Assembly (NCBI GenBank): GCA_019115995.1
Contig: DXCL01000010.1
Coordinates: 1 to 56,104 of the forward strand
Length of the DNA stretch: 56,104 nt
Reading direction: 5' to 3'
Origin: Candidatus Borkfalkia avistercoris
GTDB taxonomy: Bacteria > Bacillota > Clostridia > Christensenellales > Borkfalkiaceae
Shown: positions 1 through 56,104 of the stretch, piece by piece
Layout: each line of letters starts with the position of its first letter
How positions within the stretch are numbered: the stretch's first letter is position 1
Notes under the pieces: model-generated
Databases searched by the model: none
What the model was told of the DNA's origin: nothing
The model's input: the letters and a program-made list of their open reading frames with translations, nothing else
Program-made: the position numbers and the translations under genes

Positions 1-103
1 TCGAGGCGGGCTGCCGCGCCTTTCTGTCCTTTTTGCGCAATGAAGGAAAACTGCCTGCAACGAAATAAAATCTAAAAAATTTTTGCCCATCCCCCTCAAA
101 ACG

Positions 104-132
104 TTTTACTTTTTTGTAAAATCATGTATAAT
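104..132 (+). promoter_or_regulatory. sigma-A type promoter upstream of tRNA-Pro
   Basis: A perfect -10 hexamer TATAAT (127-132) lies 17 bp downstream of TTTTAC (104-109). It is the only good promoter before the tRNA at 217, which implies a precursor with about 75 nt of 5' leader. Bases 1-103 show no gene or other signal I can support. Confidence 0.6.
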
Positions 133-216
133 ATATTATGCTGTTTTTGTACGGGCTTCCGTTGCGGATCGAGATAAAAGTAATTGCGGTCATCAGCGAA
201 AGAGAACATACAAACT

Positions 217-293
217 CGAGGTGTAGCGCAGTTTGGTAGCGCGCTTGGTTAGGGACCAAGAGGTCGTGGGTTCAAGTCCCGTCACCTCGACCA
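217..293 (+). tRNA. tRNA-Pro, anticodon AGG
   Basis: A complete cloverleaf can be read: acceptor arm CGAGGTG pairs with CACCTCG and is followed by an A discriminator and an encoded CCA. The D-arm sequence GTAGCGCAGTTTGGTAGC is typical of tRNA-Pro. The anticodon stem CTTGG/CCAAG encloses the loop TTAGGGA, giving anticodon AGG (codon CCU), and the T arm is GTGGGTTCAAGTCCCGT. The encoded CCA and 77-nt length fit a functional bacterial tRNA. It lies about 320 bp from a phage capsid fragment, which fits the common use of tRNA genes as prophage integration sites. Confidence 0.95.
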
Positions 294-321
294 TGATTGC
301 AGACGAAAAGGCTGCAAGACA

Positions 322-361
322 AAAAAACCATGAAAAACAATGTGTTTTTCATGGTTTTTTG
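322..361 (+). terminator. intrinsic terminator after tRNA-Pro
   Basis: An 18-bp perfect stem (322-339 with 343-360) closes on a 3-nt loop and ends in a T run. It sits about 30 nt after the tRNA and would end its transcript. The A-run on the 5' side makes it potentially bidirectional. Confidence 0.8.
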
Positions 362-611
362 CTATTTAAGCGGCAAAAAAGAGTATTTTTGAAAAGTGGA
401 GCAAAGATAAAATTTTATGGCTGCTTTTTTGCAGATTATCAGAAAAACAGGATTTGAACCAACGATAATTTCAAAATAGCAAAAGCGAATACGGGAGATT
501 ATACGGAAACTCTGTGACAAGAAGAAAGTGTAAATAATCGAGACAGAGGCGTTTCCAGATCATATCAGGTTGTTTGAGAATGGGTTTGGTATTGTACCGG
601 ATTCAGTCCTT
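362..611. other. intergenic stretch, no gene recognised
   Basis: This 250-bp stretch is AT-rich and has no convincing reading frame, promoter or repeat. A short T-arm-like match on the minus strand (448-460) cannot be folded into a tRNA. It probably belongs to the decayed DNA around the phage fragment that follows. Confidence 0.5.
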
Positions 612-1100
612 TTAATCTGAGAGATATACAAGGGCGATATGCTTCCATGTGTTGAAACCGACACCGAAACGGCAGTACCCATTCCAGAAGTAGTTGCGCG
701 TGTGCTTGTCGATGTCGCTCGTGATGTCGAGCGGGACACGGTTGTAGAACATATTGCCGAGCAGGTTTTCGTTTGCCTCTTTCGACATAACCATAAACCT
801 GTCGTCGGTCGTCTCCCAGCCGTCGAGGACGACGAGCGTCCAATTCCCGTACTGCGTGTTGATGTCGTTGTAGTCGCTGCCGACCGTGCGCTCGGAGCCG
901 ATGACTTTCTTCATCATGTTTTCGAGCTTCGGGCGATTGCAGGGAACGACCACGATGTCGGCGACGTACTCCATGACCTCGCCGTTTTCGTCCTTGAAGT
1001 TGCGCACCTTGTTGGCGAGGACGCCGAGAGCCTCTTCGAGCGTAGCTGCGGAATCGGTGATCGTGCCGTAGTAGTAGTTGCGGTAAGCGAGGATATTTCC
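612..1100 (-). pseudogene. phage major capsid protein, C-terminal fragment
   Basis: Read on the minus strand from about 1100 to the stop at 612-614, about 160 residues resemble the C-terminal part of a tailed-phage major capsid protein. Recognisable pieces are VADIVVVPCNRPKLENMM, ERTVGSDYNDINTQYGNWTL, FMVMSKEANENLLGN and YFWNGYCRFGVGFNTWKHIA; the match is by recall of that family, not by a search. The frame stays open beyond 1100 only because it runs antisense to the next gene, so there is no real start. No other phage gene is present. It reads as a prophage remnant, or an assembly chimera, joined at about 1100 to a host gene in the opposite orientation. Confidence 0.7.
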
Positions 1101-1943
1101 ATTACGACCTCCTCGGTGAACGACAGGGATTACGACGCGTCGGCGCCCTATTATTACATCGTTTTCGAGGGGAAAAACGGGCAGATGACGTACGTAAGCG
1201 CCGCGCTGAGCGATTTCGATACGGAATTTTCTTCCGTTACGGCGAGCCTCTCCGCAGGCGAAAGCGGCGCGGTGCTCACCGTAGCCGGAACGGCGAAAAA
1301 TGCCGGTTACGTTGCGGCGGCGCACAGCGCGAGCGGCGAGCTCGTTCTCGGCGGCGAGGCGTGCGATGCGGGAGAGTTCAGCGTAACGTGCGACCTTTCG
1401 CAGATGACGGAGCCGGGTATTTGGTACGATGTACGCCTTTACAACCTCTATACCGGGCAGCGGTTCGACCTTGCGTCCTCCTGTGCACAGACATCGGGAG
1501 AGATAGAGGTCGGAGACAGGATTTATTCCTTCCAGGTTTACGACGATCTGTTGAAGGTCACATATTCGGAAAAGCGCGGAGACGCTTCCGACGTGATCGG
1601 CGATCTCACTATGACGCTTATCGCCGAAGACGGTACGCCGTATCTGACGATCTCGGGTACGGCGGAGGAAGGGATCGCTCTCTCGGCTGCGATTTGCACC
1701 GACAATGCGCAGGTCGTTTCCGCACAGAATGCGGGAACGGGCGGCACCGTATCGATCAGGATCGATCTTTCCGCACTCACCATAGCGGGGAGATGGTACG
1801 ACCTGATCATAACGGCGGACGGCGCGGAATACGACGTGTATTCTTCTTCCGCTTCCCTGAACGGGCAGATCTATGCGAACGGACATATCTATAATTTTCA
1901 GGATTGGGAAGGCGTCGTAAAAGTCGCCTGCGACCCGACGTAA
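1101..1943 (+). pseudogene. 5'-truncated beta-sandwich repeat protein (surface/lipoprotein type)
   Basis: From about 1101 the plus strand encodes 280 residues ending at TAA 1941-1943. They contain at least two copies of the repeat seen in the large lipoprotein at 3369, with the pattern LTVAGTA...DLSQMTEPGIWYDVRLY and LTISGTAEEG...AGRWYDLII. There is no start codon, signal peptide or ribosome binding site at the left edge; the frame simply continues into antisense capsid sequence. The gene has therefore lost its 5' end at the phage junction. Its stop lies 17 bp before the GH30 start, so it was probably the upstream member of the same glycan-use operon. Confidence 0.7.
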
Positions 1944-1960
1944 TAAGTGAGGAGATTTCT

Positions 1961-3298
1961 ATGAAGATCATTCGCTCGTCCGCAAGGACGAAAAAGGTGT
2001 GGGAAGAGATTGCATACCGTGACTGCGGCGAGTTTGACCGCGACGCGCCGACGGTCGTCGTGGATACCTCGCAGAAGTTCCAGACGCACTGCGGATTCGG
2101 CGGCGCGCTCACCGAAAGCACGGGGGCCGCTCTTTCCAAAGCGACGGAAAAAGACCGCCGCCGCGTACTGGAAAATTACTATTCGAAAGAGGGACTCAAC
2201 TACAATCTCGGCAGGATCAGCGTGCATTCCAACGATTTCAGCCTGGGCAACTATACCTATGTGAGCGCGGAAGACAGGGAGCTTTCCACCTTTTCGCTGG
2301 AAAGGGACGAACGTTTCGTCCTTCCCCTCGTAAGGGAGGCTCTGTCGATCCGCAAACTCGAGCTTTTAAGCTCCGCGTGGAGCCCGCCCGCCTGGATGAA
2401 GACGAACGGAGACATGAATTACGGCGGCAGGCTGCGCAAAGACTGCTACGGGGTATGGGCAGATTATTATGTTCGCTTTTTGCTGGAACTCAGAAAGCAG
2501 GGTATAGAAGTTTCCATGCTCACGGCGCAGAACGAGCCGGAGGCGGTACAGCTTTGGGATTCGTGCAATTTTACCGCGGAAGAGGAGGCGGATTTTCTCG
2601 AAAATCACCTGATCCCCCGCTTGGACGAAAACGGGCTCGGCAATGTGAAGATCCTGATCTGGGATCATAACCGCGACCGCGTTGTGCGACGTGCGTCTGT
2701 AACGCTTGCGGGCGAAAAACTGCGCAAGCGCGTATGGGGCGTAGGGTATCATTGGTATGTGAGCTGCGAGCACGGCAATCTTTCCGCTCTGCACGCACTC
2801 TTTCCGGAAAAGCACATTTTGCTCACAGAATCGAGCGTGGAGCTCACCAACGCGGCGGAGCAGGGCAGCGAGCAGGCAAGCGGCAAATGGGAGCACGCCG
2901 AGCGTTATGCCCGCCAGATGATCCATGACTTCAACAATTTCAGCGAGGGTTGGATCGACTGGAACATGGTGCTCGACGAGGAGGGCGGCCCTAACCACGT
3001 GAGCAACTTCTGCGACGCGCATGTAACGGTGAACGGCAAAACGGGAGAAGTGACGTACAATCCTTCCTTTTATTACGTCGGGCATTTTTCCCGCTATATC
3101 CTGCCGGGCGCGCGCCGCATGCTTTGCCTCAACGACGAGGAAAAGGATCTGCATACCTGCGCATATGAGAATCCAGACGGTTCGCGCGTTGCGGTCATCT
3201 TGAATACCGACTGGGTCAAGAAGATCGCCTTTATCGCAGACGGGAAAGGGTGCAACATCACGCTCCCGCCCCGCTCGATCGTAACGGTGCTGTTTTAG
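1961..3298 (+). CDS. GH30-family glycoside hydrolase (glucosylceramidase-like), intracellular
   Basis: This 445-residue protein has the GH30 layout: a (beta/alpha)8 barrel with FGGALTEST near residue 46, SAWSPPAWMKTN near 140, the acid/base glutamate in TAQNEPE (E192) and the nucleophile in LLTESSVE (E290), followed by a beta domain ending LPPRSIVTVLF. GH30 enzymes are retaining beta-glycosidases acting on beta-glucosides, beta-1,6-glucans or related glycans; the exact substrate cannot be read here. I chose ATG 1961 over an upstream in-frame start at 1904 because GAGGAG precedes it and the extension overlaps the previous gene. No signal peptide is present, so it probably works in the cytoplasm on imported oligosaccharides. 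Confidence 0.88.
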   Translation: MKIIRSSARTKKVWEEIAYRDCGEFDRDAPTVVVDTSQKFQTHCGFGGALTESTGAALSKATEKDRRRVLENYYSKEGLNYNLGRISVHSNDFSLGNYTYVSAEDRELSTFSLERDERFVLPLVREALSIRKLELLSSAWSPPAWMKTNGDMNYGGRLRKDCYGVWADYYVRFLLELRKQGIEVSMLTAQNEPEAVQLWDSCNFTAEEEADFLENHLIPRLDENGLGNVKILIWDHNRDRVVRRASVTLAGEKLRKRVWGVGYHWYVSCEHGNLSALHALFPEKHILLTESSVELTNAAEQGSEQASGKWEHAERYARQMIHDFNNFSEGWIDWNMVLDEEGGPNHVSNFCDAHVTVNGKTGEVTYNPSFYYVGHFSRYILPGARRMLCLNDEEKDLHTCAYENPDGSRVAVILNTDWVKKIAFIADGKGCNITLPPRSIVTVLF

Positions 3299-3311
3299 GC
3301 AACAAAACGGG

Positions 3312-3337
3312 ACGAACGCGCATTCCCGCGCGTTCGT
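3312..3337 (+). terminator. hairpin between GH30 and SGNH lipoprotein genes
   Basis: A 10-bp perfect stem ACGAACGCGC/GCGCGTTCGT with a 6-nt loop is followed after 12 nt by a short T run. It could attenuate transcription or protect the upstream message rather than end it completely, since no separate promoter is evident before 3369. Confidence 0.5.
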
Positions 3338-3368
3338 GCCGAAATAATTTTTAGGAGGAACAGGGAAA

Positions 3369-6300
3369 ATGAAGGCAAAAAGAGCGCTTTTGATCGTGCT
3401 TACCGTTTTGCTCGCTCTGTCGGCGGCGATCGCTCTGGCCGCATGCGGCGGCGATCCGTCAGAAACGGGAACGAAGTACACGGTTACCTATGCAAACGGC
3501 GCGGCCGACGCGACGGGCGATACGCCCGCTTCGCAGAGCTATGAAGAGGGCGAGACCTTTACGCTCCTGCCTGCGGACACGTTTACGCGCGCGGGGTATA
3601 CGTTCAGCTCTTGGAGCGACGGGTCGAATACGTACGAGGCGGGCGCAACGTATACGATGCCCGCGCATAACGTCACTTTTACGGCGCAGTGGACGGCAGA
3701 CGGCTCGACGCCGGACGACGGCGAGGAAGACCTGCCCACGCTCACCGAGCTGAGCGCCGATTTTTACGATTCCGACAACTGGGTGTATATGACCAATGAT
3801 GACGGCGAGTCTTTGGACGGCGGAGAGGTCGCATATTCCCTTTCGGACGGCTCCATCAAATTTCACCGTGCGAATCAGGCGATCGAGGTCGGAGACCTTA
3901 CGAATACCACGGTCTCGTTTATGCTTAAAGGTACGAACGATTGGAGCATCTGGTTTAATTCCAGCTCGATAGACAACACGGTAAATTCAAGCTACCGCCT
4001 TGCCTATGCATACAGCGGGCTGCGCATCGCACTTTCCACCGCGCCCGAATCCGCGGCGGCGGCGATCGTCAATACCGATTACGAAAAGGGCGAATGGAAC
4101 CGCTTTGACATCGTATTTTCTACCGAGGACGGCGTTTGCGAGATCAAGGTCTACGTGAACGGCAAGCGCGCGGAACTGGCAACTTCCGGATCCGTAGAGG
4201 GCGTTACGGTGGAAAACAACGTGATGCGCCATGTTCAGCCCGAAGGCTTTACCACGGGCAATTATATGGCGGTCAAGGTCTGGGAGGCGAATAACTACGT
4301 ACAGCTCAAACCCGTTTCCGCGTCGGAAAACGCAGACGTGCCCGTCATCGCGTGCATCGGCGCTTCCATTACGGAGGGCGCTGGCGCGGACAACTTCTAT
4401 ACCGAAAGCTATCCCGCGCAGTTGCAGCAGGCGCTCGGGAACAGTTATAACGTCCTGAACTTCGGCAACAGCGGCAAAACGGTGCGCACGGATCTCACGG
4501 AAAACGGTTCGAGCGTTGCCTGGCTGGATCAGCCGCAGTGGGAGGGCGTGCAGGCGGTCGTGCCCGATATTGCGATCATAAACATGGGCACAAACGATTC
4601 CAAAACGTCGAACGACCCCGCTACAACGAGCGAAAATTTCGAGGCGGCGTACAGAAATCTTCTCGATCTGCTTTGGCAGGTGAATCCGGATATGCAGATA
4701 TATATCTGCACCGTTCCGTATGCGTATACGGATATTTGGGACATCAACAACGACAACATCGCGAACATCATCGCGCCCGTGCAGAGAAAACTCGCACAGG
4801 AATTTTCGGATAAATGCACCCTCATCGATCTGTACGAATACAGCCAGAACAAATCCATGCTTTTCGGAGATGGGGTACACCCCAACACGACGGGCTATGC
4901 GATGTTCGTGGAGATCATCAAAACGGCGCTTTTGGAGGGCGGCGAAGCGCTTACGGACGAATTCATCGCCGACATCGACAGCAGATATAACGACGTTGTA
5001 TCCGACTTTACGGCAACGATCGAGGCTTCCGGCGGGCAGATCGAGCTCACCGTGTCTGGCAGCACGACTCTTGCAGACGGCAGCAGCGGCGTCGAGATCT
5101 ACGTCGGCACGGGCGAGGATAACGAAAATTACTTCCCTGCGACCGTTTCCGGCGGCCGATTCAGTGCGACCATTGATTTTTCGGAGCTTTCGTTCGTGAG
5201 CGACTGGTACAATGTGCGCGTCTATGTTTACGGCGAGGAAACGAACGGCGCATACGACGGCAGCGGGTATCATATTCTTTTGATGGAGGAGACCGCTTAC
5301 GCCTCCGGAGATACCTTTACGACGGACGACGTGAAGGTGACGCTGCGCACGTGGAGCAGCAATTGGGGCTCTACGCTCAGCTTTACGGTCGGAGAGAACT
5401 ATGTTGTCGACCTTACGGATTCCGTCATTGCGGAGGTAAACGGCAAGCTGACCCTTACCGTGAGCGGCGCCACAAACGATGAGGGGTTGCAGCTGTATGT
5501 TGGGCAGCACCCGACTCAGGAAGATGTTTACAGAACTTATCAAAACGTGACTTTCGGCGATAACGGCGCGTTCAGCGTTGCCTTCGACCTCACGTCTATG
5601 CCTGTCGCGCCTTTGGGAAATAACGGCAGCCCCGAATGGTATAACGTACGGCTGTATTTCAGCGACGGCACCTATTTCGTCGTGCCTCTTGCCGAAACGA
5701 CGGACGGAACGGACGCGCTCGTTTCGGGGGACGTTTTCTACTGCGACACTACTAAAATCACCATCGTTACATGGACGGACGGCGATGTCGGAACGCTCAG
5801 TTTTCAGGTTGCCGAATACGACGGGTCTTTTGTGCCGGAAGCTGAGATCACGTCCGCAAAAATAGAGGAAACGGAAGGGCAGATCTTGCTGACCGTGAGC
5901 GGAACGACGAACGATGAGGGTATTCGCCTGTATGTCGGTAACGACGAAGACACGGCGGCATATTATCATGCTATCACCGTAACGGAAGGAACTTTTACGA
6001 TTTCTTTCGATCTTGCTTCGCTTGAAGCCGGAAGCGGTTGGTATAACGTCCGCATTTATTATAACGAAGAATTTTACCTGGCCGGCAATACGAATTACGA
6101 AACGGTACTCTATACCGACGTTGTGAATGGTTCAAACGAAGAAGTGCAGCTCGACGACGTATTTTACGGAACGGGCAAAGCGGTAACGATCAAAACGTGG
6201 GGAAACTATAATTTGCTGAGCCTGTTGGTGGAGGAGCATGACGAGACGGCCGCATCGGTCACCGTTCAGTCTGTCGGCTTTGAAGACGGCTATTTGGTGG

Positions 6301-6974
6301 TGAGCGGCACGGCAACGGGGGTAGATGATTTGGATATTTATCTGATCAATACAAACGTTGAAGGGAGTCTGAATAATTCGGTAAAAGCGGAGATCGTAGA
6401 CGGCACGTTTACCGTGAGGTTGTCTTTGGCGACGATAGCGGGTTTCGGGCAGACGAATATTCCGTTCAATCTTCGCTATACGATCGAAGACGGCTCTACG
6501 ATCAATGTTTCTCCGGGAGAACTTGTACAGGCACAGATGTGTTGGTTTGAAGGATACGGGTATTTGGTCGGTACAAACGGCGACTGCGTTGCTGTGCGGT
6601 ATTTCGATGATGTCGTTATACAGTCAATAAGCTTTGAAGACGGAGAATTTGTTGTTACCGGCATGGCGGGAGACGCCGAATCCCTCGATATCTACCTCAT
6701 CAATACGAATGTAAGCGCGAGCAGCGACAATTATGTGTCGGCGGAACTCGACGAGGACGGGAATTTTACGGTTCGTCTGTCTTTGGATACGCTCATCGGA
6801 TTTGACCAAAATAATATTCCGTTTAATCTCCGATATGTGATTGACGGCGGCTCAACAAAGACAAATATTCCGCAGGTTAATCTTGATCTGACGCAGACGC
6901 ATACCTATAATGGTTATAATTTCAGACTTGGCACGAATAACGGTTGTGTTGCCGTATATTATACGGCAGGTTGA
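3369..6974 (+). CDS. large lipoprotein: InlB-type repeat, SGNH/GDSL esterase domain, beta-sandwich repeats
   Basis: The 1,201 residues begin with a lipoprotein signal peptide (lipobox LAAC, Cys26). Residues about 37-108 form an InlB B-type repeat (GYTFSSWSDG...YTMPAHNVTFTAQW). A jelly-roll, LamG-like region (about 120-300) follows, then an SGNH hydrolase at about 325-520 with block I IGASITEG (Ser where GDS is usual), block II NFGNSGKT, block III GTND and block V DGVHPN. Residues 540-1201 hold about five beta-sandwich repeats (LTVSGTTNDEGIRLYVGN, DIYLINTNV...IPFNLRY). SGNH members on glycan-degrading surface proteins are often acetyl-xylan or acetyl-glycan esterases; that role is inferred. 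It is anchored outside the membrane, downstream of GH30. AGGAGG lies at 3353. Confidence 0.85.
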   Translation: MKAKRALLIVLTVLLALSAAIALAACGGDPSETGTKYTVTYANGAADATGDTPASQSYEEGETFTLLPADTFTRAGYTFSSWSDGSNTYEAGATYTMPAHNVTFTAQWTADGSTPDDGEEDLPTLTELSADFYDSDNWVYMTNDDGESLDGGEVAYSLSDGSIKFHRANQAIEVGDLTNTTVSFMLKGTNDWSIWFNSSSIDNTVNSSYRLAYAYSGLRIALSTAPESAAAAIVNTDYEKGEWNRFDIVFSTEDGVCEIKVYVNGKRAELATSGSVEGVTVENNVMRHVQPEGFTTGNYMAVKVWEANNYVQLKPVSASENADVPVIACIGASITEGAGADNFYTESYPAQLQQALGNSYNVLNFGNSGKTVRTDLTENGSSVAWLDQPQWEGVQAVVPDIAIINMGTNDSKTSNDPATTSENFEAAYRNLLDLLWQVNPDMQIYICTVPYAYTDIWDINNDNIANIIAPVQRKLAQEFSDKCTLIDLYEYSQNKSMLFGDGVHPNTTGYAMFVEIIKTALLEGGEALTDEFIADIDSRYNDVVSDFTATIEASGGQIELTVSGSTTLADGSSGVEIYVGTGEDNENYFPATVSGGRFSATIDFSELSFVSDWYNVRVYVYGEETNGAYDGSGYHILLMEETAYASGDTFTTDDVKVTLRTWSSNWGSTLSFTVGENYVVDLTDSVIAEVNGKLTLTVSGATNDEGLQLYVGQHPTQEDVYRTYQNVTFGDNGAFSVAFDLTSMPVAPLGNNGSPEWYNVRLYFSDGTYFVVPLAETTDGTDALVSGDVFYCDTTKITIVTWTDGDVGTLSFQVAEYDGSFVPEAEITSAKIEETEGQILLTVSGTTNDEGIRLYVGNDEDTAAYYHAITVTEGTFTISFDLASLEAGSGWYNVRIYYNEEFYLAGNTNYETVLYTDVVNGSNEEVQLDDVFYGTGKAVTIKTWGNYNLLSLLVEEHDETAASVTVQSVGFEDGYLVVSGTATGVDDLDIYLINTNVEGSLNNSVKAEIVDGTFTVRLSLATIAGFGQTNIPFNLRYTIEDGSTINVSPGELVQAQMCWFEGYGYLVGTNGDCVAVRYFDDVVIQSISFEDGEFVVTGMAGDAESLDIYLINTNVSASSDNYVSAELDEDGNFTVRLSLDTLIGFDQNNIPFNLRYVIDGGSTKTNIPQVNLDLTQTHTYNGYNFRLGTNNGCVAVYYTAG

Positions 6975-6995
6975 TCTGTTGCTCTAAAACGCAAA

Positions 6996-7030
6996 AGGGC
7001 GCGCTGAAAGGCGCGCCCTGAATTTTTTTT
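6996..7030 (+). terminator. intrinsic terminator after the SGNH lipoprotein
   Basis: The stem AGGGCGCGC/GCGCGCCCT (6996-7004 with 7011-7019) has a 6-nt loop and is followed by a run of eight T. It closes the glycan-related transcription unit. Confidence 0.9.
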
Positions 7031-7050
7031 AAATTTGTATATGCATATGC

Positions 7051-7090
7051 TTGACAAATTGTTCATAGTGTATATAATGTATATATACAG
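7051..7090 (+). promoter_or_regulatory. promoter with overlapping YtrA-type operator
   Basis: A consensus -35 TTGACA (7051-7056) and -10 TATAAT (7073-7078) are 16 bp apart. An imperfect inverted repeat GTGTATATA-N5-TATATACAG (7068-7090) covers the -10 and the start site. Its GTGTATAT arms resemble operators of YtrA-subfamily GntR repressors, so the operon is probably autorepressed by the first gene. Confidence 0.75.
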
Positions 7091-7109
7091 TTAACACATG
7101 GAGAAGTAA

Positions 7110-7490
7110 ATGAACGTAATCGTAAGCAATGCGAGCGACAAGCCCATTTACGAGCAGATATACACCCAGATCAAGGGTGCGATCCTGCGCGGAGAGGCAA
7201 AGGAGGGGGAGGCGCTTCCTTCGATACGCGCTCTGGCGAAGGAGCTTCGCATCAGCGTGATCACGACCAAACGCGCCTTCGACGATCTGGAGCGGGACGG
7301 CTTTATCTGCACCGTGCAGGGCAAGGGCAGCTTTGTTGCGGCAAAAAACAAGGAACTCATACGGGAAGAACACCTGAAACAGGCGGAGGAGAAGCTTGCC
7401 GAGGGCGTGGAGATCGCCCGTTCGGGCGGCATTTCGAAAGAGGAAATAGAAGAGATGTTCCGTTTGATCTTGCAAGGAGAGGAAAGATGA
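7110..7490 (+). CDS. GntR-family transcriptional regulator, YtrA subfamily
   Basis: This 126-residue protein has the winged helix-turn-helix typical of GntR proteins at residues about 10-75 (KPIYEQIYTQIKGAILRGEA, then LPSIRALAKELRISVITTKR and FICTVQGKGSFVA). Only a short alpha-helical C-terminus follows, which is the hallmark of the YtrA subfamily. Members usually repress an ABC transporter operon that they head and are released by cell-envelope stress or antibiotics. GGAGAA precedes ATG 7110. The next gene overlaps the stop by 4 nt, so the three genes form one translationally coupled operon. The inducer is unknown. Confidence 0.9.
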   Translation: MNVIVSNASDKPIYEQIYTQIKGAILRGEAKEGEALPSIRALAKELRISVITTKRAFDDLERDGFICTVQGKGSFVAAKNKELIREEHLKQAEEKLAEGVEIARSGGISKEEIEEMFRLILQGEER

Positions 7491-8335
7491 AAAACAATAT
7501 TTCCATTCGCGCGCTCACCAAAAGGTTTGCGGGGTTTTCCCTCGAAAACGTGAGCCTCAACGTGCCCGCGGGCTACGTGGTCGGCTTTATCGGAGAAAAC
7601 GGCGCGGGCAAGAGCACGACCATTAAAAGCGTGCTCGGACTCGTCAATCCGGACGGCGGCACGATCGAGGTGTTCGGCAAAGATATCCGCGCGCTCACCC
7701 GCGAAGACAAAAACAAGATCGGCGCGGTGCTCGGCGAAAACTGCCTGCCCGAAAATTTAACGGTCAAAGACGTGAGCTGCGTGATGCGGCGCGTCTTTTC
7801 CGCGTGGGACGAGGCGGAATTTTATTCGCTTGCAGACAGGTTCGCTCTGCCTCGGGATAAAAAGATAAAGGATTTTTCCCGCGGCATGCGGCAGAAGGCG
7901 GCGCTGGCGGTCGCCCTCTCGCACGGGGCGGAGCTTCTCGTGCTCGACGAGCCTACGAGCGGGCTCGATCCCGTCGCGCGGGACGAGATTCTGGATATTT
8001 TGTATGATTTTATGCAGAAGGAGAGCCGTTCGGTTTTCATTTCCTCTCACATCGTAACCGACCTGGAAAAGCTTTGCGATTATATCGCCTTTATCCACGA
8101 CGGCAGGCTCGTTTTTATGGAGGAAAAGGACGCGCTTTCGGAAAAGTACGGGATTTTCCGCGGCTCTTCGGAAGAGCTCGGCGCGCTCGGCAGGGAAAGC
8201 GTTGCCGCGTTCATGCGCGGGGATTTCGGCATGAGCGCGCTCGTGTATCGCCGGAAGGTGCCCGCGGGCACTTCGCTCGACAGGGCAAGCGTGGAAGACA
8301 TCATGCTGTATTTTGCAAGGGGTGAAAGAGTATGA
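7487..8335 (+). CDS. ABC transporter ATP-binding protein (YtrB-like)
   Basis: The 282-residue nucleotide-binding protein carries Walker A GENGAGKST (near residue 37), a C-loop SRGMRQK that departs from the usual LSGGQ, Walker B LLVLDEPTSGLD, and the H-loop FISSHIVTDLEKL. It matches the Ytr/Bce-like exporter ATPases in length and has a C-terminal tail of about 60 residues after the H-loop. It should energise the membrane protein encoded next. ATG 7487 overlaps the regulator stop and the gene overlaps the permease start by 4 nt. The substrate is not predictable from sequence. Confidence 0.92.
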   Translation: MKNNISIRALTKRFAGFSLENVSLNVPAGYVVGFIGENGAGKSTTIKSVLGLVNPDGGTIEVFGKDIRALTREDKNKIGAVLGENCLPENLTVKDVSCVMRRVFSAWDEAEFYSLADRFALPRDKKIKDFSRGMRQKAALAVALSHGAELLVLDEPTSGLDPVARDEILDILYDFMQKESRSVFISSHIVTDLEKLCDYIAFIHDGRLVFMEEKDALSEKYGIFRGSSEELGALGRESVAAFMRGDFGMSALVYRRKVPAGTSLDRASVEDIMLYFARGERV

Positions 8336-8937
8336 AGGGCACGTTTTTGAAAGACGTTATCAATTTGAAGGGCCAACTGTTGTATTACGCGGTCGTTATC
8401 GCAGTCTTTTTTGCGGTCGGCGCGGTTTCGGGAAACATCTATTTTTATGCGGGCGTTTCCATATTCTGCGGCGTGGTCGCGCCCCTTTCCGCCATCGCGT
8501 ACGACGAAAAGGACAACTGGGACAAATTTGCGCTCGCTTCCGGCGTAACGAGAAAAGAGCTTGCCGTTTCCCGCTATGCGCTGGGGCTGGCGATCTTTTT
8601 ACCCGTATGGCTCGTTTCCTTCGTGTTTTTTGCCTTTCCCGCTTTCCGCACGGCGGAAAATCTGTATACCGTTCTCACTTTCGGCGGGCTCGGGCTGGCG
8701 GTGATGGACGTGGTCTTGCCGCTCGTGTTCAAAATAGGCGTGGAAAAGGCGCGCGCCGCGTATATCGTGCTGGTGGTCGCGGTCATGGCGCTGTGCATAG
8801 GGGCGGCGTCTTTTATCGGGCTTGCCGGCGGCAGCGCTCCCTTGGTCGGCGCGATCGCCGCGCTCGCGGTCGGCGGGGCGGGACTGCCCGTTTCCCTGTG
8901 CGTTTCTTTGGCGATCTACCGTAAAAAGGACTTCTGA
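8332..8937 (+). CDS. ABC-2 type membrane protein, permease partner of the Ytr-like ATPase
   Basis: The 201-residue protein has about six hydrophobic helices (for example LYYAVVIAVFFAVGAVSG and ALGLAIFLPVWLVSFVFFAF) and a motif YDEKDNWDKFALASGVTR typical of small ABC-2 permeases encoded beside YtrA regulators. It presumably dimerises and pairs with the ATPase upstream. Start ATG 8332 overlaps the ATPase stop. It ends the operon, with a long hairpin at 8967. Confidence 0.85.
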   Translation: MKGTFLKDVINLKGQLLYYAVVIAVFFAVGAVSGNIYFYAGVSIFCGVVAPLSAIAYDEKDNWDKFALASGVTRKELAVSRYALGLAIFLPVWLVSFVFFAFPAFRTAENLYTVLTFGGLGLAVMDVVLPLVFKIGVEKARAAYIVLVVAVMALCIGAASFIGLAGGSAPLVGAIAALAVGGAGLPVSLCVSLAIYRKKDF

Positions 8938-8966
8938 CAGCGATAAAAAGATTTCTGACGGCAATT

Positions 8967-9005
8967 TATGAGAAAAGCCTCCGCATCGCGGGGGCTTTTC
9001 TCATA
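8967..9005 (+). terminator. long hairpin terminator after the ytr-like operon
   Basis: TATGAGAAAAGCC at 8967-8979 pairs with GGCTTTTCTCATA ending at 9005, with further pairing inside (CCGC/GCGG). The T run is within the right arm rather than after it, so efficiency is uncertain. Confidence 0.6.
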
Positions 9006-9010
9006 AGCGC

Positions 9011-9039
9011 TTTACAAAAATCCCTTTCCGTGATAGAAT
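9011..9039 (+). promoter_or_regulatory. sigma-A promoter for the EFR1-type ferredoxin gene
   Basis: TTTACA (9011-9016) and TAGAAT (9034-9039) are spaced 17 bp. The predicted start point is about 20 nt before the ribosome binding site. Confidence 0.65.
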
Positions 9040-9067
9040 AAAGGCAATAATGTTTCGGGAGGTCGGC

Positions 9068-9847
9068 ATGCGGCTCACGCTCATGTATTTCAGCCCGACG
9101 CGCACGACGAAAAAGCTCGTGAGCGCCGTCGGCAAGGTATTTTTCGAAAGGTTGCTGTGCGAAACGCGCATTGCGGACATCACGCCGCTCGCGGCGCGCA
9201 TGCGGGAATATACGTTCGGGGAAGGCGATGTGCTGATCTTCGGCGCGCCCGTGTACGGCGGCAGGGTGCCGCCGCTGCTCTTGCCGTTTATCGAAAAATT
9301 GCGGGGAGGCGGCGCGCGCGCCGTCGCCCTGTCCGTTTACGGCAACCGCGACTATGACGACGCGCTTGCGGAAACGCGCGACCTTTTGGAAAAGGCGGGG
9401 TTTACCGTCTGCGCGGCGGCCGCGTTCATCGGGGAGCATTCCTATTCGGAAAAGGTCGGGCAGGGAAGGCCGGACGCGGAGGATCTGCTCGCCGCCGCGA
9501 CCTTCGGGCTTGCCGCGTTCGAGAAGGTATCGGCGGGCGGAAAGATCGGAAAAAAACTGCGCGGGGAACCGCCGTACAAACAATACAGCCCGTTTATGCT
9601 GGCGGCAAAGCGCATGCCCGCCGTCGACGCGCAGAGGTGTACGCATTGCGGAGCGTGCGTTTCGGTATGCCCCGTATGCAATATCGCGGCGGATCTTTCC
9701 GATCTCGGAAGGTGCATAGCCTGCGCCGCGTGCGTAAAGCTGTGCCCGCAGGGTGCCCGTTCGTTTACGGAACCGGACGTTACGGGCGCAAAGGAAAGGC
9801 TGGAAAAGAACTGTATATCGCGGCGAACGCCCGAATTTTTTATCTGA
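9068..9847 (+). CDS. EFR1-family ferrodoxin (flavodoxin-like domain plus two 4Fe-4S clusters)
   Basis: The 259 residues combine an N-terminal flavodoxin-like fold (LTLMYFSPTRTTKK, a phosphate-binding loop; GAPVYGGRVPP; ALSVYGNRDYDDAL) with a C-terminal bacterial ferredoxin carrying two clusters, CTHCGACVSVCPVC and CIACAACVKLCP. This is the EFR1 architecture common in anaerobes; members are thought to move electrons between flavin and iron-sulfur partners, but partners are mostly unknown. I prefer ATG 9068 to ATG 9050 because GGGAGG (9057-9062) is correctly placed for it and the flavodoxin fold starts at once. The next gene follows after 13 bp. Confidence 0.88.
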   Translation: MRLTLMYFSPTRTTKKLVSAVGKVFFERLLCETRIADITPLAARMREYTFGEGDVLIFGAPVYGGRVPPLLLPFIEKLRGGGARAVALSVYGNRDYDDALAETRDLLEKAGFTVCAAAAFIGEHSYSEKVGQGRPDAEDLLAAATFGLAAFEKVSAGGKIGKKLRGEPPYKQYSPFMLAAKRMPAVDAQRCTHCGACVSVCPVCNIAADLSDLGRCIACAACVKLCPQGARSFTEPDVTGAKERLEKNCISRRTPEFFI

Positions 9848-9860
9848 CGAGGTATCATTT

Positions 9861-10583
9861 ATGGACGAAAGCGAAAACGGTCTGATCGGGGAATTTCTGG
9901 AAGGCACGGGAGATAGTTTTGAAAAGGTGAACCGTTTTATGGAGCTGATGACCCGCTACGACTGTGCCATCAGGGAGGTGCGCACCAAGTTCGAGGTGCT
10001 CAACGAGGAACTCTCCTATAAAACGAGCCGCAACCCCATCGAGAGCATCACTTCGCGCGTGAAGAGGCCGATGTCTATCGTCGGCAAGCTCAAAAGGCTG
10101 CAAAAGCCCCTTACGGTGGAGTCGATTTCGGAAAACCTCAACGATGTTGCGGGCATACGCGTGATATGCTCGTTCATCGACGACATTTATAAGGTCGCGG
10201 ATATGCTCGCCCGCCAAGACGACATCACCGTGGTACAGATCAAAGATTATATCCGCAAGCCGAAGCCGAACGGATACAGGAGCTACCATATGATCGTGGA
10301 GATCCCCGTGTTCTTTTCGGAGGGCAAGCGCATGATGCGGGTGGAAATACAGCTCAGAACGGTTGCGATGGATTTTTGGGCGAGCCTCGAACATCAGATG
10401 AAATATAAAAAAGAGAGCGCAGACCGGCCGGATATAGCGGCGGAGCTGAAAAGCTGCGCCGAAACGATCGCCGCGACGGACGCGCGCATGCTCGGCATCA
10501 GAAAGCGCATCGAATCGCTCGAAAAGGAGACGGAAGAGGGCAAAGACGCCCTCGAAGGCAGCGTAAAACTGTTCCGGCTGTAA
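9861..10583 (+). CDS. small alarmone synthetase, RelQ/YjbM-like (p)ppGpp synthetase
   Basis: This 240-residue protein has the RelA/SpoT synthetase fold without a hydrolase domain. Motifs are SRVKRPMSIVGKLKR, LNDVAGIRVICSF, KDYIRKPKPNGYRSYH (the G-loop and GTP-binding segment) and VEIQLRTVAMDFWASLEHQ with the catalytic glutamate. Such enzymes transfer pyrophosphate from ATP to GDP or GTP and act as tetramers under transcriptional control. Length matches YjbM-class proteins. ATG 9861 (ACGAGG upstream) is chosen; a longer frame from 9753 lies inside the previous gene. It is probably cotranscribed with the ferrodoxin gene. Confidence 0.92.
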   Translation: MDESENGLIGEFLEGTGDSFEKVNRFMELMTRYDCAIREVRTKFEVLNEELSYKTSRNPIESITSRVKRPMSIVGKLKRLQKPLTVESISENLNDVAGIRVICSFIDDIYKVADMLARQDDITVVQIKDYIRKPKPNGYRSYHMIVEIPVFFSEGKRMMRVEIQLRTVAMDFWASLEHQMKYKKESADRPDIAAELKSCAETIAATDARMLGIRKRIESLEKETEEGKDALEGSVKLFRL

Positions 10584-10601
10584 ATATTTTCAGGAAAAAT
10601 T

Positions 10602-10641
10602 CCCCGCAGGTCTTGCTTTTGCGGGGAGTTTGTACTATAAT
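10602..10641 (+). promoter_or_regulatory. terminator-like hairpin overlapping the next promoter
   Basis: The stem CCCCGCA (10602-10608) pairs with TGCGGGG (10620-10626). A promoter with TTGCTT (10613-10618), 17 bp and TATAAT (10636-10641) overlaps the loop and right arm, so the end of one unit and the start of the next are interleaved. Confidence 0.6.
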
Positions 10642-10699
10642 ATGTGGTAAGGATCGGTACGGGCAGTTCATACGGGCGGGAAAAAAGAGGAGAGGATTC

Positions 10700-11620
10700 A
10701 TGGAAGGAAAAGATTTGACCGCCATAGCGGGCAGCGATTTTCTTGCAAGGCAGCAGATGCTCGACGTGGAAAAATGGCTTTCGAGCGAGCGTGCGGGCAG
10801 AGACCTGTGCGGCACGATGGCTTTTTGCGGGTATTGCGTGAAGGCGGAAACGAACCCGTGCGCGAAGGCCGAATTCCGCATGAAAATGCGCGAAGCGCTC
10901 GACGAGCTGGAAGAAGAGTCTGCGGCGGCGGAAGACGCGCCCGAAGAGGATGCGGAGCCGGACGAGCAGACGGAAGAGATCATAAAAGAAGACTGCGCGG
11001 AGGAGATCGCCGCGGAAAAGCTTGCCGACGAGAGCGAGGGGAAAACGGTCACCCCCGTACAGGCCGCGGAGGAGATCATGAGCGAGAGCGCGGAGGAAAA
11101 GATACAGCGCGTGCGCATTCTTCCCGAAGGGTACGAGGAGGTAACGCGCTACCGCCGCACGTTTAAGGCAAAGCTTATTCAGAACGAAAAGGCGCAGGAT
11201 TTTTACACCGAGATCAAAAACGCATTGGCGGGGCTTTCCGGCGTCAAAACGCGCATGTGCCAGGGGGGCGAGAATTTCCGCATCGGCAGAAAAAAGATCG
11301 CAAAGCTCGGCATCGGCGGTAAGACGCTCGTTCTGTATCTGGCGCTCGACCCTGCGGAGTACGAGGAAACAAAGTACCGCTTTACCGACGTTTCCGAAAA
11401 AAAGACGTATGCGGAAACGCCCATGAAGCTGCGCCTGACCAGCAGCCGCGCGGTCAAACACGCGAAGGAGCTCATCGCGGATCTCGGCGAGGCGCTGTCT
11501 CTGGCGAACGTCGGGTGCATTTATATGGATTATCATTTCCCGTATAAGACGGACGAGCAGCTCATTGCCAAGGGGCTGATCAAGCCGTATACGGCGATCG
11601 TAAAGAAGAAAAATCAATAA
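10700..11620 (+). CDS. uncharacterised protein, Cys-motif N-terminus, acidic linker, conserved C-terminal domain
   Basis: The function is not known. The 306 residues begin at ATG 10700 (GAGAGG upstream). The N-terminus has a CGTMAFCGYC segment with a further Cys at NPCAKAEF, a possible metal site. Residues about 75-140 are a strongly acidic, low-complexity linker. The C-terminal 165 residues, from YRRTFKAKLIQ through KTLVLYLALDPAEYEETKY and MKLRLTSSRAVKHAKELI, form a compact domain I associate with repeated, uncharacterised proteins in clostridial genomes; that association is from memory. It has its own promoter and terminator and no signal peptide. Confidence 0.7.
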   Translation: MEGKDLTAIAGSDFLARQQMLDVEKWLSSERAGRDLCGTMAFCGYCVKAETNPCAKAEFRMKMREALDELEEESAAAEDAPEEDAEPDEQTEEIIKEDCAEEIAAEKLADESEGKTVTPVQAAEEIMSESAEEKIQRVRILPEGYEEVTRYRRTFKAKLIQNEKAQDFYTEIKNALAGLSGVKTRMCQGGENFRIGRKKIAKLGIGGKTLVLYLALDPAEYEETKYRFTDVSEKKTYAETPMKLRLTSSRAVKHAKELIADLGEALSLANVGCIYMDYHFPYKTDEQLIAKGLIKPYTAIVKKKNQ

Positions 11621-11628
11621 AAAACGGC

Positions 11629-11661
11629 CGCCCCGCGCAGAAATTTGCGCGGGGCGTTTTT
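11629..11661 (+). terminator. bidirectional terminator between the convergent 10700 gene and mgtE
   Basis: CGCCCCGCGCA (11629-11639) pairs with TGCGCGGGGCG (11646-11656), then TTTTT. An A run precedes it, so it can also act for the convergent mgtE transcript. Confidence 0.85.
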
Positions 11662-11722
11662 ACATCGTTATATATTTGAGACTTGCGTGCCCGTCCGCGG
11701 GACTGCATTCGGGGAAGACTTT

Positions 11723-13459
11723 TTATGCCACGATGCCGAACAAACCGATGACCACGCCGCAGAAAATGAGCAAAGACAAAACGTCGGTGATCGTCGTGAT
11801 GAAGGGGTTTGCAAACACGGCGGGGTCTACCTTGATCGCCTTGGCGAAGATAGGCACGCAGCAGCCGACGATCTTTGCGACGATGACCGCGAACGCGATG
11901 GCAACGGAAACGGCGGCGGAATAGAGCAGTGTGTAATTATATCCGAAGATCAGGCGGTCGATCAGTTGCAGCTTCAAAAAACATACGGCTCCGACGGATA
12001 CGGAAACGAGCAGCGCCACGCGCAGCTCCTTCCAGATGACCCGCAGTATATCGCGCGGGCGGATCTCGTCGAGCGCCATGCCGCGTATTACGGTAACGGA
12101 AGCCTGGCTGCCGGCGTTCCCGCCCGTGCCCATGATCATGGGCACGCACGCCACGAATACGGGCAGCAGCAGCGCTTCATAGGTGTTCAAGATGAGCCCC
12201 GTAAAAGTTGCGCCGATCATGAGGATCAGCAGCCACGGAATGCGGTGCAGGTAAATTCTGAACACGTTGGTTTCCAGATACGGCTTGTCGGAAGGGGTAA
12301 CGGAGTTCATGTACGAAATATCTTCCGTCGCCTCTTCGGTGATGACGTCGAGCGCGTCGTCTACCGTAACGATGCCGACCAGCCGTTTTTCCTGATCGAC
12401 CACGGGCACGGAAAGAAGGTCGTATTTGGAGAGCAGGTTCGCCACTTCCTCTTTGTCTTGCTGGGTGTCTACGTAGATGAAGTTGTCCTCCATGAACGAC
12501 TCGACTTTTTCTTCATAGCCGTGCAGGAGAAGATCTTTTACCGTTACGATGCCCAAAAGCTTTTTTTGGTCGTCCGTCACGTAGCAGGTGTAAATGGTCT
12601 CCTTGTCGATCGCCTCTTTTCTGATCTTGTCGAAGCATTCGCGAACGGTCATGTGCGCGCGCAGGGAAATGCATTCCGTCGTCATGATGCTGCCCGCGCT
12701 GTCTTTGGGGTATTTGAGGATCTCGTTGATCTCTTTTCTCGTTTCGCTGTCCGCTTGCAGCAAGATGCGCTTTACTACGTTTGCGGGCATTTCCTCCACG
12801 AGGTCGACCGTATCGTCTACGAACAGTTCGTCGAGCATCAGTTTGAGCTCTTTATCCGAAAAGGAGCGGATCAGCAGCTCCTGCTGCGTGCTGTTCATTT
12901 CTACGAACGTTTCTGCGGCAAGCTCTTTGGGGAGGAGCCTGAACACGATGGGCAGATCCGTTTCGCTCAGCTCGGAAAAGATCTCTGCAAGGTCTGCCGG
13001 TTCCAGCTCGGCAAGGAGCGGTTTGAGCTGAGAAAATTTCCGCTCTTCCAAAAAGTCTACGATCTCGACGATCTTGTCGTTGCGGTTTTCGGGCGTCGCT
13101 TTCAGCAGGACTTCGTGCACGACGTCCGTAGGCATGCTTTCGAGCAGTTCTTCTACGTCGTCGTCGATGATCTCGTCGGTAACTTCCTGCAATTTTACGT
13201 CGCTGAAATCTTTGAGGACGCGCTTTTGCGTCTCCCGATTCAAAAGGACGAACACGTCCGCCGCGACTTCTTTATCGAGGCAGCCGAAGAATTTTGGCAT
13301 CTTTTCCCCGTCGAGGGCTTCGAGTATATGCGCGAGCTCTTCGGACGTGCGCTCGTCTATGAGGGATTCCAGATCTTCCGTCCTGTTTTCGTCCAAAAGC
13401 TGAGAAATTTTTTCGAGCATGTCTTCGTCTTGCTCTTTTTTCATCTCTTCTTCGCTCAC
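11723..13459 (-). CDS. mgtE: MgtE-family magnesium transporter
   Basis: Encodes 578 residues, longer than the usual 450. After an acidic N-terminal MgtE_N superhelical region (LAELEPADLAEIFSELSETD, with related repeats) come two CBS domains (CYVTDDQKKLLGIVTVKDLL, VDQEKRLVGIVTVDDALDVI) and five transmembrane helices with the pore motif GTGGNAGSQAS. MgtE forms a dimeric Mg2+ channel closed by Mg2+ bound between the N and CBS domains. The extra length is at the N-terminus. I take the GTG at 13459 as start because AGGAGG lies 9 bp upstream, rather than ATG 13444. No M-box is visible in its short leader. Confidence 0.92.
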   Translation of the reverse strand: MSEEEMKKEQDEDMLEKISQLLDENRTEDLESLIDERTSEELAHILEALDGEKMPKFFGCLDKEVAADVFVLLNRETQKRVLKDFSDVKLQEVTDEIIDDDVEELLESMPTDVVHEVLLKATPENRNDKIVEIVDFLEERKFSQLKPLLAELEPADLAEIFSELSETDLPIVFRLLPKELAAETFVEMNSTQQELLIRSFSDKELKLMLDELFVDDTVDLVEEMPANVVKRILLQADSETRKEINEILKYPKDSAGSIMTTECISLRAHMTVRECFDKIRKEAIDKETIYTCYVTDDQKKLLGIVTVKDLLLHGYEEKVESFMEDNFIYVDTQQDKEEVANLLSKYDLLSVPVVDQEKRLVGIVTVDDALDVITEEATEDISYMNSVTPSDKPYLETNVFRIYLHRIPWLLILMIGATFTGLILNTYEALLLPVFVACVPMIMGTGGNAGSQASVTVIRGMALDEIRPRDILRVIWKELRVALLVSVSVGAVCFLKLQLIDRLIFGYNYTLLYSAAVSVAIAFAVIVAKIVGCCVPIFAKAIKVDPAVFANPFITTITDVLSLLIFCGVVIGLFGIVA

Positions 13460-13495
13460 AGCGGTGCGCCTCCTTACATTTTTTCTCCGCTGTTC

Positions 13496-13524
13496 AGTAT
13501 AAATTTTTTCGTCGGTTTTGTCAA
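13496..13524 (-). promoter_or_regulatory. sigma-A promoter of mgtE
   Basis: On the minus strand TTGACA (13524-13519) and TATACT (13501-13496) are 17 bp apart, leaving a leader of about 30 nt. That is too short for an M-box riboswitch. Confidence 0.75.
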
Positions 13525-13592
13525 GCGTTGCGCAAAAAAGGAGGAGGCGGCGGCGATTTTTTTCCCGATTTTTTTTGCCCCCGCCGATAGAC

Positions 13593-13621
13593 TTGAAAGC
13601 GGCATTTTTTTGTGCTATAAT
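13593..13621 (+). promoter_or_regulatory. sigma-A promoter of the aminotransferase gene
   Basis: TTGAAA (13593-13598), 17 bp spacer and TATAAT (13616-13621) precede the gene at 13653. It is divergent from the mgtE promoter, with about 70 bp between the two -35 boxes. Confidence 0.75.
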
Positions 13622-13652
13622 AATTCTTAAATAAAGAAGGACAAGGTGCGGT

Positions 13653-14837
13653 ATGAATAAAAGAATGTACGAACTGGGCAGCAAGCGCTCGGTGATACGC
13701 GAAATTTTCGAATTCGGCAAAAAGCGCGCGGCGGAGGTCGGCGCGGATAAGGTGTTTGATTTCAGCTTGGGCAATCCGAGCGTGAACCCTCCGCAGATCG
13801 TGGAGGATACCCTGCGGGAACTTTTGCAGACGGAAGATATGACCGCTCTGCACGGCTATACCTCGGCGCAGGGAGACGCGGATACGCGCAGGGCGATCGC
13901 GGAATATATCGCGCGCACCCAGAACGTTAAGACGGATCCCGACTATATTTATATGACGTGCGGGGCGGCGGCGTCGCTCACCATAACCCTTTCCGCCATC
14001 TGCAATCGGGGAGACGAGGTGATCACCTTCGCGCCTTTCTTCACGGAGTACAGGGTGTTCACCGAAACGGCGGGGGCAAAGCTCGTCGAGCTTGCTTCCG
14101 ATCCCGAAACCTTCCAGATCGATTTTTCGCTTTTGGAAAAGGCGTTCACGGAAAAGACGGCTGCGGTGCTCGTCAATTCGCCGAACAATCCGAGCGGCGT
14201 GGTGTACAGCGAAGATACGGTAAAAAAGCTCGCCGCGGTGCTGGAAGAAATGAGCCGACGCTTTCGTAAGAGCATTTATCTCATCACCGACGAGCCGTAC
14301 CGCGAGCTCGTGTACGGCGGCGTGAAAGTGCCTTACCTTACGGCGTATTATAAAAATACCGTCGTATGCTATTCCTATTCCAAGTCGCTTTCTCTGCCCG
14401 GGGAGCGCATCGGGTACATTTTCGTCAATCCTGACGCGGAAAACGCAAGAGAACTGTATCTCGCCGTGTGCGGCGCGGGCAGGGCGCTCGGTTACGTTTG
14501 CGCGCCGTCTCTCTTTCAGAAGATGGTGGCAAGGTGCCAGGGCGTAACGTCTGACGTTTCCGTTTACGAAAAAAACCGCGATCTGCTCGCGGGCGCGCTC
14601 AGGGAGTACGGGTATACCAGCGTCCGGCCGGACGGCGCGTTTTACCTGTTCGTCAAAGCGCTCGAAGAAGACGCGAACGCGTTTTGCGAGCGCGCGAAAA
14701 AATACGGGCTGCTGCTGGTGCCCGGCGACGATTTCGGTTGCAGGGGGTATGTGCGCATCGCCTACTGCGTGTCGCCCGAAATGATCGCCCGCGCTCTCCC
14801 TTATTTTAAGAAACTCGCCGAGGAATACGGCAAATGA
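13653..14837 (+). CDS. PLP-dependent class I/II aminotransferase (AspB-like)
   Basis: The 394-residue enzyme is a fold-type I aminotransferase. It shows FDFSLGNPSVNPP near the N-terminus, LHGYTSAQGDADTRRAIAEY, MTCGAAASLT (phosphate-binding region), NSPNNPSGVVY, TDEPYRELVYGG (Asp contacting the pyridine nitrogen) and the Schiff-base lysine in SYSKSLSLPGERIGY (about K244). Family members exchange the amino group between an amino acid and 2-oxoglutarate or oxaloacetate; the substrate is not decided by sequence. Length and start agree with the family, and AAGAAGG lies upstream. A possible partner is the phosphatase-like gene 43 bp downstream. Confidence 0.92.
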   Translation: MNKRMYELGSKRSVIREIFEFGKKRAAEVGADKVFDFSLGNPSVNPPQIVEDTLRELLQTEDMTALHGYTSAQGDADTRRAIAEYIARTQNVKTDPDYIYMTCGAAASLTITLSAICNRGDEVITFAPFFTEYRVFTETAGAKLVELASDPETFQIDFSLLEKAFTEKTAAVLVNSPNNPSGVVYSEDTVKKLAAVLEEMSRRFRKSIYLITDEPYRELVYGGVKVPYLTAYYKNTVVCYSYSKSLSLPGERIGYIFVNPDAENARELYLAVCGAGRALGYVCAPSLFQKMVARCQGVTSDVSVYEKNRDLLAGALREYGYTSVRPDGAFYLFVKALEEDANAFCERAKKYGLLLVPGDDFGCRGYVRIAYCVSPEMIARALPYFKKLAEEYGK

Positions 14838-14880
14838 TTTCTGTGAGGAACGCCCTGTTTCGGGGCGTTATGGTGAACGT

Positions 14881-15606
14881 ATGCGACTGATCTTTGTACG
14901 GCACGGAGATCCCGATTACGAAAAGGATTCCGTCACGCAGAAAGGAGAGCGTGAAATCACCCTTTTGGCGGATAAGATGCAGAAGGAAGACGCGGCGGCT
15001 TTTTACCTTTCGCCGAAGGGCAGGGCGCAAAAGACCGCCGCGGCGACGCTCGGCCGCATCGGGCGCACGGGCGTCACGCTGGAATGGCTGAAAGAATTTA
15101 CGACTCCCGTCCGCCTGCCCGATACGGGGGAGGAGCATCTGATCTGGGACTTTATGCCGTCGATGATGGACAAATATCCCGATCTTTATTCGGCGGAAAG
15201 ATGGCTGCAAGTGCCGTTTATCGCGCAGAGCGGGGTGCCCGCGGCATACGCGGAGGTCTGCCGCGGAATAGACGGCGTATTGCAGGCGCACGGCTACCGG
15301 CGCAGGGGCACGTATTACGAGGCGGAAAGGCCCAACCGCGAAACGCTCGTCTTTTTCTGTCATTTCGGCGCCACGGGCATCGTTTTGTCTCATCTGTTCC
15401 ATATGTCTCCGGTGGCTCTGCTGCAACACTTCTGCGCCGCGCCGTCATCGGTAACGACCGTATATTCGGAGGAGAGGGAAAAGGGGATCGCCTCTTTCCG
15501 CTGTGCCTCTTACGGAGACGTTTCTCATTTGTACGCCGCGGGGGAACCGCCCGCGTTTTCGGGCAGGTTCTGCGAAACGTACGACAATTTTGAAGAAAGG
15601 CACTGA
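14881..15606 (+). CDS. histidine phosphatase superfamily (phosphoglycerate-mutase-like) protein
   Basis: The 241 residues start with LIFVRHGDPDYEKD, whose RHG contains the phosphorylated histidine, and continue with LSPKGRAQKTA. The second histidine of the family is probably in FFCHFGATGIVLSH. Such proteins hydrolyse phosphate esters of sugars, nucleotides or proteins, and this one is longer than the minimal GpmB type. It follows the aminotransferase by 43 bp in the same direction and precedes a strong terminator, so the two likely form one operon. Substrate unknown. Confidence 0.85.
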   Translation: MRLIFVRHGDPDYEKDSVTQKGEREITLLADKMQKEDAAAFYLSPKGRAQKTAAATLGRIGRTGVTLEWLKEFTTPVRLPDTGEEHLIWDFMPSMMDKYPDLYSAERWLQVPFIAQSGVPAAYAEVCRGIDGVLQAHGYRRRGTYYEAERPNRETLVFFCHFGATGIVLSHLFHMSPVALLQHFCAAPSSVTTVYSEEREKGIASFRCASYGDVSHLYAAGEPPAFSGRFCETYDNFEERH

Positions 15607-15631
15607 GCCGAAAAGACCGCGCAACGATCCG

Positions 15632-15658
15632 CGCGCCCGAAAGGGCGCGTTTTTTTTT
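15632..15658 (+). terminator. intrinsic terminator after the phosphatase-like gene
   Basis: The stem CGCGCCC/GGGCGCG with a GAAA tetraloop (15632-15649) is followed by nine T. Confidence 0.92.
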
Positions 15659-15691
15659 GCGGAAAAGCGCATAGAGAAGGGCGCCTCTGCG

Positions 15692-15699
15692 CATACTTT
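15692..15699 (+). promoter_or_regulatory. possible sporulation-type -10 element before the coat genes
   Basis: CATACTTT lies about 20 bp before the start and resembles the CATAnnnT -10 of mother-cell sigma factors E/K; no good sigma-A promoter is present in this gap. The -35 match is weak (ATAGAGA at 15671). This is suggestive only because the two genes that follow look like spore-coat proteins. Confidence 0.3.
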
Positions 15700-15717
15700 C
15701 ATACGGAGGGAACAATT

Positions 15718-15909
15718 ATGACAAAGCTCACATCGAAGGATCTCGAAGTGCTTTCGGGCTTGCTTATGGGCGAGAGCATGGCTTGCAAAAAGGCGAGAGT
15801 GTATTCCAAAACGCTCACCGACGCCGCGCTCGCCGAATGCCTGGGCAAAATTGCCGACTGCCACGAACAGAGATTCAACGCGCTGCTCTCCGTTTTAGAG
15901 GGCAAGTAA
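15718..15909 (+). CDS. small spore-coat-like protein
   Basis: This 63-residue protein (TSKDLEVLSGLLMGESMACK, then KIADCHEQRFNALLSVLEGK) is all-helical and resembles the short ferritin-like companions of CotF proteins in clostridia. It has two Cys residues. GGAGGGAAC lies just upstream of ATG 15718. It lies 10 bp upstream of a CotF-like gene and is surely cotranscribed with it. The assignment rests mostly on that partner. Confidence 0.6.
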   Translation: MTKLTSKDLEVLSGLLMGESMACKKARVYSKTLTDAALAECLGKIADCHEQRFNALLSVLEGK

Positions 15910-15919
15910 GGAGGAAATT

Positions 15920-16216
15920 ATGGCTAAATTATGTAAAAAGGAGAGCTCTCTCAACGAAAAGGATTCGCTGACCGACATGCTCAATACGGAAAAAATGCTG
16001 CTCGACAGCTATGCGCTCGCCATCAAGGAAGGGAGCTCGAAGAGCCTTCGTTCCCGGTTCATGAGCCATTTTACAAAGGCGCAGGAGGATCAGTTTACGA
16101 TCTTTTCCGAGATGAAGGATAAGGGATATTACCAGCTTATGCCTGCGGAAAAGCAGATGATCGACCAAAAAAGCGAAGATTTTATCAAAATGCGCAAGGA
16201 AATGGCACAAAACTGA
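15920..16216 (+). CDS. spore coat protein, CotF-like
   Basis: This 98-residue helical protein contains the CotF-type pattern SLTDMLNTEKMLLDSYALAI followed by SLRSRFMSHFTKAQEDQFTI and a C-terminal MKDKGYYQLMPAEKQMI. These proteins are spore coat components or mother-cell ferritin-like proteins in Bacillota. AAGGAGG precedes ATG 15920. Its presence suggests the organism forms spores, or descends from spore formers. Confidence 0.78.
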   Translation: MAKLCKKESSLNEKDSLTDMLNTEKMLLDSYALAIKEGSSKSLRSRFMSHFTKAQEDQFTIFSEMKDKGYYQLMPAEKQMIDQKSEDFIKMRKEMAQN

Positions 16217-16242
16217 GCCGAATATTTCATGGTGAACGATGA

Positions 16243-16288
16243 GAGCCCGAGAAATTTTTTGTTTTCTCGGGCTTTTCGTTGTTTTTTT
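16243..16288 (+). terminator. intrinsic terminator after the coat-protein pair
   Basis: AGCCCGAGAAA (16243-16253) pairs with TTTCTCGGGCT (16263-16273), followed by T-rich sequence. Confidence 0.85.
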
Positions 16289-16290
16289 GC

Positions 16291-16319
16291 TATACAAATC
16301 CGTTTTATTATGTTATACT
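16291..16319 (+). promoter_or_regulatory. probable promoter of the alpha-galactosidase gene
   Basis: TATACT (16314-16319) is a good -10. TATACA (16291-16296) lies 17 bp upstream as a weak -35, overlapped by TTGCTA at 16288. A weak -35 would fit activation by a regulator, but none is encoded next to it. Confidence 0.5.
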
Positions 16320-16377
16320 AACAGCATAGCGTGCGCGGGCAGACAATATTTCCGCGCTTATATACGGAGGCTTTACT

Positions 16378-18504
16378 ATGATCAGAAGGAAGGGCCCGGT
16401 CTTTTGCCTGGAAACGCCGAACACGACGCTTGTGATCAAAGCGGATACGGCGGAATATCTTTATTACGGCAAAAAGCTGGTCAGCGGCGGCGGATTTGAG
16501 CCGTTTTTCGGTTCTCCCCGCAAAATATTTTCTCAGTACGGCGGCGACGATTATACCGAGTACAGCGTTCTCCTCGAAAATGCGGACGGCGGCATGAGCA
16601 CGGCGTTTGCCTTTTCCAAATGCAAGATATTGACGGAAAAGCCGGAGATCGCGGGGCTTCCGTCCTCTTACGGCACGGGCAAAACGCTCGAACTCAAATA
16701 TGTAGATCTCCCTACGAAGGCGGCGCTGTACCTGTACTATACCGTGTTCGACGACAGCGATGTGATCGCGGTTTCCTCCAAACTCGTGAACGGATCTAAA
16801 AAGGAAATGCATGTGCGCAGGCTCGCAAGCGTGCAGCTCGACCTGATGGGGGATTACTCGTTCGTCACATTCGAGGGGACCTGGGCGCGCGAGCGCCAAA
16901 AGATCTCCCGCGAGATCGGCAAGGGCGTTTTTTATAACGATTCCAAAAAGGGCGGTTCCTCGCACGACAGAAATCCCTTCGTCATCGCGGAAGGGGAAGA
17001 CGGGGTTTACGGCTTTAATCTCATCTATTCGGGTAACCATAAGGAACTGCTCGAACAGACGCAGTCCGGGAGGGCGCGCATCGTCTGCGGCATCAACGAC
17101 TTCATGTTCCGCTGGGCGCTTGCGCCCGGAGAGGAATTTGCCTCCCCCGAGGCGGTCATGTGCTACGCGCCTTCCGAAGACGCGCTGAGCCTTGCGATGC
17201 ACGCCTTTATCTCCGAGCACATCGTGCGCGGCAAGTGGAAAAAGAGGGAGCGCCCCGTGTTGGTCAACAACTGGGAGGGCACCTACTTCGATTTCAACGA
17301 GGAAAAGATACTCAATATTGCGCGTGCGGCAAAGGAAACCGGCGTGGAGCTTTTCGTGCTCGACGACGGCTGGTTCGGCAACCGCTGCGACGACCGCCGT
17401 GCGCTCGGCGACTGGTTCGACAACGAGGAAAAGACGGGCGGCGGGCTCAAACACCTTGCCGACAAAATACGGGAAATGGGGCTGGACTTCGGCATTTGGG
17501 TAGAGCCGGAAATGATCAACGAGGACAGCGAGCTTTACCGCTCGCACCCGAATTTTGCGATGAAGGTGCCCGGCAGGGAGCCCACGCGCATGCGCAATCA
17601 GCTCTGCCTTAATCTGGCGGACGAAAAGGTGCAAAATTACGTGGTGCGGGTCATCTCCGACGTCATTGCCCGCAGCGGCGCCTCTTACGTAAAGTGGGAC
17701 TATAACCGCATGCTTACCGATCCGTTCGGTAAGAATATCCCGCAGGGGGAATATTTCCACCGCTATATGCTCGGATATTACAGGATCGTGTCCCGCATCA
17801 CCAAAAAATTCCCGTCCGTTCTGTTCGAGGGGTGCTCGGGCGGCGGCGGAAGGTTCGATCTCGGCAACTTCTGTTATTTTCAGCAGTACTGGACGAGCGA
17901 CGATACCGACGCGCGCGAGCGCTTGAAGATCCAGGCGGGCTCCTCTTACGGCTATCCGCAAACGGTGATGGGCGCGCACGTTTCCGCCTGCCCCAACCAT
18001 CAGACGGGCGACAGCAATCCTTTGGAAACGCGGTTCAACATCGCCTGCGGCGGTTTGCTCGGCTATGAGCTGGATATGAGCAAGCTGACCGAAGACGAGA
18101 TGAAAACGGTCGCGGCGCAGATCGCGTTTTACAAAGAGAACCGCAAACTTTTGCAGTTCGGAGACCATTACCGTCTGGGCGATGCGTTCGGCGGGAACAT
18201 GGCGGGATTTATGACCGTTTCCAAGGATAAAAATACGGCGATCGCGGTCGTCAGCGCCTCCGAGTATATCATCTGCGGACCGGTGCCGAGCATCAGTTTC
18301 AAGGGGCTCAACCCTTCCGCGGTATATGAAGTAACCACGAGGGAGCAGGTGAATTACAAAAACGTGCTCTCCTTTACGGCGGGGGGCGATCTCCTGATGA
18401 ACGCAAAGCTGCCGCTGCACGATCTGTACAGCGATACGCAGTCTTGGGAGAACAGCAGGCGCCTTTATACGCGCATGTTTATTTTCAAAAAGGTCAAATC
18501 GTAA
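16378..18504 (+). CDS. alpha-galactosidase, glycoside hydrolase family 36
   Basis: The 708-residue enzyme has the bacterial GH36 layout: N-terminal beta-supersandwich, central (beta/alpha)8 barrel and C-terminal beta domain. Barrel motifs include VNNWEGTYFDFNEEK, FVLDDGWFGNR, GIWVEPEMIN, the nucleophile in YVKWDYNR (about D441), CSGGGGRFDLG and the acid/base region in QYWTSDDTDARERL (D508/D509). It removes alpha-1,6-galactosyl residues from raffinose-type sugars or galactomannans. No signal peptide, so it acts in the cytoplasm. It is monocistronic and no transporter lies beside it. GGAGG precedes ATG 16378. Confidence 0.95.
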   Translation: MIRRKGPVFCLETPNTTLVIKADTAEYLYYGKKLVSGGGFEPFFGSPRKIFSQYGGDDYTEYSVLLENADGGMSTAFAFSKCKILTEKPEIAGLPSSYGTGKTLELKYVDLPTKAALYLYYTVFDDSDVIAVSSKLVNGSKKEMHVRRLASVQLDLMGDYSFVTFEGTWARERQKISREIGKGVFYNDSKKGGSSHDRNPFVIAEGEDGVYGFNLIYSGNHKELLEQTQSGRARIVCGINDFMFRWALAPGEEFASPEAVMCYAPSEDALSLAMHAFISEHIVRGKWKKRERPVLVNNWEGTYFDFNEEKILNIARAAKETGVELFVLDDGWFGNRCDDRRALGDWFDNEEKTGGGLKHLADKIREMGLDFGIWVEPEMINEDSELYRSHPNFAMKVPGREPTRMRNQLCLNLADEKVQNYVVRVISDVIARSGASYVKWDYNRMLTDPFGKNIPQGEYFHRYMLGYYRIVSRITKKFPSVLFEGCSGGGGRFDLGNFCYFQQYWTSDDTDARERLKIQAGSSYGYPQTVMGAHVSACPNHQTGDSNPLETRFNIACGGLLGYELDMSKLTEDEMKTVAAQIAFYKENRKLLQFGDHYRLGDAFGGNMAGFMTVSKDKNTAIAVVSASEYIICGPVPSISFKGLNPSAVYEVTTREQVNYKNVLSFTAGGDLLMNAKLPLHDLYSDTQSWENSRRLYTRMFIFKKVKS

Positions 18505-18516
18505 AACAGACATAAA

Positions 18517-18551
18517 AGAGGCGGGAGCTTTTACAAGCTCCCGCCTCTTTT
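18517..18551 (+). terminator. terminator after alpha-galactosidase; left copy of a split terminator
   Basis: AGAGGCGGGAGCTT (18517-18530) pairs with AAGCTCCCGCCTCT (18535-18548), followed by TTT. Its right arm and tail are part of a 20-bp sequence repeated at 20723, which suggests an original bidirectional terminator between this gene and the proB-like gene was interrupted by the intervening cassette. Confidence 0.88.
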
Positions 18552-18558
18552 CAAGGGC
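18539..18558. repeat. left copy of a 20-bp direct repeat flanking an MFS/nitroreductase cassette
   Basis: TCCCGCCTCTTTTCAAGGGC occurs here and, identically and in the same orientation, at 20723-20742. The 2,164 bp between the copies are more AT-rich than the flanks and contain decayed genes. Confidence 0.85.
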
Positions 18559-18685
18559 GACCCGTTTTGACGGAAAGGCGCATATGGTGAAATTTTACTT
18601 CCGGCGACGCGGGCAGACAACTGGTGCATGCGGGCAGGTTCGGCTTTGTTATAACGTCTTTGACCTGTATTTCTTTTATCGTCAT
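18551..18685 (-). pseudogene. N-terminal remnant of a radical-SAM (SPL-like / mobile-pair B) protein
   Basis: On the minus strand ATG 18685 overlaps the nitroreductase stop (ATGA). The first residues MTIKEIQVKDVITKPNLP match the usual N-terminus of spore-photoproduct-lyase-like radical SAM proteins, which have an IKEIEVKSILTKSNLP-type start followed by a CxxxCxxC cluster motif. Here the frame departs after about 18 codons, lacks the CxxxCxxC motif and ends at 18551 within the direct repeat. The gene is therefore cut off near the cassette edge. The family assignment is from recalled pattern and rests on a short match. Confidence 0.5.
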
Positions 18686-19303
18686 TTCCATTTTCCGAAG
18701 CGTATTTGCTTGTCGATGTCGGGGTGATATTGTTCCAATACAGGCTCTTCCGGGTCGGCATAGCCGATGCCGATGAACACGGGGATCATATAGGTGGGCG
18801 GCACTTTCAGCTTTGCCTTGACGATATCGTGTTCCCGATCGAGGGGGATCCGCATGGAGCAGGAAAGCCCCTCGGCGGCCGCCGCCAAAAAGATATTTTC
18901 TATCACGCACCATATTGTGGCGAAGGGGTTGAGCTTAGAAACATATTCGCCGTTCAGCTGTTTAGATTTGAACAGGGGGATAATCACATACGGCGCGTCT
19001 TTGAGCATGGTAAACTGTCTGGGCATGGCGTAGCCGTACATCTTCTGTCCCAGAGTTATGGGGTAGGGTCTCGGCATATTCAGGTATCGCTCCGCGTCGA
19101 ACTTGTCGGCGATCTTTTTTGCCTCGGCAAAGGCGTAGTCCTTTTCCTCGTCCGTTCTGAGGATAACGTACTGCCAGTTGCGGTTGTGATCCCATGTGGG
19201 CGCCTTGTTGCCTGCCTCTAAAATTCTTTTAACGGCTTCAAAGTCAACAAAAGAAGAACTGCCTCGTCGTTCTTCTTTTGTTGACGGCCTCATAAAATTC
19301 CAT
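18682..19303 (-). pseudogene. nitroreductase family protein, frameshifted at a 17-bp palindrome
   Basis: Two frames together make a nitroreductase. From ATG 19303 the first reads MEFYEAVNKRRTTRQF, the classic FMN-binding N-terminus, then stops within a few codons. The rest (FVDFEAVKRILEAGNKAPTW and on to RFGKWK) continues in another frame to 18682. The switch falls in a perfect 17-bp inverted repeat (19243-19259 and 19269-19285). An alternative in-frame ATG at 19293 would give a 203-residue protein lacking the Arg residues that bind FMN phosphate. AAGGAT precedes ATG 19303, which overlaps the MFS gene by 14 bp. Either the gene is broken or the assembly has an error here. Confidence 0.82.
19243..19285. 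repeat. perfect 17-bp inverted repeat inside the nitroreductase 5' end
   Basis: GTCAACAAAAGAAGAAC (19243-19259) and its exact reverse complement (19269-19285) flank the 9-nt loop TGCCTCGTC. On the coding strand the upstream arm (19285-19269) encodes native VNKRR; the downstream arm replaces what should be the variable segment after RQF, so it looks like a template-switch product. Confidence 0.9.
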
Positions 19304-20480
19304 TGTCTGATCCTTCTCTTTTTTCTATGGTCCTTTTTCGGGTGATGCGGAAAGTCGATTCCGTCATGATGATCATCAAAACTGCAAAGATAGCGAGATA
19401 AACCGGCATAATTTCAAATCCGAGCCGTCTGCCGAGTAACCCGAACAGCGGAGGGATGAAGGTGGATCCGACATAAGCGCCTGCCATTTGTATACCGATG
19501 ATCGAGCCTGAACTTTCCGCGCCGAAGTTGGTGGGCGTGGAGTGGATAATGCAGGGGTATATGGGCGCGCAGCCGAAGCCGATCACGATAAAGCCTATGA
19601 TGGCAACGACAGAGGGGGCGGGGATCAACAGAGAGATGATCCCGCAGGACAGAACGGCGGTTCCGATGACGATCATTTTTCTGTCGCCGATTTTGTCTGC
19701 AATAAAACCGCTTATAAATCTGCCCGCCGTCAGTCCGATGTAAAAGAGGGTAGCAAGTTGCGCCGCCTGCTCTGCCGAAACGCCTTTCACTTCTACGAAG
19801 TAAGTGCTCGCCCAATTCATTGCCGTAGCTTCGGCGGCGCAGTAAGCAAAAAAGCCTATCAGCAGGAAGGGCACGCCCTTTATTTTGAATGCGCCGAATA
19901 CTCCCAGTTGCTTTTGCTGTGTTACGTCCGTTTTTTTATTGACTCTCCATACCGGCAGCGTTACAAGGAGCAGGAGCGTTATGCCGAGCTGGATATAACC
20001 GACGATCCTATACCCTTCGTTCCAGGTCGAATTTGTCAGCGCGAAACTCATAATGAAGGGGCTTACGATGGTGCCGACGCCCCAAAAACAGTGCAGCCAG
20101 CTCATATGTTTCGCCTTGTAGTGGAGCGCAACGTAGTTGTTCAATGCGGCGTCGACCGCCCCCGCGCCGAGTCCGTACGGAACGGCAAAAACAATGAGCA
20201 CCCAAAATTTCGTTGCGAACGAGAAGCCGAACAGGGCGATTGCCGTGAAAAGAACGCTGACGACCGTTATGACGCTTGTGCCGAGTTTTTTTGTCAGTTT
20301 GTCGGAAAAAAGACTTGAAACGATCGTCCCGCCCGAAATGACCATGGATACGATGCCCATATAGGACACCGGTACGTTCAGGTCGGCGTGTATTGTGGGC
20401 CACCCGGAACCGAGCAGAGAATCGGGCAGGCCGAGACTGATAAATGCGACATAGATGAGCGCGAGCAAAAGCGAGTACAT
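19290..20480 (-). CDS. MFS transporter
   Basis: The 396-residue protein has about 12 transmembrane helices in two halves (LIYVAFISLGLPDSLLGSGW at the start; FIPPLFGLLGRRLGFEIMPV near the end) and MFS signatures such as DKLTKKLGTSVI after helix 2 and GRFISGFIADKIGDRKM between helices 8 and 9. It resembles the FucP/YfkF-type sugar or drug porters, but the substrate is open. The start at 20480 has GAGGAAAG upstream, better than an in-frame start at 20519. Its stop overlaps the nitroreductase start. Base composition is lower in GC than the neighbours, in keeping with acquisition. Confidence 0.88.
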   Translation of the reverse strand: MYSLLLALIYVAFISLGLPDSLLGSGWPTIHADLNVPVSYMGIVSMVISGGTIVSSLFSDKLTKKLGTSVITVVSVLFTAIALFGFSFATKFWVLIVFAVPYGLGAGAVDAALNNYVALHYKAKHMSWLHCFWGVGTIVSPFIMSFALTNSTWNEGYRIVGYIQLGITLLLLVTLPVWRVNKKTDVTQQKQLGVFGAFKIKGVPFLLIGFFAYCAAEATAMNWASTYFVEVKGVSAEQAAQLATLFYIGLTAGRFISGFIADKIGDRKMIVIGTAVLSCGIISLLIPAPSVVAIIGFIVIGFGCAPIYPCIIHSTPTNFGAESSGSIIGIQMAGAYVGSTFIPPLFGLLGRRLGFEIMPVYLAIFAVLMIIMTESTFRITRKRTIEKREGSDNGIL

Positions 20481-20502
20481 TTTTCTTTCCTCTGTTTCTA
20501 AG

Positions 20503-20658
20503 TTAAGCGAGGTGCGCAAACTGTTTTTCCATGTTTTCGGTCAGCTTTGCGGTAAGGCGGACAAGTTCGGACAGGTTTTCGATCCCCGGATCAGCCATGG
20601 CAAGATTTTCCGCTTCATAAAAGAACTCCGAGAAACATCTCAGAGCTCTTTTGTCCGC
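20503..20658 (-). pseudogene. C-terminal remnant of an unidentified helical protein
   Basis: On the minus strand an open frame without a proper start reads ALRCFSEFFYEAENLAMADP and then NLSELVRLTAKLTENMEKQF before TAA at 20503. A stop codon precedes it at 20659-20661. It ends 22 bp before the MFS start and looks like the tail of the first gene of the cassette operon, possibly a regulator. I do not recognise the family. Confidence 0.35.
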
Positions 20659-20722
20659 TTAAAAATGCAAGTCTTGTTAAAATGGATTCAGATTGTTTTC
20701 CGCGGAAATGGAATTTTTGAAT

Positions 20723-20742
20723 TCCCGCCTCTTTTCAAGGGC
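20723..20742. repeat. right copy of the 20-bp direct repeat
   Basis: Identical to 18539-18558. It retains only the right arm of the terminator hairpin, so it cannot form the stem that the left copy forms. Confidence 0.85.
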
Positions 20743-20766
20743 TGCGCGTGCGAGCGGCCCGATCGT

Positions 20767-21588
20767 TCAGCGGATATGAATGCGCGTGCAGCGAACACTG
20801 CCCGAAAGCACCTCTTTAATGGAATAACAGGCGTTTGCGATGAGCACTTCCGTTCCCTGCGCGGCAGCGTCTTTCACGAATTCCAGCTTTGCCTTCGCGC
20901 CGTTGGCGCCCTTGCGGGAAGCGCCTTCGCAGTACTTTTTATAGAACTCGATGTGCTCCACGATCTCCGCGTCGTTTTTGCCCGCGATCTCCTCGATGAG
21001 GGTGGAGGGATCGTGCGGATCGGTATAGATACCGTCTACGCTCGTAAAAATGAGGAGCGTTTTCGCCTTTACGAGGCACGCCACGAGCGACGCCGTTTCG
21101 TCGTTGTCGACGCATTCGTAAACTTTCGCGTGCGATTTTGCGAGCGCGGTCAGTTCCAGCCGCCTGTTTTCCGATTCAGACACCGCGTCGTTATAATTGA
21201 TGATGGGAATGGCATTCTGATCCTTGCAGCGCAGAAGAAGCTTTCTGATGTGCTCGCGCTTGACCTCGTCGTTGAAGTGGTGGTGCTCCACAAGGATCTG
21301 CCGCACGGAATACTTGCTGTCTACGTACTGGCGGTAGGTCTGCATGAGGATCGCCTGTCCCTGCGCGCTGTAATCGGTTTTGGATTCCTCCGTATCGGGG
21401 AGCTCGCACCCCGCGCGCATCATATAGTCGAGCCTGCCGATCTCGGTCGCGCCGCTGGAGATCCAGATGTACCCCGGTTTGAGCTCGCGGGAAAGCCGCG
21501 CCACGCGCGTATAGTCGATCATGTTATCTTTTTTGTCGATGAGCGCCATTGAGCCGATCTTTCCGACCAATTCGACGTCGAATTTCAT
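20767..21588 (-). CDS. amino-acid kinase family protein, glutamate 5-kinase-like
   Basis: The 273-residue protein has amino-acid-kinase motifs: VGKIGSMALI near the N-terminus, WISSGATEIGRLDYM, IPIINYNDAVS, CVDNDETASLVACLVKA and LLIFTSVDGIYTDPHDPSTL. These fit ProB, which phosphorylates glutamate in proline synthesis, without the C-terminal PUA domain. The usual ProB N-terminal lysine motif is only partly recognisable, and no proA lies beside it, so a related kinase is possible. ATG 21588 is preferred over an upstream frame that includes its promoter. The ribosome binding site is weak. Confidence 0.72.
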   Translation of the reverse strand: MKFDVELVGKIGSMALIDKKDNMIDYTRVARLSRELKPGYIWISSGATEIGRLDYMMRAGCELPDTEESKTDYSAQGQAILMQTYRQYVDSKYSVRQILVEHHHFNDEVKREHIRKLLLRCKDQNAIPIINYNDAVSESENRRLELTALAKSHAKVYECVDNDETASLVACLVKAKTLLIFTSVDGIYTDPHDPSTLIEEIAGKNDAEIVEHIEFYKKYCEGASRKGANGAKAKLEFVKDAAAQGTEVLIANACYSIKEVLSGSVRCTRIHIR

Positions 21589-21630
21589 AAATTTCACCCG
21601 CTTTGCGCCGAGGGCGCATAATTTTTTGTT

Positions 21631-21683
21631 TTGCACAGATACTTTGTCTGTACTATTATAAAAAAAAGCGAGGCAAAAAGCAA
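21631..21683. promoter_or_regulatory. overlapping divergent promoters (kinase gene / lipoprotein gene)
   Basis: For the minus strand, TTGCTT (21683-21678) and TATAAT (21660-21655) are 17 bp apart. For the plus strand, TTGCAC (21631-21636) and TATTAT (21654-21659) are 17 bp apart. The two -10 boxes overlap, so the promoters should exclude each other. Confidence 0.65.
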
Positions 21684-22120
21684 TCAAAAAACCGACTTTC
21701 TCCGCGATAATTCAAAAAACCGCCGCAATAGCCCTCTGCGCCGCGCTGTGCATGGCGCTCGGCGCTTGCAGCATGGAAGAAATGTCTTCCCTCAGAGAAT
21801 TTTCACGTTCGTATGCGGGAGAATACGAGTGCGTGGAAGCTACGTTGGGCGGCAGGGATCTCTTGAAATATTTTCGCTATGTGATCCTCTCTTTGAACAG
21901 AGACGGCACTTTTACCGTATCCGCAAGGACGAAAACGGGCATAGAGGGCGCAAAGGCGGGCTCCTATGAGTGCGATACGGAAAAGGGCGAAATTCTGCTG
22001 CGCGCCGAGCGGGGCGGAAAGACGTACGAAAAGCGCTGCGCTTACGTTAACGGTTCGTTTGCAGTGACCCATTCGTTCAACGGGCGCGAGCTCGTTTTGA
22101 AATTCAGGGTGAAAGGATAG
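21683..22120 (+). CDS. small lipoprotein of unknown function; apparent ATC start
   Basis: The coding frame from 21683 reads (I)KKPTFSAIIQKTAAIALC and on through AALCMALGACSMEE, a textbook lipoprotein signal peptide with lipobox LGAC, then a domain of about 115 residues rich in beta-strands (KYFRYVILSLNRDGTFTVSA, GSYECDTEKGEILL, HSFNGRELVLKF). The codon in start position is ATC, with GAGG nine bases upstream. The first ATG (21752) lies inside the signal peptide, lacks a ribosome binding site and would give a non-exportable protein. Either ATC is used, or a point change or sequencing error destroyed the start. The domain resembles small lipocalin-like secreted proteins; function unknown. Confidence 0.6.
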   Translation: MKKPTFSAIIQKTAAIALCAALCMALGACSMEEMSSLREFSRSYAGEYECVEATLGGRDLLKYFRYVILSLNRDGTFTVSARTKTGIEGAKAGSYECDTEKGEILLRAERGGKTYEKRCAYVNGSFAVTHSFNGRELVLKFRVKG

Positions 22121-22160
22121 CAGGGTGCTTTACAATATGTAATAATTTTGTAAAATTATG

Positions 22161-22213
22161 GGGGGGGGGGGAGGAGGCTTTTGTTTGATTTTGCGCATAT
22201 CGTATGATATACT
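22161..22213 (+). promoter_or_regulatory. 11-G tract followed by a sigma-A promoter
   Basis: A run of 11 G (22161-22171) lies just upstream of a promoter with TTGATT (22185-22190), a 17-bp spacer and TATACT (22208-22213). Homopolymers of this length vary by slippage, and its position in the upstream region could modulate promoter strength. Confidence 0.55.
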
Positions 22214-22234
22214 CGGAACGGGAGGTGAGGGTAT

Positions 22235-23104
22235 ATGGAAAATGCGATAGGGAAAAATTTGGGGCGTTGCCTTCGCTCGCGCGGCATAACGGAATCGGGC
22301 TTTGCCATGCAGCTCGGCGTAGACGAAGACAAGGTAAAGCAGTGGCTCGACGGTACGCAGGAACCTACTCCCGGCGAAACGGCAATGATGGCGCAGGTAT
22401 TGGGGGTCTCCTTGGAGGAGCTTCTGCATGACGACGGGCAAGGCGGAACACAAGCGGATAATTTCGGCGAACAGGGAGCGGAAGCAACGGAAGCCGACCA
22501 AAAAACGGGGCAAAAGAGCAGGCGCGCGTCCTATAAGTGGGATCGCGAATATAAATACAGGGAAGTCTTGCACGACACGGTTTGGGCAAAAATTTTTGTG
22601 ATCACGCTGATCGTTTACGTCGTGGCGCTGAGCCTCACCCTTGTTTTTCAAAGTTTATTTTTTGCGATCGTCGGCGTGCTGGCGGAGTTTATCAATTTTT
22701 ACGCGTTCATCGCGGCAAAAAAGCGCAAAGAAAAAATCTTTGCGAAGATAATATTTTATGCAGATATAGTCCTTCTGATCATATTGAACATCGTCAGCTT
22801 TTTTGCGGAGAGCCTCGGGGCCGCGGGGCAGCTCGCAGCGTTTGTTTTTGAAATTTTGTGCGTCGGCACCTTTTTATTCGTTTTTGAAGACAGAGCGGAG
22901 AAAACCGCATGCCGGAAATGGGCGGTCGTTGCGTACATAGCATATTCAGTCTGTTCGGTGCTCAACAGTTTTGTCATATCCAATGCCGTGATAACCATCC
23001 TGCTGTTGGCGACCAATATCGCGCTTTTTGTTTTGCTGGGGATCACCAAAAGGAACAGATATTATGCGGAACAGACCTTGGTATATTCAAAGAAAGCGGA
23101 TTAA
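22235..23104 (+). CDS. XRE-type HTH protein with C-terminal membrane domain
   Basis: The 289 residues begin with a Cro/CI-type helix-turn-helix (residues 5-65: SGFAMQLGVDEDKVKQWLDG, PTPGETAMMAQVLGVSLEEL), followed by a charged linker to about residue 120 and six hydrophobic helices (VITLIVYVVALSLTLVF, FFAIVGVLAEFINFYAFIAA, AVITILLLATNIALFVLLG). One-piece membrane-bound regulators of this kind sense a membrane signal directly. GGGAGGTGAGG precedes ATG 22235. No target gene is obvious; the lipoprotein gene upstream is the nearest. It ends at a convergent terminator. Confidence 0.8.
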   Translation: MENAIGKNLGRCLRSRGITESGFAMQLGVDEDKVKQWLDGTQEPTPGETAMMAQVLGVSLEELLHDDGQGGTQADNFGEQGAEATEADQKTGQKSRRASYKWDREYKYREVLHDTVWAKIFVITLIVYVVALSLTLVFQSLFFAIVGVLAEFINFYAFIAAKKRKEKIFAKIIFYADIVLLIILNIVSFFAESLGAAGQLAAFVFEILCVGTFLFVFEDRAEKTACRKWAVVAYIAYSVCSVLNSFVISNAVITILLLATNIALFVLLGITKRNRYYAEQTLVYSKKAD

Positions 23105-23147
23105 AGCAAACGCGCCTTCGCGGAAACGCGGAGACGCGTTGTAAAAA

Positions 23148-23172
23148 CCGCGGACAGCGTCCGCGGCTTTTG
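23148..23172 (+). terminator. terminator between the XRE-membrane gene and tkt
   Basis: CCGCGGAC (23148-23155) pairs with GTCCGCGG (23159-23166), followed by CTTTTGCTT, with an A run on the left. It probably serves both convergent genes. Confidence 0.75.
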
Positions 23173-23173
23173 C

Positions 23174-25156
23174 TTATGCATTGAGTTTATTGAGAGAACG
23201 GAAGGCTTTTTCCACGACGTTGTCTGCGGTGAAGCCGAACATCTCGAACAGTTTGTTCGCGGGGCCGCTCGCGCCGAAAGTGGTCATGCCGATGATCTCG
23301 CCGTAATCTCCCGCATACTTGTACCAGGAATAGGGGGAAGCCGCTTCCACGCATACGCGCGCTTTCACTTCGGGAGGGATCACGCTGTCTTTGTAAGACT
23401 GCGGCTGTTTTTCAAATTCCTCAAAGCAGGGCATGGAAACGACGCGCGCGTCGACGCCCTTGGTTTTCAGAATGTCTTTCGCCTGCATGCACTGCTCGAC
23501 TTCCGATCCGCTGGCAATGAGAAGCACGTCGGGCACCTTCTTTTCGCTGTCAGCGAGAATGTAGCCGCCTTTGAGCGCTTCCAGCCCCGATTTTTCGTAT
23601 TGCGGCAGGTTCTGCCTTGTCAGCACGAGGCAGGTGGGCGCGTTGCCCGTGAGCGCCGAGATCCACGCCGCCGTCGTTTCTTTTCCGTCCGCGGGGCGGT
23701 AGACCTTCATGCCGGGAATGGAGCGGAGGGCGATGAGCTGTTCCACGGGCTCGTGCGTGGGGCCGTCTTCCCCGACGCCGATGGAGTCGTGCGTGAGGAT
23801 ATAGGTGACGGGCTGATGCATGAGCGCGGAGAGACGCATCGCATGCTTCATATAATCGGAGAAGATAAAGAAGGTCGCGCAGTAGCATTTGAGCCCGCCG
23901 TGCAGCTGCATGCCGTTGGCGATCGCCGCCATCGCGTGTTCGCGGATACCGAAGTGCATGTTCGAGCCGCTCTTGTCCTCTGCGGAGAAGCTCGCGCGTT
24001 TTTTCATATTCGACTTGTTGGAGGGCGCGAGGTCTGCCGAGCCGCCGATGAGGTTGGGGATCCTGTCTGCCAGCTTGTTGAGTACGGCAAAGCTCGTGTT
24101 GCGGGTCGCGTCGGGCTTTGCAAACTCGAAGAGCTCCGCGTCGTTTTTCAAATCGGGCAGTTCCCCGCTCATATACTTTTTATACAGCGCCGCAAGGTCG
24201 GGATACGCCGCTTCATATTCCTTGAACAGCCTCTTCCATTTGCCCTGGCGGGAAGCGCCTCTGCGCGCGATGGCGCCGCAGTGATCGGCGACCTCGTCGG
24301 GGATCTCGAAGGGAGCGCACGTCCAGCCGAGGTTTTCCTTGGTCTTTGCGAGGTTTTCCGCGCCGAGGGGCGCGCCGTGGCATTCGTGCGAGCCTGCAAG
24401 GGGAGAGCCGTATCCGATGACCGTTTTGCAGATGATGACGGAAGGCCTTTCCGTATCTGCCTTCGCTTTTTTGACGGTGCGTTTGAGGAGATCGAGATCG
24501 TTCGCGTCGTCCACTTTCAGCACCTGCCAGCCCTGCGCTTTGAAGCGCATCGCGACGTCTTCTTTAAATGTAATGTCGGTGTCGCCCTCGATGGTGATGT
24601 CGTTGTCGTCATAGAAGAGGATCAGCTTGCCGAGCTTGTGCGTTCCGGCAAAGGAGCATGCCTCGTAAGAGATGCCCTCTTCCAGGCACCCGTCGCCGCA
24701 GAGCACATAGGTATAGTGGTCTACGATGGGGAAGCCTTCGCGGTTGAAGGTCGCCGCGAGGTGCGCCTCGGCTACCGCCATGCCTACGGCGTTGGCGATG
24801 CCCTGTCCGAGCGGGCCGGTCGTCGTTTCGATGCCGGGGGTATGACCGTATTCGGGGTGTCCGGGCGTTTTATAACCGAGCTGACGGAAGTTCATCATGT
24901 CTTCCTTGGAGATGTCGTACCCGAAAAGATAGAGGAGGGAATAGTTGAGCATGGAGCCGTGCCCCGCCGAGAGCACGAACCTGTCTCTGTCGTCCCATTT
25001 GGGGTCTTTTGGATTGAATTTTAGAAAATCCGCAAAGATGGTGTATCCGATCGGCGCGCTGCCGAGGGGAAGTCCCGGGTGCCCGGAGTTTGCCTTTTGG
25101 ATCGCCTCTGCGGAGAGGATCCTGATCGCGTTTACCGTTTGCTGACGAACGTCCAT
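23174..25156 (-). CDS. tkt: transketolase
   Basis: The 660-residue, full-length transketolase contains all signature regions: ANSGHPGLPLGSAPIGYTIF, the thiamine-diphosphate motif CGDGCLEEGISYEACSFAGT with YDDNDITIEG, the Pyr-domain GIREHAMAAIANGMQLHGGL, and THDSIGVGEDGPTHEPVEQL with catalytic histidines. It moves two-carbon ketol units between sugar phosphates in the non-oxidative pentose phosphate pathway, needing thiamine diphosphate and Mg2+ or Ca2+. AAGGAGAT precedes ATG 25156. It lies 31 bp behind the phosphomannomutase gene and is probably cotranscribed. Confidence 0.97.
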   Translation of the reverse strand: MDVRQQTVNAIRILSAEAIQKANSGHPGLPLGSAPIGYTIFADFLKFNPKDPKWDDRDRFVLSAGHGSMLNYSLLYLFGYDISKEDMMNFRQLGYKTPGHPEYGHTPGIETTTGPLGQGIANAVGMAVAEAHLAATFNREGFPIVDHYTYVLCGDGCLEEGISYEACSFAGTHKLGKLILFYDDNDITIEGDTDITFKEDVAMRFKAQGWQVLKVDDANDLDLLKRTVKKAKADTERPSVIICKTVIGYGSPLAGSHECHGAPLGAENLAKTKENLGWTCAPFEIPDEVADHCGAIARRGASRQGKWKRLFKEYEAAYPDLAALYKKYMSGELPDLKNDAELFEFAKPDATRNTSFAVLNKLADRIPNLIGGSADLAPSNKSNMKKRASFSAEDKSGSNMHFGIREHAMAAIANGMQLHGGLKCYCATFFIFSDYMKHAMRLSALMHQPVTYILTHDSIGVGEDGPTHEPVEQLIALRSIPGMKVYRPADGKETTAAWISALTGNAPTCLVLTRQNLPQYEKSGLEALKGGYILADSEKKVPDVLLIASGSEVEQCMQAKDILKTKGVDARVVSMPCFEEFEKQPQSYKDSVIPPEVKARVCVEAASPYSWYKYAGDYGEIIGMTTFGASGPANKLFEMFGFTADNVVEKAFRSLNKLNA

Positions 25157-25187
25157 AGTTGTTTGATCTCCTTATATGAATTAAAAT

Positions 25188-26705
25188 TTATTTTGCAAGA
25201 TATTTTTCGAGGTTTTCCGTATTCAGAAAATCATATTTTCCGAGCAGGGAAAGCAGCGTTTTTGCGATTTGCTTGCAACCTCCCTTTTTGTTGCTCTCGA
25301 AGTTGATCGGCATGATCGGCTCGTGCAGGCTCATGCGCACGAGCGCCCAGCCGTCTCCGTCGTCTTTGCCGAATACGATGCGCACGCCCTCGAAGTTGTC
25401 GGGCGCAAGCGAAAGCCCGTCCTGTTCCGTCGCGCGCTTTTTTATGTCTTCGATCGCGCCGCTTCCGAGCGTTTTGAAGTCCGTTCCTTCCTTGAAAGAG
25501 AGCCGCACCTCCGCCGCCTCAGCGGGCTCGGGCAGGTCTTTGATGAGCTCGGATATGTCTTTCCCCTCGTTTGCGAGCGTGGCAAGGCTGATGAGGATAC
25601 GCGTTACGAGGTAGGCGCCGTCGTCCAAAAAGTAATTTTCTTTGAGCGCCGCATGCCCGCTCGTTTCTATGGCGAGAGGGGAGTAAACGCCTTCCGCGTT
25701 CAGCCGCTTCGACTCGTCGATCACGTTTTTATAACCGCGCTTGAACCTGCGGTGCACGCCGCCGTGCTTTTTGATGAATTCCGCGAGCCCGTCGCTCGTT
25801 ACCGAATCGGTCACGATCACGCCCGGCTTTTCCGCGAGGAGTATGGCGGAGATGAGCGCGATGAGGCGGTTGCGGTTGATCTCTTCTCCCTTCGAATCCA
25901 CCGCGCCCGCGCGGTCTACGTCAGTGTCGAAGATGATGCCGAAGTCCGCTTTTACCTTTTTCACCTGTTCGGAGATCGAGCGCATCGCGTCTTTATTCTC
26001 GGGGTTGGGGATATGGTTGGGGAAGCGGCCGTCCGGTTCCAAAAACTGGCTGCCGTCCGTATCCGCGCCGAGGGGCTTCAACACCTTGTCCACATAAAAG
26101 CCGCCCGCGCCGTTGCCCGCGTCCACGATGATCTTTTTGCCGGAAAGGGGTCTTTCTTTCCCCGTTTTTTCCCGCACGAAGCGGACGAGCCCCTGCGCGT
26201 AGGTATCGATGTAGTTGATGTTTTTTACGCTGCCCGGCGCCGCCGCGGAAAGGGCTTTGCCCTCCGCCGCGAGGGAGAGGATTTCCGAAATATCCTTGCC
26301 TTCCAGCCCGCCGTCTTTGGTAAAAAATTTCAGCCCGTTTTTATTGAAGGGCAAGTGGCTCGCCGTGATCATGACAGACGCGTCCGCTTCGAGCGAGTCT
26401 TCTTTGAGCAGCATGAACATCGACGGAGTGGACGAAAGCCCCGTAAAGAGGGCGTTCGCGCCGCTCGCGACGATGGCTTTGAGAACACAGTCTGCAATGC
26501 GCCCCGCCGAAAGGCGGGAATCGTGCCCGACCGCCACGGTCAGCTCTTTTTTGCCCGACTGCATCGCAAGGCGGTAAAGGAACGCCTTTACGATGCCGCT
26601 GACCGCTTCGTCGGTCAGATCGACGTGCTCTCCCGCAACGCCTTCGAGCGCCGTGCCGCGCACGTCGGAGCCGCTTTTGAGCTTTTCCCAGTCTTTTGCC
26701 TGCAT
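25188..26705 (-). CDS. phosphomannomutase/phosphoglucomutase
   Basis: The 505-residue protein is an alpha-D-phosphohexomutase: phosphoserine loop VMITASHLPFNKNGLKFF (about S116, with SHLP instead of the common SHNP), metal-binding DTDVDR (about 260), sugar-binding ETSGHAALKENYF (about 340) and a C-terminal phosphate-binding domain. It interconverts hexose 1- and 6-phosphates through a bisphosphate intermediate, feeding glycan and cell-wall precursor synthesis. Start ATG 26705 has GGGAGG before it. With the transketolase gene downstream it forms a sugar-phosphate operon. Confidence 0.92.
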   Translation of the reverse strand: MQAKDWEKLKSGSDVRGTALEGVAGEHVDLTDEAVSGIVKAFLYRLAMQSGKKELTVAVGHDSRLSAGRIADCVLKAIVASGANALFTGLSSTPSMFMLLKEDSLEADASVMITASHLPFNKNGLKFFTKDGGLEGKDISEILSLAAEGKALSAAAPGSVKNINYIDTYAQGLVRFVREKTGKERPLSGKKIIVDAGNGAGGFYVDKVLKPLGADTDGSQFLEPDGRFPNHIPNPENKDAMRSISEQVKKVKADFGIIFDTDVDRAGAVDSKGEEINRNRLIALISAILLAEKPGVIVTDSVTSDGLAEFIKKHGGVHRRFKRGYKNVIDESKRLNAEGVYSPLAIETSGHAALKENYFLDDGAYLVTRILISLATLANEGKDISELIKDLPEPAEAAEVRLSFKEGTDFKTLGSGAIEDIKKRATEQDGLSLAPDNFEGVRIVFGKDDGDGWALVRMSLHEPIMPINFESNKKGGCKQIAKTLLSLLGKYDFLNTENLEKYLAK

Positions 26706-26739
26706 GTATGCCTCCCGAAAAACTTTTAATCTCCTATTT

Positions 26740-26768
26740 ATTATATAGTATTTGGCTCGCTATTTCAA
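26740..26768 (-). promoter_or_regulatory. sigma-A promoter of the phosphohexomutase-tkt operon
   Basis: TTGAAA (26768-26763) and TATAAT (26745-26740) on the minus strand are 17 bp apart, giving a leader of about 30 nt. Confidence 0.8.
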
Positions 26769-26877
26769 GCGCTTTTTGAAAAAACCGTGCAAAATTTTGT
26801 AAAAACGTTCAAAAAGGCAGCCGGGCGTGCGTTAAAACGCTCTGCAAACTTTGGCAGATTTATTCTGTTCATTTCAT

Positions 26878-26906
26878 TTTACAAAATCGGACGTTTATGA
26901 TATAAT
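26878..26906 (+). promoter_or_regulatory. sigma-A promoter of the degV operon
   Basis: TTTACA (26878-26883), 17 bp and TATAAT (26901-26906) precede the first DegV gene. Bases 26769-26877 hold no other feature I can support. Confidence 0.75.
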
Positions 26907-26942
26907 AAATCAAATCAAAACAGATGAACGGAGAGGGTTATT

Positions 26943-27833
26943 ATGCAAAAGTTTATCGTATCGACCGATTCCACGGCCGACTTATATGCGGATTACGTCA
27001 GGGAGCACGACGTCCGGCTTGCGCCGCTCACTTTTACCATTGAAAAGAACGGCGTCATGACCGAATACCTCGATGCGTTTACCGACTATTCGCAGTACGT
27101 CGATTTCTTTCAGCAGCTTCGCGACAAGGCGATGCCCCGCACCTCCATGCTCAATTATGAGAGCCATTTCAGCCATTTTAAAAAGATGGCGGAGGAGGGC
27201 GCGAAAGACGTACTGCATTTTACCATCTCCACGGGGCTTGCTTCCACCATCAACGTGGCGCGGCAGGCTGCGTCAGATGTAAAAAAGGAGTTTCCCGAAT
27301 TTAATCTGAAAGCGGTCGATTCGCTCGCGGCAACGATCGGACAGGGCGAGCTCGTATACGAAGCGGTGCGCCTGCGCGATGCGGGCAAGACCCTCGACGA
27401 GGCATATGACGCCGTAACGCAGATCCCGCTTCATCTCCAATATGTCATCGCGGCGAACGACCTGTTTTATCTGAAACGCGGCGGCAGAGTTTCGGCTGCG
27501 GCGGCGGTCGTCGGCTCTGCGCTCGGCGTAAAGCCGATCCTTTCCTTTACGAGAGACGGTAAACTGACCGTGATCGATAAAGTGCGGGGCATGAAAAAAG
27601 TCATCGCGTACGCATTGGAAAAGATGGAACGCTTCAATCCCGTAGAGGAGGGGCGAGTCATTCATGTGGTGCACTCCGATGCGGAAAGAGACGCTCAGGA
27701 GCTTGCCGACAAGATCGAGGAGCGCTGGAATTTCCGTCCCGAAATTTCCATTTTAGGGCCTGTTATCGGCGCGCACGTCGGGCCGGGCGCCGTGGCCGTT
27801 CTTTGGAAAAGCAAGGAAGAGAGGCAAGACTAA
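26943..27833 (+). CDS. DegV family protein (fatty-acid-binding), copy 1
   Basis: The 296-residue protein has the two-domain DegV fold: N-terminal IVSTDSTADL, the PRTSMLNYESHFSHF segment (TS binds the lipid carboxylate), LHFTISTGLASTINVA, VDSLAATIGQGELVYEAVR, and LKRGGRVSAAAAVVGSAL, ending GPVIGAHVGPGAVAVLWK. DegV/FakB proteins bind fatty acids and present them to FakA kinase for phosphorylation; no fakA is in this window. GGAGAGG precedes ATG 26943. It is the first gene of a four-gene run with a second DegV at 29044. Confidence 0.9.
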   Translation: MQKFIVSTDSTADLYADYVREHDVRLAPLTFTIEKNGVMTEYLDAFTDYSQYVDFFQQLRDKAMPRTSMLNYESHFSHFKKMAEEGAKDVLHFTISTGLASTINVARQAASDVKKEFPEFNLKAVDSLAATIGQGELVYEAVRLRDAGKTLDEAYDAVTQIPLHLQYVIAANDLFYLKRGGRVSAAAAVVGSALGVKPILSFTRDGKLTVIDKVRGMKKVIAYALEKMERFNPVEEGRVIHVVHSDAERDAQELADKIEERWNFRPEISILGPVIGAHVGPGAVAVLWKSKEERQD

Positions 27834-27846
27834 AATCAAATACGCC

Positions 27847-27868
27847 GCGCGCCGCTTTTACGGCGCGC
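27847..27868 (+). terminator. weak hairpin between degV copy 1 and the lipoprotein gene
   Basis: GCGCGCCG (27847-27854) pairs with CGGCGCGC (27861-27868) and is followed by TTTGAATTT. It probably attenuates rather than stops readthrough. Confidence 0.45.
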
Positions 27869-27889
27869 TTTGAATTTCGGAGGAAAAAC

Positions 27890-28423
27890 ATGAAGAAACT
27901 TGTTGTCCTGCTGTCCGCGCTCTTCCTCTCTTTGTCGTTCGCCGTTTTTGTTGGATGCGAAGAGGAGAACGGAAGCCTTTTGAAAGGCACGGCGACGGTC
28001 GTTCTCGACGCCGGATCGGGCGAGAACAGATATACCGTTTTTACGGTCGAGCTTGAAAAGGCCGGTCTTACGTCTTCGGATAAGGGTATCGACGTTTTGG
28101 ACGCGCTCAAAGAGGAAGGACTTTATTACAGCGGTACGTATACGAGCGCGTTCGGCGCGTATCTTACCGAGATCGGTACGGAAGTGCCTGCGGAGAATCC
28201 TTCCTACGAAGGCGAAACGGTACAGACGCCCATATTAAAAGCGGAAGGGAACAACTACATCGCGCTGTATACCGCCGATATAGAGGAAGGCAACCCCGAT
28301 CCCGAAAATTGGGGCGGCACGATCGAATACGAGGGTACGAGCGTTTATTATGCGATGCTGGGTATCTCCTCCCTGCGCGTGTTCGACGGCGCCGTTTACT
28401 ATTTCGCGCTGTCTTCCTACTGA
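27890..28423 (+). CDS. lipoprotein with DUF4430-like (transcobalamin-C-terminal-like) domain
   Basis: The 177-residue protein has a lipoprotein signal peptide (lipobox FVGC, Cys24) and a domain with VFTVELEKAGLTSSDKGIDV, LDALKEEGLYYSGTYTSAFG and YYAMLGISSLRVFDGAVYYF. The short-helix LDAL pattern and the terminal beta-strands fit DUF4430, which corresponds to the small beta domain of transcobalamin. It lies directly before an ECF-type membrane protein, an arrangement I associate with substrate-binding subunits for vitamin uptake in Clostridia. A corrinoid or other vitamin ligand is an inference. GGAGGA precedes ATG 27890. Confidence 0.65.
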   Translation: MKKLVVLLSALFLSLSFAVFVGCEEENGSLLKGTATVVLDAGSGENRYTVFTVELEKAGLTSSDKGIDVLDALKEEGLYYSGTYTSAFGAYLTEIGTEVPAENPSYEGETVQTPILKAEGNNYIALYTADIEEGNPDPENWGGTIEYEGTSVYYAMLGISSLRVFDGAVYYFALSSY

Positions 28424-28424
28424 T

Positions 28425-29054
28425 ATGAAGGGCGGTGTTGCAAGGGGCGGAAGCTTTGTTTCCGCCGGAGAACTCGCCGCCTGCGCGCTCATGACGGCGC
28501 TTCTGATCGGCGGGCAGTTGGCTTTGTCCTCGGCGGCGGGAGTAGAGGTGGTCACCGTCATGCTCCTTGCTTTCTGTACTGTGTACGGCAGGCGCGCGGG
28601 CATGCTCACCGCTACGGCGTTTTCTCTTCTGCGCTGTATCCTGTTCGGGTTTTTCCCTTCGGTCGTGGCGCTGTATCTCATCTATTACAACGCGTTCGCG
28701 TTCTTTTTCGGTTCTTTTCAAAAGCGCAGGCCGCACCTGCTGTTTCTCGTGCTGTTTGCGGTCGCGTTTACGGCTTGTTTTACGCTGTTGGACGATGTGC
28801 TCTATCCGCTCTTTTCCGGAATACGCGGCAGGGTGTGGCGGCTGTACGTCGCCGCTTCTCTTCCCGTGATGGCCGCGCAGTGCGTCTGCGCGCTGGCTAC
28901 CGTCTCTCTGTTGTATCTGCCGCTCGAAAGAGTGTTTTCTGCCGCATGCGGCGCGGGCAGATCAAAGCGGGGCGATAAAAAAATATTGCAAGAACCGCAG
29001 GCGCGGCGAAAAGCGGCGCGCCGCGCGGACGGAGTAAAAACGTATGAACGATAA
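28425..29054 (+). CDS. ECF-transporter S-component-like membrane protein
   Basis: The 209 residues contain about six hydrophobic helices (AGELAACALMTALLIGGQLA, GRRAGMLTATAFSLLRCILF, ALYLIYYNAFAFFFGSF), the layout of substrate-capture (S) components of energy-coupling-factor transporters, plus a basic cytoplasmic tail. Such proteins use a shared EcfAAT module, not encoded here. ATG 28425 starts 2 bp after the stop of the DUF4430 lipoprotein, which suggests they work together; upstream in-frame starts lie inside that gene. The last 11 bp overlap the second degV. Confidence 0.72.
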   Translation: MKGGVARGGSFVSAGELAACALMTALLIGGQLALSSAAGVEVVTVMLLAFCTVYGRRAGMLTATAFSLLRCILFGFFPSVVALYLIYYNAFAFFFGSFQKRRPHLLFLVLFAVAFTACFTLLDDVLYPLFSGIRGRVWRLYVAASLPVMAAQCVCALATVSLLYLPLERVFSAACGAGRSKRGDKKILQEPQARRKAARRADGVKTYER

Positions 29055-29940
29055 ATTATTTGTCATTTCCAGCGATTCCACCTGCGATCTTTACAGCGAT
29101 TACGTGAAAGAGAACGATATTCAGATCGTTCCCCTGACGTATACCATGGAAACGGGCGGGCAGCTCGTCGAAAACAAGGACGCGTTTACCGATTATTCGC
29201 AATACGTCGCTTTTTATGAGCAGCTGCGCGCGGGAGGATTTTCGCGCACCTCGATGCTCAATTACGATCATCACTTCCTGCATTTCCGCAAGCTTGCGGA
29301 GGAGGGTGCGGAAAATATTTTGCATTTTTCCCTTTCGAGCGGGCTTTCCACGACCGCGCAGGCGGCAAAAGACGCCGCTGCCGACGTGATGGAGGAGTAT
29401 CCTTCCTGCAAGATCTATGCGATCGATTCGTACGCGGCGACGATCGGGCAGGGCGCGCTCGTAAAGGAAGCGGTGCGCATGCGCGCCGAGGGCAGGAGCG
29501 CGGCGGAGGCGTACGAGGCGATCAGTGGCATGCCCTTCCATATCCAGTACGTTATCATAGCGAACGATCTTTATTACCTCAAAAAGGGCGGGCGCGTTTC
29601 CGCGTTTGCCGCGGCGGCGGGCACCGTATTGAAAATAAAGCCCGTGCTTTCCTTTACCAACGAGGGTAAGCTGACCGTCGTGGAAAAGTGCAAAGGCATG
29701 AAAAAGGCGTTTGCGTATGCATTGGAAAAGATGAAGCGTTTTCCTCCCGTGAAGGAGGGGCGCATGATCTGGATCGTGCATACCGACGCGGAAAAGGAAG
29801 CGGAAGAACTTGCCTGTATGGTGGAAAAGGAGTGGGGGTACCGCCCCGACGTTACCATCATGGGCCCGGTGATCGGCTCGCATGTGGGGCCCGGCTCGGT
29901 GTCGATGATCTGGAAGAGCAAGGAAGAGCGGCAGGACTGA
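29044..29940 (+). CDS. DegV family protein (fatty-acid-binding), copy 2
   Basis: This 298-residue paralogue of the protein at 26943 shares long identical stretches (DAFTDYSQYV, TSMLNY, AATIGQG, GGRVSA, WKSKEERQD at the C-terminus). The lipid-binding motif RTSMLNYDHHFLHF is intact. Its start overlaps the ECF gene by 11 bp, so translation is coupled. Two DegV copies around an ECF pair suggest duplication followed by insertion, or different fatty-acid preferences as seen for FakB1 and FakB2. Confidence 0.9.
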   Translation: MNDKLFVISSDSTCDLYSDYVKENDIQIVPLTYTMETGGQLVENKDAFTDYSQYVAFYEQLRAGGFSRTSMLNYDHHFLHFRKLAEEGAENILHFSLSSGLSTTAQAAKDAAADVMEEYPSCKIYAIDSYAATIGQGALVKEAVRMRAEGRSAAEAYEAISGMPFHIQYVIIANDLYYLKKGGRVSAFAAAAGTVLKIKPVLSFTNEGKLTVVEKCKGMKKAFAYALEKMKRFPPVKEGRMIWIVHTDAEKEAEELACMVEKEWGYRPDVTIMGPVIGSHVGPGSVSMIWKSKEERQD

Positions 29941-29957
29941 GCGCCTTGTTTGCGGGA

Positions 29958-29978
29958 GCGGGCGTTTCGCTCGCCCGC
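29958..29978 (+). terminator. probable terminator after degV copy 2
   Basis: GCGGGCG (29958-29964) pairs with CGCCCGC (29972-29978), with a 7-nt loop. T-rich sequence (AGTTTTTCCGTTTTT) follows only after about 8 nt, so strength is uncertain. Confidence 0.45.
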
Positions 29979-30025
29979 CGCGCGGAGTTTTTCCGTTTTT
30001 CTCTGCAAAGATAAAGGAAAATAAA

Positions 30026-30054
30026 TTTACATGCGGAATAAAATGTGGTATACT
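30026..30054 (+). promoter_or_regulatory. sigma-A promoter of proS
   Basis: TTTACA (30026-30031), a 17-bp spacer and TATACT (30049-30054) leave a leader of about 47 nt. That is too short for a T-box, so proS is not T-box controlled here. Confidence 0.75.
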
Positions 30055-30107
30055 GTTAGAAGTATATCACATTTTATTTTGCGCCGCAGGCGCTTTCGGA
30101 GAATGTT

Positions 30108-31538
30108 ATGGCAAAAGAGAACCAGTTTGTCAATCAGATCGCAGACATCGAAACGGATTTTCCCCGTTGGTATACAGACGTCGTCGTTAAGACCAAGCTC
30201 GTGGATTACGGCCCCGTAAAGGGCACGATGGTCATTCGCCCGTACGGATACGCGATCTGGGAAAATATACAAAAGGAGCTGGACGCCCGTTTTAAAGCGA
30301 CGGGGCATCAGAACGCCTATTTCCCGCTGCTCATTCCGTACAGCTTTATGACGCGTGAGGCAGAGCACGTGGAAGGGTTTGCGCCCGAAGTTGCCGTCGT
30401 TACGGTGGGGGGCGGCGAAACGCTCGCCGAGCCGTTGGTCATTCGTCCTACGAGCGAAACCATTTTCGGCGAAATGTACTCCAAATGGCTGCAATCTTAC
30501 AGAGATCTCCCCATTCTGATCAATCAGTGGGCGAACGTCGTCCGTTGGGAAAAAACGACCCGCCCTTTTCTGCGCACGAGCGAATTTTTGTGGCAGGAAG
30601 GCCACACCGCCCACGCCACCGAGGAAGAGGCGATGGAAGAGACGATGAAGATGCTCGGCGTATATAAAGAGTTCGCCGAGACCTGCCTCGCCATTCCCGT
30701 ATTTACGGGCAGGAAAACGGAAAAGGAAAAGTTCGCGGGCGCGCTCGCGACCTTCGGCATGGAAGCGATGATGCACGACGGCAAGAGCTTGCAGGCGGGC
30801 ACTTCGCATTATATGGGGCAGAATTTTGCCAAGGCGTTCGACATTCAGTTTTTGGATAAAGACGGCACGCATAAGTACGCGTATACGACGTCCTGGGGCG
30901 TATCCACGCGGCTCATCGGCGCGCTCATCATGGCGCACGGCGATCAGCGCGGTCTGGTGCTGCCTCCCGTCGTCGCGCCCGTGCAGGCGATCATCGTGCC
31001 CATCGCGGCAAAGAAGGAGGGCGTTCTGGACGCCGCAGCCGATTTGAAGGCGAAACTTGCCGCCGCGGGCGTTCGCGCAGAGATGGACGCGACGGACAAC
31101 AGCCCCGGCTGGAAGTTCAACGAGTGGGAGATGAAGGGCGTGCCCGTCCGCATCGAGCTCGGCCCGCGCGACATCGAGGCGGGCAAAATGGTGCTCGTGC
31201 GCAGGGATACGCACGAAAAGATCGAGGCGCCCCTCGCCGACGCAGCGGAATCTGTCAAAAAACTGCTTGCCGACGTGCAGAAAAACCTCTTCGAGAGGGC
31301 GAAAAAGCGCAAGGAAGAGCGCGTTGTTACCGCGGAAACGGTCGAAGAGCTCTTAAAGGGCGTTGAAGGCGGCAACTTCGTAAAGGCTGGCTGGTGCGGC
31401 TGCCGCGAATGCGAAGACAAGATCAAGGAGCAGACGGCGGCGTCCGCGCGCGTCATCGTGGAAGGGGAGCATGCCGAAAAGTGCGTTTGCTGCGGCAAAG
31501 AGGCAACGCAGGTGGTGCTCTTCGCGCGCGCATATTGA
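30108..31538 (+). CDS. proS: prolyl-tRNA synthetase, archaeal/eukaryotic type (ProS type 3)
   Basis: The 476 residues follow the short ProRS architecture without the bacterial editing insertion: class II motif 1 around PYGYAIWENIQ, VIRPTSETIFGEMYSKW, motif 2 NQWANVVRWEKTTRPFLRTS, and motif 3 TTSWGVSTRLIGALIMAHGD. An anticodon-binding domain follows, then the zinc-binding C-terminal domain (WCGCRECED...CVCCGKEA), which is typical of the archaeal type. It charges tRNA-Pro. Many clostridia carry this form. ATG 30108 has GGAGAA upstream. It is monocistronic between a promoter and a terminator. Confidence 0.96.
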   Translation: MAKENQFVNQIADIETDFPRWYTDVVVKTKLVDYGPVKGTMVIRPYGYAIWENIQKELDARFKATGHQNAYFPLLIPYSFMTREAEHVEGFAPEVAVVTVGGGETLAEPLVIRPTSETIFGEMYSKWLQSYRDLPILINQWANVVRWEKTTRPFLRTSEFLWQEGHTAHATEEEAMEETMKMLGVYKEFAETCLAIPVFTGRKTEKEKFAGALATFGMEAMMHDGKSLQAGTSHYMGQNFAKAFDIQFLDKDGTHKYAYTTSWGVSTRLIGALIMAHGDQRGLVLPPVVAPVQAIIVPIAAKKEGVLDAAADLKAKLAAAGVRAEMDATDNSPGWKFNEWEMKGVPVRIELGPRDIEAGKMVLVRRDTHEKIEAPLADAAESVKKLLADVQKNLFERAKKRKEERVVTAETVEELLKGVEGGNFVKAGWCGCRECEDKIKEQTAASARVIVEGEHAEKCVCCGKEATQVVLFARAY

Positions 31539-31575
31539 TCGCGCACAAAAACAGGATCATATTCATTGCATCGCG

Positions 31576-31606
31576 CGGCGCGCCGATTTCGGCGCGCCGT
31601 ATTTTT
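31576..31606 (+). terminator. intrinsic terminator after proS
   Basis: CGGCGCGCC (31576-31584) pairs with GGCGCGCCG (31591-31599), with a 6-nt loop and the tail TATTTTTA. Confidence 0.9.
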
Positions 31607-31678
31607 ATGCGGGCAAAGGCTATGCAAAATTTATACGGGGCATAAAAATTCGTGATAATTCGAATTTGCCGCCTGCGT

Positions 31679-31707
31679 TTGACAAATCGGCTCCGTCGGT
31701 TTATAAT
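31679..31707 (+). promoter_or_regulatory. sigma-A promoter of glnN
   Basis: A consensus TTGACA (31679-31684) and TATAAT (31702-31707) are 17 bp apart. Such a strong promoter in front of a nitrogen-regulated gene suggests control after initiation. Confidence 0.85.
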
Positions 31708-31728
31708 CATGGCATAAATCAAAACCAA

Positions 31729-31792
31729 GCAGCAAAGGCGCTGCGGCGGGCTTTCGGAAAAGAGAGCTCTCCGTGGCGCCTTTCAATATTTT
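31729..31792 (+). promoter_or_regulatory. glnN leader: ANTAR-type hexaloop hairpin exclusive with a terminator-like stem
   Basis: GCAGC (31729-31733) pairs with GCTGC (31740-31744) around the hexaloop AAAGGC, which has A at position 1 and G at position 4, as reported for ANTAR-bound hairpins. A second 6-nt-loop hairpin follows (GCTTTC-GGAAAA-GAGAGC, with one wobble pair), but its loop does not fit the rule. An alternative stem pairs AAAGGCGC (31734-31741) with GCGCCTTT (31776-31783), followed by CAATATTTTT, and uses the loop and 3' arm of the first hairpin. An ANTAR regulator is encoded at 41030. Confidence 0.5.
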
Positions 31793-31810
31793 TAAGGAGT
31801 TTTTTGTTTT

Positions 31811-33898
31811 ATGAGAGTGCCTGAAATTTTCGGAGCAAATGTTTTCAATTTGCAGGTTATGCAGGATAAGCTGCCCAAAGAGATCTATAAATCTCTCAAA
31901 AAGACCATCGACGAAGGGCGTGCCCTCGATGCGGGCGTAGCGAACGTGGTGGCGAACGCGATGAAAGACTGGGCAGTGGAAAAGGGCGCGACCCATTATA
32001 CTCACTGGTTTCAGCCGATGACGGGCATCACCGCCGAAAAGCACGACAGCTTCATCACCCCCGTAGACGGCGGCAAGGTCATCATGGATTTTTCGGGCAA
32101 GGAGCTCGTTATGGGCGAGCCCGACGCGTCCTCCTTCCCCTCGGGCGGGGTGCGCGCGACCTTTGAGGCGCGCGGCTACACGGCTTGGGATCCGACCTCT
32201 TACGCCTTCGTAAAAGACGGTACCCTGTACATACCCTGCGCGTTCTTCTCGTACAGCGGCGAGGTGCTGGATAAAAAGACGCCGCTTTTGAAGAGCATGC
32301 GCGCCCTCAACGATCAGGCGCTGCGCATTCTGCGGCTGTTCGGCAATACCACCGCAAAGCGGGTCTATTCGACCGTCGGCGCGGAGCAGGAGTATTTCCT
32401 CATCGACGAAGACGTTTATCAGAAGCGCAAAGACCTCAAATACACCGGCAGAACGCTGTTCGGCGCAAAGCCGCCGAAGGGCCAGGAGCTGGAAGACCAT
32501 TACTTCGGCGCGATCAAAACGCGCGTCGGGGAATATATGAAAGATCTCGACGAGGAGCTGTGGAAGCTCGGGATCTTCGCCAAAACAAAGCATAACGAGG
32601 TCGCCCCCGCGCAGCACGAACTGGCGCCCATCTTTACGAATACCAACATCGCGGCGGACCAGAACCAGCTGATGATGGAAACGATGAAGCGCGTAGCGCA
32701 GAAACATCACATGCGTTGCCTGCTGCACGAAAAGCCGTTCGACGGCATCAACGGCTCGGGCAAGCACAACAACTGGTCGATGAGCACGGATACGGGGCTC
32801 AACCTGCTCGACCCCGGCACCACGCCTGCGGAAAACGGGCAGTTCATGCTCTTTTTTGCGGCGGTCATCGCCGCGGTAGACGAATACCAGGATCTTCTGC
32901 GCCTTTCGGTCGCGAGCGCGGGCAACGATCACAGGCTGGGCGCGAACGAGGCGCCTCCCGCGATCGTATCGATGTTTGTCGGCGAAGAGCTGGAAGAGGT
33001 CATCGAGGCGCTCGAAAGGGGAGAAAAATATAAGGGCAAGGGCAAAAACGTCATGAAGCTCGGCGTCGATACGCTGCCTGAGTTGCCCAAAGACACGACG
33101 GACAGGAATCGCACGTCGCCCTTCGCGTTTACGGGCAACAAGTTCGAATTCCGCATGGTTGGTTCGAGTTTCTCCCTTTCCGGGCCGAACATCGTCATCA
33201 ATACGGCGGTCGCCGACGTGTTGCGTGAGTTTGCGGATAAACTGGAAAAAGCGCCCGACTTCAACGCCGCGCTGCACGAACTGGTGGTGGATACCATCAA
33301 AAAGCACCGCCGCATCATCTTTAATGGGAACAATTATTCGGACGAATGGAAGGAAGAGGCGGCAAAGCGCGGGCTCTCCGACCTGAAAAATTCCGCGGAA
33401 GCGCTGCCGCACTTTGCGGACGAGAAGAATATCGCCCTGCACGAGCGCATGAAGGTGTTTACCCGCAGAGAGGTGGTCACCCGTACCGAGATCATGCTGG
33501 AAAATTACAGCAAGACCATCGTGATCGAGGCTCTCACCATGCTGGAAATGGCAAAAAGGGATATTTATCCTGCGGTGAACGAATACATAAAGAGCCTGTG
33601 CGCATCCCTCGAAGCGGAAAAGGCGGCGGGCGTTGAGGCTGGCGCGGCGGCGGAAAAGGAGCTCATCTCCTCTCTTGCCGCAAACAATGCGGGCCTGTAT
33701 TATAAAACGAAAGAGCTTGACGAGCTGCTCATCGCGGAAAAGAGCATCCCCGACGCTGCGGCGCAGGCAAAATTCGTGGCGGATAAGATCATTCCCGTCA
33801 TGCATGAGATGCGCGCTCTTGCAGACGAAATGGAGACCAAAGTCTCGGCAAAGTATTGGCCGTTTCCCACATACGGCGAAATACTGTTCAGCGTATAA
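31811..33898 (+). CDS. glnN: glutamine synthetase type III
   Basis: The 695-residue enzyme is the GlnN class, far larger than GSI and GSII. Motifs include [38 protein letters not shown], the ATP/glutamate-binding [46 protein letters not shown] and the arginine region [17 protein letters not shown]. It makes glutamine from glutamate, ammonium and ATP in the cytoplasm as a dodecamer. AAGGAG lies at 31793. It heads the nitrogen island and is followed by the ammonium channel gene after 113 bp. Confidence 0.97.
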
Positions 33899-34011
33899 AA
33901 ACGGTCTTTCGGGTGCGCGCCGTTGACGTACGTGCGCTCTGATCGCAGGAAAAGCGGAAAAAGCTTTTCCGTAACAGTGAGCGGTAAAAAAGTTTATCGG
34001 AGGTATATAAA

Positions 34012-35757
34012 ATGGAAGGCATATTCGGCTCTACGGGTGTATGGTTCCTGATCGGCGCCATTCTCGTATGGTTCATGCAAGCAGGGTTTGCCATGGTGGA
34101 AACCGGTTTTACGCGAGCGAAAAACGCGGGCAACATCATCATGAAAAACCTGCTGGACTTCTGTCTCGGCACGATCGTTTTCGTTTTGCTCGGGGCAGGG
34201 CTGCTGATGGGGGAGGACGCGCTGTTCGGACTCGTGGGCATACCCAATCTGGGCGTGTTCACCGATTTTGCGAATTACGACTGGTCTAACTTCTTCTTCA
34301 ATCTCGTGTTCTGCGCAACGACCGCAACGATCGTTTCGGGCGCGATGGCGGAACGTACGAAGTTTCTCTCCTATTGCATCTATTCTTTGGTGATCTCCGC
34401 CGTCGTTTATCCCATCGAAGCGCATTGGGCGTGGGGCGGCGGCTGGCTGAGCACCGCGGAACCTCTTTTCGGTACGACGGGTTATTTCGCAAACGTCGCA
34501 TACATCGATTTTGCGGGATCTTCCCTCATTCACTTCGTCGGCGGTATTTCTTCCTTTATCGGCGCGCTCCTTCTGGGGCCTCGCTGGGGCAAATATCTCG
34601 ATAAAGACGGCAAGCCCACGCTTGTCAGAAAGGAAGTAAAATACGTCCGCGCGATCCCGGGGCACAATCTTACCGTCGGCGCGCTCGGCGTGTTCATTCT
34701 CTGGTTTTGCTGGTACGGCTTTAACGGCGCGGCGGCGTCGGATATGACGCAGCTTGCTCAGATCCTCGTAACGACGACCGTCGCAACAGCCGCTTCGACC
34801 GTTTCGACCATGATCTTTACTTGGATCAAGAATAAAAAGCCGGACGTTTCCATGACTCTTAACGGTTCTCTCGCGGGTCTGGTCGCCGTAACGGCGGGCT
34901 GCGCGGTGGTAGACGTTGTAGGCGCGTTCTTTATCGGCGTCGTCGCGGGTATTCTGGTCGATGTAGTCGTCGAGGTGATCGATAAGAAATTCCATGTAGA
35001 CGACCCTGTCGGCGCGATCGCCGTGCACGGCGCGAACGGACTTTGGGGCACGATCGCATGCGGCCTGTTCTCCACGAGCACCGGTCTCTTTTATACGGGC
35101 AGTTTCGCACAGCTCATCGTTCAGCTGATCGGCGTCGTTGCGATCGCCGCATGGACGATCGCCTGCATGATCGGGCTCTTCCAGCTGTTAAAGCATACCG
35201 TCGGGCTGCGCGTTTCCAAGATCGAGGAGATCGAAGGTCTCGACAAGCACGAACACGGCTTGCCCAGCGCGTATGCAGACTTTACGCCTGTACCGCTCGC
35301 GGCGGAGATCATCGAGGCAGAGGGGTTGCCCGTGGCAGAGCCTGCCGGCGTTCCCGTTACCGACGCGATGCCTGCGGTTACGGAGAGCGCGGAGGAGGGC
35401 GCAAAGCTTTCCAAAGTGGTCATCGTTACCAAGCAGTCGAAGTTTGAAGATCTCAAACAGGCGATGAATTCGATCGGCGTTACGGGACTTACGGTAACGC
35501 AGGTACTCGGCTGCGGCGTGCAGAAGGGTGCGGGCGAATATTACCGCGGCGTAAAAATGGACATGGATCTTCTGCCCAAGGTAAAGGTAGAGGTCGTCGT
35601 CAGCAAGGTGCCCGTGGCAGATGTCATCGCGGCGGCGCGCAAGGCGCTGTATACGGGGCATATCGGAGACGGCAAGATCTTCGTTTACGATGTGGAAGAC
35701 GTAGTGCGCGTGCGTACCGGCGAATCCGGTTACGATGCGCTGCAAGACGAAGAATAA
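34012..35757 (+). CDS. amt: ammonium channel (Amt) with fused C-terminal PII domain
   Basis: The 581 residues contain an Amt/MEP channel of 11 helices (WFMQAGFAMVETGFTRAKN, VYPIEAHWAWGGGWLS, IDFAGSSLIHFVGGISSFIG, DDPVGAIAVHGANGLWGTIA with a pore histidine) to about residue 400, a linker, and a PII domain at about 465-570 (KVVIVTKQSKFEDLKQAMNS, T-loop GEYYRGVKMDMDLLPKVKVE, B-loop TGHIGDGKIFVYDVEDVVRV). In free-standing GlnK the T-loop inserts into the channel and blocks it; here regulator and channel are one chain. The usual modified tyrosine of the T-loop apex is not obvious (MDMDL for YMVDF). GGAGG precedes ATG 34012. Confidence 0.95.
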   Translation: MEGIFGSTGVWFLIGAILVWFMQAGFAMVETGFTRAKNAGNIIMKNLLDFCLGTIVFVLLGAGLLMGEDALFGLVGIPNLGVFTDFANYDWSNFFFNLVFCATTATIVSGAMAERTKFLSYCIYSLVISAVVYPIEAHWAWGGGWLSTAEPLFGTTGYFANVAYIDFAGSSLIHFVGGISSFIGALLLGPRWGKYLDKDGKPTLVRKEVKYVRAIPGHNLTVGALGVFILWFCWYGFNGAAASDMTQLAQILVTTTVATAASTVSTMIFTWIKNKKPDVSMTLNGSLAGLVAVTAGCAVVDVVGAFFIGVVAGILVDVVVEVIDKKFHVDDPVGAIAVHGANGLWGTIACGLFSTSTGLFYTGSFAQLIVQLIGVVAIAAWTIACMIGLFQLLKHTVGLRVSKIEEIEGLDKHEHGLPSAYADFTPVPLAAEIIEAEGLPVAEPAGVPVTDAMPAVTESAEEGAKLSKVVIVTKQSKFEDLKQAMNSIGVTGLTVTQVLGCGVQKGAGEYYRGVKMDMDLLPKVKVEVVVSKVPVADVIAAARKALYTGHIGDGKIFVYDVEDVVRVRTGESGYDALQDEE

Positions 35758-35790
35758 AGATCACCCACAGCTTTCTCATAGACAAAAGGG

Positions 35791-35826
35791 CGGCCGCTCC
35801 GTTTTATACGGGGCGGCCGTTCTTTG
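35791..35826 (+). terminator. intrinsic terminator after the amt gene
   Basis: CGGCCGCTCCGT (35791-35802) pairs with ACGGGGCGGCCG (35808-35819), with one wobble pair, followed by TTCTTT. Confidence 0.85.
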
Positions 35827-35922
35827 CGGAAGGAGCTTTCGGGCAAAGATGTGCGCTTGCTATCGGTTAAAAAGGTTAAACTCTGCTTATACCCGCTATC
35901 AATTCTTTAAGTGGCCGATTCG

Positions 35923-35951
35923 TTGATTTTTGTTTTTTCAGGGTTTATAAT
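35923..35951 (+). promoter_or_regulatory. sigma-A promoter of the glutamate synthase operon
   Basis: TTGATT (35923-35928), 17 bp and TATAAT (35946-35951). The leader of about 40 nt contains only a small 5-bp hairpin (AGACC/GGTCT), not an ANTAR-type pair. Confidence 0.75.
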
Positions 35952-35997
35952 TTTAGCGTTAATAAAAAGACCTTTACGGTCTATGGGAGAGTTTGCC

Positions 35998-37089
35998 ATG
36001 TTATTGGAAGGACAGCAGAGGATCCCCTCCGGGTGCGCCATTTCGGGCGTTATCGACAGGAGCGGGAAAGGAATGAGCGGCGATGTGATGATCCGCTCCA
36101 TCTCCGTCATGCACGACCGCTCCAACGGTCTCGGCGGCGGCTTCGCGGGGTACGGCATTTACCCCGACTACCGCGATTTTTACGCGTTTCACCTCTTTTA
36201 CGACGACACGTTTGCGAAAACAAACACGGAGGAATATCTCGGCAGACATTTCGAGATCGCCTATGCCTCTGAAATCCAGACGCGCAAGATCCCCGAGATC
36301 ACCGACGAGCCGCTCATCTACCGCTATTTTGTATCGCCGCTTTCGCGCAAGCTGGAAAGCTCGCATCTCGACGAAGCGGAATATGTGGTGCGGTGCGTGA
36401 ACAAAATCAATACCTATATCAATGGCGCTTACGTCTTTTCTTCCGGCAAAAATATGGGCATCTTCAAGGCGGTCGGCTTTCCCGAAGACGTGGGCAGATT
36501 TTACAGATTGGACGAATATTCGGGGTACAGCTGGACGTGCCACGGGCGGTACCCGACCAACACGCCCGGCTGGTGGGGCGGCGCGCACCCCTTCGGGCTT
36601 TTGGATTTTTCCATCGTGCACAACGGCGAGATATCCTCGTACGACGCAAACCGCCGCTACATCGAAATGTTCGGCTATAAATGCAATTTGCAGACGGATA
36701 CCGAAGTCATCACATACATATTCGACTACCTCGTGCGCCGCAAAAAACTGACGCTCGAAGAGGCGGCGCACGTCGTTGCGCCCTCCTTCTGGTCTACCAT
36801 TTCCCGCAAGGGGGCGGCGGAGCAGGAGCAGGAAACGCTCTTGCGCAAGATGTTTTCTTCGCTTTTGGTCACGGGGCCGTTTTCCGTCATACTCGGCTAT
36901 ACGGGCGGGCTGATGGCGCTCGGAGACAGGCTGAAACTGCGTTCCACCGTCGTGGCGGAAAAGGGAGACAAGGCGTACATCGCCAGCGAGGAGAGCGCGA
37001 TCCGCGTGATCGAGCCCGAACTCGACAAGGTTTGGGCGCCCGCGGGCGGCGAGCCCGTCATCTTTGAATTGTACGGAGGCAGAAAATGA
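35998..37089 (+). CDS. glutamate synthase amidotransferase subunit (class II GATase, GltB N-terminal type)
   Basis: The 363-residue protein corresponds to the N-terminal glutaminase part of GltB, here as a separate subunit as in archaeal-type glutamate synthase. The nucleophilic cysteine lies close to the N-terminus in IPSGCAISGVIDRSG, followed by GLGGGFAGYGIYPDYRDFYA, FSSGKNMGIFKAVG, TCHGRYPTNTPGWWGGAHPF and SIVHNGEISSYDANRRYIEM. It releases ammonia from glutamine for the synthase subunit. I chose ATG 35998 because GGGAGAG lies 6 bp before it; an in-frame ATG at 35983 would overlap that site. The next gene overlaps by 4 bp. Confidence 0.9.
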   Translation: MLLEGQQRIPSGCAISGVIDRSGKGMSGDVMIRSISVMHDRSNGLGGGFAGYGIYPDYRDFYAFHLFYDDTFAKTNTEEYLGRHFEIAYASEIQTRKIPEITDEPLIYRYFVSPLSRKLESSHLDEAEYVVRCVNKINTYINGAYVFSSGKNMGIFKAVGFPEDVGRFYRLDEYSGYSWTCHGRYPTNTPGWWGGAHPFGLLDFSIVHNGEISSYDANRRYIEMFGYKCNLQTDTEVITYIFDYLVRRKKLTLEEAAHVVAPSFWSTISRKGAAEQEQETLLRKMFSSLLVTGPFSVILGYTGGLMALGDRLKLRSTVVAEKGDKAYIASEESAIRVIEPELDKVWAPAGGEPVIFELYGGRK

Positions 37090-38594
37090 GCGACACTCTC
37101 TTTATGTATCCCGAATACGAGGTCGTTCGCGATTACGACAAATGCATAGCCTGCCGCGTGTGCGAAAGACAGTGCGCGAACGAGGTGCATTCGTACGATC
37201 CCGATTTAAAAAAGATGCTCGCAGACAGCACAAAGTGCGTCAACTGCCACCGCTGCGTCTGCCTTTGCCCGACCCACGCCTTAAAGATCGTAAAGTCGGA
37301 CGATACCTATAAGATCAATGGCAACTGGAACAATCAGACCATCAACGAAGTGTACCGCCAGGCGGGAACGGGCGGCGTTTTGCTCTCGTCTATGGGTACT
37401 CCCAAGCCGTATCCCGTGTACTGGGATAAGATGCTCGTCAACGCGTCGCAGGTAACAAATCCGTCCATCGATCCGCTGCGCGAGCCGATGGAAACGGCCG
37501 TTTATCTCGGCAAAAAGAATGCGAAGATCGAGCGCGACGAAAAGGGAAAACTCAAAGACACTCTCCCGCCGCAGCTCAAACTCAGCGTGCCCGTCATGTT
37601 CTCCGCCATGAGCTACGGCTCTATTTCCTACAACGCGCACGAATCGCTCGCGCGGGCGGCGGAAGAGCTCGGCATCTATTACAACACTGGCGAGGGCGGC
37701 CTGCATAAGGATTTTTATAAATACGGAAAAAACACCATCGTGCAGGTGGCGTCGGGCAGGTTCGGCGTGTTCAAAGACTACCTTGAAACCGCCGCCGCCA
37801 TCGAGATCAAGATGGGGCAGGGCGCAAAGCCCGGCATCGGCGGGCATCTGCCCGGAAGCAAGATCACCGACGCCGTTTCCACCACCCGTATGATCCCGAA
37901 AGGGGTGGACGCGATCTCCCCCGCGCCCCATCACGACATCTATTCGATCGAAGACCTCCGCCAGCTTGTCTATTCGCTGAAAGAGGCGACGGGGTACAAA
38001 AAACCCGTCATCGTAAAGATCGCGGCGGTGCACAACTGCGCGGCGATCGCCAGCGGCATCGCGCGCAGCGGCGCCGACATCATCGCCATAGACGGTTTCA
38101 GGGGCGGCACGGGCGCCGCGCCCACAAGGATACGCGATAACGTGGGCATACCCATCGAACTCGCCCTTGCGAGCGTGGATACGCGCTTGCGCGAGGAGGG
38201 GATACGCGACAACGTTTCCATCGTCGCGGCGGGCTCCGTGCGCTCCGCGGCAGATCTCGTGAAGGCGATCGCGCTGGGTGCGGACGCGTGCTATATCGGT
38301 ACGGCGGCGCTTTTGTCCCTCGGCTGTCATCTTTGCAGAAGCTGTCATCAGGGCAAATGCAATTGGGGTATCGCCACGCAGGTGCCCGAGCTCGTCAAGC
38401 GGCTGAACCCCGAAGTTGGGTATAAACGGCTCGTCAATCTCGTAACGGCGTGGAAGCACGAATTGCAGGAAATGATGGGCGGCATGGGCATCAACTCGGT
38501 GGAAGCGCTCAGAGGCAACAGGCTGATGCTGCGCGGCATAGGGCTCACGGAAAAGGAGCTGTCCGTATTGGGGATCCGCCACGCGGGTGAATAA
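37086..38594 (+). CDS. gltB: glutamate synthase, FMN-binding synthase subunit with N-terminal ferredoxin domain
   Basis: The 502 residues start with two 4Fe-4S motifs (CIACRVCERQC and CVNCHRCVCLCP, residues about 20-65). The central GltB synthase barrel follows: SVPVMFSAMSYGSISYNAHE, NTGEGGLHKDFYKYGKN, GQGAKPGIGGHLPGSKI, HHDIYSIEDLRQLVYSLKEA and FRGGTGAAPTRIRDNVGIP. The 3Fe-4S-type cysteines are in CHLCRSCHQGKC. It converts 2-oxoglutarate and channelled ammonia to glutamate with FMN. The ferredoxin domain suggests reduced ferredoxin or the FAD subunit supplies electrons. It is translationally coupled to the amidotransferase. Confidence 0.95.
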   Translation: MSDTLFMYPEYEVVRDYDKCIACRVCERQCANEVHSYDPDLKKMLADSTKCVNCHRCVCLCPTHALKIVKSDDTYKINGNWNNQTINEVYRQAGTGGVLLSSMGTPKPYPVYWDKMLVNASQVTNPSIDPLREPMETAVYLGKKNAKIERDEKGKLKDTLPPQLKLSVPVMFSAMSYGSISYNAHESLARAAEELGIYYNTGEGGLHKDFYKYGKNTIVQVASGRFGVFKDYLETAAAIEIKMGQGAKPGIGGHLPGSKITDAVSTTRMIPKGVDAISPAPHHDIYSIEDLRQLVYSLKEATGYKKPVIVKIAAVHNCAAIASGIARSGADIIAIDGFRGGTGAAPTRIRDNVGIPIELALASVDTRLREEGIRDNVSIVAAGSVRSAADLVKAIALGADACYIGTAALLSLGCHLCRSCHQGKCNWGIATQVPELVKRLNPEVGYKRLVNLVTAWKHELQEMMGGMGINSVEALRGNRLMLRGIGLTEKELSVLGIRHAGE

Positions 38595-38606
38595 GGAGAA
38601 AGCGGT

Positions 38607-39047
38607 ATGAAAAGGATCTATGTGGAAGAAAAGTGGTGCCTCGGCTGTCATCTCTGCGAATACGAATGCGCCTATGCGAATTCCGGCATTGCCGATATGG
38701 TCAAGGCGCTCAAAGGCAAGGATATTTTCCCCCGTATCCAAGTGGAAGACGGCGAAGGCGTACATTTTGCGGTCAACTGCCGCCATTGCTCCGATCCGAT
38801 CTGCGTAAAGAGCTGTATCGCGGGCGCGCTCTCGCGAGAAGAGGACGGCATGGTGATCATCGACCAAGACAAGTGCGTGGGCTGTTACACCTGCGTGATG
38901 GTGTGCCCGTACGGGGCGATCATGCCCGCGGAAGGCGGCAAAGTCGCGCAGAAGTGCATGCTCTGTACCGACAATCAGATGAACGGCGAGCCCAACTGCG
39001 TGAAGAACTGCCCGAACCGCGCCATCGTGTTCGAGGAGCGAGGCTGA
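38607..39047 (+). CDS. four-cluster 4Fe-4S ferredoxin subunit (HycB/DmsB-like)
   Basis: The 146 residues hold 16 regularly spaced cysteines for four 4Fe-4S clusters: CLGCHLCEYEC, CRHCSDPICVKSC, CVGCYTCVMVCP and CMLCTDNQMNGEPNCVKNCP. Such subunits wire electrons between redox enzymes. Placed between synthase and FAD subunits, 12 bp after gltB and 14 bp before the oxidoreductase, it most likely carries electrons from NAD(P)H oxidation to the synthase. Confidence 0.93.
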   Translation: MKRIYVEEKWCLGCHLCEYECAYANSGIADMVKALKGKDIFPRIQVEDGEGVHFAVNCRHCSDPICVKSCIAGALSREEDGMVIIDQDKCVGCYTCVMVCPYGAIMPAEGGKVAQKCMLCTDNQMNGEPNCVKNCPNRAIVFEERG

Positions 39048-39061
39048 AAGGAGAAAAGATC

Positions 39062-40291
39062 ATGAAATACGTCATTATAGGCAACTCCACCGCCGCGCTC
39101 TACGCGGTGGAAGGCATCCGTTCCGTCGATAAAAAGGGAAAGATCGCGATCATATCAGACGAAAAGCACGCCGCTTACGGCAGACCGCTCATTTCCTATT
39201 ATCTGTACGGGAAGATCGATATGGAGCACATCGCATATCGTCCCGCAGATTTTTACGAAAAGACGGGCGCAGAGCTGATTTTGGGCGAGCGCGCCGTAAA
39301 GATAGAGGCGCAGGAGAAAAAAGTCGTCTTGCAGAGCGGCAAGAAAGTGAGCTATGACAAGCTGCTCGTCGCGACCGGCTCGCGGCCCTTCGTTCCTCCC
39401 ATGGGGGGGCTCGACGGCGTGGAAAACAAATTCAGCTTCATGAACCTGGACGACGCGCTTTCGCTCGAAAGGGCGCTCTCTCCCGAAAAAGACGTGCTCA
39501 TCGTGGGCGCGGGGCTCATCGGGCTCAAATGCATGGAGGGCATTCTCGGAAGGTGCCGCTCCGTTACCGTTATCGATCTTGCCGACAGGATCCTGCCCAG
39601 CATATTAGACGAGGGCGGTGCGGCGTTCGTGCAGAAACAGCTCGAAAAGAAGGGCGTGCGCTTTATCCTCAAAGACAGCGCCGCGAAATTCGAACAAAAC
39701 GTCGCTTATACCAAAAACGGCGAAAAAATACCTTTCGACATTCTCGTCGTGGCGGTGGGCGTCCGCCCGAACACAGAGCTCGTAAAGGACGCGGGCGGAG
39801 AGGTCGCGCGCGGCATCGTTACCGACGACGGTCAGAGAACGAGCATTCCCGACGTGTTTGCGGCGGGCGACAACTGCGAAAGCTTCGACATCTCTTCGGG
39901 CACGCGGCGCATTCTGGCGCTGCTGCCCAACGCCGCCCTGCAAGGGGAGTGCGCGGGCGTGAACATGGCGGGCGGAGACGCGCATTTCACCAACGCCGTT
40001 CCGATGAACGCCATCGGATTTTTCGGTTCGCACATCGCCACGGCGGGCGTATACGAAGGGGAATGCTTTGAAGATATCGCGCCCGATCACTATAAAAAGC
40101 TCTTTTATAAAGACGATCGGCTCAAAGGATATATCCTCATCGACTGTATCGGGAGGGCGGGCATTTATACCTCGCTCATCAGAAACCAAACGCCCCTTTC
40201 CTCGGTGGACTTCGAGCTTTTGAAAAAGTCGCCCGCGCTCATGGCGTTTTCGGCTGCGGCGCGCGAGGATAAGCTTGCGAGGAGGCAATGA
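39062..40291 (+). CDS. FAD-dependent NAD(P)H oxidoreductase of the glutamate synthase complex
   Basis: The 409-residue pyridine-nucleotide-disulfide-type oxidoreductase has an FAD-binding N-terminus (KYVIIGNSTAALYAVEGIRS, with GNSTAA in place of GxGxxG), a second nucleotide site (VLIVGAGLIGLKCMEGI), the FAD site VFAAGDNCESFD and a C-terminal interface domain. It resembles NirB/ferredoxin-reductase-like proteins more than classic GltD. In this operon it plausibly oxidises NAD(P)H and passes electrons to the ferredoxin subunit. The start at ATG 39062 (GGAGAA upstream) is clear. The next gene overlaps by 4 bp. Confidence 0.88.
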   Translation: MKYVIIGNSTAALYAVEGIRSVDKKGKIAIISDEKHAAYGRPLISYYLYGKIDMEHIAYRPADFYEKTGAELILGERAVKIEAQEKKVVLQSGKKVSYDKLLVATGSRPFVPPMGGLDGVENKFSFMNLDDALSLERALSPEKDVLIVGAGLIGLKCMEGILGRCRSVTVIDLADRILPSILDEGGAAFVQKQLEKKGVRFILKDSAAKFEQNVAYTKNGEKIPFDILVVAVGVRPNTELVKDAGGEVARGIVTDDGQRTSIPDVFAAGDNCESFDISSGTRRILALLPNAALQGECAGVNMAGGDAHFTNAVPMNAIGFFGSHIATAGVYEGECFEDIAPDHYKKLFYKDDRLKGYILIDCIGRAGIYTSLIRNQTPLSSVDFELLKKSPALMAFSAAAREDKLARRQ

Positions 40292-41016
40292 ACATGCGTA
40301 TAGAAGCGAACGAAACGATGCACTTTCAAAACCTGAACGAGTGCATACGCTCCTGCGGAGACAGGGAAATATTTATCGATCACTGCATCGGCCAGCGTTA
40401 TATCGGCGCGGGCTCGGGCGGCAAGACCATACATATCAAGGGAACGCCCGGCAACGCGCTCGGGGCATACCTCGATGGATCGGACATCGTTGTGGAGGGC
40501 AACGCGCAGGACGCGATCGGAGATACGATGAACGCGGGCTCCATCGTCGTGTACGGCAACGCGGGAGACGCCGCAGGCTACGCGATGCGCGGCGGCAGGA
40601 TCTTCATCAGGGGCGACGCCGGCTATCGCTGCGGGATCCACATGAAGGCATATAAGGAGAACAAACCCGTCATCGTCATCGGCGGCAGGGCGGGGAGCTT
40701 TCTCGGCGAATATCAGGCGGGCGGCCTGATCGTCGTGTTGGGGCTTACGAAAAGCGAACGGCCCGTCGTGGGCAACTTCTGCGGCACGGGCATGCACGGC
40801 GGGGAAATGTATATCCGCGGCGAACTGCCTGCGGGCCTTCCCGAGCAGATCAAGGCGGAAAAGCTTTCCGGGATCTCTGACGAGTGGGTGTGCGGCATTC
40901 TCCGTGAGTACGCCGCCGCATTCGGGCTGGACGCAAAAAAATTGCTGTCCTCCGTCTATTACAGGCTTACGCCCGATTCGGAAAACCCGTATCACAGAAT
41001 GTATACCAATAACTGA
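40288..41016 (+). CDS. glutamate synthase GXGXG-domain subunit (GltB C-terminal type)
   Basis: The 242 residues form the right-handed beta-helix of the GltB C-terminal domain, with the G-X-X-G-X-X-X-G ladder: IGAGSGGKTIHIKGTPGNAL, IVVEGNAQDAIGDTMNAGSI, VVYGNAGDAAGYAMRGGRIF, VIGGRAGSFLGEYQAGGLIV. In full GltB this domain has a structural and ammonia-tunnel role, and as a separate gene it completes the archaeal-type split glutamate synthase. A C-terminal tail of about 60 residues is helical. ATG 40288 overlaps the oxidoreductase stop. Confidence 0.92.
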   Translation: MNMRIEANETMHFQNLNECIRSCGDREIFIDHCIGQRYIGAGSGGKTIHIKGTPGNALGAYLDGSDIVVEGNAQDAIGDTMNAGSIVVYGNAGDAAGYAMRGGRIFIRGDAGYRCGIHMKAYKENKPVIVIGGRAGSFLGEYQAGGLIVVLGLTKSERPVVGNFCGTGMHGGEMYIRGELPAGLPEQIKAEKLSGISDEWVCGILREYAAAFGLDAKKLLSSVYYRLTPDSENPYHRMYTNN

Positions 41017-41029
41017 GAGGAACGCCGCA

Positions 41030-41572
41030 ATGGAAGACATTACCGTATTTTGTGAAGACGAGGCCCTGCTCCCGCGCGTGAAAGAGCGATTTACGGCGCG
41101 CGGCGTTGCGGCGCGGTACGTCTCCCGCGCGGAGGACGCAGACGATTCCCCCGTCGTTGCGGTCATGCCCCATTGCAGGGAGGCGAGCGCAAAGGCGGCG
41201 GAAAGCTTGCTGGAAAGGGGCTTCGGCGTGGTCGTGATCGTTCGCGCGGAGCATTATGCCGCAGCACGCGCCCGCTTCGGCGAGGCGGGCGGGATCGTTT
41301 TGAAGCTCCCGCTCGATGCAGATCTGTTTGTGCAGGCCGTCGGCATTGCCGGCGGCGTGGGTGCGCGCCTGCGCCGTGCAAGGGACGAAAACGAGACGTT
41401 GAAGAGCAAGTTCGACGATCTCAAACTCGTCGACCGCGCAAAATGTACGCTCATTCAGTATCTTCGAATGACGGAGAGCGAAGCGCACCGTTATATCGAA
41501 AAGCAGGCGATGAACAAACGGCTCCCGAAGCGGGAGATCGCCCTCGAAATACTGAAAACTTATGAAAGCTGA
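41030..41572 (+). CDS. ANTAR-domain response-regulator-like RNA-binding antiterminator
   Basis: The 180 residues contain a degenerate receiver-like domain (residues 1-115; it lacks a convincing phospho-acceptor Asp in the usual DxxLP context), a coiled coil (LRRARDENETLKSKFDDLKL) and a C-terminal ANTAR domain of about 50 residues, VDRAKCTLIQYLRMTESEAH followed by RYIEKQAMNKRLPKREIALE. ANTAR proteins bind paired hexaloop hairpins in leader RNAs and prevent termination; NasR, EutV and clostridial NitR control nitrogen genes in this way. It ends the glutamate synthase operon, 13 bp after the GXGXG gene. Its likely targets are glnN or other island leaders. GAGAGG precedes ATG 41030. Confidence 0.9.
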   Translation: MEDITVFCEDEALLPRVKERFTARGVAARYVSRAEDADDSPVVAVMPHCREASAKAAESLLERGFGVVVIVRAEHYAAARARFGEAGGIVLKLPLDADLFVQAVGIAGGVGARLRRARDENETLKSKFDDLKLVDRAKCTLIQYLRMTESEAHRYIEKQAMNKRLPKREIALEILKTYES

Positions 41573-41628
41573 AAAAGCGGGGCCGAAATCACGGCTCCGC
41601 TTTTTCGCGTTTCCGTCTGCGATCGTTC

Positions 41629-44337
41629 TCACAGCAGTTCTCCGTACCTTTTTACGTACAGCGCCTTCACCGCAGTTGCGAGCGCGATATACGCGACAAC
41701 GGTCACGGCGAGCAGTGCAAAAAAGGAGGGGGAAGGCGCGTAAAACCCGAGCAGGCTGCCGAGCGGCGTATAGGGGATCGCCGTGATCAGGGCGGTGCCC
41801 GCCGCGGTGAGAAGGGTCACGGAGAGCGAAGCGCGGCTCTGTATAAAGGGCACGCGGGGCGTTCTGATCAGGTGTATGATGAGCGCCTGCGTCCACATCG
41901 ACTCGATAAACCAGCCCGCGCGGAAGATCGCGGCAAATTTTTCCTGCGCTTCGGCGCCGAGGGCGGCGTAACTTCCGCCGCACGCCATGGGGCAGACCAG
42001 AAAGTACAGCGAGGCAAAGGTCGTTATGTCGAATATCGAACTGACGGGGCCGAAGTACAGCATGAACTTGCCGACGGACTTTGCCTCCCATTTGCGCGGT
42101 TTTCTGAGGAAATCTTCGTCTACGTTGTCCCAGGGGATCGCCGTGCAGGATACGTCGTAAATGAGGTTGAGCAGCACGAGCTGTATCGCCGTCATGGGAA
42201 GGAAGGGAAGAAATGCGCTCGCCGCCAGAACGGAGAACATATTGCCGAAGTTTGAAGACGCCGTCATCTTTACATATTTGATGGTGTTGGCATACGTTTT
42301 TCTCCCTTCTGCGATGCCGTGTTTCAGAACGGTGAGATCCTTTTCCAGCAGAATGATGTCTGCCGACTCCTTGGCGATGTCTACCGCGGTATCCACGGAA
42401 ATGCCGACGTCAGCCTGCTTCATCGCGGCGGCGTCGTTGATGCCGTCGCCCATGTATCCCACGGCGTGCCCGCGTTCGCGCAGAACGCGCACCACGCGCG
42501 CCTTCTGCTCGGGGGAGAGCTTCGCGAAAACGGTGATCTCTTCCGCCCGTTGCGCGAGCGCCGCGTCGTCGTATGCGTCTACGTCTGCGCCGAGCAGCAC
42601 GCTTTCGGAATCCAGCCCGACCTGTTTGCAAATGCTCGCGGCGACCTTTTCGTTGTCGCCCGTCAGAATTTTTACGCGCACGCCGTACGCAAAGAGGTCG
42701 GAGATCGCCTTTGCCGCGGTCGGTTTGGGCGGGTCGAGAAAAGCGAGGTATCCGATGAGCACCATATCGCTCTCGTCCGCAACCGTGAAGGCGCCGGGAA
42801 CGCCCGATGCGTTTTTCTGTGCGACGGCAATGACGCGCATGCCCTCCGCGTTGAGCGCGTCCGCCTTGGCGAGCACAAAGTTTTTCAGCTCCTCGGTCAG
42901 CGGCAGGATATTCCCTCCATATTCTGCGAAAGAACAGCATTCGAGCATCTCTTCGACGGCGCCCTTTGCGATCAGCTGGCATTTTCCGCTTTCGTCGGAA
43001 ATGATGACGCTCATTCTGCGGCGCTCGAAGTCGAAGGGGATCTCGTCGACCTTGGTGTACACGCCGTCATAGCGGCTTCCGAATATTTTTGCGAATTTTT
43101 CGATGACGGCGATGTCGATGAGATTTTTCAGCCCCGTCTGGTAATAGCTGTTGAGCCAGGCATGGCGGAGCACCCTGTCGTCTTCATCGCCGTGCACGTT
43201 CATGTGTTTTTCCAGAACGACCTTGTCTTGCGTGAGCGTGCCCGTCTTGTCGGTGCATAGTATGTCGATCGCGCCGAGATCCTGTATCGAATTGAGCTTT
43301 TTTACGATCACTTTCTTTTTGCTCATCGCAACGGATCCCTTCGCGAGCGCGGCGGTTACGATCATGGGCAGCATTTCGGGCGTGAGCCCCACGGCTACGG
43401 ATACCGCAAACAGCAGCGCCTGCAACCAGTCTCCCTTCGTAAAGCCGTTGATGAGCAGAACGACGGGCACCATCACGAGCATAAAGCGGATCAGCAGGCC
43501 GGAAACCTTGCCGATGCCCGTCTGAAAAGCGGTCTTGGGCGGCTTGCCGTCCAGCGTTTTTGCGATCCTCCCGAACAGAGTGCCGCTTCCTACCGCCACG
43601 ACAATGCCTCTGCCGCTCCCGCTGACGACATTACTTCCCATAAACGCCAGGTTTTCGCATTCGGGAACGGGCGTGCTTTCATCGGCAGTTGCGCCCGTTT
43701 TTTCCACGGGGGCGCTTTCTCCCGTCAGGGAAGCCTGGCTCACGAAGAGGTCTTTGCAGGAGACGATGCGCATATCCGCGGGGATCATGTCTCCCGCGGA
43801 GAGATGGATCACATCGCCTACAACGATCTCTTCGGGCGGGATCTCCGCCCGTGCGCCGTCTCTTTCCGCGGTCGCGGTCATTGTGACCATTTTGGAGAGC
43901 CTTTCCGCGGCGTTGTCGGAACGGGTGTCCTGCACGAAGCGGAGCACGCCGGATATAACGAGCATCGCCCCGATGATGATGACCGTCGTCGGGTTCTTTT
44001 CGCCTGCGGGGGCGAAAACGATGTCCGTAAAAACGGAAACGAGCGCCAGCACGAACAGGATAGCGGAAAAGGAATTGAAAAACGAATCGACGAGCCGCAT
44101 CGCAAGCGGCCTCTTCTTTTTCGCGCGGATCACGTTTGCGCCGTATTTTTCTCTCCTTTCTTCCGCTTCCGCGCTCCTGATGCCGTGTTCGCCGCAGCGC
44201 AGCGCCTCATAGAGGCGCTCGGGCGAGTTTACGGCGGCAAATTTCATTCTGTCTGCCGCGCCGCCGTTGGCGGCGCTCTGTACGGCTCTCCCGTACATCT
44301 TTTGGAAAAATGTTTTGTTCTTGCGTTCTCTTTTCAT
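41629..44337 (-). CDS. mgtA: magnesium-translocating P-type ATPase
   Basis: The 902-residue type IIIB P-ATPase has an actuator-domain TGES ([16 protein letters not shown]), the phosphorylated aspartate in CTDKTGTLT (D363), nucleotide-binding KGAVEEML, the hinge [29 protein letters not shown], and the MgtA/MgtB-typical helix-4 motif [12 protein letters not shown]. It imports Mg2+ at the cost of ATP. The basic N-terminus ([17 protein letters not shown]) is typical. AAGGAGG precedes ATG 44337. Expression must be controlled by the M-box leader and by the small ORFs and terminators between it and the promoter at 44955. Confidence 0.97.
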
Positions 44338-44382
44338 TGTTTCGTACCTCCTTGTTTGAATTTTCGGGAAGTACGTGCATGC

Positions 44383-44481
44383 TCACCGGAAGCGCGCGGG
44401 CGCAGACCGCGCATGCGGGCGGGCCGCGCCGCTCCGTGGCGGAGCTGCCGTACTTCGGTTGTTGATGCTGCCTGCGTCCAT
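44383..44481 (-). CDS. leader ORF 2 upstream of mgtA (32 codons, Pro/Arg-containing)
   Basis: On the minus strand ATG 44481 is preceded at 7 bp by AAGGAGGTG, the best ribosome binding site in this region. It opens a 32-codon frame beginning MDAGSINNRSTAAPP, with four prolines and many Arg and Ala codons, ending at TGA 44383, 45 bp before mgtA. The product is hydrophilic and basic. It resembles in position and proline content the mgtL-type leader peptides of enterobacteria, whose translation couples Mg2+ and proline levels to mgtA transcription. Whether it regulates or is a coupled small protein is open. Confidence 0.6.
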   Translation of the reverse strand: MDAGSINNRSTAAPPRSGAARPHARSAPARFR

Positions 44482-44529
44482 CGTGTTCACCTCCTTTATC
44501 GGCGCATTGTTTTCAAAAGGGCATAAAAA

Positions 44530-44552
44530 AGGCCGCTCTCTTCGGGCGGCAA
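44530..44552 (-). terminator. third hairpin in the mgtA leader
   Basis: On the minus strand GCCGC pairs with GCGGC around CCGAAGAGA, followed by CTTTTTT (plus coordinates 44524-44550). It directly follows the second terminator. Confidence 0.6.
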
Positions 44553-44584
44553 AAAAATACCGCCGCTTCGGAAAAAAGCGGCGG
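44553..44584 (-). terminator. second terminator in the mgtA leader
   Basis: On the minus strand CCGCCGCTT (44584-44576) pairs with AAGCGGCGG (44568-44560), followed by TATTTTTTTG. It is a strong intrinsic terminator placed after leader ORF 1 and before leader ORF 2. Confidence 0.85.
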
Positions 44585-44613
44585 CGTTTCGCGTTCACGA
44601 AAAATGGGGCCGT

Positions 44614-44634
44614 GCAGACCGATCAAAGGTCTGC
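44614..44634 (-). promoter_or_regulatory. hairpin whose loop carries the stop codon of leader ORF 1
   Basis: GCAGACC (minus strand, 44634-44628) pairs with GGTCTGC (44620-44614). The 7-nt loop (44627-44621) contains the TGA stop of leader ORF 1. A ribosome at the stop codon would melt this hairpin. Confidence 0.6.
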
Positions 44635-44703
44635 CGTGCCGAAAAACATGCGCTTTCGCTTTGTTCCGAATATTGCGTTTGTGTAACTGTAACTGCCTTC
44701 CAT
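44623..44703 (-). CDS. leader ORF 1 upstream of mgtA (26 codons)
   Basis: Immediately after the M-box terminator, ATG 44703 (AAGGTG 5 bp upstream) begins a 26-codon frame reading MEGSYSYTNAIFGTKRKRMF and a few more residues, to TGA 44623. The peptide is aromatic and basic and matches no family I know. Its position, ribosome binding site, stop codon in a hairpin loop and the terminator that follows argue that it is translated and takes part in attenuation. Confidence 0.5.
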   Translation of the reverse strand: MEGSYSYTNAIFGTKRKRMFFGTADL

Positions 44704-44715
44704 AATGCACCTTTG

Positions 44716-44752
44716 TAAAAAAATAAAACCGCGCATCGGAAAGTGATGCGCG
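44716..44752 (-). terminator. M-box expression-platform terminator
   Basis: On the minus strand CCGCGCATC (44752-44744) pairs with GATGCGCGG (44737-44729), followed by TTTTATTTTTTT. It would end transcription when the M-box is bound to Mg2+. Confidence 0.9.
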
Positions 44753-44775
44753 GCGCAAAACAGATTTCTGCTCTT

Positions 44776-44917
44776 CGTCCGAGTTTTAGCATTGCAGGGC
44801 AATGAAACTGTGTTATGATGCACCTTGGATCGATGCAGCCTGTTCAAACCGACGCATGAAGTCTCCTTCAAGTTGCGGCAACAGCCCGTATCCTCTGCAA
44901 TAGCCTCACCTACCGAA
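44776..44917 (-). ncRNA. M-box (ykoK) magnesium riboswitch
   Basis: The minus-strand leader contains the conserved M-box core: GGTAGGTGAGGCT at the 5' side, then GATACGGGCTGTTGCCGCAA, the GGCTGCATCGATCCAAGG segment and a 3' side with TGCAATGCTAAAACTC, in the order expected for the Rfam ykoK family. Binding several Mg2+ ions compacts the RNA and favours the downstream terminator (44752-44716). It controls mgtA, a Mg2+ importer, which confirms the assignment. The transcription start is predicted near 44920. Confidence 0.92.
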
Positions 44918-44926
44918 TACGCCTAC

Positions 44927-44955
44927 ATTATAACCGCAAAAAATGAATGTGTCAA
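44927..44955 (-). promoter_or_regulatory. sigma-A promoter of the M-box/mgtA transcript
   Basis: TTGACA (44955-44950) and TATAAT (44932-44927) on the minus strand, both consensus, are spaced 17 bp. Confidence 0.9.
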
Positions 44956-45066
44956 GCATGTCGGCAAAAATTTTTTACACTTTTTTGCGGTACGTCTGCG
45001 CTTTTTCGCTTTTTCGGCGGCGCGGCGTTTACATAAAACCGCGCGTTTATCGTCAAAATGATATTG

Positions 45067-45095
45067 TTGACAAAAATCGTCCGAGATGTTATCAT
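45067..45095 (+). promoter_or_regulatory. sigma-A promoter of the M60-like lipoprotein gene
   Basis: TTGACA (45067-45072), 17 bp and TATCAT (45090-45095) leave a leader of about 75 nt. Confidence 0.75.
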
Positions 45096-45179
45096 ATTGC
45101 ATCGAGCGACGCATGTGCGCCGCATGGGGGGGAATGATCGCAGAGCCGGAAAACAAACAAAGAAAGGAGAGAATGAGTT

Positions 45180-48100
45180 TTGAAAAGATATGTTTTGCGC
45201 GCGCTTTCCGTAGCGTTGGCGTTCCTTTTGGCTTTGGGCTGTGTATTTGCGGGCTGTACAAAGGAGCCTGCCGCGCCCGAAACGCCGCAAGTTCCCGTAC
45301 AGCCGTCGCCCGACGATCCCGAAACGCCGCAGGAGCCTTCCGTAACGCCTCCGGAGGGGCAGCTGCCCGAGGAGGACGCGTATCCCGACGAACTTTTCAC
45401 GGGCAAGCTTGCAAATACTTCCGCGGTGGGAATGCGCGCGGAGTACCTCGGAACGGTCAGGAGGAGCCTGCCCGAAGTTTCCGACGGCGGTTTGGACAGA
45501 TATCCAGAGTACGGTGTAACGCTGCAAGCCGAAAAAGAGGAAAAGCAGAAGATCATATCAGAAAACGAAATGCTGAACGCGTCGTCTTCCTCTTACGATT
45601 CGATGGACGCGGAGGGGAATCTCTATCTGAACGGGCATGCGACGGGTAAAAAATTATACAAACACACGGCGTCTTTCGGCATGTACGAGGGAGACGTGGA
45701 CGACAGCGAGCCCGCTCTCGTAAAGCGGATCACCTTTCGCCCGCGCACCCGCGGCAACTACGTCACGGGGCTGTATGCGCCGGCGGGAGAGGTCGTAAAG
45801 ATCGAGATGAGCGAAAAGTCTCTTGCCGCCACGGGCGGACTCGTTATTGTCATCGGGCAGGAGCTTGTAAACGGGAGCTCGAACAACATCTGGCTCGAAC
45901 GCGACTTTAACCGCATGCCTGTCATCGTGAACAAAATGACGGTCTCCTCGCAGACGGGATACGTTGGTTCCTATCTGGGCGGGCCGATCTATATAAGGCC
46001 CGTAAGGACGGGCGCGCAGTTCACGGTGACCATCTCCGGCGCGGTCGGCTATTCCCACTATATCCACGGATATACGACGAGGGAAGAGTTTGATTGCAAT
46101 AAAGATTCTTCCGCCCCGTATTTCGATCTCGAAGTGTGGGACGACGGCGTGCGGCATTCCGGGCCGAAAAGCCGCGCCGCACGCTTCGATTACGACGATC
46201 TTTCTTCCGCCGCCGTGCTCTGGGACAAGATCGCGCTCGTTTCCAACAGGGTGCCGTCGGGTTCGCCCGGGGATACGGGCATCGTGTTTTTATACGATCC
46301 GTTCGTTGCGGCGGGCAGTATGGTCGCCTTTGTGGGGCGGTATACCGTCAATTGCCCGCTCTATTGCATGGAAGCCGCGCTCGACGCGTCTTCCGCCGTC
46401 GACGATCCTTCCGACGCTTTTTGGGGCTGTATCCACGAATTCAATCATCATTTTCAAAGATTCGGCTTCGCCCCCGGAGACGAGGTAACGAACAACGCGG
46501 TGAGCTTGGTCGAATACAGCCTGTTCACGCGCGTATCGGCAAAGCGTTCTCTCGGCAGCGCTTCCGAGGGAACGTATGCCGTGGGGTGGAACAGATATAC
46601 GAATCCGAGCTGGTCGCTGCGGCAGACGCTTGCAAATACGGGCGCCAATTCGGGGCTCGATTCGTATGCGAATCTCCTGCATGCATTCGGGCAAGACGCC
46701 TTTATCCGCGCTTGCGCGGCGGGGGAAGGCGCCGGCGGAGCGGACGCATGGTATAAGGCGGTCTGCGACGCCACCGGATACGACATGACCTATTATTTTG
46801 AAGACGTATTGCATCAGACGGTATCGCAAAGCGTTTTGGAGGAACAGGCGAAGAAAAATGCTCCCATGTTCGTGCCCGTCGCCTGTATTTATCAGACGGG
46901 GCGCGGCTATACCCGAAACGACAGGCTGTATTTCAGCCGTACGGCACAGCCGTATGTGATAGAGAAGGGAAAGGAATTTGTGCTCGATCTGAACGAAACG
47001 ATCGTGCTGCCCTCCGGATTCACATATCAGATAGAGAGCGTTACGCAGCCCGTATACGGCGCGCTTTCGCAGAGGGAAGAGGGCGTTTATGCGTATACGC
47101 CGAGCGCCGCGCATAAGGGCTCGGGCACGATCTACGTAACGCTGTCTCTGCAAAAGGCGGACGGCTCGTTCGAAGCGGAAAACGTAACGCTCGTCATCGA
47201 ACTGTATCAGGGGCAGTATCGGCCGAACGTGCTGGAACGCACCGTTTACACCTATTCCGCGGACAAAATGTACGAAACGGCGGCGGAGGCGTATGAGAGC
47301 GGTTATGAAGGTTACGAAAGCGTAAGGGAAGAAGACAACGAAAACCGCGTGCAGAACGGGAACGCGGAGATCTGGGAGCCGAGCCCGGGAACAAACGCCG
47401 TCATGGAGGTCCGCGGCAAGTTTTTGATAGAGAGTACGGGCAAATACCGCGTCGCGCTGCGCGGCAGGCGCTCGGCGGCGCTGTATATTTCCGAAGACGG
47501 CGAAAACTACCGCAAGGCGGCGGCGCTTTATAACGATACCAACGGATCCGGATTCGACCTTTCGGAAGAGGGCCGTTACAGCGACTTTGATTTTTCCAAA
47601 GGGCAGTGGATCTATTTCAAGGCAGTGCTGCTCGTCGATTACGAAAGGGCGTTTATCGGCGTGGGGATGGGCAGGTTCAACGGAGAAAACGTTTCGGTCG
47701 GCTATCTGAACGCTTATCGGAGCTCCTATATGCCCGAACCGTTCGAAACGGAGTACTTCTATACGCGAAGCTACGCGTACGACGGGGAATCATACGGCGT
47801 ATCGCAGACGCTTACAGGGGCGAAATACAGCCCGTGGGACAGCTCGTATCCGATCGAAAACCTTTTCGACGAAGACAGATCCAATTATATCCATTCTGAC
47901 AGGACGTCGATTTCGGAGGACAATCCGTTCGAGGTAGAGGCGGAATTGGGCGCAAAAGTCTGGGCAAACCGCTTTACGATCTACGGCACGGCATACAGAC
48001 CGTACCAGCCAAAAACGTTCAGGCTGTACGGCGGAACTTCCGAGCAGGATATGCGGCTGCTCGCCGACGTCCGGAATGCGGAACGCACGGGCGACAACGT

Positions 48101-48557
48101 GATCGTGGATTTTGAGCCGTGCGAGATCAGCCGCTATAAGCTCGTCGTTACGGATACCTTTGCGGGCGCGCCGAAATATATCGCCTATCGTTATGCCGAA
48201 TTTTCCTATGCGCTGCCGGGCGGATCGATCCTTTCTCCCGACGAGGACATGTTCGTTTTCCGCGGTAACTGGGCAGTAAAAGGCGCGCTTGCGCCCTTCG
48301 GCCACGCATACGAGGGGGAAAACGCTTCCGTCGAGTTCACTTTTGCGGGCACGCGCTTCGCGCTCCTGTACCTGCCGGGAGAAGCGGGAAAGTTTGAAGT
48401 GCTCATAGACGGCAAAGCGGCGGAAAATTTTGCGTCCGCAGCTGCGGGGAGCAGCATAGCTTATCTTTCAGATGTTTTGGAAGAGGGGAACCATACCGTC
48501 GTCGTGCGGAGCAAGGAACGCTTCGGCCTCACCGCCGTCGCGCTGTGGGAGCAATAG
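45180..48557 (+). CDS. M60-like (enhancin/mucinase) metallopeptidase lipoprotein with F5/8-type C domain
   Basis: The 1,125-residue protein starts at TTG 45180 (AAGGAGA 9 bp upstream) with a lipoprotein signal peptide (VFAGC, Cys26) and a Pro-rich stalk. The peptidase domain spans about 180-600 and holds the zinc motif HEFNHHFQ (H419, E420, H423) and a downstream glutamate in NNAVSLVEYS (about E445), the gluzincin pattern of M60 enzymes. Later parts are beta-rich; residues about 864-1010 resemble an F5/8 type C/CBM32 galactose-binding domain (ENLFDEDRSNYIHSDRTS...NRFTIYGTAYRPYQPKTFRL). M60 enzymes cut mucins and other O-glycoproteins, which suggests a host-glycan life style. Substrate is inferred. 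Confidence 0.88.
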   Translation: MKRYVLRALSVALAFLLALGCVFAGCTKEPAAPETPQVPVQPSPDDPETPQEPSVTPPEGQLPEEDAYPDELFTGKLANTSAVGMRAEYLGTVRRSLPEVSDGGLDRYPEYGVTLQAEKEEKQKIISENEMLNASSSSYDSMDAEGNLYLNGHATGKKLYKHTASFGMYEGDVDDSEPALVKRITFRPRTRGNYVTGLYAPAGEVVKIEMSEKSLAATGGLVIVIGQELVNGSSNNIWLERDFNRMPVIVNKMTVSSQTGYVGSYLGGPIYIRPVRTGAQFTVTISGAVGYSHYIHGYTTREEFDCNKDSSAPYFDLEVWDDGVRHSGPKSRAARFDYDDLSSAAVLWDKIALVSNRVPSGSPGDTGIVFLYDPFVAAGSMVAFVGRYTVNCPLYCMEAALDASSAVDDPSDAFWGCIHEFNHHFQRFGFAPGDEVTNNAVSLVEYSLFTRVSAKRSLGSASEGTYAVGWNRYTNPSWSLRQTLANTGANSGLDSYANLLHAFGQDAFIRACAAGEGAGGADAWYKAVCDATGYDMTYYFEDVLHQTVSQSVLEEQAKKNAPMFVPVACIYQTGRGYTRNDRLYFSRTAQPYVIEKGKEFVLDLNETIVLPSGFTYQIESVTQPVYGALSQREEGVYAYTPSAAHKGSGTIYVTLSLQKADGSFEAENVTLVIELYQGQYRPNVLERTVYTYSADKMYETAAEAYESGYEGYESVREEDNENRVQNGNAEIWEPSPGTNAVMEVRGKFLIESTGKYRVALRGRRSAALYISEDGENYRKAAALYNDTNGSGFDLSEEGRYSDFDFSKGQWIYFKAVLLVDYERAFIGVGMGRFNGENVSVGYLNAYRSSYMPEPFETEYFYTRSYAYDGESYGVSQTLTGAKYSPWDSSYPIENLFDEDRSNYIHSDRTSISEDNPFEVEAELGAKVWANRFTIYGTAYRPYQPKTFRLYGGTSEQDMRLLADVRNAERTGDNVIVDFEPCEISRYKLVVTDTFAGAPKYIAYRYAEFSYALPGGSILSPDEDMFVFRGNWAVKGALAPFGHAYEGENASVEFTFAGTRFALLYLPGEAGKFEVLIDGKAAENFASAAAGSSIAYLSDVLEEGNHTVVVRSKERFGLTAVALWEQ

Positions 48558-48590
48558 GACGAGTACGATAGTCGGGTAAAGTAAATAGTA

Positions 48591-48633
48591 AAGGGAGGGC
48601 GTTCGGCTTACAAAAGCCGAACGCCCTCCCTTT
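48591..48633 (+). terminator. strong bidirectional terminator
   Basis: A 19-bp perfect stem (48591-48609 with 48614-48632) with a 4-nt loop separates the M60 gene from the convergent WYL regulator gene. Confidence 0.9.
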
Positions 48634-48671
48634 ATTGCGCCCGTATCGAGGCAGCTTCGGGCAGAATGCCG

Positions 48672-49592
48672 TCAATACAGCGCGGCGAGCTTTTCCGCGC
48701 GCCGTTTTACTTCTTTTGCGAGCGATTCGGGGCTGAGCACTTTGATGCCGTCTCCGAAGGCGAGTATCTTTGAAAAGAGCACTTCGCCGCCGGGCAGGGT
48801 CGCTTCGGCGGTGATGTTTTCTCCCTCTACGCGGATATTGTCGATCCCAAGCCACTCCTCTACGTCGGGGAGTGCTTTTTTCTGTACCGAAAATTTTACG
48901 TCCGTCAGTTCCGCGTTTTCAAAGTTGAATTTCAGGGGAAGATGTGCGCGGTCGATCTCTCTGCGGGCAAAAATCTCTCCCGTTTTGCGCGCGCTCTTGA
49001 TGCGCGCCACCTTAAAGAGGCGAAAATCACTGCGTTTTCGGCACCATGCGTATACATACCAGATGTTTTGTTTATAAACGAGCAGGTGCGGCTCTATCGT
49101 GCGGCGGCTCTCCTTTCCCTCGCGGTCTATATACAGCAGGTCGAGGCATTCGTCGTCCTCCGCGGCGTCTTCCAACACTTTCAGTTTGTCGGAAAAGTCG
49201 TACGCGTCTCCCCATGTCCCGCCGTCCACGATCACCCGCCCCGTGAGGGTCATATCCCGCCTGTCCGCTTTTTGCTGGGAGAGGAGCTTTTCGAGGGCGC
49301 TCTTTACGGCGTCGTCGCGCATCTGCTCGGATAGCGCGCCGAGCGCGTTGACCGCGGCGGCGTATTCCTCCTTCGTAAAAAAGTTTTCGGGCAGTTTATA
49401 TGTGTCCGGCAGGAATATTCCGCCGTTCCTGCCGCGTATTATATCGATGGGCACGCCCGATACGATCAGCTCTTCCAGATAGCGGTGTATGCTCCGCTCG
49501 GAAACGCCGCATGCGGCGGCGAGTTCCGCCGCGCTCGATCTTCTCTTTTTCAGCAGGGTAAATAAAATTTTCAGCATCGCCTGAAACTTCAT
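48672..49592 (-). CDS. HTH (DeoR-like) WYL-domain transcriptional regulator, YafY family
   Basis: The 306 residues have an N-terminal winged helix (RRSSAAELAAACGVSERSIH, then RYLEELIVSGVPIDIIRGRN) and a WYL ligand-binding domain with YIDREGKESRRTIEPHLLVY and KQNIWYVYAWCRKRSDFRLF. A C-terminal WCX region follows. WYL proteins sense nucleic acids or nucleotides and often control neighbouring genes. It is transcribed away from the 101-residue unknown gene, with a palindrome TGACA-N5-TGTCA between them. GGGGAGAG precedes ATG 49592. Confidence 0.9.
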   Translation of the reverse strand: MKFQAMLKILFTLLKKRRSSAAELAAACGVSERSIHRYLEELIVSGVPIDIIRGRNGGIFLPDTYKLPENFFTKEEYAAAVNALGALSEQMRDDAVKSALEKLLSQQKADRRDMTLTGRVIVDGGTWGDAYDFSDKLKVLEDAAEDDECLDLLYIDREGKESRRTIEPHLLVYKQNIWYVYAWCRKRSDFRLFKVARIKSARKTGEIFARREIDRAHLPLKFNFENAELTDVKFSVQKKALPDVEEWLGIDNIRVEGENITAEATLPGGEVLFSKILAFGDGIKVLSPESLAKEVKRRAEKLAALY

Positions 49593-49630
49593 ACAGCTCT
49601 CTCCCCAAATTTTATAAATTTCTTAAAAAT

Positions 49631-49676
49631 ATTTTAATAAATATGACAATACCTGTCAAGTATTTTGCAGTATAAT
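49631..49676. promoter_or_regulatory. divergent promoter region with TGACA-N5-TGTCA palindrome
   Basis: The minus-strand promoter of the WYL gene has TTGACA (49659-49654) and TAAAAT (49636-49631), 17 bp apart. The plus-strand gene has TATAAT (49671-49676) with no clear -35. TGACAATACCTGTCA (49644-49658) is an inverted repeat overlapping the -35 of the WYL promoter and is a likely operator. Confidence 0.55.
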
Positions 49677-49704
49677 GCAGGTATAAAAACGGAGGACAAG
49701 CAGA

Positions 49705-50010
49705 ATGAAAAATTTACTTTCCGCAATATTTCATAGAAACGAGGCAAAGTGCGTGGTGCCGCCCATGCAGGCGAAAAGGGGCGCCGTCAGAAAAGACGGC
49801 TGCAAACCTTCCGCGCACGAAAGAGGACATCTTTCGCCCCGCCCGATCGTGCGCCGCGCGCTTTGCGGCTGTGCGCGTCCTCTCGAAAGCGCGCCCTCCG
49901 CTCGCCCTGTTTCGTCGGGAGAAACGCTGGACGAGATGATCGCCAACCTGTCGCTTCTCGGCGGGCTGAACGTCGCGGAGCGGGAATTCTTTTTCCGCCG
50001 CAGAGGATAA
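49705..50010 (+). CDS. small basic protein of unknown function
   Basis: The 101-residue protein starts at ATG 49705 with GGAGGA upstream. It is rich in Arg, Pro and Cys (ERGHLSPRPIVRRALCGCAR) and ends in a conserved-looking helical piece (SGETLDEMIANLSLLGGLNV). No signal peptide or known family. Divergent orientation from the WYL regulator and a -10 inside the same control region suggest it is that regulator's target. The reading frame could still be partly fortuitous in the middle. Confidence 0.5.
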   Translation: MKNLLSAIFHRNEAKCVVPPMQAKRGAVRKDGCKPSAHERGHLSPRPIVRRALCGCARPLESAPSARPVSSGETLDEMIANLSLLGGLNVAEREFFFRRRG

Positions 50011-50031
50011 GCTTTGCGCCGCGATTTATAA

Positions 50032-51486
<1,455 letters not shown>

Positions 51487-51541
51487 TTCGGCGCGAAAAA
51501 TGTTTATAGGCGGAAAAGTAAATTTTCGCTTGTAATATAAG

Positions 51542-51576
51542 GGCAGGACGGGAAACTCCGTCCTGCCGATTTTTTT
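51542..51576 (+). terminator. terminator after gdhA
   Basis: GGCAGGACGG (51542-51551) pairs with CCGTCCTGCC (51558-51567), followed by GATTTTTTT. It overlaps the end of the convergent gene at 51575. Confidence 0.9.
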
Positions 51577-52801
51577 ATAATTTGCTGTTTTGTTCGGGCG
51601 GTGTGTTTTGCTCGTCTTTTTTTGCGGGAGAGGAGGCGGGAGCGTCGTCCGGCGCATTTTTTTTCGAAGAGGGGTAAAAACGCGGTTTTCCGAATATATT
51701 GTAGATCATAAGGGATAAATTGAACAGGAGCATTCCGACCGAAAACAAGGCGGAAAGTTTATTGTAATTGTAGTCGGCAACATACATGGCGACGAGCAGC
51801 AAAGCGAGCGAGTAGCATCGCGCGACAGCCTTGGCGATTTTCAGTTTTCGCAGACGTTGATTTACGGCGTTTTTGCGATAGAGCAGGTATTCGTAAACAT
51901 ATAAAAATGCGGTAAAGACAAAGGAAGAGATCAGGGCGAACCCGATCGCATATCCAAGGCCTCTCAGCTTGCTGAATGTGATGCAAGCATGTACCGTGTA
52001 AGCCGCATAAGCGGTCAGATAGAGGATACGGATAAAATAATACCGCGCCCTTGCATATGAGAGCGCTTTCTGATAATCCGTACGGTCTTTGCTGATGTTG
52101 TTGACAACGGTGTAAAGATTCTTGTTCTTTTTTTTGATCGCATATTTAGCTGTTGTTTCGGGATTTTTAAAACTGTAAATCCGGAAGCGCTCTTTATGAG
52201 ACCGTGCCGAAAAATATCCGGTTATGCAGAACAGCAGGCTGCCCAGAACGAAATGCGCGGCCTGTGTCATAAAAAGTTGTACAGACGTTGACCGCACTTG
52301 CGCGGCAAAGGCGGCGAGAGCAAACAGGCCCGCGAGCACAAGCATCAGTGCGAACGCCGTAAGCCAGGTGAACAGCGACGCTTTGAACGGAGATACATGT
52401 TGATGTTTCTTTTCGGCGGTTCTGGAAAGGGCGGAATAAACAAGCGCAAAGATGAGCATGGAAAGAATAAATCCGCCGACTGCGGGTAAAAAAGAGTTTA
52501 ATATGATCGTTTCAGTGTGGAAACGTGTCAATAAGAAAAGCAGAACAGCGTAAATACAGAGGGCAATTTCAATAAAAGGCGGAATAAAATACTTGAATTT
52601 TTTTTGTATAAATATAGGCGCGGAGATCGCCGCGAGAGAAAAAGCCGTTACGAGGGCTTGCACAAAAAGAGCGTAGAGCGAAGAATTCGGATAATTTGCA
52701 AGAAAAAAAACGGCGGCGCCTATCAGCGAGAGAAGAAGAACGCTCGCGCAGACGATATAGACGACGCCGGTCGACTTTTTTCCGAATATTTTTTCCAGCA
52801 T
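51575..52801 (-). CDS. polytopic membrane protein of unknown function
   Basis: The 408-residue protein has about ten transmembrane helices in two groups, separated by a charged loop (RIYSFKNPETTAKYAIKKKN...DRTDYQKALSYARARYYF), and a hydrophilic Pro/Lys/Gln-rich cytoplasmic tail (ASSPAKKDEQNTPPEQNSK). I do not recognise the family; no transporter motif is visible. GGGAGG precedes the start at 52801, and the gene has its own promoter. The tail overlaps the gdhA terminator region. Confidence 0.7.
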   Translation of the reverse strand: MLEKIFGKKSTGVVYIVCASVLLLSLIGAAVFFLANYPNSSLYALFVQALVTAFSLAAISAPIFIQKKFKYFIPPFIEIALCIYAVLLFLLTRFHTETIILNSFLPAVGGFILSMLIFALVYSALSRTAEKKHQHVSPFKASLFTWLTAFALMLVLAGLFALAAFAAQVRSTSVQLFMTQAAHFVLGSLLFCITGYFSARSHKERFRIYSFKNPETTAKYAIKKKNKNLYTVVNNISKDRTDYQKALSYARARYYFIRILYLTAYAAYTVHACITFSKLRGLGYAIGFALISSFVFTAFLYVYEYLLYRKNAVNQRLRKLKIAKAVARCYSLALLLVAMYVADYNYNKLSALFSVGMLLFNLSLMIYNIFGKPRFYPSSKKNAPDDAPASSPAKKDEQNTPPEQNSKL

Positions 52802-52829
52802 CGCCGCCTCCCGTAATTAAGATGACTCT

Positions 52830-52858
52830 ATTATAGCAAAAAACAAAGAAAACCGCAA
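52830..52858 (-). promoter_or_regulatory. sigma-A promoter of the polytopic membrane protein gene
   Basis: TTGCGG (52858-52853) and TATAAT (52835-52830) on the minus strand, 17 bp apart. Confidence 0.75.
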
Positions 52859-52910
52859 GATTTTTTAAATTTTTTATAAAGGGTCGGCTTCGTCATGCCG
52901 CAAAGTCTGC

Positions 52911-52939
52911 GGGCGGAGAACGATTTTCGTTCTCCGCCC
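52911..52939 (-). terminator. hairpin downstream of the secreted-peptidase unit
   Basis: GGGCGGAGAACG (52911-52922) pairs with CGTTCTCCGCCC (52928-52939). It lies 30 bp after the stop at 52969 and can end that minus-strand unit, though no clear U tract follows. Confidence 0.5.
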
Positions 52940-52968
52940 GCGGGTGAGGGTAGGAGCGAGGATTTATC

Positions 52969-53538
52969 TCAAACAGAACCACTCGGAGTTCGGCGGGATA
53001 TAACGATCTGCCCCTCGTTTTCTCCTATGATATAATCTTCAAAAATAAGAGCAAAGGGCGTATCAAAAACTGCACCGCCGTAATCTGTACTGCTCGGAAG
53101 AAAATCATAAAAGTCCACGCAAGCATAGTCATCTTTTTCGCAAACGGCGGTGCCTGCGTATTCATTCAACGCAGCAATACATTCAGTGAACGAATGCTGT
53201 AGCGGCCAGTCGATCTGATGCGACCCGTCTTTGTAATGATGGGGCACAACGATCATCATTTCTTTGCCGTCTTTTACGCCCAGAACATAATAAATATATC
53301 CGCCCAGATTTTTGTCGGCATATTCGCCCAAGATTTCTGCATGCGGAGAACCGCCGGTAACGACCAGAACCTCGTCCATACCAAAATCTTCGAGAGCGAT
53401 CCTTCGGGCGTCTTCGCCCGAAGTTTGCGGATCATGGGTGAATATTAAGTATAGGCTGAGCATAATGGCGCCCGCAATTACGGCGAGGCCTCCTATAGTA
53501 ATGCAAAAAATCAGTAAATTTCTTTTTGTTTTTGTCAT
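52969..53538 (-). CDS. membrane-anchored protein of unknown function
   Basis: The 189-residue protein has a single N-terminal membrane anchor (NLLIFCITIGGLAVIAGAIM) followed by an extracellular domain rich in acidic and aromatic residues (GYIYYVLGVKDGKEMMIVVP, DDYACVDFYDFLPSSTDYGG). No known family. GGAGG precedes ATG 53538. It follows the secreted peptidase gene by 15 bp, so the two are cotranscribed and it may be a partner, substrate or immunity-type protein; that is inference. Confidence 0.65.
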   Translation of the reverse strand: MTKTKRNLLIFCITIGGLAVIAGAIMLSLYLIFTHDPQTSGEDARRIALEDFGMDEVLVVTGGSPHAEILGEYADKNLGGYIYYVLGVKDGKEMMIVVPHHYKDGSHQIDWPLQHSFTECIAALNEYAGTAVCEKDDYACVDFYDFLPSSTDYGGAVFDTPFALIFEDYIIGENEGQIVISRRTPSGSV

Positions 53539-53553
53539 ATGGCCTCCATCATG

Positions 53554-54789
53554 TTATTGTGGCTTAAAAACATTAAGAGCTGCCGAATCGATTTTGTCAC
53601 TTATGCCATAATTGAAATAGCAGGTTCCTCCCCAACCGTTAGCGATTTTTAGCAATTGTTCCTGCATAAGTTGATTGTCGCTAGTATATAAATTATAACG
53701 AGCATAACCATACGCAATAAATGTATGAATATTTGATATGCCTGTAAAATGAGTATATGTTATATTAAGAGTAGATGAACTAGGCATTGGATGAGAATTC
53801 GGAACAGGCAAAGAAGTTGTGTTGGGCGATGATGAAAAGTAGTAATTTGTTGCAGTAATAAAGACAGGGATTCCTTCTGTGAGCTTTGTCATTATATCAT
53901 TGTAAGTTATACCTATACTCATTGATATAGCATAGCCATGTTCCTCAATATAGCGCTGAAATCCCTCATAACAATTACTAGGTAACGTACCACCCATATT
54001 GAAAAACCAGTTGGTATTCATGTAATCATAAAAAATAGTCATGATTTCAGAACCTTTGGAATCTTTAATATTTCCTGCGCTATCCATATCCGTGCTACTC
54101 AATTTTAAAATGTCGTTATTAAACTTTTTATTCCAATAATTTAATAAGATAAGACCAGCTACATTGCAACAGTTATTTGAGTGCCCGGTTAATTCAGTAG
54201 AATATTGATAATAAAAATTTGAGATTTCATAAGTAGAACGAGTACCATAATTATACGTAATTGACCGTGTTATTACTTCGCTGGCGTTAGCTGCGCTTGA
54301 AGCATAAAATTCAGGCGTTTGAGTCTTTGCATAATCGTTATCTAAATTCATCGTAGAAGCATTATAATAACTGCCGTCAATTTTCAGATAATAATATCCC
54401 AATGCGGGATAAATTTTCATTCCTGCTTTACCGTAAAAGGGCGAAAACGCATTAAAGTTTATCTCTATTAACTTTAATGTGCCGTTTATGCTGAAAAAAA
54501 TAGCATAGCCCTCTTGTTCATCTGCGGTAAATTCTATAACATAGCCTCCCCATTCTTCGTTGGAAAAGTAAACGTCGTCATATGTATATGCGAGTTCGTT
54601 GCAGGTAGTTCCTGCTTGCGGAGCCATCTCAAATATTACATTTTCAATAAATAACCTATCGCTTTCAGTAAGCTCGTATTCGGAAGCAGAAGCATATAAC
54701 GGATTCATCAAAATCGAACAAGCAATTGTAAACATGAATACTGTGCTCAAAAGTAAACTTATTAAACTTTTCTTTTTTGTTTTAAACAT
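53554..54789 (-). CDS. secreted papain-like cysteine peptidase (C10/C39/C47-type)
   Basis: The 411-residue protein has a signal peptide (hydrophobic ISLLLSTVFMFTIACS, cleavage expected after YASA). The catalytic order is Cys-His-Asn: HSNNCCNVAGLILLNYW (C207 or C208), NIHTFIAYGYARY (H355) and IANGWGGTCYFNY (N384). This is the pattern of streptopain, staphopain and C39-like secreted peptidases. Residues 35-190 would be the propeptide. ATG 54789 has GGGGGAG upstream; a longer frame from 54936 runs through the promoter. The gene is much more AT-rich than the rest of the window, suggesting recent acquisition. Confidence 0.75.
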   Translation of the reverse strand: MFKTKKKSLISLLLSTVFMFTIACSILMNPLYASASEYELTESDRLFIENVIFEMAPQAGTTCNELAYTYDDVYFSNEEWGGYVIEFTADEQEGYAIFFSINGTLKLIEINFNAFSPFYGKAGMKIYPALGYYYLKIDGSYYNASTMNLDNDYAKTQTPEFYASSAANASEVITRSITYNYGTRSTYEISNFYYQYSTELTGHSNNCCNVAGLILLNYWNKKFNNDILKLSSTDMDSAGNIKDSKGSEIMTIFYDYMNTNWFFNMGGTLPSNCYEGFQRYIEEHGYAISMSIGITYNDIMTKLTEGIPVFITATNYYFSSSPNTTSLPVPNSHPMPSSSTLNITYTHFTGISNIHTFIAYGYARYNLYTSDNQLMQEQLLKIANGWGGTCYFNYGISDKIDSAALNVFKPQ

Positions 54790-54817
54790 TATTATTCTCC
54801 CCCTAATTATAATATTT

Positions 54818-54850
54818 TTATTGTTTTTGTTCGGAATTTGCCTGCTGCAT
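54818..54850 (-). CDS. 10-codon upstream ORF in the peptidase leader
   Basis: On the minus strand GGAGGTG lies 6 bp before ATG 54850, which opens a 10-codon frame MQQANSEQKQ ending at 54818, 28 bp before the peptidase start. The ribosome binding site is stronger than that of the peptidase. It may be a regulatory leader peptide, a tiny signalling peptide, or chance. Confidence 0.4.
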   Translation of the reverse strand: MQQANSEQKQ

Positions 54851-54882
54851 CGGAAACACCTCCAATATCTTTTCTCATTTAC

Positions 54883-54911
54883 AAGATAACACGGAAAGTG
54901 AAATTTGTCAA
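54883..54911 (-). promoter_or_regulatory. promoter of the secreted-peptidase unit
   Basis: TTGACA (54911-54906), 17 bp and TATCTT (54888-54883) on the minus strand, giving a leader that includes the 10-codon ORF. Confidence 0.75.
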
Positions 54912-55033
54912 TACCTTTATAAAAATATTGTTGCAATCAATATTTGCATGCTGCGTTTGCGCGGCGTTCTTATTCCTTTTCGATGCGCATATATTGTAAA
55001 GGTATAAAGGTACAAGCGTTGCGGAGGAGAAGT

Positions 55034-55816
55034 ATGGAAGTTTGGAAGGCCGCCGTATTGGGCGCGGTGCAGGGGCTTACGGAATTTTTGCCCGTATCGT
55101 CGAGCGGACATATCATCTTGTTTGAAAAGCTCCTGCGCGTGCAGGGAGGCGGCGCCTTTTTCGGGGTGATGCTCCATGCGGGCACGCTCATCGCCGTGCT
55201 GTTCGCCTACTTTTATAAGATCTCGGAGATCATTAAAAACGACCGCAAAATGCTGTTGTATCTGCTGATCGCCACCGTACCCGCCGCGCTCGTCGGTTTT
55301 TTTCTCGGCGATATGATCGACAGGATCTTTTTCGGCGGGAAATATCTTTGGATCTTTTTCGCGCTTACGGCGGCGCTTCTGCTTTTGGCGGGGAGGTATG
55401 CCAAAAAGCCGCGCATTCTGCGGCCGATCGGCGTAAAAACATCGCTTATAGCGGGCGCGGCGCAGGCGCTCGCCATCGTTCCGGGACTTTCGAGGAGCGG
55501 CGCCACGATTTCAGCCTGTATTTTTGCGGGAGCGGACAGGGAGAGCGCGGCCGATTTTTCCTTTCTCATGAGCATCCCCATCATCGCGGGGGCGATCTTT
55601 GCGGAGCTTTTAAAAGTTTTTACGGGGAGCGCGGCCGTGCCCGAAATTTTCTGGCTGAGCCTCGCCGCGGGCGCGCTTACCGCCGCGGTTTTCGGTTTTT
55701 TGTCTATCAGGCTGGTTTTAAGAAGCATAAAAAAGGGGAGTTTGCGCGGCTTTGCCGTTTATTTGTTCGCGCTTGCCGCCTTTCTGCTGGCAAACAACTT
55801 TTTATATATTCTTTAA
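55034..55816 (+). CDS. uppP: undecaprenyl-diphosphatase (UppP/BacA)
   Basis: The 260-residue integral membrane enzyme shows both conserved loops of BacA/UppP: QGLTEFLPVSSSGHIILFEK near the N-terminus and ALAIVPGLSRSGATISACIF in the middle, plus seven to eight helices. It dephosphorylates undecaprenyl diphosphate to recycle the lipid carrier for peptidoglycan and gives bacitracin resistance when abundant. ATG 55034 with GGAGGAGA upstream is clearly the start; a longer frame from 54944 adds unrelated residues. Confidence 0.95.
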   Translation: MEVWKAAVLGAVQGLTEFLPVSSSGHIILFEKLLRVQGGGAFFGVMLHAGTLIAVLFAYFYKISEIIKNDRKMLLYLLIATVPAALVGFFLGDMIDRIFFGGKYLWIFFALTAALLLLAGRYAKKPRILRPIGVKTSLIAGAAQALAIVPGLSRSGATISACIFAGADRESAADFSFLMSIPIIAGAIFAELLKVFTGSAAVPEIFWLSLAAGALTAAVFGFLSIRLVLRSIKKGSLRGFAVYLFALAAFLLANNFLYIL

Positions 55817-55895
55817 CCGTTTTTTCTTTTCAGTGCATAACCTCTGCGGGACGGCGCATACTGCTACTATCTTATTGAAAGGAGGAATTATCTCA

Positions 55896-56045
55896 ATGAG
55901 ACTCAACTGCGGCGATACCGTACCCAAGAGCTGTTCTTATACGGTCGTAAACGAACAGGGAGAAGTGATCGGAAAGGTGTTTATGAACGAGGGCGAAACT
56001 TTCCCTCCCACGCAGGTTTCCGGCTGCCATTACGAAATGGACTGA
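55896..56045 (+). CDS. small protein of unknown function (49 residues)
   Basis: ATG 55896 preceded by AAAGGAGG opens a 49-codon frame, MRLNCGDTVPKSCSYTVVNE through VSGCHYEMD. It looks like a folded beta-rich domain (SYTVVNEQGEVIGKVFMNEG) with three Cys. The excellent ribosome binding site and even codon use support it as real. I have a weak memory of similar short proteins in clostridial genomes but no function. It lies 79 bp behind uppP. Confidence 0.65.
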   Translation: MRLNCGDTVPKSCSYTVVNEQGEVIGKVFMNEGETFPPTQVSGCHYEMD

Positions 56046-56104
56046 ATCCGAAAGAAAAAATCCCGATAAAATAAAAACGACAAGAAGCGCGCGCCCTGAA
56101 AAGG

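Follow-up and report, generated by a model that had tools for sequence, protein, structure and literature searches.

The mgtA gene of Candidatus Borkfalkia avistercoris, which encodes a Mg2+ P-type ATPase, is preceded by a leader in which an M-box riboswitch, small ORFs and terminator-like hairpins follow one another, and the question is whether these elements form a single system in which Mg2+ is checked more than once. The window, i.e., the whole stretch of DNA that was analysed, comprises 56,104 nucleotides of contig DXCL01000010.1. A first-pass annotation, made from the letters alone, had placed on the minus strand, in this order, a promoter, an M-box, a terminator, ORF1, a second terminator, a third hairpin, ORF2 and mgtA; this order was borne out, and the coordinates given for the leader elements were right. 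The leader is best read as a real and conserved case of stacked Mg2+ control.

Anatomy of the mgtA leader

The elements of the leader, in order of transcription, are as follows.

44927..44955, minus: sigma-70 promoter TTGACA-17-TATAAT, 12/12 consensus matches
44764..44924, minus: M-box (Mg2+) riboswitch aptamer, RF00380; 83.7 bits, E 9e-18, gathering score 44
44717..44754, minus: terminator 1, presumed expression platform of the M-box; 10-pair stem and U tract, scan match 44754-44728
44623..44703, minus: ORF1, 26 codons, MEGSYSYTNAIFGTKRKRMFFGTADL; Shine-Dalgarno (SD) sequence AAAGGUG
44657..44670, minus: candidate antiterminator within ORF1, UUCGGAACAAAGCG; pairs with terminator 2 at 44580-44567
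44614..44634, minus: hairpin with the ORF1 stop codon in its loop, from predicted folds
44551..44585, minus: terminator 2; scan match 44585-44559, U tract; at the same place in relatives L041, L151 and L152
44524..44550, minus: third hairpin with U tract, readable in the sequence and absent from the terminator scan list
44487..44497, minus: SD of ORF2, AAAGGAGGUGA, read from the sequence
44383..44481, minus: ORF2, 32 codons with four prolines, MDAGSINNRSTAAPPRSGAARPHARSAPARFR; homologous small ORF in relatives
44443..44457, minus: element b, codons 9-13 of ORF2, CGAAGUACGGCAGCU; partner of the anti-SD b'
44367..44384, minus: element b' (anti-SD), GAGCAUGCACGUACUUCC, with core CGUACUUCC at 44375-44367; pairs with b or with the mgtA SD
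44343..44351, minus: SD region of mgtA, GGAGGUACG (element c); pairs with b'
41629..44337, minus: mgtA, Mg2+ P-type ATPase of 902 amino acids; TIGR01524, 1116.6 bits, cut-off 610.75

Terminator-like sites on both strands of 44000-45300 number 9 against 2.7 expected, and terminators 1 and 2 have the most pairs among them. Boxes of the TTGACA/TATAAT type also precede the M-box in same-genus leaders, as judged by eye.

A model with three gates

We hold it moderately probable that the leader works as a series of Mg2+ gates, namely the M-box, ORF1 as an attenuator of transcription and ORF2 as an attenuator of translation; translation of the two tiny leader genes probably helps to switch the Mg2+ pump on at low Mg2+. 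At the first gate, the M-box would fold with Mg2+ and terminator 1 would form. At the second, ORF1, whose codons 11-18 are able to pair with terminator 2, would act as a ribosome-controlled transcription attenuator. At the third, ORF2 would be a ribosome-controlled translation attenuator, in which b' either pairs with b or covers the mgtA SD: at high Mg2+ ribosomes would read through b, so that b' is freed, the SD is hidden and mgtA is off, and at low Mg2+ ribosomes would abort early, on the acidic first codons of ORF2, leaving b free to form the b:b' helix, upon which the SD would open and mgtA would be on. We infer the translation of both ORFs, the Mg2+-dependent abortion or response of the ribosome, and the whole action of the second gate.

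The M-box and the first terminator

Assignment to the riboswitch class is based on a covariance-model score above gathering, a terminator that follows the aptamer, and the Mg2+ transporter gene mgtA downstream. The match spans the full RF00380 model (1-169) and is the sole M-box found in the assembled genome, which is 88.6% complete. A terminator-like hairpin is also seen by eye after the M-box in relatives.

For the genus set, 40 genomes were searched; MgtA scored above the family cut-off in 23, and one contig (L062) stops short of the mgtA leader, which leaves 22 leaders, the window included. Rfam detected an M-box in 19 of these leaders, including two that are truncated at contig ends and score below the gathering threshold. 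The M-box of L042 was seen by eye alone; the Rfam scan gave no M-box match for genome G053 (L051, also scanned as L035), where the leader is cut by a contig end; and in L041 an M-box was looked for and none was found. Outside the genus, the M-box is present in L151 and L152, which belong to another genus of the same family.

ORF2 and translation of mgtA

An SD-led homologue of ORF2 stands at the corresponding place in all 22 same-genus mgtA leaders that reach that far, its position relative to mgtA varying among relatives. ORF2 is conserved and therefore not a chance reading frame. The same-genus peptides start with MDEGxGSRS or a variant of it, MDAGSINNRST in the window, MDAYGKPCRST in L041 and MDIGGSRST in L042 being examples; L151 and L152, whose MgtA proteins are 68% and 67% identical, have MNAGNDSYRST. 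Codon 2 of the 24 family ORF2s specifies Asp in 21 cases and Asn in three (L058, L151, L152), the fourth residue is Gly in 20, for which each of the four GGN codons is used, and codon 8 is CGA in 19. A second acidic residue is present at positions 3-5 in 19 of the 22 same-genus ORF2s; the window has one acidic residue near the start of ORF2 (MDAG), and likewise of ORF1 (MEGS). Judging from these sequences, the shared trait of ORF2 is an acidic codon 2, usually a Gly next, and then a stretch apparently constrained at the RNA level. Two observations count against the gate model: in L159, of the same family and with an MgtA 60% identical, mgtA appears by eye to lack this leader, and the codon 2 of L151 and L152 is Asn.

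Three pairings were evaluated in each leader, namely a:a' (start of the ORF with its end), b:b' (codons 4 onward with a stretch upstream of mgtA) and b':c (the same stretch with the mgtA SD), and a pairing was taken to beat shuffled sequences at z below -1.645. In the window, the b:b' duplex (-19.2 kcal/mol, shuffle p 0.01) is part of the minimum-energy fold, and the b':c duplex (-14.5 kcal/mol) was equalled by 0/200 shuffles. The two are mutually exclusive; this exclusion, as well as the anatomy and the conservation of the leader, comes directly out of the computations. For a:a', a strong helix in most relatives, the window gives no significant pairing (p 0.36). Shuffles were beaten by a:a' in 17, by b:b' in 21 and by b':c in 14 of 24 family leaders. 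Partners swapped between leaders do less well, the mean fraction of swaps as good as the native pair being 0.28 for a:a', 0.29 for b:b' and 0.37 for b':c, with 0.5 expected. The letters of b, b' and c differ in most relatives (e.g., GGCAGUCGAAG, CUUCGGCUACC, GGAGGUAG), and the pairing scheme is kept.

A ribosome was then mimicked in folding by holding 31 nt unpaired, for ORFs within 300 nt of the gene. With the ribosome on codons 1-3 of the window's ORF2, the mgtA SD is unpaired with probability 0.44, and on codons 6, 8, 10 and 12 with probability 0.00, a difference that 0/12 shuffled leaders attain. The corresponding values fall from 0.83-0.99 at early codons to 0.00-0.02 at later codons in L151, and from 0.39-0.49 to 0.00-0.01 in L152. 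The mean difference for the family is +0.09, against -0.06 in shuffles, and exceeds 0.1 in only 4/24 leaders; in many of them the mgtA SD is largely paired in every ribosome state, which counts against the gate model. Distant mgtA leaders give +0.06 against -0.04 in shuffles (5/21 above 0.1, one below -0.1), and mgtE leaders +0.07 against -0.05 (11/28 above 0.1, three below -0.1). From these counts, the effect of ribosome position is strong for the lineage of the window and a tendency elsewhere.

Outside the family, b:b' beats shuffles in 8/15 distant mgtA leaders and a:a' in 11/15; in mgtE leaders the counts are 3/14 and 13/15. As a general feature of mgtE leaders b:b' is not supported, and other helices seem, from the folds, to do the work there. 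Alternative pairings that link translation of the ORF to the transporter SD or to a terminator are found for ORF2 (b:b' and b':c) and are weaker for ORF1. The ORF2 tier appears to act on translation of mgtA and not on a terminator.

ORF1 and the second terminator

ORF1 and terminator 2 lie ahead of ORF2 in four genomes, i.e., the window, L041, L151 and L152. The ORF1 peptides start with MEGS, MDGS, MESH and MDSH, respectively, share the N-terminus M-[DE]-[GS]-[SH], and diverge after it. That ORF1 and terminator 2 are kept in L041 despite its having no M-box counts for the gate model; that an ORF1 SD is present in the window and L041, with no clear one in L151 and L152, counts against it. By eye, L041 and L152 have a hairpin comparable to the one that holds the ORF1 stop codon in the window. 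The third hairpin has no counterpart in L041, L151 or L152, and, being found in the window alone, is rejected as a conserved terminator. Of the first-pass expectation that the ORFs and the later terminators would recur in relatives, the part concerning both ORFs (ORF1 in four genomes only) and terminator 2 thus stands, and the part concerning the third hairpin does not.

The 5' arm of terminator 2 together with its loop, CGCUUUUUUCCGAA, is a potential pairing partner of codons 11-18 of ORF1, UUCGGAACAAAGCG (shuffle p 0.005). This pairing is found in the minimum-energy fold of 44725-44516, where the third hairpin is included, and is not favoured in a fold containing terminator 2 alone. In each of the four family members its first paired codon lies at 11-13; its p values in the relatives are 0.27 (L041), 0.08 (L151) and 0.36 (L152), the weakness in L041 and L152 counting against the gate model, and pairing of ORF1 with the 5' arm without the loop was negative in these tests. 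Wherever the ribosome is placed, the equilibrium probability of terminator 2 is 0.92-1.00. An equilibrium antiterminator switch in ORF1 is therefore rejected, as terminator 2 wins in every state, and any antitermination at the second gate must be kinetic, because at equilibrium the terminator forms regardless of the ribosome. Control of terminator 2 by ORF1 is taken as a possibility.

The segment AAGGTGCAT is repeated in the 3' part of the M-box and in the ribosome binding site of ORF1, and it had been suggested that the two copies compete for pairing. The repeat is there, but competition is not supported and was dropped: the segment is not shared with L041, L151 and L152, and the repeat looks coincidental because the relatives examined do not share it.

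Acidic-start leader ORFs in other bacteria

Acidic-start leader peptides before mgtA and mgtE resemble E. coli MgtL. A profile of MgtA was compared with 84,980 species genomes, and the best 80 of the matches listed were used. Among these, 57 loci have an ATG ORF with an SD in the 450-nt region upstream of mgtA; codon 2 of the best-SD ORF is Asp or Glu in 28 of the 57, and in 18/26 when the SD match is at least 6. SD-led ORFs elsewhere in the same loci, which served as control, have an acidic codon 2 in 63/1225 cases (9/142 at SD of at least 6). An order-level mgtA set is weaker, with 5/21 best-SD ORFs acidic. Peptides of this kind are METGSQCGP in Lacrimispora, MESQSINSP in Lactococcus and MDDDGGSSR in Treponema. 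Among proteobacterial mgtA leaders, ORFs with acidic starts were seen in L106, L128, L137, L139, L140 and L149, and examples are MDPASRWRR (Variovorax) and MDDDSSRWLC (Pseudochrobactrum).

The mgtE set, from class Clostridia, comprises 90 of the 103 places listed above the cut-off; the 13 left out include second copies per genome and the window's own mgtE, and L240, which lies directly after another mgtE gene, is retained. The control set consists of 70 of the places listed for Ca2+-ATPase genes, taken mostly in list order. In the 90 mgtE loci, the best-SD ORF is acidic at codon 2 in 34/64 cases, and in 29/37 at SD of at least 6. An acidic-start ORF with SD of at least 5 is found in 34/90 mgtE loci vs 2/70 Ca2+-ATPase loci and 0/90 reverse strands of the same mgtE leaders; Ca2+-ATPase leaders have few strong-SD ORFs, 0/4 being acidic at SD of at least 6. 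Typical mgtE leader peptides are MDSDPLPGK, MDYDPLPIL, MDAGSSSGT and MDADSSRLC.

Several mgtE leaders in the ranges L180-L207 and L242-L308 have ORFs such as MDSDPLP, MDSSPLP and MDYDPLP. In 6/8 folds viewed by eye, the start of the mgtE leader ORF pairs with its end in a long helix. An M-box is present in 5/14 long-flank mgtE loci; in two loci from the same order as the window (L001, L002), an M-box before mgtE is accompanied, by eye, by the ORFs MDDPSSRRRR (with a GTG start) and MDAGGSSCGT. The window itself contains an mgtE gene (11747-13459, minus strand, 433.5 bits to TIGR00400) that, by eye, has a promoter approximately 36 nt upstream of its GTG start and lacks a leader ORF, unlike many mgtE genes of class Clostridia. 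Pattern matches at L017, L032, L038 and L039, with no M-box and no MgtA, were set aside as chance; L039 adjoins a P-type ATPase 28-31% identical to MgtA.

Codon choice was analysed in 51 acidic-start ORFs outside the family, 30 before mgtE, taken by rule (SD match of at least 5), and 21 before mgtA, picked by hand. Near-duplicates L194, L197 and L273 were dropped from the counts of codon choice, residues 3-5, ribosome position and terminator pairing; they were kept in the shuffle and swap pairing tests and in the comparison of mgtE with Ca2+-ATPase, and, with others, in the spelling of codon 2. Ser is encoded by AGY in 61/68 cases at codons 5-10 vs 25/84 from codon 13 on (p 2e-14), and Arg by CGA in 16/27 vs 15/98 (p 1e-5). 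Such bias points to the RNA as the level of constraint, which would follow if this stretch resembled a Shine-Dalgarno sequence and captured the anti-SD. All four Asp and Glu codons (GAC, GAT, GAA, GAG) occur at codon 2, and Gly or Pro is found within residues 3-5 in 42/51 ORFs vs 259/916 controls; the varied spelling and these residues suggest that the peptide matters. Outside the family, a second acidic residue at positions 3-5 is not clearly enriched (17/51 vs 16/74 controls), which speaks against simple destabilisation of the ribosome by repeated charge.

The stacked layout, too, has parallels. In L071 (Lacrimispora celerecrescens), an M-box is followed by a terminator, the ORF MDDGHSISRNDGQD, another terminator, the ORF METGSQCGPDPDG and mgtA; the second terminator, with a long loop that exceeds the scan, was read by eye, and the first ORF pairs with its arm and loop (p 0.016). 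In L073 (Spirochaetales; 1560-1932), two acidic-start ORFs stand in tandem before mgtA, separated by a terminator; no M-box match was found there, and pairing of the first ORF with the terminator has p 0.095. By a loose count, leaders with two non-overlapping acidic-start ORFs are not commoner before Mg2+ transporter genes (5/78, 3/25 and 8/89) than before Ca2+-ATPase genes (3/70), so that the case for the stack rests on its details. Further acidic-start ORFs in L197 (-316) and L206 (-345) lie within M-box matches and were not counted as stacks. Pairing with a downstream terminator reached p of at most 0.05 in three of 20 acidic-start ORFs, the finder having missed L071, L151 and L186.

The bolder result is that leader ORFs with an acidic start are so widespread before Mg2+ transporter genes. 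Tentatively, and with less confidence than we place in the gates of the window, we propose that acidic-start leader peptides may be a general bacterial device for ribosome-based sensing of Mg2+, serving mgtA and mgtE in Clostridia, lactic acid bacteria, spirochaetes, proteobacteria and others. The RNA logic would be shared, codons 4-10 mimicking a Shine-Dalgarno sequence and trapping the anti-SD, and in some lineages a pair of these ORFs, the first coupled to a terminator and the second to the transporter SD, would be stacked behind an M-box.

Alternative explanations

The main rival to the gate model is that the small ORFs control mgtA through RNA structure and ribosome occupancy without sensing Mg2+, the signal being ribosome supply, amino acids or translation speed, and the GA after AUG being kept for initiation or pairing. 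Codon choice at positions 5-10 demonstrates a role for RNA pairing, each window ORF has a single acidic residue near its start, and Asn occupies position 2 in L058, L151 and L152, all of which would suit this explanation. The single residue also weighs against the gate model directly, as destabilisation in the form described needs acidic repeats, or Asp or Glu together with Pro; because acidic repeats are not clearly present, we have not filed ORF1 and ORF2 with the ribosome-destabilising class. A signal other than Mg2+ is nonetheless unlikely: acidic residues at codon 2 are spelled in all four ways, acidic starts are enriched before mgtE and not before Ca2+-ATPase genes, and Gly or Pro recurs within residues 3-5 far above controls. 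Still less likely is plain translational coupling, in which a ribosome ending ORF2 sits on b', opens the mgtA SD and so lets ORF2 translation turn mgtA on. The ORF2 stop codon (44385-44383) does touch b' (44384-44367), and with a ribosome at the stop codon the SD is unpaired with probability 0.53 in one of two calculations, the one in which ribosome positions are 1 nt off; the other, with the footprint one codon earlier, gives 0.03, the distance from the ORF2 stop to the mgtA SD is 31 nt, and relatives differ in where the ORF lies with respect to mgtA.

A strong M-box followed by a terminator might regulate mgtA alone, with the later ORFs and terminators as passengers of a long leader. We consider this very improbable, given that ORF2 is present in all 22 same-genus leaders reaching it, that both ORFs persist in L041, which is without an M-box, and that 27/32 acidic-start mgtE leaders (18/32 scanned over ~600 nt upstream) have no M-box match. 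The four prolines of ORF2 had invited comparison with the enterobacterial mgtL and mgtP leaders; however, no Pro is conserved in the 24 family small ORFs, most same-genus members reading MDEGxGSRS, so a proline sensor is unlikely, and ORF2 as a proline-dependent stalling peptide (AAPP) is scarcely credible. Returning to the chain of gates, the first-pass proposal that Mg2+ is checked twice, by the M-box and then through the small ORFs, survives as control in two tiers, with conserved ORFs and terminator 2, and loses its proline sensing and the conservation of its third hairpin.

Relation to known Mg2+-responsive leaders

The closest parallel for ORF2, and an experimental precedent for the gate model, is mgtQ-mgtB of Salmonella, where translation is described as controlled by alternative helices together with acidic residues encoded at codons 2 and 5 (PMC8092293). 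Both have a short ORF with an acidic codon 2 and a strong SD before a Mg2+ transporter gene, and in both alternative RNA helices hide or free the transporter SD at the translational level (PMC8092293). They differ in that mgtQ has 8 codons and lies inside an operon, unlike the 32-codon ORF2; that its ON helix 2:3 is formed without region 1, the ORF, whereas the ON helix of the window uses ORF2 codons; and that the part of the account drawn on here describes no M-box or intrinsic terminators (PMC8092293). Enterobacteria and Brucella are named by its authors, in the same part, as other holders of such leaders (PMC8092293). By this analogy, the leader of the window is one that would work like mgtQ as far as ORF2 is concerned and that contains a true M-box.

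The mgtL-mgtA leader of E. coli and Salmonella is not known to contain an M-box. It also has an acidic leader peptide before mgtA, and MgtL is reported to abort at EPDP at low Mg2+, switching mgtA on by way of Rho (PMC11282234); Rho-dependent termination and a start with two acidic residues and Pro, as presented in that part of the work, set it apart from the window ORFs (PMC11282234). Compared with M-boxes of the ykoK type (RF00380), the window has the same full-length match and intrinsic terminator after it, and has, beyond terminator 1, ORFs and another terminator in addition. The M-box of M. tuberculosis with the upstream ORF rv1805A is likewise followed by two such ORFs with anti-SD logic (PMC12810186); it differs in controlling the upstream ORF translationally, with Rho and, in the sections of that report used here, no canonical intrinsic terminators, and the rv1805A peptide is said there to be specific to mycobacteria (PMC12810186). 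The tandem mgtM/mgtP attenuators of the Salmonella mgtCBR leader similarly place two short ORFs in one leader of Mg2+ transport; their signals are ATP and proline-charged tRNA, and the portion of the paper relied on mentions no M-box (PMC3641672).

Among the matches listed in open-access titles and abstracts, none concerned such leaders before mgtE or before Gram-positive mgtA. Studies of the M-box and of the leader ORF of the mgtL/mgtQ type, two mechanisms of Mg2+ sensing, have so far dealt with different bacteria. In the window, an element of each kind is present in one transcript, and L041 retains the ORF tiers without the M-box. With acidic-start ORFs found before mgtA and mgtE beyond the enterobacteria, the idea of the ribosome as a general sensor of Mg2+ becomes testable with simple reporters.
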